Part shown: piece after piece, positions 1-46,020 of the stretch | Layout of the letters: each line of letters starts with the position of its first letter | Numbering within the stretch: the first letter of the stretch is position 1 | Assembly (NCBI GenBank): GCA_030608385.1 | Contig: JAUWEG010000007.1 | Coordinates: forward strand, 1-46,020 | Length of the DNA stretch: 46,020 nt | Reading direction: 5' to 3' | Origin: Candidatus Heimdallarchaeota archaeon | GTDB lineage: Archaea; Asgardarchaeota; Heimdallarchaeia; Heimdallarchaeales; Heimdallarchaeaceae | Program-made: the position numbers and the translations under genes | The notes under the pieces: generated by a model | What the model saw: only the letters and a program-made list of their open reading frames with translations | Told to the model about the DNA's origin: nothing | Databases searched by the model: none

Positions 1-1777
1 CAATGATGGAATATTTCTTACCCTTTGAATTAGTATCAACACTCCAATATATGGCAGGACATTGGTATTGAACAATACATGTTCCACAAGCAATACATGT
101 TTCTGGGTCAATATGATAGACCTCAATTTTTTGTCCACTTCTTCTCTGTTGTCTCCACCATTCATTTGCACAGATTTTTCTCATTATTATTACAGTGGGA
201 CCTTTCTGTTGTAGTGCTTCCTCAAATGTCTTTTTACCATTCTCGAAATCATAAGGATCAAATTCAACAACATATTCAACACCTAGAGATTTTGCTACAT
301 CTGCTATATCAATAACCTCTGTGGGATTGGGTTGAAATCCTGTCATAGCGGTCATTCGATTATCAAGGACTAAAACATTGATGTTAGCTTTATGATAAAC
401 TGCATTTGCTAGTGCGGTTAATCCTGTATGGAAAAAAGTACTATCTCCAATATATGCAAAAATTGGTTTATCTTTTATTACTCTAGAAAAACCATTGGCC
501 ATGCTTATTCCTGCGCCCATACATAGAATTGTATCAGTAACCCATGGATCAAGTGAGTAACATCCTATATCTGATGCGAAAATTCCTTTGTTCTTCCGAA
601 CAACTTTTGACAATTCCCAAAATGCAGCTCTATGTTGACATCCAGCACAGAATAATGGCGGTCTAAATGGTATAAAATCAGTGATTTTTTCCTCTGCTTT
701 TTGTATTTCTCCAACAGACGCAAGTTCCCCACCAATAACGCTTTGTAATGCTTCAGCAACTAATCTAGAATTTAACTCATGATATTTCTTTGTGATTCCA
801 GTACATTTTCCATGAATTTTTGGAATAATTCCGTTCTGAATGAAAAGAGCTGAAATCCTATCTTCTAGATAAGGATCAACCTCTTCAATAAAGACAATGT
901 TTTTCTTATTTCTAGCAAATTCAAGAATTGATTTTTCATCCAAAGGAGCAACCATACCCAGTTTTAATATTGGTACATCTTTGTCTAATATTTCCAAAGC
1001 ATCTTTTACATAAGCATAAGAAATTCCGCTTGTGATAATACCGTATTCTGTATCATTTGGTCCTTCAACAACAGATAATCCGCTTTCAGAAATCCAATCC
1101 TTAATTGATTCCATCTTAGCAACTAGCTTTGGGTGATTTGCTCTGGCTAAGGCAGGCAGACACTTATATCTGTTACTTTTTTCAAAATCTCCTTCTCTGA
1201 AACTAGTTTCATATTTGTTAAATTGAACATCTGATCTAGCATGTGATATTCTTGTAGTTGACCTAACAACTATGATAGTTTCAAATTTTTCGCTTATTTC
1301 AAATGCTAATTTTGTAAATTCTTTAGCTTCTTGTGGATTTGAAGGCTCTAAAACTGGTATTTGGGCAGAGACTCCTAACCATCTTGAATCTTGCTCATTT
1401 TGACTACTAAAGCAGTGTGGGTCATCTCCAACTAAAAGAACAAACCCTCCTTTAGTTCCCATATATGCGGCACTATACAGAGCATCTGCCAAGACATTTA
1501 TACCAACATGTTTGCAGGCTGTCATTGCTTTAATCCCACTTATGGATGCAGCATATGCTGTTTCAAATGCCACCTTTTCGTTAGTACTCCACTCTGCATA
1601 AAATCCCAATTTTTTAGATGCAGCAATTATAGCTGTACTTGCTTCGCTACTAGGAGTACCTGGATAAGCTGCGAATAATTGAACTCCAGCTTCTATAGCC
1701 CCTCTAGCTATAGCTTCATTCCCTAGACAGAGAACTCTATTTTCTTCATTTGCAATAAGCTCTTCTAACTTAGCCAT
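1..1777 (-). CDS. iorA: Indolepyruvate:ferredoxin oxidoreductase, alpha subunit (3' end cut by window edge)
   Basis: This thiamine-diphosphate enzyme oxidatively decarboxylates aryl pyruvates from aromatic amino acids to aryl-acetyl-CoA, reducing ferredoxin in the cytoplasm. The start is ATG at 1777 (MAKLEELIANEENRVLCLGN), and 592 codons lie inside the window. The N-terminal part reads LGNEAIARGAIEAGVQ and AAYPGTPSSEAST, typical of the IorA pyrimidine-binding domain. Near 424-465 the reverse strand encodes AYIGDSTFFHTGLT, the TPP/Mg motif, followed by DNRMTAMTGFQPNP. The last visible residues hold the first 4Fe-4S cluster motif, CIACGTCIVQYQCP; a second cluster would lie beyond base 1. The beta subunit (iorB) is not visible. 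The gene is 62 bases downstream of the ABC exporter genes on the same strand. A TATA-like AATATATT at about 1825-1832 could give it its own transcript. Confidence 0.93.
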   Translation of the reverse strand, partial: MAKLEELIANEENRVLCLGNEAIARGAIEAGVQLFAAYPGTPSSEASTAIIAASKKLGFYAEWSTNEKVAFETAYAASISGIKAMTACKHVGINVLADALYSAAYMGTKGGFVLLVGDDPHCFSSQNEQDSRWLGVSAQIPVLEPSNPQEAKEFTKLAFEISEKFETIIVVRSTTRISHARSDVQFNKYETSFREGDFEKSNRYKCLPALARANHPKLVAKMESIKDWISESGLSVVEGPNDTEYGIITSGISYAYVKDALEILDKDVPILKLGMVAPLDEKSILEFARNKKNIVFIEEVDPYLEDRISALFIQNGIIPKIHGKCTGITKKYHELNSRLVAEALQSVIGGELASVGEIQKAEEKITDFIPFRPPLFCAGCQHRAAFWELSKVVRKNKGIFASDIGCYSLDPWVTDTILCMGAGISMANGFSRVIKDKPIFAYIGDSTFFHTGLTALANAVYHKANINVLVLDNRMTAMTGFQPNPTEVIDIADVAKSLGVEYVVEFDPYDFENGKKTFEEALQQKGPTVIIMRKICANEWWRQQRRSGQKIEVYHIDPETCIACGTCIVQYQCPAIYWSVDTNSKGKKYSII

Positions 1778-1824
1778 TTATGTTCAAGAAAAGGACAAAA
1801 TCAGACTAAAAAAGGATTGTGAAA

Positions 1825-1835
1825 TGAATATATTT
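1825..1835 (-). promoter_or_regulatory. Possible TATA element for iorA
   Basis: On the minus strand this reads AAAATATATTC. It sits about 50 bases before the iorA ATG, which would give a short leader. It lies just past the stop codon of the ABC exporter gene, so iorA may be transcribed on its own. Position and composition are the only evidence in an AT-rich region. Confidence 0.3.
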
Positions 1836-1839
1836 TCAT

Positions 1840-3768
1840 TTACTTAACTAAGTTACTTGTAAGCTGAGTTTGATAAAGGTCTCGATATTTTCCTTTCTTC
1901 TTTAGCAATTCTTTATGAGAACCTATTTCAACAATTTCTCCATCATCTATGACTACTATTTGAGAGGCTGTTTTTATTGTACTTAATCTATGAGCAATGA
2001 TTATAGAAGTTCTTTCACGTAACATAAGATTAATTCCTTTCTGAATTAGAGATTCAGTAATAGGATCAACTGAACTGCTACATTCATCTAAGATTAGAAT
2101 ACTTGGGTTTGCAATTACAGCTCGAGCAAGTGATATAAGTTGTCTTTGTCCTAAAGATAATCTAGACCCTCCTTCTTTAACATCCGTATCATACCCTTCT
2201 GGGAGTTTCAAGATATAATCATGCAATCCAAGCATTAAACATACTTCATATATTTCATCATCAGTTGCATCCTTTTTCCCAAACTTTAGATTATCCTTAA
2301 CTGACCCACTAAAAAGATAAACATCTTGAGGAACAACAGCTATATTTCTTCTTAGTGTTTCTAAATCGATTTCCTTTATGTTAATTCCATCAATGCTAAG
2401 TTCTCCTTCTGTAACATCATAATAGCGTGATAATAGTTTAGTAATTGTAGTCTTACCCGCTCCAGTTTGACCAACCAAAGCTATGCTTTTCCCAGGTTCT
2501 ATGGTTAAATTAATATTCTTGAGAACGGGAACTTTTGGTTGATATCTGAAATGTACAGATTCTAGCTCAATAAGTCCTTTAATTTTCTTTGGGAAGAAAG
2601 GCTTTGCTGAATTCTTCACAGACGGATCTTCGTCCAATATTTCGAATATTCTTTCAGCACTAGCAAATCCTGATTGAATGATAGTGTAGAATGTAAAAAG
2701 ACTAATTACTGGCATGAAGAATCTATTTGAATATTCTAAAAATGCATATAGCTTCCCATAAGTAAGAGTACCAAGCGAAATAACTGAATATCCTCCGAAG
2801 ATGATCACAATGGTACTCCCCAAGGCAGCTATTAGTTGTATGATAGGCATGAATAACGAGGAAACCCCTGCAGCTTGAACATTTGCTGAATAATTTTCCT
2901 TATTTAGATTCTTAAAATTTTGAATATTCCTTTCTTCTCTAGATAGAGCCTTAGTTACTTTTACACCTGAGATTGTTTCTTGTAAATTTGAAGTAACTTG
3001 AGCAATTGCGACTCTAGTTCTCCTATATGCTGATCTTACTCGTTTCTGGAAGAAGAAAGCTATTATTATCAGTAAAGGAATTACAGTAATCGCTAAGAGA
3101 GTCATATTTATATCGAGAATGAACATCAAGACAAGAATCCAAACTAAACTAATGAAATCTGCAAAGATGTCTATAATACCCGTCGTTAATAGCTCTCCTA
3201 GAGCATCTACATCATTCGTTAGTTTGGAAATTGTTCTACCAGATTCTGTATCAGTAAAATAATCAAAAGAAAGATATTGTAGTTTTGTAAATAAATCACT
3301 TCGAATTCGATAAATCATCTTTTGTCCAAGTTTTGCAAAGAAAATTGTTCTTACTAATATCAAGATGAAGTTAACAAATATGAACAATAGATACATCGCT
3401 CCCACAATTAAAAGAGAATTAGTTATCTCATTCTTAGAAGTAGGAATCATAAAACTGATGCTTTTTGTTAATATTCCAATATTGGAAGCATTGTAATTTG
3501 AAACAAATGTGTTTCTGAAACCAGATAGTATGAATTCCAAAGAACTAGCATCGGTATAGGGTTTAATGAAGTAATCAATAATCTGTTGCATTAAAATGGG
3601 AAGAGTGGTGGTGAATAGAGAAAATAAAACCACAACAGTTAGAACTGAAATAGCTTCTGTTTTATAATAACTAAAAATACCCAGAATTTTTTTAAACAAA
3701 GCACAATCAGAATATTTCTTATCACGTTTTTCTTCTTCTCTCGCCATATAACGCATTAAATGCCCCAT
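1840..3768 (-). CDS. ABC exporter half-transporter, subunit with the consensus ATPase site
   Basis: This is a type IV ABC exporter half-transporter of 642 residues. An N-terminal membrane domain of about six helices (roughly residues 35-370) is followed by a nucleotide-binding domain. Visible motifs are Walker A VGQTGAGKTT, a variant signature LSLGQ, Walker B ILILDE with the catalytic glutamate, and an H-loop histidine (IIIAHRLST). Its ATG overlaps the stop of the upstream partner in a TAATG junction, implying translational coupling. With that partner it forms a heterodimer of the BmrCD, TM287/288 or TAP kind. This subunit supplies the intact Walker B/His and the deviating signature, exactly as expected for an asymmetric exporter. 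The substrate cannot be read from sequence; lipids, drugs or peptides are all possible. Confidence 0.9.
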   Translation of the reverse strand: MGHLMRYMAREEEKRDKKYSDCALFKKILGIFSYYKTEAISVLTVVVLFSLFTTTLPILMQQIIDYFIKPYTDASSLEFILSGFRNTFVSNYNASNIGILTKSISFMIPTSKNEITNSLLIVGAMYLLFIFVNFILILVRTIFFAKLGQKMIYRIRSDLFTKLQYLSFDYFTDTESGRTISKLTNDVDALGELLTTGIIDIFADFISLVWILVLMFILDINMTLLAITVIPLLIIIAFFFQKRVRSAYRRTRVAIAQVTSNLQETISGVKVTKALSREERNIQNFKNLNKENYSANVQAAGVSSLFMPIIQLIAALGSTIVIIFGGYSVISLGTLTYGKLYAFLEYSNRFFMPVISLFTFYTIIQSGFASAERIFEILDEDPSVKNSAKPFFPKKIKGLIELESVHFRYQPKVPVLKNINLTIEPGKSIALVGQTGAGKTTITKLLSRYYDVTEGELSIDGINIKEIDLETLRRNIAVVPQDVYLFSGSVKDNLKFGKKDATDDEIYEVCLMLGLHDYILKLPEGYDTDVKEGGSRLSLGQRQLISLARAVIANPSILILDECSSSVDPITESLIQKGINLMLRERTSIIIAHRLSTIKTASQIVVIDDGEIVEIGSHKELLKKKGKYRDLYQTQLTSNLVK

Positions 3769-5582
3769 TAATATTTACACCCATGAATTATGTCTTTCTG
3801 ACTATGTTGATCAATTTCACCGTAACTCTGTTCGAGAGTTTGGTAAATTTCTTGATACAGACCTTTTGAATTTATTAGTTCAGAATGTGATCCATCTTGA
3901 ACAATCTTTCCTGCATCAAAAACCAAAATCCTATCTGCATAATGAACTGATGAAATTCTCTGAGAAATGATAATCGTTGTTCTCCCTTCACTTAAAATAT
4001 TCAGGGCTTCTTGTATTTGAGCTTCAGTTTCAGCATCTACAGATGCAGTAGAATCATCAAAAACAAGAATTGAGGGGTCAGTTAGAAGCGTTCTAGCAAT
4101 TGAAATTCTTTGTTTTTGGCCTCCCGATAGAGTAATTCCTCGATCACCAACTTTAGTATCATAAGCGTCAGGTAATCCTGATATGAACTCATGTATATTT
4201 GCTATTTTGCTAACCTCTATAATCTCTTCATCTTCAGAATCAGGTTTTCCAAAAGCAATATTTTCCTTGATTGTGGCATTGAAGAGATATGTTTCTTGAA
4301 GAACCAAACCTATTTGTCTTCTCATTTTCTTTAGTTTATATTGTTTGATGTTTTTACTATCAATTAATATTTCACCTTTAATGGGGTCATAAAATCGAGA
4401 TAATAAGTTAACAAAGCTACTCTTACCACTTCCAGTTCCACCTAGAATTACTATTTTCTGCCCAGCAGGTATTGAAATATCAATACCATCTAGGATTAAT
4501 CTTCCTTCTTCATATTCAAAGCTTACACTCTGATAGGCTATCTCACCCTTGAATTTTGGCGGATCTATAGCTTTTGGATCTTCCTGTACTTCTCGTTTTG
4601 CTTCAATTAATTCAATAATCCTATCTCCACTAGCTAAAGATCTTTGAAGAATCCCTACTAACCAAGTGAGTTGTCTTGTTGGTCCAGGTAGAAGAGCGAG
4701 ATATGATAAGAATGCAATGAAATCTCCTAACATAAGCTCTTGTCTAGTAACAGCTATCCCTCCAATTGCGATTACTAGAGTTGATCCAATCCCTATTAAT
4801 AGTGTCATTGTTGAAAAATAAATTGCACGATAAATTTGTGTTTTAATTCTTAAATCTCTGTAAATAACATTAGATTCATTAAACTTAGCGATTTCAGATT
4901 CTTCTTGAGCAAAACCTCTCACAACATGAGCACCTGTGACGTTTTCTTGTAATATTGATGTTACGTCCCCAAATTGTCTTCTAGCCTGGTAGAAAAGAGG
5001 TCTAACCTTAGTACTAAACCAGTGAACTAACCATATGAAACCTGGAAACAATGCAACTAGAATCAACCCTAGTTTCCAGCTCATGACTAGCATTGCAATA
5101 TAAGCACCAATAAAGAAAACTAAGCTATTCATTACTAATCTCAAACTAAAACTAATCAAACTTTGAATTGCATTAAGATCTGTTGTGACTCTTGTCATTA
5201 TCTGACCAGTATTCTCATCATCGTAGAATTCTAAACTCAGCTGTTGAAGAATTTCGTATATATCATTTCGGAGTTCAAAGATTACTTGTTGAGCAAATTT
5301 AGCTGCATAGAATCGCGAGAAAAAAGTCATAATACCACCAAAAATAGCAACACCCAATAAACTTAAGCCAATTGTCCAGACAAGATTAATCTTTTCGTTA
5401 GGAATAGCATTATTGATTAATTCCCTAACAAGCAAGGGTGAAATTAAACCTATAATTGATGCAAAAAACGAAACAACAGTAATAATAATTAGAAATTTCT
5501 TTCTGTGAGAAATATATGGCAAAATAATCTTGAAGATTTCTTTAATAGAATGAGCTCTTTCTCGATTTTCTAGCCATGACAT
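3768..5582 (-). CDS. ABC exporter half-transporter, subunit with the degenerate ATPase site
   Basis: This is the partner half-transporter: six membrane helices (about residues 30-310) and a C-terminal ATPase domain with Walker A LGGTGSGKSS and signature LSGGQ. Its Walker B ends ILVFDDS, with Asp in place of the catalytic Glu. The H-loop reads IIISQRISS, with Gln in place of His. Its own Walker site is therefore degenerate, which matches the LSLGQ signature of the partner. ATG at 5582 (MSWLENRERAHS) is preferred over TTG at 5591 because a TATA-like element lies about 27 bases before it, suggesting a leaderless transcript. The TAATG overlap at 3768 links it to the downstream subunit. Confidence 0.9.
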   Translation of the reverse strand: MSWLENRERAHSIKEIFKIILPYISHRKKFLIIITVVSFFASIIGLISPLLVRELINNAIPNEKINLVWTIGLSLLGVAIFGGIMTFFSRFYAAKFAQQVIFELRNDIYEILQQLSLEFYDDENTGQIMTRVTTDLNAIQSLISFSLRLVMNSLVFFIGAYIAMLVMSWKLGLILVALFPGFIWLVHWFSTKVRPLFYQARRQFGDVTSILQENVTGAHVVRGFAQEESEIAKFNESNVIYRDLRIKTQIYRAIYFSTMTLLIGIGSTLVIAIGGIAVTRQELMLGDFIAFLSYLALLPGPTRQLTWLVGILQRSLASGDRIIELIEAKREVQEDPKAIDPPKFKGEIAYQSVSFEYEEGRLILDGIDISIPAGQKIVILGGTGSGKSSFVNLLSRFYDPIKGEILIDSKNIKQYKLKKMRRQIGLVLQETYLFNATIKENIAFGKPDSEDEEIIEVSKIANIHEFISGLPDAYDTKVGDRGITLSGGQKQRISIARTLLTDPSILVFDDSTASVDAETEAQIQEALNILSEGRTTIIISQRISSVHYADRILVFDAGKIVQDGSHSELINSKGLYQEIYQTLEQSYGEIDQHSQKDIIHGCKY

Positions 5583-5605
5583 CTGGTTCAAGTTTTCGTT
5601 TTAAC

Positions 5606-5613
5606 GATATAAG
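5606..5613 (-). promoter_or_regulatory. TATA-like element for the ABC exporter genes
   Basis: On the minus strand this reads CTTATATC, centred about 27 bases before ATG 5582. That is the spacing expected for a leaderless archaeal transcript. It forms one half of the divergent promoter region 5583-5717. Confidence 0.45.
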
Positions 5614-5664
5614 AATTGCGTTATTACTTGAAAAAATGCTCTTATTCACTTTCGATAAAAACAG

Positions 5665-5672
5665 TTATAAAT
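5665..5672 (+). promoter_or_regulatory. TATA-like element for the secreted protein pair
   Basis: The plus strand reads TTATAAAT. Transcription would begin near 5693-5697, leaving a leader of about 22 bases that carries GGTGG at 5706-5710, seven bases before the TTG start at 5718. Confidence 0.45.
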
Positions 5673-5717
5673 GTCATTTGAACTATTCTCGTAGAATGTG
5701 TTTTTGGTGGAAAGAGA

Positions 5718-6587
5718 TTGAAAACTAGTAAATTAATATGTTTGACAATAATCCTTACATTCATGATAGCTCCAGCAACTAATCATCCAGTGATACCTAC
5801 ACAGGGAGATTTTGAATTCACTGAATCATGGGACTACAAGGGAATAATTAACAGACAAAGTCACCGTATTACATATAGTCCTATCTATGGATTTGACCCA
5901 GATATGCTAAGAACATTCATCTATTGCTTAGATGATGCTAATGACAATGATACAGCCATTGATACCATTGTTGCCTTACATGGAATAAATCCACTTCGTA
6001 ATGCACCACTCCATTCTTTAATATTTGAATCGATAAGCATAGGTGCTGAATATGGATTCAATGTAAGTTCTGAGGCAGGTATGGAATGGGTTGATGTCGA
6101 ATATGATTCAGATGTGATTAATGCAAGTTCAAGTTCTTATGATCCAGCTATAGATGAAATTTATAGTGCTGTTGTGCTTAAAACAATATATGCATTACCA
6201 GTATTATATGATAATATTACCCATCCTGTAAATCTTGCTTTTCCAGTTCATATTGCTAATTTTGTCACCCAAACTGGAATAGTAGGCCATTGGAGACAAA
6301 TAAATAAAGATAAGACTGTTATAAATGGTAATTTTACTACCTTTGGAGCAGATAATCCAATCTTTACTGGACCTGTGAATGAGACAGATCCGACAAATTA
6401 TGCTTATCCTGAAGATCAATGGTGGCCACAATTTAATGTTACAGTTGCTCAAAATGTGGAAAGAACTTCTCTTCCTCGAACACATAGTTTCCAGGTTAAT
6501 TTTCCATTCACAACAATCGTTGCATCTTTTGCACTTGTTCTTGTGATATTTACAATTGTTAAGAAAAACAGGAGGAAAACAAGATGA
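5718..6587 (+). CDS. Secreted, C-terminally anchored protein, paralogue 1 (function unknown)
   Basis: I do not recognise a named family. The 289-residue protein starts with TTG, supported by GGTGG seven bases upstream. It begins with a basic segment and hydrophobic stretch (MKTSKLICLTIILTFMIAP), a signal peptide. It ends with a hydrophobic helix of about 20 residues and a basic tail (KKNRRKTR), so most of it should face outside. Several N-x-S/T sequons (NITH, NFTT, NETD, NVTV) suggest a glycosylated surface protein. The segment NGNFTTFGADNPI recurs in the next gene as LGNFTTFGASDPI, and both mature N-termini carry a W-D-[YF] segment, so the two are tandem paralogues. It overlaps the next gene (ATGA) and is divergent from the ABC exporter. 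Confidence 0.75.
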   Translation: MKTSKLICLTIILTFMIAPATNHPVIPTQGDFEFTESWDYKGIINRQSHRITYSPIYGFDPDMLRTFIYCLDDANDNDTAIDTIVALHGINPLRNAPLHSLIFESISIGAEYGFNVSSEAGMEWVDVEYDSDVINASSSSYDPAIDEIYSAVVLKTIYALPVLYDNITHPVNLAFPVHIANFVTQTGIVGHWRQINKDKTVINGNFTTFGADNPIFTGPVNETDPTNYAYPEDQWWPQFNVTVAQNVERTSLPRTHSFQVNFPFTTIVASFALVLVIFTIVKKNRRKTR

Positions 6588-7369
6588 GAAAAATCACTCT
6601 ATTCATAGTAACTCTAATGGTTACCTCTTTATTCATGTTATCATTCAACAATTCAATCAACGTTACTGCTCAAGAAACTGAAGATGAAAATTGGGATTTT
6701 ACAGGTACAATGAGAATTACAAGTGATCAAAAGAGAATTCTAGTCTTTAATCCAGTTGACCATGGATATAATGAGTCATATGGTGATTTTACAACACCTA
6801 TGCTCTATATGGACGTCATGGGTTATGATACGAATGAAGATGGGGAAATGGACATATATTATGGATTTTATGGCACCTCTAGTCTTTTCGATTTAACCCA
6901 TATCAACTATACAACTATGAGTAATTTATTGGTTGTGAAAGTGTTTGCAAAATGGAGTTTAAGGATACCCGAAAGTTCACCTTTGAGTTGGGAAGTTCTC
7001 TATTATCCAGATCCGTTTTACAATGAGATTGCTTTTAATTTTATTCATAAAATTCCAATTTACTATGTGAATCTTACAAAAGCTGAAGGCGTTAATCTTC
7101 AGTTCAAAATTGAACTAGGGTTAAATTATACATTAGGTAATTTTACTACCTTTGGAGCAAGTGATCCAATAGTTCCATCAATGCCAACGTTTCCTGGGTA
7201 TAATGTTTCTGTTCCAGTGTTTACAGCTAATTTACCTATTAGCGAAATTGTAGTATCACCCTTCTTCTCAGATCCTCTAACCTATGTGACAATTGTTACA
7301 ATGTTTTTCTTCTTTGGTTATTTTGTTAAGAAGAGGGGAAAAAGAACGAATAAAAAGAACAGCTCTTGA
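6584..7369 (+). CDS. Secreted, C-terminally anchored protein, paralogue 2 (function unknown)
   Basis: This 261-residue protein has the same plan as its upstream neighbour. A signal peptide (MRKITLFIVTLMVTSLFMLS) is followed by an extracellular region rich in N-x-S/T sequons (NESY, NYTT, NLTK, NYTL, NFTT, NVSV), then a C-terminal membrane helix and a basic tail. An acidic segment, DTNEDGEMDIYYGF, near residues 83-96 resembles a short calcium-binding loop; that reading is only a suggestion. The ATG overlaps the previous stop as ATGA, and GGAGG at 6571-6575 is well placed, so the pair is co-translated. A T-rich tract follows the gene. No family can be named. Confidence 0.75.
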   Translation: MRKITLFIVTLMVTSLFMLSFNNSINVTAQETEDENWDFTGTMRITSDQKRILVFNPVDHGYNESYGDFTTPMLYMDVMGYDTNEDGEMDIYYGFYGTSSLFDLTHINYTTMSNLLVVKVFAKWSLRIPESSPLSWEVLYYPDPFYNEIAFNFIHKIPIYYVNLTKAEGVNLQFKIELGLNYTLGNFTTFGASDPIVPSMPTFPGYNVSVPVFTANLPISEIVVSPFFSDPLTYVTIVTMFFFFGYFVKKRGKRTNKKNSS

Positions 7370-7379
7370 TTCCCAAACC

Positions 7380-7390
7380 TTTTTATTTTT
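7380..7390 (+). terminator. T-rich tract after the secreted protein pair
   Basis: The plus strand carries a TTTTTATTTTT tract shortly after the stop at 7369. Oligo-T tracts end transcription in archaea. The same tract could instead act as an upstream promoter element for the membrane gene at 7418. Confidence 0.35.
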
Positions 7391-7417
7391 CCTTCTATTA
7401 CATCTTAATGTATTGAG

Positions 7418-8098
7418 ATGATAGGATTATCTTACTTTGCTTCTATATTGTTAATCTCAATTTTCAGCTTAGTAATAGCAATTTTAATTATAATACCAAA
7501 CATCTTTAGAATCAAACAATATATTTGGTTAAGCTTGAAAATATTACTCATAGTAATTTGTGCAATTCTGGTAATCTTATTTGTAGAGGTAAAAATAGAC
7601 GCTTATTACTTTCTAGGAAGCTTTTTTGGTGTTGGATTTCTGATTAAGGGAATACTTATGTCTAATCGATTAAGTTTTGTTGTTTTTCTATTAAGTTTTA
7701 TGTCTTTTTCGTTTGTATTTTTGTCTATTGGCAATGTAATTATGTTTGTTTTCTGTCTCTGTTTTTCCTATCTCTTCATAATTGGCATAACTGCCTTTAG
7801 TTTATATGACTTAAAAGCTAAAGAAACGATTATGGAAGGTAGCAAAAGATTTCAAACTGTAAGTTTTATAACTTTACTTACTTTCCCAGTGATTACAGTA
7901 TACATACTTTATTTCCTGTCTGAGAATCAAGTGATTTGGATTGAGAAAACATCATTCTTCGATTTGTTCTACAAGAACAATGATGCAATTACTTTCCTGA
8001 TTATAGGAATTATCTTTTTACTAACAGTAACATTTGTGTTCGTATTAGATTTACATGCTCTAAATAAGAAAAGGATAGATGAACCATGGTATTCTTAA
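7418..8098 (+). CDS. Polytopic membrane protein, NuoJ-like (complex I subunit 6 type)
   Basis: This 226-residue protein is almost entirely membrane helices (about six). Position and helix layout fit a NuoJ-type subunit: the first helix is followed by a polar turn (PNIFRIKQ), a second helix, a short acidic loop (VEVKIDA) and a glycine-containing third helix (FLGSFFGVGFLIKG). It is the first gene of a tightly overlapping set with K-, L- and N-like genes, the order seen in nuo operons (J-K-L-M-N) minus M. Residue identity to canonical NuoJ is low, so the family call depends largely on context. It overlaps the next gene by 13 bases. Confidence 0.5.
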   Translation: MIGLSYFASILLISIFSLVIAILIIIPNIFRIKQYIWLSLKILLIVICAILVILFVEVKIDAYYFLGSFFGVGFLIKGILMSNRLSFVVFLLSFMSFSFVFLSIGNVIMFVFCLCFSYLFIIGITAFSLYDLKAKETIMEGSKRFQTVSFITLLTFPVITVYILYFLSENQVIWIEKTSFFDLFYKNNDAITFLIIGIIFLLTVTFVFVLDLHALNKKRIDEPWYS

Positions 8099-8367
8099 GT
8101 TATCTAATTGCTCTGAGTCTCATTTGTTTCTGTTTAGGCTTGCTGCTATTAATATTCTCAAAATCGAAACTTCAAATGAATATGAGTTTTATCTTTCTCT
8201 TTTTATCAGGTATTTTTCTCATATCTAGTTCTATTATGAGTGCAGATACTGTTTTATTCTTCTTATTGGGCTTAGTTACAATTACTATAATCTTGGCTTT
8301 TCATTTCAGAGATCAGTTATTATCGAATATTCATGTAGAAGCAACAAGGAGAGAGGAAATTGAATAA
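8086..8367 (+). CDS. Small three-helix membrane protein, NuoK-like
   Basis: The 93-residue product has three predicted helices and a charged C-terminal tail (HVEATRREEIE). Its length and topology match NuoK/MrpC. It lies between a J-like and an L-like gene, as NuoK does. The two membrane glutamates of canonical NuoK (in the GIE and AAEA segments) are not seen: the second helix reads FIFLFLSGIFLIS and the third LGLVTITIILAF. If the call is right, the subunit has lost the residues normally needed for proton transfer. Confidence 0.5.
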   Translation: MVFLSYLIALSLICFCLGLLLLIFSKSKLQMNMSFIFLFLSGIFLISSSIMSADTVLFFLLGLVTITIILAFHFRDQLLSNIHVEATRREEIE

Positions 8368-10306
8368 CATCACTGTCTTACTAATTGCTCAAGTTTCGAT
8401 TTTGATTGGTTTACCCATATTTAGACGTTTATTAGTGTTTTCAGATAACGATAAGATTAGAGTAAGAAAAATTTATTCAAGTATTGTGTCTCTTTCCTTA
8501 GCTGGATTCTCTATTATTATATTTGCACTTACCATACATTATCTGAATGCAAATGCTTTTTCAAACCTAACAGAGGAAATAACTTTATTTTCCATATCTG
8601 GATATAATTTCGCTCTCGGATTTCAATTAACTCAAATCCGTGTTCTTCTGTTTGTAGGCATTACTTCTGCTGTTGCTTTGATAAATTTCTATTTGGTATG
8701 GAGTCAGGAGAAATGGACTATTGACCAAGTAGACAGAATCTCTATTTACTCAGTGATTTCTATTCTAATTATCTTATCTCCAAACTTCTTTCAATTGCTG
8801 TTTTTCATAATTGTGGCTGATCTAGTTTTAATTGAACTATTGTACAGTTTGAATCAAGAAGAAAGTAAGCAGAAGAACTTGAAGATAATGACTGCTTCAT
8901 TTGGTGTTGGAGATTTCCTGATTTGTACAGCATTCATAATACTTATCAGAAGATCAAAAAGTTTTGATTTTGACACTATTTTGAGTGATATTCAGTACAA
9001 ATTTTTCATTTTTAAACCATATTTTATTGTTCTCTGTTGTTTGTTTCTTCTAGGTATATTAGCAAAAAGCTCATTGTTCCCATTTCACAGCTGGCTACCT
9101 AATATTTGTTCTAAAGAATCTACATGGAAATTTAACCCAATAATGATCAATATTGTTCTTGGAATATCACTAATCTTTATTTCCCCAATATACAAGTTAC
9201 TTGTATCAGTACCAAATTATTATGCATGGTATGGTATTATATTTTCTGTAATTGCAACAATTTTTGCTATATTTCTGGCAAAGGAATTTGAAAAACAGAT
9301 TCTAGTTTTCTCTTCTTCTATAGGTTTGTTATTAATTTCAATTGGAAGCGGAAATCTGTCAAGTGCTTTTCAGCTCTTGATGATGTTGCCTTTTGCTTTT
9401 CTTGGTCTTGTGATTCTTTCATCAAAATCTATAAAGATCCACATAGATTCTCCTACTGATCAAAGAAGTAAAAAAATCCTCAGATCAATAGCTAATATTT
9501 TCATTGTTACAATTATTATGGTTTCAATAATTTCAGTTATTCCTTTTAGCAGTAATTTACTTACTTTGGGTTATCTGTTCACTTCTAATATTGTAGATTT
9601 GAGTCTTCTTGTTTACATTTTATCCATTGGTTCAATTTTGGGTATAACTTTAATTTGTATTCAAATAAGTTGGAAATATTTCAAACAAAATCTCTTCAAG
9701 AAACTAAAATTTTCAGAGTTGTTTCCACTTATAATGATTCTAGTTTTCCTATCAGCAAACAGCGTTCTCTATCCTTCATTTAACATTTTAAATCCATTTT
9801 CATTACCTCTTAATTTCTCTCAGGAAAACCTTTCCATTGCTCTTATCCCGATTTTTGTGGGATGGTTTGTTATACTTGCTTCATACATTGTTATTGAGTC
9901 ATTTGCAGAAAAAGTTTCAATATTTATCAATAATTTTTCAACAAAGATTCAAGGAAAATTGCGTAAAATTTACTATTTCGAATTTATTTTCTCACCGATA
10001 AATTGGGTAAATGTTAAAATCGTAATTCCATCATCAGTCTGGTTTTATGAAAATGTGATCAGAGATTTTATTTACAAGGTTATTATAGTCAGTATCTTCA
10101 AATTTTTCTTCTATTTAGTAAACCTTGTTAAGAACTTTGTAAATAATGTTGCAGTTCCACGAACTGTAAATTTCTTTAAGAGAAGCTCTCAATTTATTCA
10201 AAGCTTGGAAAGTGCTAAACTAAAAACACAGCTACTTTACATAATCCTAGGACTTGGGATAATGTTTGTTATTACAATTGCTCTTTATGCTGGAGGTATA
10301 ATCTGA
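8360..10306 (+). CDS. NuoL-like antiporter subunit of a complex I-type membrane arm
   Basis: This 648-residue membrane protein starts with TTG behind GGAGAGAGG. It carries several NuoL landmarks. These are an intramembrane glutamate in VLIELLYSLNQEE, then FGVGDF (compare NRVGDF), then LAKSSLFPFHSWLPN, which keeps the lysine and the PFHxWLP motif. A long amphipathic C-terminal region (about residues 520-615) ends with a final helix, as in the lateral helix of NuoL. The usual histidine-containing helix (HAATMV) after the WLP motif is not recognisable; the region reads KFNPIMINIVLG. It sits in an operon with J-, K- and N-like genes, with an 8-base overlap upstream and TGATG coupling downstream. 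Confidence 0.72.
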   Translation: MNNITVLLIAQVSILIGLPIFRRLLVFSDNDKIRVRKIYSSIVSLSLAGFSIIIFALTIHYLNANAFSNLTEEITLFSISGYNFALGFQLTQIRVLLFVGITSAVALINFYLVWSQEKWTIDQVDRISIYSVISILIILSPNFFQLLFFIIVADLVLIELLYSLNQEESKQKNLKIMTASFGVGDFLICTAFIILIRRSKSFDFDTILSDIQYKFFIFKPYFIVLCCLFLLGILAKSSLFPFHSWLPNICSKESTWKFNPIMINIVLGISLIFISPIYKLLVSVPNYYAWYGIIFSVIATIFAIFLAKEFEKQILVFSSSIGLLLISIGSGNLSSAFQLLMMLPFAFLGLVILSSKSIKIHIDSPTDQRSKKILRSIANIFIVTIIMVSIISVIPFSSNLLTLGYLFTSNIVDLSLLVYILSIGSILGITLICIQISWKYFKQNLFKKLKFSELFPLIMILVFLSANSVLYPSFNILNPFSLPLNFSQENLSIALIPIFVGWFVILASYIVIESFAEKVSIFINNFSTKIQGKLRKIYYFEFIFSPINWVNVKIVIPSSVWFYENVIRDFIYKVIIVSIFKFFFYLVNLVKNFVNNVAVPRTVNFFKRSSQFIQSLESAKLKTQLLYIILGLGIMFVITIALYAGGII

Positions 10307-11802
10307 TGAGTTATCCTCTCTCATTCTTATACGATTTCCTACCTCTTGAAATTCTTCTACTAGGAATCATCTTAATTATCAGTTTAGGGTCATTCTCTTC
10401 CAAGATTATCAGAAAATTTCCATTTCTTATGACAAGGATGAGAATTGTTTATGGTTACATTGCACTTCTTTCAAGTATTATTGCTGTTATTGTGTATAGC
10501 TACTTATACACCCCCTTAGATAGTAATTATGTAATTGCTTTTAATTTGACCATAACAGCTTTTACTTCGGGACTATTTTATGCAGTTTCATTTGCTATCA
10601 TTATTGGGATTTTCTTATCTATTGTTGAAATAGAGTTGAAATTTAGGAAAAGCTATATGCTTTTTGTCTCTTTGCTTTTAATAGAATCTAGTATCATATT
10701 CATAACTGCTGCAAATTCACTGGTGTTCATTTTCTTTGGTTTTGTATTAGTTTTTACTGGAATGAATTTCTTTATAAGAAACTTCACAACAACAATGCCC
10801 AATAAAAAGGAATCCTTCATCGGAAACTATCTAACTTTAAGTAGCTTAGCTCTATCTTTGTTGTTTATTGGTTTTGCAGCTCATTCTCTCTCAGGAAATT
10901 CCTTTATATTGTCAATAGAAAACACCACTTTACGTCTCTGGGAGTTAATAAGCGAGATATTCATTCTATCTGGATTATTGGTTCTAGTTGGGGGTCCTCC
11001 TTTTCACTTTATCTTTTTTGAATCGGAAAATGAGAAATTTAATGCAATCACACAAATAATGCTTTCCGTTCAGAAAGGTTTGACCTTAGCTTTCTTAATC
11101 AAATATACTTTAACAATTGCTGAATCATCATTTTCAATAGTTTTAGTTTGGTTATTCACTGTTTGTGGTGCTATCTATGTTCTTTGGGGAGTCTTAGCTT
11201 CCATAACGGTAAAAAGATTGCAGAAATTAGTACACTATATAAGTATCATATTTGTGGGAATAATACTTCTGATTTTATCTGATTTATTTTCTCCGATCCT
11301 AACAGAAGAATTGATAAATCTAACTCTAAAAACTGCATTTTACGGTGTACTGGCATTTATTCTTTCGTTAACATTTTCTATCTCATCAATAGGTGTAATT
11401 TCAAAGGGTTTCAAATCAGACGAAATACAAATTTTAAGAGAAGTTGGAAGATATTCTATTTCTCAATTCTTTATAATGGTACTTAATGTCCTAGTGATGT
11501 TTGCTGCACCTTCATCAATACTTCTCGTCTCTCAGAAAATTGTTTTTCCTGATTTCTTCTCGCCAAGAATGTATGTTACAGCTGTGATTCTTCTTTTAGG
11601 TGTGGTTTTTTCATTAGTCTATCTTATTAGGTTGTTAAGATCAATCTTCTTTATTCCAGTTCAGAGAAGTCAAGAGTTTTCTTCACCAGAACCAGCAGCG
11701 TTTATAGGCTCTTTTATTTCTCTAATTCTTATAGTTGCGGTGATGATTTTTATGAAACAATTCTTAATTTTCTGCAGTTTGATTGGAATAAATTTAGTTT
11801 AG
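10306..11802 (+). CDS. NuoN-like antiporter subunit (divergent)
   Basis: The product is a 498-residue protein with about 13-14 membrane helices. The segment GGPPFHFIFFES corresponds to the PFHFWxPDVYE motif of NuoN, and a later lysine (SVQKGLTLAF) matches a conserved one. In place of the transmembrane glutamate (GLEL) the sequence reads FFGFVLVF. The lysine usually just before PFH is replaced by a hydrophobic stretch (LLVLVGGPPFH). The proton-path residues therefore look degenerate. The ATG overlaps the previous stop (TGATG). A NuoM or Mrp-type assignment is possible but fits the PFHF motif less well. Confidence 0.6.
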   Translation: MSYPLSFLYDFLPLEILLLGIILIISLGSFSSKIIRKFPFLMTRMRIVYGYIALLSSIIAVIVYSYLYTPLDSNYVIAFNLTITAFTSGLFYAVSFAIIIGIFLSIVEIELKFRKSYMLFVSLLLIESSIIFITAANSLVFIFFGFVLVFTGMNFFIRNFTTTMPNKKESFIGNYLTLSSLALSLLFIGFAAHSLSGNSFILSIENTTLRLWELISEIFILSGLLVLVGGPPFHFIFFESENEKFNAITQIMLSVQKGLTLAFLIKYTLTIAESSFSIVLVWLFTVCGAIYVLWGVLASITVKRLQKLVHYISIIFVGIILLILSDLFSPILTEELINLTLKTAFYGVLAFILSLTFSISSIGVISKGFKSDEIQILREVGRYSISQFFIMVLNVLVMFAAPSSILLVSQKIVFPDFFSPRMYVTAVILLLGVVFSLVYLIRLLRSIFFIPVQRSQEFSSPEPAAFIGSFISLILIVAVMIFMKQFLIFCSLIGINLV

Positions 11803-11838
11803 TTATTTCGACAATGCAATAAGTTTTTGAATATAGAT

Positions 11839-12831
11839 ATGCGAATCAACTTGATTAGAGTGACTTCTAATAAGCTAAATCTTCCACTTGAGGTAGATCA
11901 AATAAATTCTTACTTATCTGATTTAAGAAATCATAGTCCTTATGATGACGAAATCAACGATTTAATTGATCATATCCTTCAGAATGGTGGTAAAAGAATT
12001 AGGCCCTTAATCTGCCTTCTTTCATTTGAGATGATATCAAATGAGCAGCGTAATGATACAAGTTTAGCTGCAGCTTGTTCTCTAGAAGTTATTCATAATG
12101 CATCATTGATAATTGATGATATTTTCGATAAAGATATTTATCGAAGAAAAGAAAAATCTTTCTACTTGAAGTATTCCACTTTCGCTGCGCTTTCAATTTC
12201 TTATTCCCTAAGTAGTTTAGCATTAAGCTTAGCTTCCAAAACTAACGTTATTGAAATAGTTGATGAGTTAATTAAAGCAATTCATACACTATCAACATCA
12301 TTATTTTTAGAGCAAAAATTCCGGTCTGGAAAGAATAAGATGACTCAAGAGGAGGCGCTTCAGCTAATTGATAGAAAAACTTCAAGTTTATTTGAAGCAG
12401 CCTCTGTTATAGGCGTTCTTCTGGGAAATAGCTCAAAAGAAGATAGAGAATCTATGAAGCTCTTTGGTAAATTATTTGGAAGGGCATTTCAATTAAAAGA
12501 TGATTATTTCTCTTTGACTTCTGAGCAGAATGATTTGGGGAAATCAGGTGTTTGGACAGATATTTCGAACCGTATTCAAACCTATATAGTTTTAGAAGCA
12601 ATGGATCTGGTCTCTCCTAGTGAAAAGGAAATTTTAGATGATTATTATATTGATAAGAAAGACTTTCCAATTGAAAAAATTAAATCAATACTTGTAAATT
12701 CTGGAGCTCTTGAAATAGTAAAGAATCAGATATCTCAGTATATTAGTGAAGCAATTGCGATTCTAAATATGTTTTCCAAAAGTCCTTCAAGAGATAAATT
12801 AATCCAAATAACAAATCTTTTACAGATATAA
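11839..12831 (+). CDS. Polyprenyl diphosphate synthase (trans-isoprenyl type)
   Basis: This family condenses isopentenyl diphosphate onto an allylic primer, making the chains of archaeal lipids or quinones. ATG 11839 (MRINLIRVTS) is preferred to TTG 11827. Visible motifs are GGKRIRP (50-56), the first aspartate-rich motif DDIFD (93-97) followed by RR (102-103), and the second aspartate-rich region KDDYFS (220-225). The second motif lacks its third aspartate, and the usual G-x-P after RR is missing. The residue five before the first motif is Ala, a small side chain that permits long products (C20 or more). The gene lies 36 bases after the NuoN-like gene; supplying a quinone side chain is one possibility, geranylgeranyl diphosphate for lipids another. 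Confidence 0.82.
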   Translation: MRINLIRVTSNKLNLPLEVDQINSYLSDLRNHSPYDDEINDLIDHILQNGGKRIRPLICLLSFEMISNEQRNDTSLAAACSLEVIHNASLIIDDIFDKDIYRRKEKSFYLKYSTFAALSISYSLSSLALSLASKTNVIEIVDELIKAIHTLSTSLFLEQKFRSGKNKMTQEEALQLIDRKTSSLFEAASVIGVLLGNSSKEDRESMKLFGKLFGRAFQLKDDYFSLTSEQNDLGKSGVWTDISNRIQTYIVLEAMDLVSPSEKEILDDYYIDKKDFPIEKIKSILVNSGALEIVKNQISQYISEAIAILNMFSKSPSRDKLIQITNLLQI

Positions 12832-12842
12832 AAAAGAAGTAA

Positions 12843-12862
12843 GAATTAGTCACTTCTAATTC
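12843..12862. terminator. Short hairpin at the convergent end of the prenyl synthase and inositol phosphate synthase genes
   Basis: GAATTAG and CTAATTC form a perfect 7-bp stem with a 6-base loop. It overlaps the last codons of the minus-strand gene and lies 11 bases after the plus-strand stop. The stem is A/T-rich, so it could be a chance palindrome. Confidence 0.25.
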
Positions 12863-13919
12863 CTTGTATATATTCACTAAACCAAATATGTGCTGTATAT
12901 CTATCTGTTGTAACAGGAGGAGCCTTGAACCCATAAGCACAGATTGAACTTATCGGACCACTTCCTGCACGATTAATAGCTACTTTTGTTGCTCTAATTA
13001 CATCTACTAGGGTTCCCGCTCCGTTAGGACCATCTAATGTTTCTAACCTAATATCTATTTTAACTGGCATCTCCATGAATCCTTCCCCTCGTATCCAGAA
13101 ATGACCCACTCGTCTATTTCCTAAGAATTCTAAATAGTCTGATGTCCCACTTGCAAGATTTATATCATTGCCAAAAGATTGTTTAATAGCTCTTTCCTTT
13201 ACTTCACGTTTGTATTGTTTTCTATCATCATCAAGTGTATTCAGTGTTTCAAGCCCTCCGGCAACATCTAGTTGGTAAGTATCTTTTATGATAACTCCTT
13301 GTTCCCTTAGAACATCTAGAAATCCTTTATGAAGGACAGTTCCACCTGCTAAAGATTGTAAATCATCACCTAATACACATACATTCGCTTTCTTGAATTT
13401 TCTTGCCCATTCAGGGTCGTTAGCAATACTAGTTGGTGTACAATTTATGAATGCTACTTCTGCATCAAGAGCTGCTTGAGCATAAGTCTCAACGGCACTT
13501 TCTGCGCCTGAAGGAAGAGCACAAATAAGAATCTCGGCTCCTGAATCCTTTAATATTTCAGCAACATTTGCTTCTGGACCTTCTGCTACTACTATTACTT
13601 CGAGCAGATGTTTTGAAAGGCCATCCTTCACAGGTCCTTTGTGAACTTCAACATTAGTCTTTTCAACATTCACAAATTGGGGAGTACTATTGATTGGTGC
13701 AAATATAGCCTTTTCTAAGTCTTTTCCAACCTTATCAGCATCAACATCAAAGGCTGCAACAATTCGAATATTTTTAGCTTCATAACTACTGATTTTCGGA
13801 TAAAGAAGTTTTTCCTTTTTATCCTCGAAGATATTAAGATAATTAATACCTTGAAGTAAACCTGAAGCGATATTCCCGATACCAGCAATTGCTACTTTTA
13901 TAATGTCACTTTTCACCAT
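12846..13919 (-). CDS. myo-inositol-1-phosphate synthase paralogue lacking an active-site lysine
   Basis: The protein (357 residues) is homologous along its length to the synthase encoded just upstream: IAGIGNIASGLLQG at the NAD site, FDVDADKVGKDL, LDGPNGAGTLVDVIR and YGFKAPP. The family converts glucose 6-phosphate to inositol 1-phosphate in an NAD-dependent internal redox reaction. The conserved GDDIKSQ motif is GDDLQSL here (Q188 in place of Lys), and GNCAS is GNIAS. Lysines further on (ATKVA, GFKAPP) are kept. The enzyme may be inactive, act on another substrate, or be a regulatory partner. ATG 13919 follows GAGGTG. GTG 13925 is an alternative. It lies immediately downstream of the canonical copy and is surely co-transcribed. 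Confidence 0.85.
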   Translation of the reverse strand: MVKSDIIKVAIAGIGNIASGLLQGINYLNIFEDKKEKLLYPKISSYEAKNIRIVAAFDVDADKVGKDLEKAIFAPINSTPQFVNVEKTNVEVHKGPVKDGLSKHLLEVIVVAEGPEANVAEILKDSGAEILICALPSGAESAVETYAQAALDAEVAFINCTPTSIANDPEWARKFKKANVCVLGDDLQSLAGGTVLHKGFLDVLREQGVIIKDTYQLDVAGGLETLNTLDDDRKQYKREVKERAIKQSFGNDINLASGTSDYLEFLGNRRVGHFWIRGEGFMEMPVKIDIRLETLDGPNGAGTLVDVIRATKVAINRAGSGPISSICAYGFKAPPVTTDRYTAHIWFSEYIQGIRSD

Positions 13920-13926
13920 TAACACC

Positions 13927-15009
13927 TCAGTTAGTAATTTCTCCTCTTATGAATTTTTCAACGAGTTCTTTAGCTTCAGAATCTTTGATTTGTTCTGGTG
14001 GATGTTTAAAGAAATAGCTTGATACACCTATTAGAGGTCCACCTATATTTCTGTCTAAGGCAATTTTCAGAGATCTTACTACATCGATCATAACACCAGC
14101 ACTATTTGGTGAATCTTGCACACTAAGCTTTAATTGAGCAGTTATTGGTTGTTCTCCAAAATTCTTACCCTTCAACCAAAGATAGCAGATTTTTTCATCA
14201 TCTAGAAATGGAACATAGTCAGATGGACCAATTCTAGTAGGAACTTCATATGGTAACATACTTGTGACTGCTTCAGTTTTTGATATTCTCTTTGTAGTCA
14301 ATCTATATTCCTTTTTCATATTCTCAAAATCAGTGTTTCCACCAATATTCAATTGGAAGGTTTCATCCAGCTTAATTCCTCTGTCATGAGCTAGTGATAC
14401 AAGAACACGATGCAAAATTGTTGCTCCAAGCTGAGATTTTATATCATCTCCTGCAATTGGAATATTTTTATCCTTGAACTTTTGAGCCCATTCAGGCTTC
14501 GAAGCCAAAAACGCTGGAATCCCATTTGCAAAAGCAACATTAGCATCTAATGCAGCTTGTGCATATACTTTTGATGCTTCTTCACTTCCTACGGGAAGGA
14601 AGTTAATTAAAACATCAGCATTTGACTCCTTTAAAGTGTCTGCAATATTTATTGGCTGTACTTCTGAAGAGTCATAACAATGAAATGGTTCTATCATATG
14701 TGGTGCAACACCATCATGAATAGGTCCTGGTAAGACAGTTATTCCTTTATGAGGGACATCTGAAAACTTATTACAACAATTTGGACTTTGCCAAATAGCT
14801 TCAGAAATATCTTTACCAATCTTCTTAGTATTAACTTCAAAAGCAGCTACTACTTCAACATCTGAAATATGATACTCACCAAATTTAACATGCATAACTC
14901 CAGGTACAAAATCGTTCTCATCAGCGTTTTGGTAATATTCTAAACCTTGTACTAGAGCTGATGCACAGTTACCAAGACCAGCAATTGCTACTTTGACTTT
15001 TTTCGACAT
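13927..15009 (-). CDS. ino1: myo-inositol-1-phosphate synthase
   Basis: This 360-residue enzyme makes 1L-myo-inositol 1-phosphate from glucose 6-phosphate, the entry step for inositol phospholipids and related solutes in archaea. The short actinobacterial/archaeal form is evident: VAIAGLGNCASALVQGLEYY, PGVMHVKFGEYH, VLPGPIHDGVAPHM, AGDDIKSQLGATI with the active-site lysine at 191, DSPNSAGVMIDVVRS and SYFFKHPPEQ. ATG 15009 is chosen over GTG 15033 because GGGTGA lies five bases before it. It precedes the divergent paralogue with only a few bases between them. The epimerase gene is divergent across the 15010-15104 gap. Confidence 0.93.
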   Translation of the reverse strand: MSKKVKVAIAGLGNCASALVQGLEYYQNADENDFVPGVMHVKFGEYHISDVEVVAAFEVNTKKIGKDISEAIWQSPNCCNKFSDVPHKGITVLPGPIHDGVAPHMIEPFHCYDSSEVQPINIADTLKESNADVLINFLPVGSEEASKVYAQAALDANVAFANGIPAFLASKPEWAQKFKDKNIPIAGDDIKSQLGATILHRVLVSLAHDRGIKLDETFQLNIGGNTDFENMKKEYRLTTKRISKTEAVTSMLPYEVPTRIGPSDYVPFLDDEKICYLWLKGKNFGEQPITAQLKLSVQDSPNSAGVMIDVVRSLKIALDRNIGGPLIGVSSYFFKHPPEQIKDSEAKELVEKFIRGEITN

Positions 15010-15072
15010 GAGTTCACCCTTTTCTTCAAACACGAAAATTCATTTGAACTAATTGAGCAAAGGAACGTTATG

Positions 15073-15083
15073 CTTTTAAAAAG
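15073..15083 (+). promoter_or_regulatory. TATA-like element for the epimerase gene
   Basis: CTTTTAAAAAG is centred 27 bases before ATG 15105, which implies a leaderless transcript. It is one of the clearest such elements in the window. Confidence 0.5.
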
Positions 15084-15104
15084 TTTTACTCTATATATGT
15101 TCAT

Positions 15105-16025
15105 ATGTCATCAGAGAGAAAAACCATCCTTATTACAGGAGGATTAGGACAAATTGGTTATTACCTTTATGAAGAATTAAAGAGTCAATATAATCTCTGC
15201 ATATTAGATAATAAATCATCATCCAAATTTGAACCTCCAGAAGATGTAATTTTTATTGAAGGTGACATCATAGATAGAGCGGTTTTTTCACAACTTCCTG
15301 AGATTGAGTTTGTAATTCATCTAGCCGCACAGATTAGTATTGAGAAATCTACTCAATCTCCACTTTTTGATGCGGAAATCAATGTAATGGGAACTTTAAA
15401 TGTTCTAGAACATGCTTTAAAGCAGAAGGTTCAGAAATTCGTTTATATCAGCTCTGCGGCAACCTTTGGGCATCCAGAATTCCTTCCAATTACTGAAGAC
15501 CATCCTAGAAATCCACTTTCTCCGTATGGTCTGAGCAAGTCAGTTGCGGAGAAATATGTCAAGCTTTTTTCAGAACTATATGACCTGAATACCGCTATAG
15601 TTATTCCATTCAATTTGTACAGCCCAATTCAAGCTGAAGATGATCCATATGCTGGTGTAATCTACAAATTCATTAAACAAGTAAAACATGGAAAACCACC
15701 TGTTATTCAAGGAAAAGGAGACCAATCAAGAGATTTTGTGCATGTTAAGGATGCAGCCAAAGCCATCAAACTAGTTCTTGAAGATGTCAAAGGAGATGTT
15801 ACAGTTTTTAATATTGGCTCAGGTAAGCCAACTACAATAAATGATTTGGCTAAATTAATTATTGAAATCAGTGGGAAAGATTTAATCCCTCAATACACAG
15901 ATGCAAGACTAGGGGATATCAACCATAGTTACTCCTCAATTGACTGTGCAAAGAGAGTACTGAACTATAATCCAGTTATTTCTTTAAAAGAAGGTTTAGA
16001 AGAACTCTATTTGAAGCTGCAATAA
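15105..16025 (+). CDS. NAD-dependent sugar-nucleotide epimerase/dehydratase (extended SDR family)
   Basis: The 306-residue protein has the Rossmann glycine motif TGGLGQIG near the N-terminus, then LDN, GDIID and VIHLAAQ. The catalytic region has VYISSAATFG and SPYGLSKS, giving the Y-x-x-x-K pair. DFVHVKDAAKAI and FNIGSGKPTTI follow in the C-terminal substrate domain. This layout is that of UDP-glucose/UDP-glucuronate 4-epimerases and relatives. The exact substrate cannot be read. Divergent inositol phosphate synthase genes next to it make a role in polar head-group or glycan synthesis reasonable. Confidence 0.88.
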   Translation: MSSERKTILITGGLGQIGYYLYEELKSQYNLCILDNKSSSKFEPPEDVIFIEGDIIDRAVFSQLPEIEFVIHLAAQISIEKSTQSPLFDAEINVMGTLNVLEHALKQKVQKFVYISSAATFGHPEFLPITEDHPRNPLSPYGLSKSVAEKYVKLFSELYDLNTAIVIPFNLYSPIQAEDDPYAGVIYKFIKQVKHGKPPVIQGKGDQSRDFVHVKDAAKAIKLVLEDVKGDVTVFNIGSGKPTTINDLAKLIIEISGKDLIPQYTDARLGDINHSYSSIDCAKRVLNYNPVISLKEGLEELYLKLQ

Positions 16026-16075
16026 ATTTCTTTTATTACAAAAAGTAAAAATATGTCTTATTCTTAATAATATTG

Positions 16076-17881
16076 ATGCCAGATTTTGTTATCGATACAA
16101 ATTTCTATATTAGTGGGTTTCAAACTTTACCCAATACTTTCTCCAAATTTGCTAAAGCTTCCAAAGCTCTCAAATTTGAAATTCATATGACATCCTATAT
16201 TAAGAATGAAATGAGGTTTTTTCTTCAAAGGGAAATTACACCTCATGTAAATATAGTGGATGTAGATCATTCGGAATTTCAAAAGTTCCTTCACAAAGTG
16301 CATAAGCATACAACAAGTCTTCCACAAAAACCAGATTTGTCTGTTATTTACTTAGCTGATAAATTAGGCGCAACGGTTGTGAGTAGTGATTTAAAGCTTC
16401 TAGAAACAGCTGAATTGATTGAAATTCCAACACTTACAAACAGCGCATTCACCAAATTTATTATCGAAGAGAACAAAGACCCTACTTTGAATTCATTTCT
16501 TAAAGAACTGGAAAATAAGTTAATGACAGCAGAAATTCGATATTCAATTGAGAGTACAAACAGATATGATCCAGTAAAACGAATTAGAAAGATAATTGAT
16601 TCTGCTATATCTGTTATACGAACTGAATATGAAGAAAAAATGACACAGTTATCTCAAAGTGATTTACCTGAAACAGATGGCTTTTCAATTGAATCCTTAC
16701 AATTAAAGGAACTCCTTACTGAAGTTCAAAGTGATTTACAGCGCTTAGAAGATGATTTTAACTCAGGTAAATATATGGAATTAGAAGCTGAATTGTTAGC
16801 TAGAATTCGAGAAATAACTGACTATTTAGTGGATTGGAAACTTGCTATTGATAAAATAGAAGATCACATAATCTATAACGAAGCTCTTCAACTTCTAGGT
16901 CGACTACATTATTTGTCTTGCATTAGTTTAGTTGAAAATAAGAAAGTTGATCTTGCGAGAGTCTACATGGATAAATTGATCATGATATTGTTACAAAACA
17001 CAGAAGCAAACGAAAAATATGGCATTGATGTTCATTTCTTGAGGATGATTATTTTGCTTTTATCAGGACAATTTCAGAGGTTGAATTCCTACTTCACTCC
17101 AGCTTTTGAGGATGAGTGTAACGAATATCAGAGAGCTGATGTTGTCAATGTTATAAGGGCACTAATCTTGCTAACTGTTATTCTAGGAGGAGAGAAAGCT
17201 GTAGAAACAGCGAAAGATTATGATTATGATAACATTGAATTTATCAATCAACTTGGGTTTAAATTTATGCAGTTAGAAGATTTACAGAAAGCTGCATTAA
17301 TGTTTGAACAAACTTTTTACCTTTCTCTTAATTCCAAGAATAGAGGATTATGTATTGCTAGCTTAGAATATCTAGGTTGGTTATATTTCTCTGGATTTCA
17401 TCTTGCTAAATCAGTTATTCAAAATCTGTATGAAATTCTGATTAAGAAATTTCCAGAGATTAAATCTAGTTATCAAGTCAGCTTACAGGTTACTAGTAAA
17501 CCCAAAGATTTAGAGAACTTCACTTCATCTTCATATCAACCTCTTTCTGCACTAGCAATCGATCTGAAATCTCCTCTTTATTGTGTAGGAATCTCTTACA
17601 TGAAAGAGAAAAACAAAATCAAGCCGTTAATTAAAGTGATGAACTGGGGAATGATGGCTAGAATTGGTATTATAGATGAGAATCAAGAATTAATTCGAAA
17701 TGCAACTCTTGGTAATACTATTCATCTTATTGATGGTAAATTCAAAATTGTACCTGCTTCAGCTCATTTTCGAAAACAACATGATGTAGAGTTGATTTTG
17801 CATATAGATCATGTTTCCCAGCCAACAATTTTGTGCAGATCTCCTGGAGGATGGGAGTTAACAACCATTGCTGATGAGTGA
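16076..17881 (+). CDS. PIN-domain protein with long helical repeat region and C-terminal domain of unknown type
   Basis: The first 130 residues or so form a PIN nuclease-like domain: FVIDTNFYISGF with the first acidic residue, then KNEMRFF with a Glu, then KPDLSVIYLADKLGATVVSSD with the last acidic residues. All expected metal ligands appear present, so RNase activity is possible. Residues 130-260 are coiled-coil-like, and roughly 270-470 are helical hairpins resembling TPRs (for example LQKAALMFEQTFY). The last 120 residues look beta-rich and are not recognised. At 601 residues it is much larger than usual PIN proteins (120-220). ATG 16076 is chosen; TTG 16073 directly precedes it. Confidence 0.7.
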   Translation: MPDFVIDTNFYISGFQTLPNTFSKFAKASKALKFEIHMTSYIKNEMRFFLQREITPHVNIVDVDHSEFQKFLHKVHKHTTSLPQKPDLSVIYLADKLGATVVSSDLKLLETAELIEIPTLTNSAFTKFIIEENKDPTLNSFLKELENKLMTAEIRYSIESTNRYDPVKRIRKIIDSAISVIRTEYEEKMTQLSQSDLPETDGFSIESLQLKELLTEVQSDLQRLEDDFNSGKYMELEAELLARIREITDYLVDWKLAIDKIEDHIIYNEALQLLGRLHYLSCISLVENKKVDLARVYMDKLIMILLQNTEANEKYGIDVHFLRMIILLLSGQFQRLNSYFTPAFEDECNEYQRADVVNVIRALILLTVILGGEKAVETAKDYDYDNIEFINQLGFKFMQLEDLQKAALMFEQTFYLSLNSKNRGLCIASLEYLGWLYFSGFHLAKSVIQNLYEILIKKFPEIKSSYQVSLQVTSKPKDLENFTSSSYQPLSALAIDLKSPLYCVGISYMKEKNKIKPLIKVMNWGMMARIGIIDENQELIRNATLGNTIHLIDGKFKIVPASAHFRKQHDVELILHIDHVSQPTILCRSPGGWELTTIADE

Positions 17882-17905
17882 ATTGACACTAATACTTCCG
17901 AAATT

Positions 17906-17915
17906 CTTTTTATAG
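17906..17915 (+). promoter_or_regulatory. TATA-like element for the KaiC-like gene
   Basis: CTTTTTATAG is centred about 24 bases before ATG 17935, consistent with a leaderless transcript separate from the PIN gene. Confidence 0.45.
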
Positions 17916-17934
17916 TTAATGCAGAAGAGAACAT

Positions 17935-18654
17935 ATGGAAGTAGTTGAAACAGGGATAATTGGGTTAGATGGAATTCTTGGAGGAGGACTACCTAAAGGT
18001 AGAACTATTCTAGTTGCAGGTCCTGCTGGAGCAGGAAAATCCACATTTGGTATGCAATTTCTTTATCATGGTATCGTATCAGGTGGAGAAAGTGGAATTT
18101 TTGTTTCATTTGATGAACATCCCGAGCATGTACGAGAAGAAACTTTGAATTTTGGTTGGAACCTAAATGATATTGAAAAGGATAATTTACTTGTAATAAT
18201 TGATGGTTTTAGCCCTAGAGCTGGTGTCAGTTCTGAAGAGAAATATCAAACACCTGTAGATGTTGACGAACTTATTACACAGTTAGTAGAAATAATTGAT
18301 AAAACTTCAGCTGAAAGAGTTGTCATTGATAGTATAACAGCTTTAGCTTTATCTATGTCAAATGAACAACAAATCAGGAAACAAATTCTCAAACTCAGTG
18401 CAGTTATGTCTTCTTTAGAATGTACAACAATCTTAACTAGTGAAATGAGGGGTGGAGTAGTTAGTCGATTCGGTGTTGAAGAATTCATGAGTCAAGGAGT
18501 CATCGTCCTGAATTATGAATATAGAAATAATGTTGCTATACGCAGTATGAATATCCGTAAAATGCGTGGTTTGAAACACGAAATGTCTGAAAGACCATTT
18601 GCTATAACTCCAAATGGTATAGAAGTTTATGCAAGTGAGCAATTCTACTTTTAG
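17935..18654 (+). CDS. KaiC/RadA-like single-domain ATPase
   Basis: The 239-residue protein begins GIIGLDGILGGGLPKGRT, the hallmark of the archaeal KaiC-like branch of the RecA superfamily. Walker A is GPAGAGKST (29-37), a Glu-rich catalytic region is at FVSFDEHPE, and Walker B is RVVIDSITAL. Only one KaiC domain is present, without the second domain or the phosphorylation-site region of cyanobacterial KaiC. Such proteins are common and mostly uncharacterised in archaea; roles in signalling or complex assembly are proposed for relatives. It lies just upstream of the eS17 gene, which seems to have its own promoter. Confidence 0.88.
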   Translation: MEVVETGIIGLDGILGGGLPKGRTILVAGPAGAGKSTFGMQFLYHGIVSGGESGIFVSFDEHPEHVREETLNFGWNLNDIEKDNLLVIIDGFSPRAGVSSEEKYQTPVDVDELITQLVEIIDKTSAERVVIDSITALALSMSNEQQIRKQILKLSAVMSSLECTTILTSEMRGGVVSRFGVEEFMSQGVIVLNYEYRNNVAIRSMNIRKMRGLKHEMSERPFAITPNGIEVYASEQFYF

Positions 18655-18683
18655 CTTTGTGTAAAATCTGACTCATAGTAAGG

Positions 18684-18692
18684 TTTAAAATA
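18684..18692 (+). promoter_or_regulatory. TATA-like element for the eS17 gene
   Basis: TTTAAAATA lies about 34 bases before ATG 18722, giving a leader of around 8 bases that contains GTGAT. Confidence 0.4.
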
Positions 18693-18721
18693 AGCTGTTA
18701 GATGCACCAGATAGTGATTAA

Positions 18722-18940
18722 ATGGGTAATATTCGAACAAGCCAAGTAAAACGGTTATCCAAACAAATTGTGAGAGATTTTCATGATCAACTCAATACAG
18801 AGTTTGAAAACAACAAACATGTAGTTGAAGAAGTTTGTACCACAATGTCTAAGAAGATGCGAAACCTGATAGCTGGTTATGTTACACGCATTATGAGACA
18901 ATTCAAAGATCAAAAAATACAAGTTTTAGAAGAACTCTAA
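18722..18940 (+). CDS. rps17e: Small ribosomal subunit protein eS17
   Basis: This 72-residue protein starts MGNIRTSQVKRLSKQIV and contains FENNKHVVEE, MSKKMRNLIAGYVTRI and a basic tail. The eS17 signature MGNIRTS...KR and the RNxIAGYxTR motif are both present, and the length is typical of archaeal versions (60-75). The protein is a 30S subunit component shared by archaea and eukaryotes and absent from bacteria. It is not in a ribosomal protein operon here. T-rich tracts follow the stop. Confidence 0.93.
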   Translation: MGNIRTSQVKRLSKQIVRDFHDQLNTEFENNKHVVEEVCTTMSKKMRNLIAGYVTRIMRQFKDQKIQVLEEL

Positions 18941-19000
18941 GTTCTTTTGTAGATTTCCTTTTATCTACTCTTTCTTAAGAAAGCCAATGATTCAAGGAAA

Positions 19001-19009
19001 ATATATATA
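19001..19009 (+). promoter_or_regulatory. TATA-like element for the membrane esterase gene
   Basis: ATATATATA is centred 28 bases before ATG 19033, preceded by a purine-rich AAGGAAA that could act as a BRE. A leaderless transcript is implied. Confidence 0.5.
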
Positions 19010-19032
19010 CTGACAGAAAGAGACACTCTTCA

Positions 19033-20772
19033 ATGAAGAGGCTACCTTTGTATTCAAAGCTTGCTGCATTGTTCCTGAATTTCTTTTGTTTAGTAACAGG
19101 TATTATTTATTTTGCTTATCCAAATAATTCACATTTTTGGAATTTTGCAGGAATCGTCTATATCTTAACTATTCTCTTTGACAGCTCTATTATTCTTTAT
19201 GTGGGTAAGAAAATTAATCCCGAAATGAAACTTGTAAAAGGGTTTAGAATCGCTTCTTATGGATACTATTGCTTTATAGCTGTTGCTTATCTCCTCATTT
19301 TCTTTGTTAACTTTATTGGATATGGACCTAATCCTAGTGCAAATGTTGCATTTGGAATTATTGTTGTTGGTAGCTATTTGGGGACCTTAATTTATCCTTC
19401 AATTTTAATTACATTCTTCCTTCTTAAGTTGAATAAAGAAACGTTAGATTATTCAGAGAAAATTACTTCAGAGAAAAAATCGTTGAAGAATATAATTTTA
19501 CTAATTCTTAGAACAATTATAGTGCTAATCAGTATAATTTCTCTCTCAATAGGCGTTTTAATAGTTATAACAATAATTAACCCAAATTTGTTAAGGTTTT
19601 TCGGTTTCGGGTTAGGTGTTTTTGCTGCTCAAACTGGTCTTTTTTTTGGTCTAGGATGTGTAGCTTCAACATTTCTAATATTATATACAATTCGAAGGTT
19701 TACAAAATTTTTTAAAACTAAACTGATATCTATTTCATTTTTAGGATTTACAATAGCAATATTATGTTTTATTCCATTATTTTCAACTCCATCATTCAGT
19801 GCTGCAGCGTATATTGATTTCTCAGAAGCATATAATCCATATTTTGGAGGAAGTTGGGAAACTACAATCGATTCGTCTGGTTTCAAGGATTTCTTTTTGA
19901 AAAATCCATTTCAACTAACTGGGTATTTTCTAGGTAGTGGAAATCCTTCTTGTGTCATTATTCCGGATATAATGTATTTTGATGGAAGCACTAGTAATTA
20001 TTCTGTAGATCAGAATATTCAACTCTTCTTTGATGCATATTTACCCCCTAATAGTGGTGTTGGATTGCCTGGTGAAAATTCAACGATTATTAGAATACAT
20101 GGTGGTGGTTGGGTTCTTGGTGATAAGAATTTAATGAACATAAGAATGATGAATAGATATCTGGCTGCTCAAGGATATTGTGTGTTTGATATTCAGTATG
20201 GATTAAATAACGTGTCTAATCTGATGGGAGGATTTTCAGTAGGTCCTGAATATGTTTTTGGTAATTTTACACTGGATGATATGATGCGACATATTGGTAA
20301 TTTTACTCTGTTCTTAGAAACTCATTCTTCTGAATATGGGTCTAATCTTAATTCAGTTTTCTTTTCAGGAGGTTCAGCAGGAGGTCAACTTGCCGGTGCT
20401 GTGGCTTTAAGCATAGATTCTGGAAATTATACTAGTACTTTTTCCAATGCAATGACAATAAAAGGATTGATTCCTTATTATCCTGCAAACAATATCACTG
20501 CAGATTTTGCCTTTGGTAGTAAAGCAGAATGGGCTGATCCAAATCTTTTAGTAGTATCTGACTCGCCTCCAAGTTTAATATTCCAAGGAGCTAAAGATAA
20601 CTTAATCAGAGAATCTTTAAGGTTTCAGAAAACATATAGTGATTTGGGAAGAAGCGATTGTGCAGTATTAATATTTCCATTTGCTGGTCACGCAAATGAT
20701 CTTTACTTCTCTGGGTACTATAATCAAGTGTTTCTCTATTATATGGAGCGGTTTTTGTATCTGTACCATTAA
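19033..20772 (+). CDS. Seven-helix membrane protein fused to an alpha/beta-hydrolase (HSL/BD-FAE-type esterase)
   Basis: The N-terminal ~250 residues of this 579-residue protein hold about seven hydrophobic helices. The rest is an alpha/beta hydrolase with the oxyanion motif HGGGW (from residue 356), nucleophile motif GGSAGG (Ser448), acid in GAKDN (Asp522) and His553 in FAGHAND. The complete triad argues for an active carboxylesterase or lipase. With seven helices and a cytoplasmic N-terminus, the hydrolase would face outside; N-x-T sequons in that domain (NFTL, NYTS, NITA) agree. The natural substrate is unknown. Fusion of this enzyme class to a polytopic domain is unusual. It has its own promoter. 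Confidence 0.82.
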   Translation: MKRLPLYSKLAALFLNFFCLVTGIIYFAYPNNSHFWNFAGIVYILTILFDSSIILYVGKKINPEMKLVKGFRIASYGYYCFIAVAYLLIFFVNFIGYGPNPSANVAFGIIVVGSYLGTLIYPSILITFFLLKLNKETLDYSEKITSEKKSLKNIILLILRTIIVLISIISLSIGVLIVITIINPNLLRFFGFGLGVFAAQTGLFFGLGCVASTFLILYTIRRFTKFFKTKLISISFLGFTIAILCFIPLFSTPSFSAAAYIDFSEAYNPYFGGSWETTIDSSGFKDFFLKNPFQLTGYFLGSGNPSCVIIPDIMYFDGSTSNYSVDQNIQLFFDAYLPPNSGVGLPGENSTIIRIHGGGWVLGDKNLMNIRMMNRYLAAQGYCVFDIQYGLNNVSNLMGGFSVGPEYVFGNFTLDDMMRHIGNFTLFLETHSSEYGSNLNSVFFSGGSAGGQLAGAVALSIDSGNYTSTFSNAMTIKGLIPYYPANNITADFAFGSKAEWADPNLLVVSDSPPSLIFQGAKDNLIRESLRFQKTYSDLGRSDCAVLIFPFAGHANDLYFSGYYNQVFLYYMERFLYLYH

Positions 20773-20862
20773 CCTCTATCCCTATTACTTAGTTAATTCG
20801 AATAGCATCAAACACTAGAGATTTGGGAAAAAGATATTAACTTAGTAGCTGAAAAGCTTATC

Positions 20863-22110
20863 ATGCCATTTAGTTCTCGAATACCGAATTTTCACAATCT
20901 CTCACTAGAAGAAAAACGAAATAAGATTGTAGATTTATGCAAATTATCTAGTGAAGAAATTGCTCTTCTAAAAGGACAAGGTATAAAGGATGAAACTCTT
21001 AGTTACATGATTGAGAATGTGATTGGTAGAGTTGTTTTGCCATTAGGCATTGCAACCAATTTCACAGTCAATGAAAGAGATCATCTTGTCCCAATGGCAA
21101 TGGAAGAGTCTTCTGTTGTAGCAGCTGCAAGTCACGCAGCAAAAATAGCTAGAAAGAAGGGAGGATTTAGAGTAGAATATTCAGGTTCGATAGCCATTGG
21201 ACAAATCCAAATATTAGGTGTAGATGATTTCAAAACAGCTTCTTCAAACATTCTTAGTAATAAAGATAACTTACTAGAACTTGCTAATTCAACAAATGAG
21301 ATATTAGTAGATCTAGGAGGTGGAGCCAAAGATATTGAGATTCGGGAAGTAGATGGAAAGCTTGAGAAATACATGATCATTCATTTGATTGTAGACGTAA
21401 AAGATGCTATGGGCGCAAATGCAGTTAATACAATGTTAGAGAAAATCAAATCTGAGATTGAAAACTTATCTTCTGGTAAAGTTTTACTTAAAATAATCTC
21501 TAATTATGCAGTTCGAAGATTAGTTAAAGTTACAGCTGTTTTTGATAAGGAAGATTTGGGTGGAGAAGATATTGTTGATAAAATTCTTTTAGCACATGAT
21601 TTTGCAGACCATGATATTTACAGATGTACAACTCATAATAAAGGTATTATGAATGGAATAACAGCTGTTTTACTAGCTACAGGTAATGATTCAAGAGCTG
21701 TAGAAGCAGGAGCTCATGCCTTTGCAGTAAAAGAAGGAAGATACAGATCATTGTCTAGATTTGAGAAGAATAAAGATGGTGATTTAGTAGGTTATCTTGA
21801 AGTACCAACTTTTGTAGGAATTCTTGGTGGTGCAATGAATGTTAATCCAATTTACAAACTTTCTTTCAAAATAATGGGGATCAGTAGTGCGAAGGAATTT
21901 GCAGAAGTATTAGGCGCAGTAGGTTTAGCTCAAAATCTGGCAGCACTTAGGGCGTTGTGTTCAGAAGGAATTCAAAAAGGTCATATGAACTTGCATGCAA
22001 GAAATATAGCAATTACTGCTGGAGCAAAAGGTGAAAATATTGAAAGAATTGCTCAAAAAATGATGAAAGAAGAAAAAATATCTTTTGACAGAGCAAAAGA
22101 ACTACTTTAG
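20863..22110 (+). CDS. hmgA: Hydroxymethylglutaryl-CoA reductase, class II
   Basis: This enzyme makes mevalonate from HMG-CoA for isoprenoid lipids. The 415-residue sequence is of the class II (Pseudomonas mevalonii-like) form: SRIPNFHNLSLEEKR at the N-terminus, MIENVIGRVVLPLGIATNF, MEESSVVAAASHAAK with the catalytic Glu, DAMGANAVNTM, HNKGIMNG with the catalytic Lys, ATGNDSRAVEAGAHA with the catalytic Asp, and GHMNLHARNIA with the catalytic His. It lacks any membrane anchor. Class II is found mainly in bacteria and in a minority of archaea such as Archaeoglobus and Thermoplasmatales, where transfer from bacteria is thought likely. The genome context suggests a biosynthetic role; no other mevalonate-pathway gene is adjacent. 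Confidence 0.95.
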   Translation: MPFSSRIPNFHNLSLEEKRNKIVDLCKLSSEEIALLKGQGIKDETLSYMIENVIGRVVLPLGIATNFTVNERDHLVPMAMEESSVVAAASHAAKIARKKGGFRVEYSGSIAIGQIQILGVDDFKTASSNILSNKDNLLELANSTNEILVDLGGGAKDIEIREVDGKLEKYMIIHLIVDVKDAMGANAVNTMLEKIKSEIENLSSGKVLLKIISNYAVRRLVKVTAVFDKEDLGGEDIVDKILLAHDFADHDIYRCTTHNKGIMNGITAVLLATGNDSRAVEAGAHAFAVKEGRYRSLSRFEKNKDGDLVGYLEVPTFVGILGGAMNVNPIYKLSFKIMGISSAKEFAEVLGAVGLAQNLAALRALCSEGIQKGHMNLHARNIAITAGAKGENIERIAQKMMKEEKISFDRAKELL

Positions 22111-22136
22111 ATGTTAAACTAGAGAAAATATGAAAA

Positions 22137-22145
22137 ACTTTTATT
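22137..22145 (+). promoter_or_regulatory. TATA-like element for the nucleoside phosphorylase gene
   Basis: ACTTTTATT is centred 26 bases before ATG 22167. This supports a leaderless mRNA starting at that ATG instead of TTG 22158. Confidence 0.45.
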
Positions 22146-22166
22146 CTAATCTGCTTATTGAGAATT

Positions 22167-23000
22167 ATGGATAAAGAAAAAACTAAGATAGAAGCAGATA
22201 AACCTGTCTTCGAAGAGGGAAAACAATATCATATTGAATGCAAACCTGGAGATTTGAAAGGGCCTGTACTTCTTCCAGGAGATCCTGAGAGAGCGAGAAG
22301 AATAGCTGAAACATGGGAGGAATTTAAAGAAATTGCAGCTCATAGACAATACTATTCCTATACAGGTAAAGTTCATGGAGTTCCGATTAGCGTTACATCT
22401 ACAGGTATTGGAACACCCGCTTGTGAAATAGCAATTACTGAATTGCTCAATATTGGATGTGATACATTCATAAGAGTAGGTTCTACAGGTGCTATTCAAC
22501 CAAGATTAGAATTGGGAGATCTAATAATTAACACAGCTGCAGTCAAGATGGAGGGATCTAGCAAATATTATGTGCCAGCAGATTACCCAGCTTCAGCTCA
22601 CTATGAAGTTGTTCTAGCGCTTATAGAAGCATGTGAAGTTCTAGGATTTACTTATCATTTAGGAATAGCTGCCTCATCTTCCAGTTTTTATCTAGGTCAA
22701 GGAAGACCAGGATATAAAGGTTATAAGATATCAAAAACAGATAAAATTGTCCCGGATCTCCAAAAGATGGGGGTAATGAATCTCGAAATGGAAGCGTCAC
22801 ATATATTTACACTAGGTCAAATCTATGGAGCTAGAACTGGGGCTATTTGTGCCGTTTATGCAAACAGAGTTACTAATGAATTTGGAGCAAAAGGAGAAAA
22901 AGAAGCAATAGCAGCTGCAAATTATGCAGTCAAAGTTCTAGCAGAAATGGATGAAGAAAAAAGCAATAAAGGGACAAAGCATTGGTACAGAATGAAATGA
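22167..23000 (+). CDS. Nucleoside phosphorylase, uridine phosphorylase-like (PNP/UDP family)
   Basis: The 277-residue enzyme would cleave nucleosides with phosphate to a free base and ribose 1-phosphate. Family motifs are LLPGDPERARRIA at the phosphate site, STGIGTPACEIAITEL, RVGSTGAIQPRLELGD, and NLEMEAS contacting the ribose. The RVGSTGAIQ form is closer to uridine phosphorylases (RIGTTGAIQ) than to purine enzymes. The base-specificity segment (GQGRPGYKGY) does not match the usual QxRYD pattern, so the substrate remains open. ATG 22167 is chosen on promoter spacing. Confidence 0.85.
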   Translation: MDKEKTKIEADKPVFEEGKQYHIECKPGDLKGPVLLPGDPERARRIAETWEEFKEIAAHRQYYSYTGKVHGVPISVTSTGIGTPACEIAITELLNIGCDTFIRVGSTGAIQPRLELGDLIINTAAVKMEGSSKYYVPADYPASAHYEVVLALIEACEVLGFTYHLGIAASSSSFYLGQGRPGYKGYKISKTDKIVPDLQKMGVMNLEMEASHIFTLGQIYGARTGAICAVYANRVTNEFGAKGEKEAIAAANYAVKVLAEMDEEKSNKGTKHWYRMK

Positions 23001-23197
23001 ATGGGATTTTGATAAATGGCTTTTAATTAATTAAACAACTAACTAATTAACTTTTGAGGGAGGGAGGGTGAATCCCTGCAAAATGAGTGTAGGGATTCAC
23101 CAATATACCTTCCTTTTAAACTTTATAAACTCTTCGCAAAAGGCGACAAGAACCACTAAAACCTTGTTTTTTGGGAGTATTAAGACATATTTGCATA
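23001..23197. other. Convergent intergenic region with G-rich tract and hairpin
   Basis: This 197-base gap lies between the 3' ends of the phosphorylase and the ESCRT-II-like gene. It starts with TTAATTAATTAA-like sequence, then a G-rich run and a perfect hairpin (reported separately). Two TATA-like stretches follow (CTTTTAAACTTTATAAACTC, 23113-23132). The final part has ACAAG and CTTGT (23148-23167) ahead of a run of six T ending at 23172, terminator-like on the plus strand. No open reading frame or tRNA is apparent. A small RNA starting near 23150 is conceivable but unproven. Confidence 0.4.
23058..23101. repeat. G-triplet tract leading into an 11-bp perfect inverted repeat
   Basis: GGGAGGGAGGG at 23058-23068 runs into GGTGAATCCCT (23067-23077). 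After a 13-base spacer, AGGGATTCACC (23091-23101) pairs with it perfectly. The G-rich composition contrasts with the AT-rich surroundings. It could end transcription from both sides, be part of a structured RNA, or be a dispersed element. Confidence 0.6.
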
Positions 23198-23941
23198 TTA
23201 CATTTTAGCAATGCCAGGGAAGTAGTAATCCCCAGATTCTTCTTCCAGTATTGCTAAATCCATCTTCATCATCAATGTCATCGTGCTTTGAGCTCTTTCC
23301 ATTGACCATCCTAAATGACTTGCAACCTTGTCAACTGATAATGCTGGTAATCCTGTAGCTAGCATTAATATCTCTTGTATATCATTTGACATTTCGATTG
23401 GTTTGAATCTTATCAAAACCTCTTCTTCTCCAAGATCTACTTTTGGTGGAATTACTTCTTTCTCTTCCAATTTGCGTATAACTTCTAAAATTTCTCCTGT
23501 TCCTACCTTCCAGTTTGGTCTTGTTTCCCTGAAGTAATCTATGAGGTTTACAACTGTAATTGCACTACCAATATCTTCTAGTTCTTCAGTTCCTATAACC
23601 ATTATTTCTTGAACAAGTTTTTGTTTGAATTCATCTTTACCAAACAACATTGGAGTTTTTACTTTGCCTGCAGTTCCTATTGTTTCTGCCATCCCTGCTC
23701 TTTTACGAAGTTCAAGTACCTTACCAACTAGCATTTTAGAAGCTATAAGATCTTTTTCTGATTTCTTTTCAATCCTCTCTATTCCTTCTTCAAAGACTTC
23801 TTTCCTTCTGTCTTCATCTTGCCTTTGAGCATCCTTTAACCCTGCATCAAATGATTTGTAGGCATCTGAAATATCTGAGCGAAGGTCCTTTTTTTCTTCT
23901 TTTTGCTTCTTTTGTTTACCATTTTTTTTATCAGGTACCAT
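23198..23941 (-). CDS. ESCRT-II EAP30-domain protein (Vps22/Vps36-like)
   Basis: I recognise this as a probable Asgard ESCRT-II subunit; eukaryotic ESCRT-II bridges ESCRT-I and ESCRT-III on membranes. The N-terminal ~80 residues are highly charged and helical (KKNGKQKKQKEEKKD...), as in the coiled N-terminus of Vps22. MAETIGTAGKVKTP resembles the MCATIGVDPLAS segment of human SNF8. After it come two winged-helix-like modules. The end, LGWSMERAQSTM...DYYFPGIAKM, matches the LKWETERARQVL...HYWLPALF end of SNF8. ATG 23941 is preferred over ATG 23965 because a TATA-like element lies about 30 bases upstream, giving 247 residues. No other ESCRT gene is adjacent. Assignment is by eye. Confidence 0.72.
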   Translation of the reverse strand: MVPDKKNGKQKKQKEEKKDLRSDISDAYKSFDAGLKDAQRQDEDRRKEVFEEGIERIEKKSEKDLIASKMLVGKVLELRKRAGMAETIGTAGKVKTPMLFGKDEFKQKLVQEIMVIGTEELEDIGSAITVVNLIDYFRETRPNWKVGTGEILEVIRKLEEKEVIPPKVDLGEEEVLIRFKPIEMSNDIQEILMLATGLPALSVDKVASHLGWSMERAQSTMTLMMKMDLAILEEESGDYYFPGIAKM

Positions 23942-23967
23942 TAGTATCAAGATGAATCTACCCATCC

Positions 23968-23975
23968 TTATATAA
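23968..23975 (-). promoter_or_regulatory. TATA-like element for the ESCRT-II-like gene
   Basis: TTATATAA lies about 30 bases before ATG 23941 but only 3-10 bases before ATG 23965. The spacing supports the downstream start. Confidence 0.5.
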
Positions 23976-24109
23976 AAAAATATTCAATTAAGTACATCAA
24001 AAAGTTTTTAGTTATTATGAAGTTACGCCATAATTGAAGAAGAGAATAATGAAATAACCTTTGGGTAAATTACTTTATTTTTAGTACTCAAAATTACAAG
24101 GCGTAAATA

Positions 24110-25468
24110 ATGAACGATATAAATATAACAGCTTACGGTGCTACAGACTTTGTGGGAAGAAGCAGTTTTCTTCTACACGATAGAGATCATAATATACTTC
24201 TAGACTGTGGTCTACAATTAGTTCCTAAACAAATGTCTATCGCTCCAAAAGGAGTAGATAATATAGCACACAAAGTTGATTCAGTTCTTCTAAGTCATGC
24301 ACATATAGATCATTCTGGGTATATGCCCGCTTTATCTAAACATGGTTTTAAAGGAAATTACTATATGACTCATCCAACCAAGGAAATAGTTTACAAACTC
24401 TGGCTAGATCATCTAAAAATTGAAGGAAGAAGACATTGGTCAGAGTCTGATTTGGATAAAGTATTTCGAAGAATAAAAACTACAGAATATGAAAAACCAT
24501 TCAAAGTAGCAGATGGAATTACTGCACGTTTGATTAATGCTGGGCATGTTCTAGGAGCAGCTCAAATACTTATCGATTGGGAAGGGACATTGATTCTCTA
24601 TACTGCTGACATAAATGATAGAATAACTCCTATGTTTGATGGATATGATTTACCAGATGAGAAAATAGATGTTCTATTAATAGAATCCACTAATGGAGAT
24701 CGTTATGTGCCTGAGAGATCAAAGATAGATGTTGGTCTTCGTCTTATGGCTAAGCAAATAACAGATGAAAAAAATAAAATGCTTTTACCATCTTTTGCAG
24801 TTGGTAGGTCTCAGGAAACGTTAATCACATTAGCTTTAGACGACGATTTGAATGATGTACCTATTTATATTGATGGAATGATTAACCATATGAATATGGT
24901 TACAGAACACTTTCTAAGTGATAAGTGGGTATCCAAACGTTTTCTCAGTCAGCTGAAAGAAGCTGGTCTCTATTCACCTTTCGAAAAACAAAATTTTATT
25001 CCCGTTCCCTCAATTTCAAATAGAACACACAATTCTAGAAAATACATCTCAAAGAATGAAGAGGGCTCAATCATTGTTACTACTTCAGGTATGTTAGAAG
25101 GAGGTCCTATTCATACTTATTTGGAATTATGTGGAACCAACCCTAATAATGTCCTAGGATTTACTGGCTACCAAGTAGAAGGGACAACTGGAAGAGACAT
25201 ATATGATGGGAACAAAAACATAACACTTCAAACAAGTTATGGGCAACCAAAGAAAATCAATTTAAAGGCAAAAGTAATGAAATTTCCATACTCTGGACAT
25301 AGTTCAGTAGATGGTTTGAAAGCAGTAATGGAGAAATCAGGCGCAAATGAGATATTTTTAATTCATGGTGATAAAAGAAACCAAGTATACATTCTCAACT
25401 TTGTCAAGGATATTGCTAAACCAAAAATCCTGAAAGAAGCAGTACCAACCAAGCTAGTGAGTTTGTAA
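24110..25468 (+). CDS. Beta-CASP metallo-beta-lactamase ribonuclease (aCPSF/RNase J superfamily)
   Basis: This family processes RNA 3' ends or degrades RNA using a two-zinc active site. The 452-residue protein has the zinc motif HAHIDH (63-68), a further His in NAGHVLGA, Asp in YTADIND, and beta-CASP motifs with TSGMLEGGP, FPYSGHSS and the final His in LIHGDKRN. The ligand set looks complete. No KH domains precede the core, unlike aCPSF1, so it resembles the shorter aCPSF2 type. One base separates its stop from the hexulose-phosphate synthase start, so the two are co-transcribed. Confidence 0.9.
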   Translation: MNDINITAYGATDFVGRSSFLLHDRDHNILLDCGLQLVPKQMSIAPKGVDNIAHKVDSVLLSHAHIDHSGYMPALSKHGFKGNYYMTHPTKEIVYKLWLDHLKIEGRRHWSESDLDKVFRRIKTTEYEKPFKVADGITARLINAGHVLGAAQILIDWEGTLILYTADINDRITPMFDGYDLPDEKIDVLLIESTNGDRYVPERSKIDVGLRLMAKQITDEKNKMLLPSFAVGRSQETLITLALDDDLNDVPIYIDGMINHMNMVTEHFLSDKWVSKRFLSQLKEAGLYSPFEKQNFIPVPSISNRTHNSRKYISKNEEGSIIVTTSGMLEGGPIHTYLELCGTNPNNVLGFTGYQVEGTTGRDIYDGNKNITLQTSYGQPKKINLKAKVMKFPYSGHSSVDGLKAVMEKSGANEIFLIHGDKRNQVYILNFVKDIAKPKILKEAVPTKLVSL

Positions 25469-25469
25469 A

Positions 25470-26111
25470 ATGAAAATCAACAATCCTCCTTATCTGCAGA
25501 TTGCTTTGGACTTAGTTGATAAGACAAAATTGGACAGAATCTTATCAAAAATTCCAGACTCAGATAAAATTCTTTTAGAAGCAGGGACACCACTGATCAA
25601 AAAATTCGGAATTGATATAGTGAAATTTATACGAGAATTTCATCCAGCATCATATACTATTGCAGACATGAAAACTCTAGATGTAGGCTGGTTGGAGGTT
25701 CAAATTGCAGCTGAAGCTTCAGCAAATGCTGTAGCTATCAGTGGATTAGCCCCAAATGAAACACTTGTTTCATCAATTGAAGAAGCTGAAAAAAGAAGGG
25801 TTGATATTTTATTAGATTGTATGAATGTTGAATCACCATCTACAATTCTTGAAAATTTAACAAAAAAACCAGAAGTTGTACTTTTTCATAGAGGAATAGA
25901 TCAAGAAGGAAAAACAGATCATCCTTGGAATAAAATTAAGCTAATCAAAACAAAATTTCCAGAAAGTAAAATAGCTGTTGCTGGTGGGTTAAATCTTGAA
26001 ACAAGTGCTCGAGCTCTCAATAATGGAGCAGACATTATAATTATTGGTAGAGCAATTACTCAAGCAGATAACATTAAAGCCACAATTAATGATTTCCTTC
26101 ATTTGCTGTAA
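25470..26111 (+). CDS. hps: 3-hexulose-6-phosphate synthase (OMP decarboxylase superfamily)
   Basis: This enzyme interconverts ribulose 5-phosphate plus formaldehyde with hexulose 6-phosphate. In archaea lacking the oxidative pentose phosphate route it runs in reverse to make pentoses. The 213-residue barrel shows LQIALDLVD, LEAGTPLIKKFG, the catalytic ADMKTLDVGWLE (D-x-K-x-x-D) and VAGGLNLETSARALNNGADIIIIGR at the phosphate site. The companion isomerase (phi) is not next to it. 3-keto-L-gulonate 6-phosphate decarboxylase is a close relative, but the EAGTPLIK segment favours Hps. Confidence 0.88.
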   Translation: MKINNPPYLQIALDLVDKTKLDRILSKIPDSDKILLEAGTPLIKKFGIDIVKFIREFHPASYTIADMKTLDVGWLEVQIAAEASANAVAISGLAPNETLVSSIEEAEKRRVDILLDCMNVESPSTILENLTKKPEVVLFHRGIDQEGKTDHPWNKIKLIKTKFPESKIAVAGGLNLETSARALNNGADIIIIGRAITQADNIKATINDFLHLL

Positions 26112-26133
26112 GAAGAAAACTATCTTAGATTCA

Positions 26134-27018
26134 TTAGTATTCATGCATTGTCCCCTTGTATCTGATTTTCGAATATATTTTTTTGTAGGTTAGATTAAAC
26201 AGAATTAACATTATTATTGACATAAGTAATAACATGACAACTGATCCCCAAACTATACCATTCAAAAGAGTTCCTTGTCCAAATAAACAGAGTCTAAATG
26301 ATTGAACAGCAAGCGTCATCGGAGAGAAATATGCAATTATTCTCAGCCATTCAGGGAAGAGGGAGAGAGGAAAGAGACTTCCACTTAGAAGATGCATAAC
26401 ACCTATAATTATCATAGAAATCTCTCTTCCTCTCTTTATTAGTATGGTTACATTTGCAGCCAATAGAGATAGGGAAAAGAAAAAGAAAATGACGCAAACT
26501 ATAACCAATAGAAAGGATAGCACTGATACAAAATTAAGATTGAGACCCATGAAAATAGGAAAGATTAGGAGAACTGGTATATAATAAATTACTGAAAAAA
26601 CTAGACTGTACAGCACTTCAAATGTGATTTCAGAAACAAAATACTTCTTTAGACCAAAAGGTTGGGTTGCTAAAGTTTCGAAAGTTCCTTGCTTCATCTC
26701 ACTTGTGAAACTGTTCATTGATTTCACAAGTATGCGAGTAGATATATCTACTAACATGCTGCCTGCAAAGATATAGGTTACACTACTCACAATGTAACCA
26801 TCTTGGGCTATGGTTTGATTGGGAACAAGGTTTCCAATATAAAAGAATAAACTAGCAACAGCGAAAGTATTAACAAAACCCAAAAGCAGTGCAAACTTAT
26901 ACTGCCAAATTATCTTTATATTTCTGAAAAAAGTTGCTTTAAACCCCATCCAAAAAGATATGGAAAAATTAGAATTTTCGAATTTTTCAATTACCTTGAT
27001 GACTTCATCTGTTGACAT
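26134..27018 (-). CDS. ABC-2 type transporter permease, second subunit
   Basis: This is a 294-residue permease. About 38 cytoplasmic residues (MSTDEVIKVIEKFENSN...) precede six hydrophobic helices. The segment FTSEMKQGTFETLATQPFGLKKYF is the amphipathic coupling region typical of ABC-2 exporters. ATG 27018 shares its A with the stop of the upstream permease (TAATG), so translation is coupled; TTG 27027 is a less likely alternative. With the ATPase and the other permease it forms a three-gene exporter. The substrate is unknown. Confidence 0.87.
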   Translation of the reverse strand: MSTDEVIKVIEKFENSNFSISFWMGFKATFFRNIKIIWQYKFALLLGFVNTFAVASLFFYIGNLVPNQTIAQDGYIVSSVTYIFAGSMLVDISTRILVKSMNSFTSEMKQGTFETLATQPFGLKKYFVSEITFEVLYSLVFSVIYYIPVLLIFPIFMGLNLNFVSVLSFLLVIVCVIFFFFSLSLLAANVTILIKRGREISMIIIGVMHLLSGSLFPLSLFPEWLRIIAYFSPMTLAVQSFRLCLFGQGTLLNGIVWGSVVMLLLMSIIMLILFNLTYKKIYSKIRYKGTMHEY

Positions 27019-27881
27019 TAATACCAATCTACCTTATTGTGTTTTTTTGAATTAGCGATACTTTTAGATGTTAAGAAAATAGCAAAAACTCCAATAACTA
27101 TTGAAGAAATTAATAATATCATACTATTTGTCAAAATTAGCTGCCAATTAGTTTGTTCCGTTAATATTACTGAATGTAAAGCTTCAAGTCCATACGTCAA
27201 AGGAAGAGCTCTCGATACTATCATTGGAAACCCCTTAAGTAATGAAATTGGAAAAACAATTCCTGTGAATGTTTTTGTAAGTTGATAAAGAAGAGGAACT
27301 AAGCCACTATTTTTTTGATAGAATATTGTGAATGAAGCAAAAATCATTGAAATTGACATATGAGCTATCAAAATTAACAAGAATAGAACGATTACTAACA
27401 TCACTTCTTGAATTGAAATAACATAAAAACTTCCCATGAATAAAAAAGCTAAGAATAAAGCTGCAAAAACAGAAAGTGAAGAAAGAACAACACCAGCCAA
27501 AGTACTCCCTATTGAATACTCAATGAAATTGAATTGAAACAATAAATAAGACCAAGTTCCTGAAATTATTTCATTGTGAATACTTCCACAAACTGTTGCT
27601 AAAGATGTTCCTATGATCATTTGTAGACTTAGACCTAGAAAACAAAATTCTAAATAAGTTGATGGGATTCCAAACACAGTCATGTCTGGGTTCATTTTAC
27701 CAAAGAAGAAGTACATAACGATTGTAATAAGATTAAGGAAAAATGTCATTAGATAACTACTTTTGTAACTCAATGCCATTTTTATTTTCGATTTGAAAAT
27801 GATACTAATTCTTGAAAAGGGGTTGCTTTTCTTAGATGCATAATTAAATGAATTAAGTACATCAACAAGAGGATAAGTAAT
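27018..27881 (-). CDS. ABC-2 type transporter permease, first subunit (probable ATT start)
   Basis: The first canonical start is ATG 27779 (MALSYKSSYLMTFF), which would begin almost inside helix 1. The frame stays open upstream and encodes PLVDVLNSFNYASKKSNPFS and RISIIFKSKIK. This matches the layout of the partner permease (DEVIKVIEKFENSN...FKATFFRNIKIIWQYK). The only start-like codon with a ribosome site is ATT at 27881, ten bases after GGAGG (27896-27892) and just past the ATPase stop at 27884. Starting there gives 287 residues, close to the 294 of the partner. HNEIISGTWSYLL is the ABC-2 coupling segment. If ATT is not used, the gene spans 27018-27779. Confidence 0.75.
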   Translation of the reverse strand: MTYPLVDVLNSFNYASKKSNPFSRISIIFKSKIKMALSYKSSYLMTFFLNLITIVMYFFFGKMNPDMTVFGIPSTYLEFCFLGLSLQMIIGTSLATVCGSIHNEIISGTWSYLLFQFNFIEYSIGSTLAGVVLSSLSVFAALFLAFLFMGSFYVISIQEVMLVIVLFLLILIAHMSISMIFASFTIFYQKNSGLVPLLYQLTKTFTGIVFPISLLKGFPMIVSRALPLTYGLEALHSVILTEQTNWQLILTNSMILLISSIVIGVFAIFLTSKSIANSKKHNKVDWY

Positions 27882-27883
27882 TT

Positions 27884-28963
27884 CTAAACATCCTCCTCTT
27901 GAATTGGAAAATTGAAAATTTCTTCTCTTGCTTCTGGTTCAGTAACAGTATTTGTTTTGTTCATAGCTAGAAATGCTAAGAACGATTCTTTGAGACTAGG
28001 CATATACGGAGCAATTTTGTAGATTTCTCCACTTGCCCGTAAGATAAGAACAGTAATTCTAGAAATCGTTTCATTAAGCGGATAATCAATTGGCTGAATT
28101 GTTACCTCATAAACGAAATTTAAGCCATCTTTTTCCTTGAGCGAAGTAACCTCCGCTCCTGCAGAATCTCTAACAAGTTTTTTGAAAATCTCTGTAGGTA
28201 ATTGAGACATTTTGAAACCATCAGATGGAAGTGGAGGTAATGAGAAGATCAGATGAATATATTCTTGAATAACTTTCTGCTTGAAGACCAAAGGCGCACA
28301 GTCTTGAACGATTTTTCCAGAATCAATTAGAATCAATCTAGAAGTTAGTTCATCTATTTCTGGAAAATTGTGACTAGTAAGGAGGATTGTTGTTCCAAAT
28401 TCTCTATTAAATTCATTTAGTAAATCTTTAGCTTTTTCAGAACTTTCTGCATCAAATCCTAGAGTTGGTTCATCCAACAATAAGACTTTTGGGAAGGGAA
28501 CTAAGGACCTAATGAGAAGAACTTTTGCTTTCATACCTGTAGAAAGTTTCATAACTAGAGCATTCTTTTTCTCCTCAAGATCAAAATAATTCAAGAGAGA
28601 GTGAATTCTTTTTTTTGCCACTGGTTTACTTAAACCGCTTAAAGTGCCATAGAACATCAAATTGTCTAAAACTGATAATCTATAATATAAACTTCGTCCC
28701 CCTGTTTCTCCAAAAACAGCTCCTACAATTTGCCTGATTTTCTTATCCTCTTTAATTGAAATACCGTCAATATAAGCTTCTCCACATGAAGGAAGAAGAA
28801 GAGTTGTAAGAATCTTTGTAAGTGTAGTTTTGCCAGCTCCGTTTGGGCCTAGAAGCCCCACAAATGAGCCTTCTTTGATTTTTAATGATATATTATCTAA
28901 AGCATTTATTTCTTTTCCCTTTTTTGTAAACTGTTTACTTAAACTTTCAATCTCTATTGACAC
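27884..28963 (-). CDS. ABC-2 transporter ATP-binding protein
   Basis: The 359-residue ATPase energises the two downstream permeases. Walker A is GPNGAGKTT (about 37-45), the signature region is LSTGMKAK, Walker B is VLLLDEPTLGFD, and the H-loop is LLTSHNFPE. The last ~130 residues form a C-terminal extension ending in QEEDV, common in ABC-2 exporter ATPases. The final codons contain GAGGAGGATG, which can serve as the ribosome site of the next gene. First gene of a three-gene operon; 63 bases separate its start from the MFS gene upstream. Confidence 0.93.
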   Translation of the reverse strand: MSIEIESLSKQFTKKGKEINALDNISLKIKEGSFVGLLGPNGAGKTTLTKILTTLLLPSCGEAYIDGISIKEDKKIRQIVGAVFGETGGRSLYYRLSVLDNLMFYGTLSGLSKPVAKKRIHSLLNYFDLEEKKNALVMKLSTGMKAKVLLIRSLVPFPKVLLLDEPTLGFDAESSEKAKDLLNEFNREFGTTILLTSHNFPEIDELTSRLILIDSGKIVQDCAPLVFKQKVIQEYIHLIFSLPPLPSDGFKMSQLPTEIFKKLVRDSAGAEVTSLKEKDGLNFVYEVTIQPIDYPLNETISRITVLILRASGEIYKIAPYMPSLKESFLAFLAMNKTNTVTEPEAREEIFNFPIQEEDV

Positions 28964-29026
28964 ATTACTTCACATAAACTGAAATATATAAGCTCAACAA
29001 AATGAGATGTATAGAGAGTTCTCCTT

Positions 29027-30391
29027 CTATCTAACAGAATTATTCAATTCGCCTTTCCTGAAAATGAAATACACAATTACTGTTAATATCAGTATTATTC
29101 CAGTAATCCACGCAAATAACCAAGGATAGATTGGAGATATATTGTATAGAACTGTTGACAAATAGGTTGTACTTGTAATACCTAAGAAGAAACCTGTAGT
29201 TATAATTGAATAGATTACCGAGAAATGCGCTTTTGGTAATTCGTAAGTTAGGATTGTAAATACTACTGGAAAAAATAATGCGTGTCCAATGTTTTTGATA
29301 AACAATATTGCAGCATATACATATGGATTGCTTGGTACTAAATATATAAGTAAATAATTCAAAGTAATGATGACAGATGCGCTTAGAAGTAGTGATTTGT
29401 TTGTTTTTGGTTTATTTGATATTATCCATCCTACAAACGGTGAAATAAGGACAAAACTTAACTGAGATAAACCTAAAATAGTTCCAATCGTTCTTTCGGA
29501 CAGAAAAAGTATATTCTTGCCATAAAGAGAGATTACTGGATCTGTTATACCTGAGATTACTCCAAAGATAATGAAACTTAATGTGAAAAAGATAAATGTT
29601 TTAGATTTGAATATTTTGAAATCTAATTTTATTTTGTCACCTTTTTTAATATCTATTCTTCTGACAAAATGAATCGTTTCAGCTTTTCCCTCTACAAAAA
29701 GAAGTTGAAATACTCCTAAACCAAAAATTGCTATGATGAACCCAGATAATAGCATAACATAACCTGGAAGGAAATCTAGAACGTAACCTAAACTTATTGC
29801 CGCTATTAGTATTCCTAATCTTCCAAAACTGGAGATAAGAGAGTTATACAACCCTTTGTACTTAGACTTCAAATCAGACAACAAGGATCTACTGCATAAA
29901 CCAAAGACATTATTCGTAAGTCTCAGTATTACAAAAAGCAATGCTAGAAGAGCAGTGTTATCTGTTAAGGCTAGAGAACCTACTGAACCAATCAGCAAAA
30001 TATATGATGTTACAATAGAAATTTTACGACCAAACTTTTCAACAAGCCAAGCACTTGGAACTCTCCCAATTAAACCCGCAAATGTATAAGCTGTAGCTAT
30101 AATCCCCCACCGAATTAATACTTCTGTTTCAATTCCTGATGTAAAATCGTTCAATTCATTGGGAAAGAAGTTATCAAACGACATGAAGAATGCATAATTC
30201 ATCATTTGAAAAGAAACTCTTTCTTGAATGTAAAGTGGAAATAGTTGTCTTATTGACATAAATACTGCAAAACTGAGAAACTGTGATGTGAAAAAAGCTA
30301 TTACTTCCCTCGTTTCAGGAGCTTTAAGAAGAGCTTTGATGTTCATTTGGATATCAGTAGGAGGGGAAAGTTCAGTTTCCAGGGTAGGCAT
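29027..30391 (-). CDS. Major facilitator superfamily transporter
   Basis: The 454-residue protein has about 12 hydrophobic helices in two halves, joined by a central charged loop (EGKAETIHFVRRIDIKKGDK). The A-like motif between helices 2 and 3 reads GRVPSAWLVEKFGRK. An insert of about 30 residues with a polar sequence (NFFPNELNDFTSGIETEV) lies between the first two helices. An N-terminal segment of about 30 residues precedes helix 1. The substrate cannot be inferred. It has the same strand as the flanking ABC and DUF362 genes, with short gaps on both sides. Confidence 0.85.
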   Translation of the reverse strand: MPTLETELSPPTDIQMNIKALLKAPETREVIAFFTSQFLSFAVFMSIRQLFPLYIQERVSFQMMNYAFFMSFDNFFPNELNDFTSGIETEVLIRWGIIATAYTFAGLIGRVPSAWLVEKFGRKISIVTSYILLIGSVGSLALTDNTALLALLFVILRLTNNVFGLCSRSLLSDLKSKYKGLYNSLISSFGRLGILIAAISLGYVLDFLPGYVMLLSGFIIAIFGLGVFQLLFVEGKAETIHFVRRIDIKKGDKIKLDFKIFKSKTFIFFTLSFIIFGVISGITDPVISLYGKNILFLSERTIGTILGLSQLSFVLISPFVGWIISNKPKTNKSLLLSASVIITLNYLLIYLVPSNPYVYAAILFIKNIGHALFFPVVFTILTYELPKAHFSVIYSIITTGFFLGITSTTYLSTVLYNISPIYPWLFAWITGIILILTVIVYFIFRKGELNNSVR

Positions 30392-30448
30392 TAAATCAAC
30401 TCAGTCTAATAGGTATTTTGATTACAAGCTAGATGAACTATAAAAGAT

Positions 30449-31351
30449 TCATTTTCTCTGCAGAAGCTCAGCATATATTTTTTCTGCTAGCTCATTTGCT
30501 TCTTTGGAGTTAGCTACAAGTTCAATTTCAGCTGCTGTCTGAATCCCAAGCTTTAGTTCTACAGCTCTCGCTATTTGTTCTTGTTGGAAAATGTCGCCTC
30601 TAGAAACTTCAGGTGTTGTACCTAATATTCTTAAGATTGCAACTCCAACAGCATCAATTGCTACTCTATCTGTGGAAGCTAATATTACATTAGCCTCTTT
30701 CATAGTACCTCTAGCTGGTCCACCATCAACAAAAGCAGATACTCCATCCAAAATAATTAAGTCTGGAGTAAAAGCAGTGTTTATTTCTACTATCGTTTTT
30801 CTTGTGTGTGGAGAACTATGTAATTCCCGCATGTGTGCGGTTCCATCTAGATTCCTTCTTGGAACTAAGCCAGTAGCGTTCTTTAAACTAAAAGTAAAAT
30901 GCCCCCCAAATTGATGTGTTTTCAAGCAACATGTCTCAACAATACATTCGGCCTCTTGATAGATTTTTGCAAACAAAAAGCCATTTTTCCAATGACTATC
31001 TTTAGGAATAATGTGTACATACTCTTCTAATGGAACTTCAGCTAAATTTACTACTTCGAATTTTAATTCTTCAGCTAATTCAAATAAACCTTTTTGCTCC
31101 ATGCAATCATGTGTGTCAACAGGTCCACTTCGTTCAGCTACAGTAATAGTTTTAGCTTTCATATCGTAAAGTTTGGTGATTATTGATTTCAGAACAACCA
31201 TAGATGTAGAAGCTGGAGGAGGATCAGCTGTGTTAAAATTAGGTTTTAGAACAACATTTTTTCCTTTAACAGGGTTGATTCCTAATAAGTCTATTACTTG
31301 ATAAGTTCCTTCTTCTCTATTATCGGTATAAACAACTGCAACTTTCGACAT
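30449..31351 (-). CDS. DUF362 domain protein
   Basis: This 300-residue protein belongs to a widespread family of unknown biochemical role, often found with iron-sulfur proteins. Family landmarks are VVLKPNFNTADPP, CCLKTHQFGGHFTFSLKNATG, and DLIILDGVSAFVDGGPARG. Cysteines occur in the ETCCLKTH motif. It lacks the ferredoxin domain that many DUF362 proteins carry at the C-terminus. The amidohydrolase gene is divergent across 31352-31456. Confidence 0.85.
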   Translation of the reverse strand: MSKVAVVYTDNREEGTYQVIDLLGINPVKGKNVVLKPNFNTADPPPASTSMVVLKSIITKLYDMKAKTITVAERSGPVDTHDCMEQKGLFELAEELKFEVVNLAEVPLEEYVHIIPKDSHWKNGFLFAKIYQEAECIVETCCLKTHQFGGHFTFSLKNATGLVPRRNLDGTAHMRELHSSPHTRKTIVEINTAFTPDLIILDGVSAFVDGGPARGTMKEANVILASTDRVAIDAVGVAILRILGTTPEVSRGDIFQQEQIARAVELKLGIQTAAEIELVANSKEANELAEKIYAELLQRK

Positions 31352-31456
31352 CGCTAATCATGTGAGATGAGAAAAACAGCTATATATTGTTTTCTTGTTT
31401 TTGATAATCAATTTAATGAATAACAAGATTAAAAAAATGAGGACAAATTATAGCTC

Positions 31457-33019
31457 ATGAGTATGGAATTATTTGCAGATTTAATTATCAAGAACGCAAA
31501 TATTTGGACACTTAATGATGAAAATCCCAAAGTGGAAGCTGTAGCTATTTATTCGGACACTATTCTTAAAGTCACTTCAAATGAGGAAGTGGAGCATCTT
31601 ATTGGACCATCAACTAAGGTTTTAGATGTAGAAAATAAAACAGTGCTACCAGGATTTATTGATGCTCATACACATATAGCATGGAATGGCATGAATAAAG
31701 TACATCTTGATTTAAGTCAGACTAAAAGTCTGAATGAAACATTAGATTTAGTAAAAAATGAAATCAAGAAGAAGAAACCAAGGGAGTGGATTTTAGGTAG
31801 ATCTTGGGATCAGAGCAATTGGTTAGAACAAAGGTATCTAACAGCAGCTGATTTAGACCCTATAAGTCCTGAAAATCCTGTTATACTCCGGCATATATCT
31901 GGACATTTTGAAGTTGTTAATAGCCTTGGTTTCACACGTTTAGGTTTATCTAAAGATCAGAAAGGTGTTGATGTTGATGCGGAAGGAAGGATAATCGGAA
32001 CATTAAGGGATATAGACCTCTCTGATAAAAAAGAAATCCGACCTACTTCTGAGGATTTTATTAAAGCATTAGTTTATGGAATGGACGAATGTTTAAGTCT
32101 AGGAATAACTTCTGTACATGATAATATAACATTTGAGAATTTACTTGCTTACAATTTTTTTGTTAAAAAAAATGAATTGAAGATTAGAGTATATGGTATT
32201 GTGTACGAAGATATGATTGATGAGATAACTAAACTGGGAATTGATCGCACATTTGGTGATAAATGGTTTAGAATTGGAGCATGTAAAATGATGACAGATG
32301 GAGCTATAAGTTCTAGAACAGCTTATTTGTTTGATGATTATGTTGACATGGAAGACGAGAAGGGTTTTGCACTATATGATGACCAAAGATTAGATGAGAT
32401 GATTTTAAAAGTTCACAATTCTGATCTTCAAATTGCTGCTCATGCAATTGGTGATAAAGCTATTTCCAAACTAATTTCAGCAATAGAACGAAATTTAGAT
32501 GCAATTGAATGTAGAAATTCTTTGCATAGGATAGAACATGCTGAACTTCTATTAGAAGAAGATGCAAAGCGTTCAAAAGAATATGGATTAGTAATGTCAA
32601 TGCAACCAAACTTTGTTTGGAGGTGGGGGATGATTGATGTCAATGGTATGTATGAACAGAGACTAGGGCGAGAAAAAACCATGATTAACAATCCTTTTCG
32701 TTGGGTTCTCGATAATAATATGTTACTTATTTTCGGGAGTGATGGTATGCCTTTGGGTCCAATATATGGCATTAAAGGAGCAATATTTCATCCTAATGAA
32801 GAACAAAGATTATCTCTGGAAGAAGCAATAAAATGTTACACATACTATCCAGCTGTAGTATCTGGTGAAGAGAATATCAAAGGAATGATAAAGGAAGGCA
32901 TGCTCGCGGATATTGTTATTCTAAATCGCAACTTAGACGAGATTGAACTAGAAGGATTTCATGATGTTGAAGTGTTATACACTATTGTTGGAGGAAAAAT
33001 CTTATACAAAAAGGATTGA
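31457..33019 (+). CDS. Amidohydrolase, YtcJ/NfdA-like (Amidohydro_3)
   Basis: This is a 520-residue metal-dependent hydrolase. The metal motif DAHTHIAWNG follows VLPGFI near residue 70. WILGRSWDQSNWLE, GACKMMTDGAISSRTAYLFDDY, IAAHAIGDKAI, HRIEHAELL and IFGSDGMPLGPIYGI are characteristic of the YtcJ subfamily, whose physiological substrates are mostly unknown (N-substituted formamides in NfdA). Terminal segments form the small beta-sandwich. A TATA-like GATTAAAAAAATG lies about 28 bases before the start. It converges on the DRG gene with only 8 bases between stops. Confidence 0.9.
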   Translation: MSMELFADLIIKNANIWTLNDENPKVEAVAIYSDTILKVTSNEEVEHLIGPSTKVLDVENKTVLPGFIDAHTHIAWNGMNKVHLDLSQTKSLNETLDLVKNEIKKKKPREWILGRSWDQSNWLEQRYLTAADLDPISPENPVILRHISGHFEVVNSLGFTRLGLSKDQKGVDVDAEGRIIGTLRDIDLSDKKEIRPTSEDFIKALVYGMDECLSLGITSVHDNITFENLLAYNFFVKKNELKIRVYGIVYEDMIDEITKLGIDRTFGDKWFRIGACKMMTDGAISSRTAYLFDDYVDMEDEKGFALYDDQRLDEMILKVHNSDLQIAAHAIGDKAISKLISAIERNLDAIECRNSLHRIEHAELLLEEDAKRSKEYGLVMSMQPNFVWRWGMIDVNGMYEQRLGREKTMINNPFRWVLDNNMLLIFGSDGMPLGPIYGIKGAIFHPNEEQRLSLEEAIKCYTYYPAVVSGEENIKGMIKEGMLADIVILNRNLDEIELEGFHDVEVLYTIVGGKILYKKD

Positions 33020-33027
33020 TTTACTCA

Positions 33028-34140
33028 TTAGAATTTTTTAATAATAATTGTAATAACATCTCCATCTTGAATAACGTGATCTAAACCTACTCGCTGATTT
33101 GGATGTTTAGAACTTTTACCAGAAACAACTGCATAACGGAACTCTGATACAAAAATTCTATGTATTTTATTACATACATCTCTAATAGTTGAATTTCGTT
33201 TAACAATCAGAGGTTCTTCATAGTCTGTTTTTAGTCCCTGTTTCTTTAGATAAATCTGTATCAATTCAAGGCGATCAACTATTTCATCTTTGAGGATTTC
33301 GAGATTTTCACCAGTTAATGCACTGATAATCAAGGCATCTGGAAACTTTTCTTTGATTTTCCTTATTTGTTTTTTCGAAATTAAGTCAATTTTATTCACA
33401 ATACTAAGAATCTTAGGATAAACTCGATTACCCTCTAAAACATCTATTAACTCATCAATTGTTGGATCACTGCGAACAGTTACAGCTGCGTTCATAATTT
33501 TATACTCTCTTAAAATACCCATGAATGTTTTTTCAGACATGTGTGTAAGCTTAATCAAAGTGGAGAGAGCAATCCCTCCTCTATCTTTCTTATTTATTCG
33601 AATATAGGGTTTTGTTTTTCCAGGTCTAATAGCAACATTGTGCAATTCTCTAATAATTTTCTTATGGTAATCAGTAGCTTTTTGAGGATCCATTATGATT
33701 ATAATCATATCAGCTCCTCGAGCAACAGCTAGGACTTCCTTACCTCTCCCTTTACCAGAACTTGCTTCTTCTATAATACCAGGTAGGTCTATTATTTGGA
33801 TTTGTGTTCCCCTGTGAAACATTATTCCTGGAATAGCTGAAGTTGTTGTAAATGCATAGTGCCCGATTTTTGATTCTTTATTAGTGATGTTGGAAATGAG
33901 TGTGGATTTACCTGTTGAAGGAAATCCAATCAAAACAGCAGAGCCATCACCAGCTTTCTTAACATCAAAACCATGCCTACCTCCACCAGACTTAGAAAAT
34001 TGTGCATCTAGTTTCCTCCTACGCAATTTTGCAAGTTTAGATTTCAGAACTCCAAGATGATGTTCAGTAGACTTGTTCTTTTTAGTTCTCGAAATTTGGT
34101 CCTCAATATCAAGAATTTTTTCATCTATAGCTGAACTCAT
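33028..34140 (-). CDS. drg: DRG-type developmentally regulated GTP-binding protein (Obg family, TGS domain)
   Basis: DRG GTPases occur in archaea and eukaryotes and associate with ribosomes during translation. The 370-residue protein has a helical N-terminus rich in basic residues, a GTPase core with G1 GFPSTGKS (72-79), G3 DLPG, G4 NKID and G5 SALTG, the DRG-specific insert between G3 and G4, and a C-terminal TGS domain (from about 290) ending VIQDGDVITIII. Length and order fit the family. A TATA-like element within 34167-34180 lies about 34 bases before the start. Confidence 0.95.
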   Translation of the reverse strand: MSSAIDEKILDIEDQISRTKKNKSTEHHLGVLKSKLAKLRRRKLDAQFSKSGGGRHGFDVKKAGDGSAVLIGFPSTGKSTLISNITNKESKIGHYAFTTTSAIPGIMFHRGTQIQIIDLPGIIEEASSGKGRGKEVLAVARGADMIIIIMDPQKATDYHKKIIRELHNVAIRPGKTKPYIRINKKDRGGIALSTLIKLTHMSEKTFMGILREYKIMNAAVTVRSDPTIDELIDVLEGNRVYPKILSIVNKIDLISKKQIRKIKEKFPDALIISALTGENLEILKDEIVDRLELIQIYLKKQGLKTDYEEPLIVKRNSTIRDVCNKIHRIFVSEFRYAVVSGKSSKHPNQRVGLDHVIQDGDVITIIIKKF

Positions 34141-34371
34141 CCCTAAAACCTTTTTCTAGCCAGTTTAATTATAATAAATTGGAAAAGTATTTAGATTTAA
34201 CGATTATCGTTGTCTTGAATTTTCATTATTGATTGAATATCTGATTAATTCAGTAAAATTATAATAAATTAAACTAATGTTAAAGCAAAAAGTATTCTTT
34301 ATATATAAATCTTTTACTTGCTTTTTTGTTAACCGAGCATTATATTTAAATAATCATTAACTTAATACAAA
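34141..34371. repeat. AT-rich divergent region with a 14-base direct repeat
   Basis: AATTATAATAAATT occurs at 34167-34180 and again at 34257-34270, exactly 90 bases apart. Both copies are preceded by CAGT plus three A/T bases, so similarity extends over about 20 bases. The region separates the DRG gene from the ArsR-like regulator. The first copy is positioned as the DRG promoter. The copies could be operators of the regulator, or chance in sequence of over 75% A+T. Confidence 0.35.
34341..34352 (+). promoter_or_regulatory. TATA-like element for the ArsR-like regulator
   Basis: TATATTTAAATA would direct transcription from about 34372, leaving a 24-base leader that carries AGGGGTGG (34381-34388) before TTG 34396. 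Confidence 0.45.
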
Positions 34372-34395
34372 TTGAAAATTAGGGGTGGTTTTCAA

Positions 34396-34677
34396 TTGAC
34401 TGAAACACTTGAATTAAGTGAAGAAAAAGTAATAATCGCACTGGCCAAAGCTTTATCGTCTCCAACACGATTTAACATTGTAAAATTGCTTCTTGATAAA
34501 GAAATGGATATATCAAGCATAGCTAAGAAAATGAAACAAACTGAAGCAAATACTTCAGCCCAGATCAAATACCTTGAAAGAGCAGGAGTACTAGATTCAC
34601 GTTATGAGCCGGGTGCTCATGGTGTACGCAAGGTTTGTAAAACGAAAGTGAATAAAATAATTTTAAACATTCTTTAG
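34396..34677 (+). CDS. ArsR-like winged-helix transcription regulator
   Basis: This 93-residue DNA-binding protein has ALAKALSSPTRFNIVKLL, the typical first helices of an ArsR fold, followed by MDISSIAKKMKQTEANTSAQ (turn and recognition helix), IKYLERAGVLD and a short wing. No metal-binding cysteine pair is present, so metal sensing is unlikely. TTG 34396 is chosen because GGGGTGG stands seven bases before it. TTG 34372 lies 26 bases after a TATA element and would add 8 residues. It converges on the methyltransferase gene with 5 bases between stops. The target is unknown; the repeat upstream is a candidate site. Confidence 0.8.
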   Translation: MTETLELSEEKVIIALAKALSSPTRFNIVKLLLDKEMDISSIAKKMKQTEANTSAQIKYLERAGVLDSRYEPGAHGVRKVCKTKVNKIILNIL

Positions 34678-34682
34678 AATTT

Positions 34683-35222
34683 CTATTCCTTTCTGGCTAT
34701 CAAAGCTATATCTTCTATTGAGAGATTCCATGATTTTATTATTTTAAATCCACTTTTTTTAACCTTATTTTTTAAAATCTTGATGTTAAATAACTTCTTT
34801 AGAGCAGTTAAGACAAAATGACCTTTCTTTCTTACTATATCATAACACTCATCAATTGTTTTTTGTGGGTTGACTAAATTTTGCACCACTGAAATGCAAG
34901 TAACAAAATCTCCACTCTCTTCTCGGAAAGGGAGAAATTCACTATCTGCACAAACGAAAAAACCTAGAGGATATTTATTTCTCCCAACTTTCAGCATCTC
35001 TAATGATATATCATTTACAATAATTGTTATATTATCCTGTTTTAGATAGTTTAGAAGTAATCCTGTACCTCCACCCACATCATAAACAATTGTCTTTTCT
35101 TCAATATCAATATCAGAGAAAATTTCGAAATACTTCTGTTTCTGTATAGCAGTGTATCTATCCTCATATTGCTCTGCAGTTGAATCGTATTTATGCCTCA
35201 CTTCGTACTTCTTATTACTCAT
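34683..35222 (-). CDS. Class I SAM-dependent methyltransferase
   Basis: The 179-residue protein begins with YDSTAEQYEDRY, a UbiE/Methyltransf_11-like lead-in. Motif I is VYDVGGGTGLLL, motif II has NDISLEML, and the later FVTCISVVQNLVNPQ corresponds to motif IV. It is shorter than most members (200-260), ending soon after the last strand (DIALIARKE). The substrate is unknown. It is divergent from the RIO2 kinase gene, 54 bases apart, so the two may share a promoter region. Confidence 0.83.
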   Translation of the reverse strand: MSNKKYEVRHKYDSTAEQYEDRYTAIQKQKYFEIFSDIDIEEKTIVYDVGGGTGLLLNYLKQDNITIIVNDISLEMLKVGRNKYPLGFFVCADSEFLPFREESGDFVTCISVVQNLVNPQKTIDECYDIVRKKGHFVLTALKKLFNIKILKNKVKKSGFKIIKSWNLSIEDIALIARKE

Positions 35223-35276
35223 TCAATTAAACATAAGAAAGAAAAGAATTTTAAGTCATACTCTTACTACATATTG

Positions 35277-36173
35277 ATGCCAATAAAACTGCGTGGAGCC
35301 AAAGTGCTGAAAGACCTCTCAAATATGGATTTCAGGGTTTTGAATATGATTGAGACGCTTCTTCGAAAAGGAGAGTATGCTCCCGTAGATAAAATTGTCA
35401 CTTATTCAGGTTATAGAGCTAAAGATGTTGATCTAATCTTATCTAAATTGAATAAAATGAAATTGACTCGCAGATGGAAAGGACATTTTGTTGGCTATTC
35501 CTTAACTTTGTCAGGATTTGATGTTTTGGCACTCAATACACTCTACAATAAGAAAATAGTTTTTGGTGTAGGGCAAACTAGGGCAGTAGGAAAAGAGAGC
35601 GACATTTACCATGCAATTGATTTTGAAGAAAATGAAATAATAATAAAAATCAATCGAACAGGTAGAGCTAGTTTCCAACAAATAAAGAGAAAAAGAGATT
35701 TTCTTGAAAACAGATTTCACTATTCAATGTTCTCTGTTGCTGAAATTGCAGCTAAAAGAGAATACAAGATTCTAAAAGATTTAAAGGGTAATAATCTACC
35801 TATACCTGATGTTAAAGGACATAATAGACACATCATTGCAATGGATTTTGTTGAAGGTAGAGAACTTGTAAATGTGCAGTATATTAAGAAACCAATTAAA
35901 ACTCTTGAAAGAATAATAGAATTTGCAAAAACTCTTTATCAGACATTTAACATAGTACATGCAGATTTAACAGAATACAATATTATGTATGATGAAGAAA
36001 ATGGAAAGATAACAGTTATTGATTTCCCCCAAGCTGTTCAAACAGATCATCCTGAAGCTACTTTTCTTTTAAGAAGAGATTTTACACATCTTTTAGACTA
36101 TTTTGGGAAAAAATGGGGGATTACTACAGATGAAGTAGAAACTGTTATAGAATATGTTGTAGGAAATAAATGA
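35277..36173 (+). CDS. rio2: RIO2-type serine/threonine kinase
   Basis: RIO2 acts in maturation of the small ribosomal subunit. ATG 35277 (MPIKLRGAKVLKDL) is used. An upstream ATG at 35193 would add a 28-residue tail unlike any RIO2 and overlap the divergent gene. The N-terminal winged helix (to about 90) is followed by the nucleotide loop GQTRAVGKESDIY, a kinase core with MDFVEGRELV in the hinge, the catalytic loop HADLTEYNIM and the metal-binding IDFPQAV. At 298 residues it has the usual archaeal length. The stop is followed directly by GGTGAT, the ribosome site for the next gene. Confidence 0.95.
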   Translation: MPIKLRGAKVLKDLSNMDFRVLNMIETLLRKGEYAPVDKIVTYSGYRAKDVDLILSKLNKMKLTRRWKGHFVGYSLTLSGFDVLALNTLYNKKIVFGVGQTRAVGKESDIYHAIDFEENEIIIKINRTGRASFQQIKRKRDFLENRFHYSMFSVAEIAAKREYKILKDLKGNNLPIPDVKGHNRHIIAMDFVEGRELVNVQYIKKPIKTLERIIEFAKTLYQTFNIVHADLTEYNIMYDEENGKITVIDFPQAVQTDHPEATFLLRRDFTHLLDYFGKKWGITTDEVETVIEYVVGNK

Positions 36174-36187
36174 AGGTGATTTAAATT
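36172..36187 (+). promoter_or_regulatory. Strong Shine-Dalgarno site followed by an ATT codon
   Basis: GAAGGTGAT (36172-36180) matches eight of nine bases of GGAGGTGAT. Four bases later comes ATT at 36185, the only start-like codon before the conserved N-terminus of the DUF460 protein. An in-frame TAA at 36182 closes the frame upstream. Confidence 0.6.
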
Positions 36188-38308
36188 TCTGATTCTGAAA
36201 TCATTAGTGTTGGTGTTGATATCTTACCTCAATCATCGCCTTCTAGGATAGCTAAATACTCTGTTTGCGTTTATGATGCGGTAAATGATATTATAATTCA
36301 GAAATATGAAAAGGTTAACTTACAGAAATTGATAGGTATAGTCAGAAGTTCTCAGGCTCTCTATCTTGCTAGTGATAATATCTATGAATTAGTAAAGAAC
36401 CCATCTCAAATTCCTCATTTATGTCTTCAACTTCAACCTAACACAAAACTAGTTCAAATAACAGGATCTCCTGTTCATGGTTTTACTCCTCTCTCTAAGC
36501 TAATGAAACAACATGGTTTGAATGTTTCTGGGAAACTTTTTCCACTTGTTGCAGCAGAAGCATGTGCTATTTTAGCGAGTAGAAAATTGGGTTACATTGT
36601 TGAACCTTTTGAGAATGAAACAAAGATTATTGTGTCTAGATCAAGATCTAAAGGATCTGGAGGTTGGTCACAAAAACGCTATAGTAGGCTGTATGATACA
36701 GCAATTAACCAAGAAGCGAAGAAAATAGAAAGTAATTTAATCGAGAGAAGATTTGATTTCGATAAAAACGTAACTAAAAGTAAATTTGGAGCTCAAAAAG
36801 TTGTATTTAGTGTGTACTCTCCAATCTCTGAGATTACAAAGATTGTAAAAAAACAGAGGGGAGAACTCTGTCGAGTTAATATTCATCCTGTTAATAAAGA
36901 AAGAGTAGAATTTATCCCTCTATCTCAACAAGTACAAACAAAATCCTCTTTGAGAAGATTGATTGTTGGGATTGATCCCGGTTTAACAATTGGATTATCA
37001 ATTATGGATTTGAATGGAAAAATACTAAAAATTGGTAGTTATCGAGAAGCGAGTAGAGGACAGATAATTCGTGAAATAACCAATTATGGTAAACCTTCAT
37101 TAATTTGTGTTGATGTTTATCCTTATCCAGCTTATGTTGAGAAAATTTCTGCTGTTCTAAACTCCAGACTTTATACACCAAGAAGCGTGATGACAGTTTC
37201 AGAGAAGAACGAGATATCTAGAAAGCTTGCTATGCAACAAGGTGTTAATGTAAAAAATGCTCACCAGAGAGATTCTCTTGCATCTGCTTACAAAGGATAT
37301 GCAAAATTTCGATCAGAATTCGAAAAAATTGAAAGAAATTATCGAGATGTGTACGATAAATCTCTTAGAGATGAGATAAAAAATTTGTTAGTTAAGGGAA
37401 AAACACTTGCTGATGCAATCGAAGAAATTAACCAATCCTTAACCGGTGTTAAGACTGTTAAAGAAAAAATAGTCAAACCAACCTTAAAACAAAAACCCGA
37501 ACTAGATGTTGTTGAACTCAAGAAAGAATTTGATACCCTTCAAGAGCAATTAGATTGGGAAAGGAGCAAAAATACTGAATTTTATTCTGAAATCAAAGTT
37601 TTAGAGGAGAAACTTGAGAATCTACAATTTAGGTTAGATGAAGATAAATCAGAATATATTGAAAAGATTCAGAGAGAGAAGGCATATATTATTCTAGAGA
37701 ATCAAATCTCACATTCCAAAGAGAGAATCAACCTTTTAGAAAATGAAATTGAGAGATATTCAGATAGGATTGACGAACTGAAGAGAGTTGTTTGGCTCAG
37801 AGGTCATAAAGGATGGGTTCCACTTAAGGTAATAAGAAAATTCACTCAAGACGAGATTGAAAGAACTGCTGAGAACTATGGGTTAGGACCTGGAGATATA
37901 GTTCTTATACTCGATACAACAGGTGGTGGTGGTCAAACAGCTGAAAAACTATTTTCTTACAAAATTAAAGCTATAATTGGGGATGTTGATCACCTTTCGT
38001 ATAATGCAAGAAAGAAACTTATTGAATCTCAAGTACCGATAGCTAAACCGGCTGATATAGAGATTATTAGAATCGATGAAATTGCTATAATAAAAGAAGG
38101 TGACCTAAATAGGTTAATTTCTGAAGCTAAGGAAGAAATTGACCTTATCGTAACAAAGAAAAAAGAAAGTTTTTTGGACAATTTAATTGATGAATATAGA
38201 AAGGAACGAAAAAGCGAAATTACAGAGCAGGACAAAACTTTTTCTCGTGAAAGAAGAAAGACAGATCAAGCTCGCTTTGAAGATGAAAATGGTGAGTTAG
38301 ATGATTAA
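36185..38308 (+). CDS. DUF460/COG2433 protein with RNase H-like fold (probable ATT start)
   Basis: This archaeal family has no established function. The first canonical start, TTG 36329, would drop 48 residues including ISVGVDILPQSSPSRIAKYS and LQKLIG, which belong to the conserved N-terminal domain. An ATT at 36185 behind a strong Shine-Dalgarno gives 707 residues. A second RNase H/RuvC-like segment begins at IVGIDPGLTIGLSIMD, followed by ICVDVYPYPAYVEK and AHQRDSLASAYKGYAKF. Residues near 440-540 are coiled coil. The C-terminal domain has GPGDIVLILDTTGGGGQTAEKL, and the tail is highly charged. It is coupled to rio2. One base separates its stop from the convergent Lsm gene. Confidence 0.85.
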   Translation: MSDSEIISVGVDILPQSSPSRIAKYSVCVYDAVNDIIIQKYEKVNLQKLIGIVRSSQALYLASDNIYELVKNPSQIPHLCLQLQPNTKLVQITGSPVHGFTPLSKLMKQHGLNVSGKLFPLVAAEACAILASRKLGYIVEPFENETKIIVSRSRSKGSGGWSQKRYSRLYDTAINQEAKKIESNLIERRFDFDKNVTKSKFGAQKVVFSVYSPISEITKIVKKQRGELCRVNIHPVNKERVEFIPLSQQVQTKSSLRRLIVGIDPGLTIGLSIMDLNGKILKIGSYREASRGQIIREITNYGKPSLICVDVYPYPAYVEKISAVLNSRLYTPRSVMTVSEKNEISRKLAMQQGVNVKNAHQRDSLASAYKGYAKFRSEFEKIERNYRDVYDKSLRDEIKNLLVKGKTLADAIEEINQSLTGVKTVKEKIVKPTLKQKPELDVVELKKEFDTLQEQLDWERSKNTEFYSEIKVLEEKLENLQFRLDEDKSEYIEKIQREKAYIILENQISHSKERINLLENEIERYSDRIDELKRVVWLRGHKGWVPLKVIRKFTQDEIERTAENYGLGPGDIVLILDTTGGGGQTAEKLFSYKIKAIIGDVDHLSYNARKKLIESQVPIAKPADIEIIRIDEIAIIKEGDLNRLISEAKEEIDLIVTKKKESFLDNLIDEYRKERKSEITEQDKTFSRERRKTDQARFEDENGELDD

Positions 38309-38309
38309 A

Positions 38310-38543
38310 TTACAGTTCATCCACTGCTAATTGAACTAATAGGATATTATTCCCTCTAACAAAGATATTCCCATATCTTGCGACTTCTTCGTTTGCAATT
38401 ATTTCAATTGCGTCACTTAAGTGACAGTTCATATATTGGTCAAAGCTTTGTAGTTTGCCTTTATATTTCACGTTATCTTTTAATCGAATAATTATATATT
38501 GGCCAATTACCTTTCTAAGTGTGTTAATGGGAATGCTACTCAT
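38310..38543 (-). CDS. Lsm/Sm-like archaeal protein
   Basis: The 77-residue protein forms RNA-binding rings in this family. Sm1 is visible as YIIIRLKDNVKYKGKLQSFDQYMNCHLSDA, with the D-x-x-M-N RNA-binding residues, and Sm2 as GNIFVRGNNILLVQL, where RG is the RNA-contacting pair. Length is typical of archaeal SmAP. It is downstream of herA on the same strand, separated by 88 bases. Confidence 0.94.
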   Translation of the reverse strand: MSSIPINTLRKVIGQYIIIRLKDNVKYKGKLQSFDQYMNCHLSDAIEIIANEEVARYGNIFVRGNNILLVQLAVDEL

Positions 38544-38631
38544 AATCTACACAAACCTAATTTGATATTGTCTCGACGGGATGATTGTAATTTAAAAAGC
38601 TTGCGTTTAATTATTATCAAAGCTTCTACAA

Positions 38632-40125
38632 TCATGCTTCAAAGTTCTTTGCTGATTCTTCTAAAGTTTCAGTTTCCATAGTTGTTGTTTTTCTTTTTCG
38701 AACTTTTACAAATATTGGATGATTAACTGCATTTCCTACAATAATAGCTTCTCCTACTCCTAACGAAGTTATTGAATTCATGGTTGATCTGTCAATTCCC
38801 TCAGATGATCGACCTATATAGTCCAAATCATAAGGATTGAGAATTCTCATTATGACGTGAGTGTTACATTGACTAAGAGCTGTTGTAGATAGTTTTACTG
38901 GTCTTTGACTTACAAGTACTATGGATGTAAAGAATTTTCTTCCTTCTCTAGCTATTGTTTCAATAATAGATTTCGAAATAGCCCTATCTAGTCGAGCTTC
39001 AGGGCAAAATTGATGTGACTCCTCTAAGATAACGGTTGTAGGTGGTGTTTCATTTTTCTTCCTCATTTCAAATATTCTGAATAAAATGTAACTAACGATC
39101 ATTTGTTTCAATTTTATGCTTGTAAATTCGCTCAAATCAAATATTGTGATTTTTCCTGGTTTCAAAATATTTTTTAGATCTGGATTTTCTGCTGCTCCAA
39201 ACAAACGAGTATTTTCAAGAGAGTAAAGCCATCCAATCAATGCTTCTTTGCTTCTAACATTCATTTGTTCATTTTTCTCGAGTTCATCAATTATATCTGC
39301 GATTACGTAATTTTCTCCTTGCTTAACTTTTTCATGATAAAACTGGGTTAAAACTTTGGATAAATCCCTAGATTGAGCAGTTGTTATCTGGGGCTCATAA
39401 ATTGCAAATTGCCTTGCAGACATTGATGAAGTTGCAAACTGTATTAATCCTCCAGGAAAGATGTTTACATCTTTGAAAAATGGTGATTTTTCAGCTCCAA
39501 ATCCTTTATATTCTCCATGAACGTCGAAAAGAACAATTGCTACCCTGCCTTGATCAGCTTTCCTGGAAAGCAACTCTTCAAGGAGAACAGATACTGTATA
39601 TGATTTGCCTGCACCAGAAATAGCAAGTATCGCTGCATGTTTTTGGAGGAACCTTGTAAGATTCAATTTAACAGTAAGATCATGCTGTTCTATCATTCCA
39701 ATATTTAATCCATTATCTTTTTCTAATCCTAGAAATTTTATCAAAGTATCATTGTCTGGTATTGATACATTTTCTCCAGGAGAAACAGGAAATAGCAATC
39801 TTTTGATACCAATTTCAGTTATGATTCCTAGAGGTTTAGCTTTAGCAATAATATACTCCCATCTATCTGCTGGGAATATTGAAGCTAGAGTTTTACCACT
39901 AGTTTCATATGCTCTTACTGCAGAAGGTGAAGAAAAATATCTATTAGTTTTGAAAAGTTCAGTAATACTTGCAAGAACTTCTCCATTCTCTGTTGGAACA
40001 ACAACATACATCCCCTTTTGTAATTGGAATTCTTCTTCTGTTTTTGTTAAAACAAAGCTGAATTGTTCTGGGTTCGGTGAGTTATCTTCATCAACAATAA
40101 TAGTACCTATATTCTTTTTTGACAT
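38632..40125 (-). CDS. herA: HerA DNA helicase/translocase
   Basis: HerA is a hexameric FtsK-like translocase that works with NurA in resecting DNA ends. An N-terminal HAS-barrel (to about 100) precedes the ATPase core with Walker A SGAGKS (170-175), VLFDVHGEY, Walker B TVILEESHQFCPEA, REGRKFFTSIVLVSQRP and a C-terminal brace (QCNTHVIMRILNPYD). ATG 40125 starts one base after the nurA stop; GTG 40134 inside nurA is an alternative that adds three residues. About 497 residues is the usual length. Mre11 and Rad50 genes, often adjacent, are absent here. Confidence 0.95.
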   Translation of the reverse strand: MSKKNIGTIIVDEDNSPNPEQFSFVLTKTEEEFQLQKGMYVVVPTENGEVLASITELFKTNRYFSSPSAVRAYETSGKTLASIFPADRWEYIIAKAKPLGIITEIGIKRLLFPVSPGENVSIPDNDTLIKFLGLEKDNGLNIGMIEQHDLTVKLNLTRFLQKHAAILAISGAGKSYTVSVLLEELLSRKADQGRVAIVLFDVHGEYKGFGAEKSPFFKDVNIFPGGLIQFATSSMSARQFAIYEPQITTAQSRDLSKVLTQFYHEKVKQGENYVIADIIDELEKNEQMNVRSKEALIGWLYSLENTRLFGAAENPDLKNILKPGKITIFDLSEFTSIKLKQMIVSYILFRIFEMRKKNETPPTTVILEESHQFCPEARLDRAISKSIIETIAREGRKFFTSIVLVSQRPVKLSTTALSQCNTHVIMRILNPYDLDYIGRSSEGIDRSTMNSITSLGVGEAIIVGNAVNHPIFVKVRKRKTTTMETETLEESAKNFEA

Positions 40126-40126
40126 T

Positions 40127-41281
40127 TTAACCACTTGTTTTAAATGGAAGTCTATTTCTCCTCTTCTGAAGAGAAAAGCTTGTATAACCTATTTTTGAAG
40201 CAATTTCATCTACGAGTATATCAGCATCTGTTTCTTGTAATCTTGCTCGAGCATCAGCTTCTATGATAACACTAGGTAATCCATATTCTGGATTATATTT
40301 TGAAACAGCATTAACTAAAGAAGAAATAGTTTGTGCTTGTTCATGCAGAGTAGAAAACAGTACAGGAAATTCAATTCTTAAAGGAGTATCAAATTCTGCA
40401 GTTTTCATGTAGAAACAATGAATACTAAAATCTGGAAGATCCTTATCTGAATCATCATTGAAATTAGTTAACAGAAACTCGAAGGTTCTTTCATTAGTAT
40501 CTAGAACTTGATAAAGCAGATCAGTGTCTCTTAATTGTTTTACAATAGGTCTGTAATCTATTTCAACTAGTTTGCTGAATTCTGGTAATTTGCTTAGATG
40601 TGGTAAAATAGCAGATAATTTGTTTGTTAGTATAGCTGAACGAGAATCTTTAACAACTCCACATAGAGCAGTACGATTTTTCTGACAGAGAGTGTATAAT
40701 CTTCTGTATTGAGCCTTCAGTTTTTTATATTGGTTAACTAGAAACGCGCTTTGACTAATTTGACGAAGATCAATTACAGGAAGTACAGAACCATCAAGGA
40801 TAATGATGTCTGGATGATCTTCTTCAAGAAGATCAATTCCACATTTTATCTCTTTCTGCATCCTCCAAATTGAAATAAGGCTTTCAATTTCATTCTGTGA
40901 TAAAGGTTCAATACTTGTAAGAATATCTGGAAAAGGTTGCTCTTCAGGGATATATCTTACTAATGGTTTGTTATCTTTTCTGTGATAAAACAACACCCCC
41001 ACTGCTCGTATTAATGCGATGTCAAAATAATTTAAAGATCTGTGGATGACACCTCCATCAATTCCTGCAATTTTTAAACCATCTATATTTGTTTTAGGAA
41101 CTTTCAATGTGAAAAGATTATCTGAAGTTTTGATATCAAAAGCTGCTGGAAACTCTGAAGGATTGAGCTTATCCTTAACTTGTCTGAAGAGATCCTGAAA
41201 CAACTTCCTATGTTCATTATAGGTTCTTATCCGTTTTGAGATATCATCAATGGCTTCATCTATCGTATTTTTAACTGCCAT
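40127..41281 (-). CDS. nurA: NurA 5'-3' nuclease
   Basis: NurA degrades the 5' strand in complex with HerA. The 384-residue protein has the RNase H-like NurA fold: IAGIDGGVIHRS with catalytic Asp75, IILDGSVLP with Asp163, and the late motif GLPSVIIEADARAR. An N-terminal helix region precedes the core. The gene comes directly before herA, one base between stop and start. A TATA-like CTTTTTAAA at 41325-41317 lies about 40 bases before its ATG. Confidence 0.92.
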   Translation of the reverse strand: MAVKNTIDEAIDDISKRIRTYNEHRKLFQDLFRQVKDKLNPSEFPAAFDIKTSDNLFTLKVPKTNIDGLKIAGIDGGVIHRSLNYFDIALIRAVGVLFYHRKDNKPLVRYIPEEQPFPDILTSIEPLSQNEIESLISIWRMQKEIKCGIDLLEEDHPDIIILDGSVLPVIDLRQISQSAFLVNQYKKLKAQYRRLYTLCQKNRTALCGVVKDSRSAILTNKLSAILPHLSKLPEFSKLVEIDYRPIVKQLRDTDLLYQVLDTNERTFEFLLTNFNDDSDKDLPDFSIHCFYMKTAEFDTPLRIEFPVLFSTLHEQAQTISSLVNAVSKYNPEYGLPSVIIEADARARLQETDADILVDEIASKIGYTSFSLQKRRNRLPFKTSG

Positions 41282-41346
41282 TTATCTAACCACTACTACT
41301 AATATCCATTTTTCCATTTAAAAAGAAGCAATAGTTTTACTTTAAA

Positions 41347-42957
41347 TCAATTTAACATTCTAGCTTTAGCAGCTTTCACAAACTCAAAATATGGTGGTGA
41401 AGGTTTAATGGGACGGGATTGAAATTCTGGGTGAAACTGTACAGCTATAAAACACGGGTGTTTTGGTAATTCAATTGTTTCCATTCGAATACCGTCTTCA
41501 GATTTTCCAGAGAAAATAAGACCATTTTTACTAAGAGTTTCTATATATTCAGGATTCACTTCATATCTATGTCTATGTCTTTCATAGATGATTGTGTTTT
41601 CATACATTTTCTCAAATTTTGATCCTTTTTCTAGAAGTATTTTATGTTTCCCTAGTCTCATGGTTCCTCCTAAATCAGTAATTTGCCTTTGTTCAGGAAG
41701 AATGTCTATCACAGGATGAGCTGTTGCAGAATCAATTTCTGTTGAATTTGCATCGGATAAGTTACAGACATTTCTAGCGTATTCTATTGTAGCTAGCTGA
41801 AATCCATAACAAATTCCCAAAAATGGAACATTATTCTCTCTTAGATATTTGATAACCGCTATTTTCCCCTTTACTCCTCTAGAACCAAATCCTCCTGGGA
41901 CAAGAACACCATCATATTTTGTTAATTCTGTTATTCTGTCCGGGTTCTCTTCATATTCTTCAGTTGAAATGAAGTTAATGCTTACCTTCACGTTATTATG
42001 AGCTGCTGCATGATTCAAAGCTTCTTTTACGCTAATATATGAATCTACCAATTCTGCATACTTGCCTGTTAAAGCTATCTTTACTGTTTTTTCAGCAGTA
42101 GTATGAATCTTTACTAATCTTTCATCTTCAGACCAATCTGCAACAACATCTTCATATCTAAGTTTAAGATTCAAAGTAGAACCAAACCCTTGTTTATCTA
42201 AGTAGATTGGAGCTGCAAGAACTGTATCTAAATCTGGGAGTGAAAATACTGCATTTGCTGGAACGTCACAGAACATAACAATTTTTTGTTTAGCACTGTC
42301 AGTTAAATCATGAGAACCCCTTGTAATAATAATATCAGGGCTTAAACCTGAGGATTGCATTTCACGAACCGCATGTTGTGTAGGTTTAGTTTTTTGTTCT
42401 TTTAGATTTGGAGGTTCCAAAATATAAGTTACTAACACTATAAGGAAATCATCTCTTGGTACTTCACGACGTAGTTGTCTAATAGCTTCCAAAAAGGGCT
42501 GACTTTCAATATCACCTATTGTTCCTCCTACTTCTATTATGAGTGAATCCAAATCAGAATCTCTTTCAGCAATAGCTTTTATTCTTCTTTTAATTTCATC
42601 TGTTATATGTGGAATTACTTGAACAGTTTTCCCTAAGAAATCTCCCCTTCTCTCTCGTTCAATAACGTGATGATAAACTTGACCTGTGGTAATATTTTGG
42701 TCACCTTTCATTTCAAGATTGAGAAATCTTTCATATGTCCCCATATCAAGATCAAGTTCATAACCATCTGCAGTAACAAAAGTCTCCCCATGTTCGTAAG
42801 GATTCATGGTTCCTGCATCTATATTCAGATATGGATCTATCTTGATTACATCTATTTTTTTTCCTCTGAGTTGGAGATTACGACCTATAGAAGCAGTTAC
42901 TACCCCCTTACCTAAACCTGAAATTAGAGCTCCACAAACGAAAATATATTTTGGCAC
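41347..42957 (-). CDS. pyrG: CTP synthase
   Basis: PyrG aminates UTP to CTP using glutamine and ATP. The synthetase domain begins PKYIFVCGALISGLGKG with the P-loop, then KIDPYLNIDAGTMNPYEHGE and GGTIGDIES. The class I amidotransferase domain has VPGGFGSRG, the nucleophile Cys in LGICYGFQLA, and His/Glu in AVQFHPEF. GTG 42957 is chosen: it places the start two residues before KYIFV, as in other CTP synthases, and a TATA-like element lies about 27 bases upstream. ATG 42981 would add eight unrelated residues and lie on the TATA element. The product is 536 residues. Confidence 0.96.
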   Translation of the reverse strand: MPKYIFVCGALISGLGKGVVTASIGRNLQLRGKKIDVIKIDPYLNIDAGTMNPYEHGETFVTADGYELDLDMGTYERFLNLEMKGDQNITTGQVYHHVIERERRGDFLGKTVQVIPHITDEIKRRIKAIAERDSDLDSLIIEVGGTIGDIESQPFLEAIRQLRREVPRDDFLIVLVTYILEPPNLKEQKTKPTQHAVREMQSSGLSPDIIITRGSHDLTDSAKQKIVMFCDVPANAVFSLPDLDTVLAAPIYLDKQGFGSTLNLKLRYEDVVADWSEDERLVKIHTTAEKTVKIALTGKYAELVDSYISVKEALNHAAAHNNVKVSINFISTEEYEENPDRITELTKYDGVLVPGGFGSRGVKGKIAVIKYLRENNVPFLGICYGFQLATIEYARNVCNLSDANSTEIDSATAHPVIDILPEQRQITDLGGTMRLGKHKILLEKGSKFEKMYENTIIYERHRHRYEVNPEYIETLSKNGLIFSGKSEDGIRMETIELPKHPCFIAVQFHPEFQSRPIKPSPPYFEFVKAAKARMLN

Positions 42958-42979
42958 AAAAAGTATATCGAAATAGGAC

Positions 42980-42990
42980 ATATAAATATT
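42980..42990 (-). promoter_or_regulatory. TATA-like element for pyrG
   Basis: The minus strand reads AATATTTATAT, centred about 27 bases before GTG 42957. It overlaps the alternative ATG at 42981, which argues against that start. Confidence 0.5.
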
Positions 42991-43000
42991 GCTTAATTAA

Positions 43001-43573
43001 TTAAATATCCTCATTATCATTTGATGACTTTACCATACTTTTCCATTTTTCGATAAATTCAGAAATCGAGTCATACAACCATTTTTCTTCAGGTGACATG
43101 TTCCTGATTTGAGTTGTGATATTTTTTCCTTTACCTGCAATTTTGATGATTTTTGATAATCGCATTGTCATTAAATCTCTAAGTTTTATCTCAAGGGATT
43201 CTTTTTGACGATAGGGAACAGCTTTTCCCTTTTTCTCATAATCATCAAACATTTGTTTCATGATGATATAGAAGAAATTGTTTATCTTCTGAAGATCAAT
43301 ATTTTCTCCTTCCTTTATAGCTAACCTGTAGAGTCCAGGAAAATCAAATTCACCTATTTCTTCCAATTCAATATATCCTTCTTTTTGTAGAAATGTGGCT
43401 AACCAAAAAGGCATTTTGATTTTCAATCCCTTTACCAATTTTACTTTTTTAGCGCCAATGTCAAATTCTTCCATAGTTTTCAAGCATTTTACTGGAATAT
43501 CAAAGTCTTCAAAATCATATTGAATTCTTTCCAACTCATTTAAAAATTTATTATCAGAAGTCAATGTTATCAA
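43001..43573 (-). CDS. gins23: GINS complex subunit, Gins23 (Psf2/Psf3) type
   Basis: GINS joins MCM and Cdc45/GAN in the archaeal replicative helicase. The order of domains is that of Gins23: a small beta domain first (VKLVKGLKIKMPFWLATFLQKEGYIEL), then a helical domain. The helical domain has KLRDLMTMRLSKIIKIAG and MSPEEKWLYDSISEFIEKWK, which match the corresponding parts of Pyrococcus Gins23. The start is TTG 43573, 25 bases after a TATA-like element. It sits 37 bases downstream of hel308. The 190-residue length fits the family. Confidence 0.8.
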   Translation of the reverse strand: MITLTSDNKFLNELERIQYDFEDFDIPVKCLKTMEEFDIGAKKVKLVKGLKIKMPFWLATFLQKEGYIELEEIGEFDFPGLYRLAIKEGENIDLQKINNFFYIIMKQMFDDYEKKGKAVPYRQKESLEIKLRDLMTMRLSKIIKIAGKGKNITTQIRNMSPEEKWLYDSISEFIEKWKSMVKSSNDNEDI

Positions 43574-43592
43574 TAGTACTCTTAATTTAATC

Positions 43593-43602
43593 CTTTTAAA
43601 TT
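43593..43602 (-). promoter_or_regulatory. TATA-like element for gins23
   Basis: The minus strand reads AATTTAAAAG, centred about 25 bases before TTG 43573, just downstream of the hel308 stop. It could add an internal promoter to the replication gene cluster. Confidence 0.4.
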
Positions 43603-43610
43603 ATTTTACT

Positions 43611-45860
43611 CTAGGAAAAAAAATCATCTAGTAATTTTTGAGGAGGTGTTGTATTATAATCTTCTTCAGCCTTTTCTTCTTGCTTAGAGTCTTCTGCAAG
43701 ATCAGTTCCTGAAAAACCATCACCTAATAGATGAGAAAAGATGTTCTTAACTAGTTCTTTACCAAAACCAGAAATCTTCATAATCTCATTTGGATTTGTT
43801 TCTTTCAGAATTTCTTTTGTTTTGTACCCTTTATCATAAAGTGCTCTCGCTCTCATTCTTCCTATTCCTGGAATCTGAACCAGGTTCAGTAATTCTTGTT
43901 TTATTCCATTTATCACGCGATTATGAACTGCTGAAATTTGCTTAGCCATATCCTTGAAACCCAATAATTGTGATATCTCAGAAGAAGCATAGAGGAGCCA
44001 TTCTGCATTAGAAACAACCATATATATGTCTCCACTGCCTATTCTATATCTGTCTAGCATAATATCTTCAGGAACTTCTTTAATCCAATCCTGCAAAACT
44101 AGAGACGTTTTCAGTTGACTCATAAATAACTCTAAATCAAATGATGTTTCTGGAAGATTGGCTAAAAACTCCTCTTCATGATCACTTATGAAGTTGACTA
44201 GATTAATCTGTTCATCCCTTCTTATGGTCAAAAAACGAACATCAGGAGTTGAACAAACTAATTGAAGAAAACTTAGGTCTGTTAAATAATGCTTAGATTT
44301 TATATTTCCTTTGATGAGCCCCTCTCGTATTACAATTGCACTCTTTGGATCGATATAAAGTTGGCTTACTCTTTTACCAAAGTTTGTTGGAATTAAATAA
44401 TCTGGATCATTAACTATTAGTGCTTCTTCCTGTAGAAATTTTACAACTTTATTCAGAATGGTACTTAGATTTGCGGAATCTTGCTGATATCCATAAAACG
44501 TTTGACCAAAGAACTCATGTAGTTCTTCAATAGTTTGAGTGTTCTCTGTTGATATCTGCCCCAAAACTATTTTTCGTAAGGCTGGTTCAGCGGCAATTCT
44601 GGATTCAATATCTTCAACTTCTCCGGTAATATAGGTTTGATAAAGACTAGTTGCATCAAATTCATTCTTTGCAATAACAATAGCATCTCCTTCTTTGTCA
44701 TATTGGGGTCTTCCAGCTCTTCCTGATTGTTGTTTAAATTCTAACACTGGAATCGGATAGCTTCCTAAAGTGACATTATATCTGTAGATGCTCTTAATAA
44801 TAACATATCTTGCTGGAAGATTCACACCTGCAGCTAAAGTCGGTGTAGCGCTAATAATTTTGATATTCCCTTGCTTGAAGTTATGTTCAATGATTCTTCT
44901 TTGAGCTGAATTTAATCCTGCATGATGATAAGCCACACCATTTCTAACAAGCTGTGCTAAACCTCTTGATTGTTTTGTTTGTTCTCCTGTATTTAGAATC
45001 TCTGAAGACGTTGCATTTAGTTTCTCTTTTTCTTCTTTTGAAAGAGTTTTATTTGTTCTAGATGCTAGATTCTTAGCAGTAGATTCTGCCATTTTTCTAG
45101 TTGTGGCAAAGACTAATGCTTGATTTCTCTTGCTTAATATGTAATCAGTAAGATTATTGAAACCATCCTTGAACTTTGAAGGAATGGTAACCTCAGAACC
45201 ATCACCATAAATTATGTTATTATCAAAAAGGACTCCTTCTTTTAATTTGACGGGTCTCCAATTACTTGAAACAAGCTCAGCTTCCAACCACCGAGCTATC
45301 TGATCTGCATTTCTAATAGTTGCACTTAGAGCTAGAATCTGTGCATCGCAGAGTTGTCTTAATTGTGCTATTACTACTTCTAAAGTAGGACCTCTTGAAG
45401 AATCATTTATGAGATGTACTTCATCAGATACAATTAATCCAATCTTGTTAATCCATCGTGCTTGATGCCTTATAGCTGAATCTATTTTTTCATTCGTAGC
45501 AATAATAACGTCAGCATATTGTGCTCTTGTATCTTCCACATCATAATCCCCAGTGAGTAAAATGGTTTTTTTGTTTAGCAAATCAAGAAAAGATTTGAAT
45601 TCCATATATTTCTCAAAAGCCAAAGCTCTCAAAGGTGAAAGATATAGTGTTTTCAACCCAGTTTCAGTAAGTTTTTTGATACTTGCGAATAATGCGAGTA
45701 AGGTTTTTCCAGAAGCTGTAGGGATTGCAACAACTAAATTAGTTCCATCAAAAAGACCTTTTTTTATTGCTTCTTCTTGTGGTGGATATAACGAGGATAT
45801 TCCTTCTGTGATTAATTTCTCTTTTATAATTTCAGGTAATGGAAGATCCTCTATTTTCAT
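43611..45860 (-). CDS. hel308: Hel308 (Hjm) ATP-dependent DNA helicase with C-terminal PIP-box
   Basis: Hel308 is a superfamily 2, Ski2-like helicase acting on stalled forks. The 749-residue protein shows AIPTASGKT (45-53), DEVH (146-149), LSATIRN, the ATTRKM segment and QSGRAGRPQYD in the two RecA domains. These are followed by the winged-helix and ratchet domains and a helix-hairpin-helix region (LVQIPGIGRMRARALYDKGY). The last residues, QKLLDDFFS (741-749), match the PCNA-binding PIP consensus Q-x-x-h-x-x-a-a exactly. The ATG follows GAGGT. The MCM-like gene ends 17 bases upstream. Confidence 0.96.
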   Translation of the reverse strand: MKIEDLPLPEIIKEKLITEGISSLYPPQEEAIKKGLFDGTNLVVAIPTASGKTLLALFASIKKLTETGLKTLYLSPLRALAFEKYMEFKSFLDLLNKKTILLTGDYDVEDTRAQYADVIIATNEKIDSAIRHQARWINKIGLIVSDEVHLINDSSRGPTLEVVIAQLRQLCDAQILALSATIRNADQIARWLEAELVSSNWRPVKLKEGVLFDNNIIYGDGSEVTIPSKFKDGFNNLTDYILSKRNQALVFATTRKMAESTAKNLASRTNKTLSKEEKEKLNATSSEILNTGEQTKQSRGLAQLVRNGVAYHHAGLNSAQRRIIEHNFKQGNIKIISATPTLAAGVNLPARYVIIKSIYRYNVTLGSYPIPVLEFKQQSGRAGRPQYDKEGDAIVIAKNEFDATSLYQTYITGEVEDIESRIAAEPALRKIVLGQISTENTQTIEELHEFFGQTFYGYQQDSANLSTILNKVVKFLQEEALIVNDPDYLIPTNFGKRVSQLYIDPKSAIVIREGLIKGNIKSKHYLTDLSFLQLVCSTPDVRFLTIRRDEQINLVNFISDHEEEFLANLPETSFDLELFMSQLKTSLVLQDWIKEVPEDIMLDRYRIGSGDIYMVVSNAEWLLYASSEISQLLGFKDMAKQISAVHNRVINGIKQELLNLVQIPGIGRMRARALYDKGYKTKEILKETNPNEIMKISGFGKELVKNIFSHLLGDGFSGTDLAEDSKQEEKAEEDYNTTPPQKLLDDFFS

Positions 45861-45877
45861 TATTCAACCTCGTACTA

Positions 45878-46020
45878 TTAAGCTAATTTCACAAAACCAT
45901 CACTTGGAGAATAAATCTCTCCATTACTGCGAAGTTGATTAATTACTCTGTCTACAAAATCATCATCTATATTCTGCTCTTTAGCTAGTTCTTTTATTCT
46001 TCTTATTGATACAACATCTG
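45878..46020 (-). CDS. mcm: C-terminal end of a probable MCM replicative helicase (5' part outside window)
   Basis: Only 46 codons and a TAA (followed in frame by TAG) are visible. The segment is a winged helix: VVSIRRIKELAKEQNID, DDFVDRVINQL, RSNGEIYSPSDGFVKLA. The GEIY-x-P-x-x-G-[FY]-[VL]-K-L end is typical of archaeal MCM C-termini. The order MCM, Hel308, GINS23 on one strand supports the call. Another winged-helix protein is possible, since the ATPase core is not in view. Confidence 0.72.
   Translation of the reverse strand, partial: DVVSIRRIKELAKEQNIDDDFVDRVINQLRSNGEIYSPSDGFVKLA

Follow-up and report, generated by a model that had tools for sequence, protein, structure and literature searches.

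The locus described here raises the question of whether a set of membrane proteins arranged like part of complex I, J-K-L-N, still works as a proton pump or has been put to another use. The window, by which we mean the whole stretch of DNA analysed, is the entire contig C126 (46,020 bases) of a 2.77-Mb metagenome-assembled genome (MAG) that is 89% complete, and it was compared with MAGs of Candidatus Heimdallarchaeota or Asgard archaea, among them AB_125, and with the complete chromosome of Ca. Heimdallarchaeum endolithica (CP084167). A sequence-only reading of the window had reported four overlapping genes in nuo order, without NuoM and without any soluble subunit nearby. Both points were borne out: the J-K-L-N open reading frames (ORFs; 7418-11802) overlap successively by 13, 8 and 1 nt, no NuoM, NuoH, NuoA or soluble or redox subunit adjoins them among the flanking genes inspected, and none of the peripheral-arm genes B, C, D and I lies near them. 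That reading missed two surface-protein genes, S1 and S2, immediately upstream (5718-7369), which make J-K-L-N part of a six-gene block, S1-S2-J-K-L-N, flanked by an ABC-exporter pair, a polyprenyl diphosphate synthase (PPS) and two inositol-phosphate synthases (IPS). The features are:

5718..6587, + strand: S1, surface protein, 289 aa (ORF; alignment of 16 genomes; hydropathy)
6584..7369, + strand: S2, surface protein, 261 aa, overlapping S1 by 4 nt (alignment)
7418..8098, + strand: J-like protein, 226 aa, polytopic with about 6 transmembrane helices (TM), in the NuoJ position (alignment; synteny; weak NuoJ profile match)
8086..8367, + strand: K-like protein, 93 aa, 3 TM (alignment; top profile match canonical NuoK)
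8360..10306, + strand: L-like protein, 648 aa, NuoL homologue with a C-terminal lateral-helix region (family and profile matches)
10306..11802, + strand: N-like protein, 498 aa, NuoN homologue (family and profile matches; tree)
11827..12831, + strand: PPS, 24 nt after N (PF00348, 5.5e-47)
12846..15033, - strand: two IPS-type genes, context outside the complex and a syntenic marker beside PPS

The two large subunits are recognizable by family searches, with L matching NdhF at 7.5e-11 and NCBIfam NDH-5 at 3e-13. By itself N matches NuoN weakly (7.5e-5, NCBIfam), and N-like orthologues pass the PF00361 cut-off with up to 47.6 bits. The assignments of J and K are weak by sequence and draw mainly on gene position: in profile-profile comparison J reached NuoJ at P = 0.0025 at best, and the best match of K was canonical NuoK at P = 0.00077. 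An AF2 model of J (pLDDT 67) gave no significant match in a PDB fold search.

Profile-profile comparisons also separate the possible sources of the large subunits. The L-like protein matches complex I NuoL at 9.5e-19 versus 6.3e-5 for the hydrogenase L, while the N-like protein matches NuoN at 1.2e-22 versus 8e-10 for complex I M and 1.7e-6 for hydrogenase M. When antiporter-type subunits are placed in one tree, N of the module clusters with the complex I NuoN of the order at 98/98; the module L sits on a very long branch and is not placed by the tree. Two genomes of the same order, G026 (L169) and G028 (L190), carry nuoH-J-K-L-M-N followed directly by the orthologous PPS, and in G028 the PPS is followed by the IPS2-IPS1 pair, as beside the module in the window. 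A looser arrangement, with L-M-N, PPS and IPS2-IPS1 on one contig, occurs in G023 (L163), and in genomes of family f4 PPS lies just ahead of nuoH. Because the same neighbourhood is found in sister families, and given the profile matches and the N tree, the module is shown, as far as homology and gene order can speak, to be a positional descendant of the ancestral Heimdallarchaeales complex I membrane-arm operon from which H and M have been lost. The G026 operon also encodes a 235-aa membrane-anchored protein between nuoL and nuoM (L169 9212-9919).

In one Heimdallarchaeaceae genus, 20 of 21 genomes carry the block or some of its genes, and an altered form occurs in Ca. Heimdallarchaeum endolithica; beyond the family, searches returned nothing but weak matches to ordinary Nuo subunits. 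Within the genus, S2 and J were found in 20 of the 21 genomes and L in 19, the one genome without any block gene being 78% complete and the contig of the other genome without L stopping just after J. Wherever contigs allow, the order S1-S2-J-K-L-N-PPS recurs genus-wide with the same ABC pair and IPS flanks, S1 always standing upstream of S2-J-K-L-N, and this order is kept even where L identity is 27-28%. Ratios of dN/dS for the six block genes range from 0.11 to 0.43, compared with 0.05-0.11 for the PPS, inositol-phosphate synthase and ABC neighbours; those for hydrogenase H/J/K, between close genomes, are 0.04-0.13. Judged by these ratios, purifying selection persists on the block, although its neighbours are two to four times more strongly constrained, and these fast-evolving genes look functional.

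The residues that form the proton path have been largely lost, and the losses are fixed across the genomes aligned. The K-like protein has no acid in the core of TM2 or TM3, both membrane glutamates of NuoK being gone in 16/16 genomes, as had been claimed from the window. In N, the TM5 Glu column is V/I in all 12 genomes, where FFGF(V/I)L replaces GxE(L/I) (read previously as FFGFVLVF for GLEL), and the TM7 Lys is likewise gone in 12/12 with PPFH kept, in agreement with the reported lack of a lysine before PFHF. The TM8 Lys column of N holds K in seven and R in five of the 12; most of these genomes lack the Lys at the TM12 column, and 9/12 have a charge close to it. The L-like protein was correctly described as retaining K, here K/R (K in 14, R in two of 16 genomes at the TM7 Lys column), together with the PFH motif (16/16), and as wanting the HAATMVK helix (absent in 16/16); its TM8 His and Lys, TM10-11 Lys and TM12 Lys are all gone, also in 16/16. 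The claim that L keeps the TM5 Glu was mistaken, since that column is I/F/L/V in all 16 genomes and an invariant Asp (D154) stands three residues beyond it instead. In L alone among the subunits, the TM5 acid may therefore have been displaced by about one helical turn. The sequence-only reading had named displacement of charges to nearby positions as a finding that would undo its case; this occurred for the TM5 acid of L but not elsewhere: the four columns to either side of the lost TM5 Glu and TM7 Lys of N (12 genomes), and of the lost TM10-11 and TM12 Lys of L, contain no charged residue (alignment with canonical subunits).

Coupled pumping by complex I is abolished when the ion pair buried between TM5 and TM7 is mutated (PMC11496545), and the residues examined here are the ion-pair and axis residues on which that pumping depends (PMC11496545, PMC9802314). 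Redox-driven pumping by the module is, on the residues and genes present, very unlikely, because there is no H (the quinone and docking subunit) and the axis is broken in both large subunits and in K. Antiporter subunits taken in isolation, however, still conduct when their TM5 Glu is neutralised (PMC11496545), and L keeps the TM7 K/R, the PFH His and the displaced TM5 Asp, while N keeps the TM8 K/R (12/12), so that some passage of protons or ions through these residual charges of L and N is conceivable.

The genes at the head of the block point to the cell surface. S1 has a hydrophobic N-terminal signal, a TM helix at its C-terminus (263-281) and seven N-glycosylation sequons, as judged by hydropathy and sequence; S2, which likewise begins with a hydrophobic signal, combines a beta-rich ectodomain with a C-terminal membrane helix and nine sequons, and the two are paralogues (hhalign 1.2e-14). 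Pfam and NCBIfam searches of S1, S2 and J gave no useful match, and a PDB fold search with the low-confidence AF2 model of S2 (pLDDT 65) gave no significant one.

In Ca. Heimdallarchaeum endolithica (G022), the block consists of S1, an enlarged S2, J, K, a 151-aa ORF, N and PPS. This ORF, with a single TM helix at its end, occupies the position of L, and the locus holds no gene of the size of L. Its collinear resemblance to the C-terminus of L hints at a surviving lateral-helix tail, which we do not claim, as 56 of 2000 hydropathy-preserving shuffles (2.8%) score as high. The S2 of this genome (L080 8245-9594) carries an insertion of ~190 aa resembling an extracellular repeat domain, and transposase-like fragments lie upstream of S1 (L080 5680-6626), where the other genus has the ABC pair.

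The suggestion that the four genes may encode a membrane complex that does not pump, or is coupled in some other way, fits the genus-fixed residue loss, the absence of an associated redox or quinone module and the selection maintained on the block. We think it probable that this descendant of a complex I arm is now a non-redox, non-pumping membrane scaffold carrying S1/S2; the physical assembly of the six proteins, the loss of pumping and the scaffold role are all things that we infer. In the Heimdallarchaeaceae, the operon lost NuoM as well as NuoH, which serves for quinone binding and attachment; the S1 and S2 genes came to head it; and in K, L and N the charged residues along the proton axis decayed. 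The remaining J-K-N-L slice would then assemble as a scaffold that holds the S1/S2 ectodomains to the cell surface or sets their position there, with energy conservation presumably passing to a separate H-A-J-K-L-M group-4 [NiFe] hydrogenase. A more specific version, in which J-K-N-L became a platform for two paralogous ectodomain proteins in a non-redox surface complex by a stepwise path, from the intact operon of sister families through the eroded arm of the genus to the missing L antiporter core of Ca. H. endolithica, seems to us, platform and path taken together, evenly balanced between right and wrong. Overall, the results suggest that part of a respiratory engine was converted to another use in one Asgard family.

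The main rival to the scaffold is an ion-coupled surface machine, in which the charges left in L (D154, K237 and H243) and N (TM8 K/R and the PPFH His) would form a one-way conduction path and a proton or sodium motive force would drive a process in the S1/S2 ectodomains, as DabB drives DabA in DAB2 (PMC13144422). In its favour are the retained TM7 K/R of L (16/16), the invariant Asp at +3, the TM8 K/R of N (12/12) and the invariant PFH. We nonetheless consider it unlikely, as L has neither its middle (TM10-11) nor its terminal (TM12) Lys in any of 16 genomes, the TM8 residue of N is an Arg that would hardly titrate in 5/12, the alignments show no conserved continuous path, and Ca. H. endolithica has only the 151-aa ORF where L should be.

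The Heimdallarchaeaceae (f1) do encode a second nuo-like operon, the other finding that the sequence-only reading had said would count against it. This is a group-4 [NiFe] hydrogenase locus with H-A-J-K-L-M and no N (L030, L132, L133, L141 and L142), which agrees with the published account of the Heimdallarchaeum MBH operon (PMC8813620); its genes are on other contigs than the module, and its antiporter-type subunits keep the canonical charged residues. Profiles, the N tree and synteny rule out the module as a duplicate of this arm, so the two are not paralogous operons. The module could still dock on H-A-J-K-L-M as an accessory arm, for example by filling the missing N position, which would fit the lack of N in the hydrogenase locus and the single NuoH of each f1 genome tested, located in that locus. 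We judge such docking improbable: in the loci read the module is not co-located with the hydrogenase, it has its own J and K and an N that has lost its pumping residues, and it diverges much faster (between G000 and G007, module J/K/L/N are 28-38% identical versus 58-78% for hydrogenase J/K/H). Separately, an A-J-K-L-M-like cluster is represented in nine of nine family f6 genomes by its large L-type subunit. In both loci read (L137 8054-12704 and L138 8292-12933; G037 and G043) the cluster adjoins a gene resembling the large subunit of DNA polymerase D, and the TM5 Glu is missing in both large subunits (GFAIAS and SWVIIG). This cluster was rejected as the same system as the module, as it derives from a hydrogenase-type arm, and erosion of charged residues thus appears to have happened twice in the Heimdallarchaeia.

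A well-conserved orphan NuoB-C-D-I without membrane genes (L031 1105-3596; L166 8521-10991; L167; L168) invites the thought of a split complex I, paired with J-K-L-N at a distance. Both complex I-derived orphans occur in G000 and G022, and the orphan NuoD, in which Ni ligands are missing, clusters with that of complex I (100/100). As an obligate partner of the module the orphan set is unlikely because it is found in nine of 23 Heimdallarchaeaceae genomes, whereas the module is nearly universal; NuoD is also 80-90% conserved, which the module is not, and the docking subunits NuoH and NuoA are absent, leaving a split complex I a slim prospect. The genomes behind the apparent lack of further soluble partners are a single complete one and otherwise incomplete MAGs. 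Finally, fast divergence, relaxed constraint and the want of an L-sized gene in G022 might suggest a functionless, decaying pseudogene operon, but frames that stay open in about 20 genomes, dN/dS ratios well under 1 and the conservation of S1/S2 and of gene order make this highly improbable.

We found no published description of the module in the openly accessible papers searched, and its novelty is accordingly provisional. The module amounts to a natural experiment that can separate the structural parts of the complex I arm from those that serve pumping. It also bears on the respiratory history of the Heimdallarchaeia, for which electron transport chains have been inferred (PMC8813620, PMC10307638), and it warns that a verdict of "complex I present" drawn from genes of this kind would be mistaken.

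Among known systems, Mrp (CPA3) antiporters resemble the module in being multi-subunit assemblies of L-like, K-like and N/M-like membrane proteins with no redox arm; the module differs in its Nuo-like gene order, and no MrpE/F/G companions were seen in the conserved block. Mrp antiporters keep a charged axis. In DAB2 (DabA2-DabB2), the partner is a cytoplasmic carbonic anhydrase and DabB2 keeps other proton-path residues; that system is not known to include J, K or N. What the module shares with it is a NuoL-like subunit without redox subunits, from which key ion-pair motifs are missing (PMC13144422). The DabA carbonic anhydrase-like family had no match among the seven genes scanned at the locus, where the conserved neighbours are S1, S2, PPS and the ABC genes. 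The group-4 [NiFe] hydrogenase (MBH; PMC8813620) is found in the same genomes and has homologous antiporter-type subunits, but it occupies a separate locus, has canonical charges and no N, and shows far weaker profile similarity. There is also the membrane arm of respiratory complex I (NuoH/A/J/K/L/M/N; Fpo-type in archaea), with which the module has in common the J-K-L-N order, the homology of L and N, the C-terminal region of L and the neighbours seen in sister families, and from which it differs in having no H, A, M or peripheral arm, in the loss of its proton-axis residues and in the addition of two surface proteins.

Follow-up and report, generated by a model that had tools for sequence, protein, structure and literature searches.

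A second Vps22-type ESCRT-II paralogue of the Heimdallarchaeia, encoded outside the ESCRT cluster and beside a beta-CASP ribonuclease gene

The window analysed here, a 46,020-nucleotide stretch from a Candidatus Heimdallarchaeota archaeon (contig C126 of an assembly which is approximately 89% complete), contains at positions 23198 to 23941 of the minus strand a gene for a protein of 247 aa, EAP30-B, whose identity as a second Vps22-type ESCRT-II subunit is near certain from Pfam, profile searches, a phylogenetic tree, an AlphaFold model and Foldseek. We establish the fold, family, paralogy and age of this protein, the purifying selection acting on it, its separation from the ESCRT cluster and its stable linkage with a beta-CASP ribonuclease gene. 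An upstream ATG at position 23965 would extend the protein to 255 aa, and the TATA-like TTTTTTATAT at 23970-23979 (minus strand), located in the spacer that separates EAP30-B from the beta-CASP gene, probably suits the 247-aa start better.

The sole Pfam family in the window protein is EAP30 (PF04157, residues 49-232), with 29.7 bits versus a cut-off of 26.8, and this family was also matched by 43 of its 44 aligned homologues. A single-sequence search of the PDB ranked SNF8/Vps22 first, albeit as a weak match, and with a profile of the B family the top five places were all taken by ESCRT-II chains (human SNF8/Vps22 5.6e-16, yeast Vps22 4.7e-9, Vps36 1.4e-4). The AlphaFold model is good (mean pLDDT 83.7, pTM 0.61), and consists of a long N-terminal helix (residues 7-60, positions 23762 to 23923), a hairpin, a first winged helix (residues 102-178, 23408 to 23638) and a second winged helix (residues 186-240, 23222 to 23386, all on the minus strand), the latter having a conserved PxExxxD entry, W212, an ER pair and the FP C-terminal motif. 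When this model was compared with the PDB using Foldseek, only ESCRT-II chains (SNF8, yeast Vps22 and Vps36) were found at E<0.001, with a whole-chain TM-score of about 0.5, possibly due to a differing angle between stalk and head. The original prediction of an ESCRT-II EAP30 protein, made by eye from a MAETIG segment, LGW-x-x-ERA, a YYFPGIAKM end and two winged-helix modules, is thus borne out, with all three motifs present in the minus-strand ORF (the second as LGWSMERA), both modules visible in the model, ESCRT-II chains on top in the profile and fold searches, and no general transcription factor family ranking first. Tandem winged helices and a divergent gene pair, the latter typical of local regulators, would also fit a DNA-binding transcription regulator, but this is improbable: no regulator family scored above the cut-off for the window protein, none outranked the ESCRT-II chains when the fold was compared with the PDB, and the winged-helix region is acidic (net charge -12).

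A full Ub-ESCRT cluster is located on contig C143 of the same genome, and encodes ubiquitin, E1, a fused E2/UEV-Vps23-Vps28 protein, EAP30-A, Vps25, Vps4 with a MIT domain, and two Snf7-type ESCRT-III proteins. Near relatives, among them AB_125 and Candidatus Heimdallarchaeum endolithica PR6, carry the label Candidatus Heimdallarchaeota, and together with the cluster they bear out the earlier claim that the genome is Asgard. This genome has two EAP30 genes, of which EAP30-A (73.7 bits to EAP30) lies inside the cluster on the other contig. The gene studied here is therefore a second paralogue; of the suggested "second or relocated copy" only the first part holds. EAP30-B shares family, genome and similar length with the Asgard cluster Vps22 (HeimAB125_14050 type, here L033:9762-10487), but is only approximately 25% identical to it, falls into a different clade and is encoded away from the cluster. 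Its conserved TRxNW motif, which contains an invariant W144, and its short wing are both absent from EAP30-A. The position of the second EAP30 gene outside the cluster could suggest that it was recently copied or relocated from the cluster Vps22 gene, or is a duplicate in decay, but this is almost certainly wrong in view of the retained cluster gene, the low identity, and the class-wide clade and strong purifying selection described below. Searches of the approximately 89% complete assembly gave no further copies of Snf7 or Vps25, so that any ESCRT role of EAP30-B must make use of the single Vps25 and the two ESCRT-III proteins found, although the level of completeness means that more ESCRT genes may be missing from the assembly.

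To define the family, a profile of 13 B orthologues (A2) was searched in 228 Asgard genomes. The B proteins scored 176-370 bits, against at most 142 bits for every other EAP30 protein, with two B gene fragments at contig edges falling outside the B range (168 and 130 bits). EAP30-B was present in 40/45 genomes of five families (f1, f2, f3, f4 and f6), and the five genomes lacking it have a completeness of 64-88%. In a tree of 76 proteins, the B proteins grouped with weaker relatives found in f5, a sixth family, in one clade (support 98/98), which contains Heimdallarchaeia alone and in which the subclades track the families, arguing for vertical descent from at least the ancestor of the class. 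The gene duplication behind EAP30-B dates to the last common ancestor of the Heimdallarchaeia or earlier, with vertical inheritance afterwards. The dN/dS ratio versus near relatives is approximately 0.04-0.07, and EAP30-B is under strong purifying selection. The number of ESCRT-II paralogues is reported to vary in Asgard (Makarova et al. 2024, PMC10936438), with the B subfamily and its link with the RNase not described in the main text of that paper, as far as it was available.

Other EAP30-type proteins were also seen in the Asgard genomes. Families f10 and f15 contain more second EAP30 proteins outside ESCRT clusters (L094:4338-4997, L095:7086-7745 and L087:7365-8069), which have no firm position in the tree, and proteins of approximately 780-800 aa in family f28 (L098:6027-8423, L099:6791-9133 and L100:5398-7728) end in an EAP30-type tandem winged helix. 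The second EAP30 protein of family f26 (L082:7888-8679, also L085 and L086), again outside the cluster, has an N-terminal zinc ribbon and is encoded beside a 207-aa gene; the latter looked ESCRT-III-like by eye, but had no Pfam match and no credible PDB match, and this assignment was dropped. A grouping of the f26 zinc-ribbon protein with B found no support, but was not rejected either (p-AU 0.385).

A third EAP30-type family (C) consists of proteins of approximately 330-390 aa, with a helical N-terminal half and an ESCRT-II fold according to Foldseek. It is found in operon-like groups in Ca. Heimdallarchaeum endolithica (L048:5554-10287) and at L047:4809-9315 (both f1 relatives) and L141:5181-11334, together with genes for a UBA5-like E1 (182 bits to UBA5 vs 90 to MoeB), a JAB protease, a putative ubiquitin-like protein of 88-92 aa ending in VG, an E2 of the UFC1 family (above cut-off) and an SPFH protein. 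Among genomes from the window's own genus and family, the three with UFC1 are also the three with C. The small protein (88 aa and ending in ...NRGVVG(L) in the two f1 relatives) matched neither the UFM1 model nor anything in the PDB search, and its UFM1-like naming is based on position, size and C-terminus; the operon-like group is a candidate for an archaeal conjugation system of UFM1-like type. A 2023 paper (PMC10183829) reports UFM1 and UFC1 from eukaryotes alone. In families f5 and f7 a C-type EAP30 gene is followed by an SPFH-like gene (L108:969-9068, L043, L044 and L150), and the f5 loci have E1, E2, ubiquitin-like and JAB genes nearby.

Like Vps36 in eukaryotes, EAP30-B is a second EAP30-domain protein in one cell, and were it the Vps36 of archaea, Vps22 and Vps36 would have split before eukaryotes arose. 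Human Vps36 was placed loosely on the B side of the tree and a B+Vps36 grouping was not rejected (p-AU 0.465), but Vps22+Vps36 was equally acceptable (p-AU 0.358) and Vps36 is a very long branch; the AU tests do not decide between the two. We consider this orthology very unlikely on other grounds: the B profile gave 62 bits with Vps22 vs 25 with Vps36, EAP30-B has only a helical N-terminus in its 247 aa where Vps36 has GLUE/PH or zinc-finger domains, and it keeps Vps22-type motifs that are missing from Vps36.

The Vps22-type residues kept in EAP30-B are P181, E183, D187, W212, R216 and the FP end. With eukaryotic Vps22/SNF8/EAP30 it shares an N-terminal helical part followed by tandem winged helices, P-x-E-x-x-x-D, a conserved W, a C-terminal P, and an acid at the Vps25 contact. 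In yeast, Asp214 of Vps22 makes a salt bridge with Arg83 of Vps25 (PMC539351), and the aligned position is D or E in 27/28 B proteins, being Glu233 in the window protein (codon at 23243 to 23245, minus strand). On the other hand, identity with the eukaryotic proteins is only about 18-19% in the fold alignment, the EAP30-B gene is paired with an RNase gene, and binding of Vps25 by EAP30-B is a prediction. As a separate observation, the Vps25-contact position is Ser, not Asp, in the cluster-type EAP30-A proteins of family f5 (L109:7742-8458 and L032:1447-2178), and the B relatives of that family keep Asp.

The retained contact acid, the Vps22-type motifs and the fold together favour a continued ESCRT-II-type assembly with the only Vps25, either as a homodimer or with EAP30-A. 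Judged from sequence and model, the best reading, at about even odds, is that EAP30-B still works as an ESCRT-II core subunit, as a second, diverged Vps22-type protein. Its N-terminal helix would then form the stalk of a dimer, made either of two EAP30-B chains or of EAP30-B and the cluster Vps22, its second winged helix would dock the single Vps25 of the genome through the conserved acid, and the resulting second form of ESCRT-II would recruit ESCRT-III under other expression control or at another site than the cluster-encoded form. Two features argue against such a role: the B-specific W144 of the TRxNW motif and the short wing may serve a different partner, and the B loci are without recognised ESCRT genes, the RNase gene being the only conserved partner.

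Asgard ESCRT-II genes usually sit with other ESCRT genes, and at none of the B loci examined could such a gene be recognised nearby. In the window, the convergent neighbour of EAP30-B is a nucleoside (uridine-type) phosphorylase gene (22158 to 23000, plus strand), and on the other side a short divergent intergenic region (23942 to 24109) separates it from the gene for a 452-aa beta-CASP ribonuclease (24110 to 25468, plus strand), which is related to aCPSF1, CPSF73 and INTS11, and lacks KH domains. A 3-hexulose-6-phosphate synthase-like gene follows downstream (25470 to 26111, plus strand), and the gene for ribosomal protein S17e (18722 to 18940, plus strand) is also near B genes in families f5 and f6. 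The neighbours named in the original prediction were correct; "orphan" is apt as to the missing ESCRT neighbours, but not for a gene that is kept throughout the class and has a beta-CASP RNase gene as its linked partner. Within f1 the entire region around B is conserved, hence there is little information in it, whereas outside f1 almost all other window genes are lost and the beta-CASP gene is still beside B; at the f2, f3 and f6 loci these two are often the sole window genes found, with S17e in addition in f6. A divergent B/beta-CASP pair, 103-431 bp apart, is present in 33 loci (19 in f1, 1 in f2, 5 in f3 and 8 in f6), and in every case its RNase is orthologous to the one encoded in the window, never to the two other beta-CASP proteins of the genome. 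In one f4 locus the beta-CASP gene is 2.6 kb from B, and the f5 relatives adjoin S17e and usually also a KaiC-like gene.

The combination of lost ESCRT linkage and kept RNase linkage favours a role near RNA turnover. The main alternative to the ESCRT-II reading, possible if doubtful, is that EAP30-B has left the ESCRT pathway and serves as a tandem-winged-helix adaptor working with the neighbouring beta-CASP RNase. This would be in line with the persistence and specificity of the pairing, with the mRNA binding reported for eukaryotic ESCRT-II (PMC4852451), and with RNA-bound SelB winged helices among the weaker Foldseek matches. Similarly, PNP_UDP_1-family nucleoside phosphorylases recur near B in three arrangements across families f1, f3 and f4 (the window gene, L041:10150-10959, L051:7200-7946 and L070:3516-4271), with RpiA as well in f3, but this recurrence was spotted post hoc and is only suggestive. 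Conversely, the negative charge of the winged-helix region and the retention of the ESCRT-II interface acid speak against the adaptor role, a shared promoter region can by itself hold divergent genes together, and the linkage is gone in f4, in part of f3, and in f5, where S17e is found instead. An ESCRT-II-type assembly and a role in RNA turnover are compatible with each other.

With regard to earlier work on this group, Hatano et al. 2022 (PMC9192718) stated that Asgard genomes contain just one Vps22/Vps36-like gene, reported homodimer formation by Vps22 of the MAG HeimAB125, and inferred that the heterodimer arose during eukaryogenesis; the part of that paper available to us does not mention a second EAP30 protein. 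On the public contig MEHH01000026.1 (L130), the B gene of HeimAB125 shows no difference from the one in genome G008, which has EAP30-A on another contig, and HeimAB125 carries EAP30-A as well as EAP30-B. The Heimdallarchaeia are thought to be the group closest to eukaryotes, and EAP30-B raises the question of whether these archaea already had a heterodimer of Vps22 type; the pairing of EAP30-B with the RNase provides a second, equally testable idea. A more far-reaching proposal, which we put forward as speculative and rather unlikely, is that EAP30-B either makes up an ancient module with the beta-CASP RNase, tying an ESCRT-II-type assembly to RNA decay, or is a true heterodimer partner of Vps22. 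In the first case the reported link between ESCRT-II and RNA in eukaryotes would have a pre-eukaryotic root, and in the second case a two-subunit Vps22-type stalk would predate the eukaryotes.
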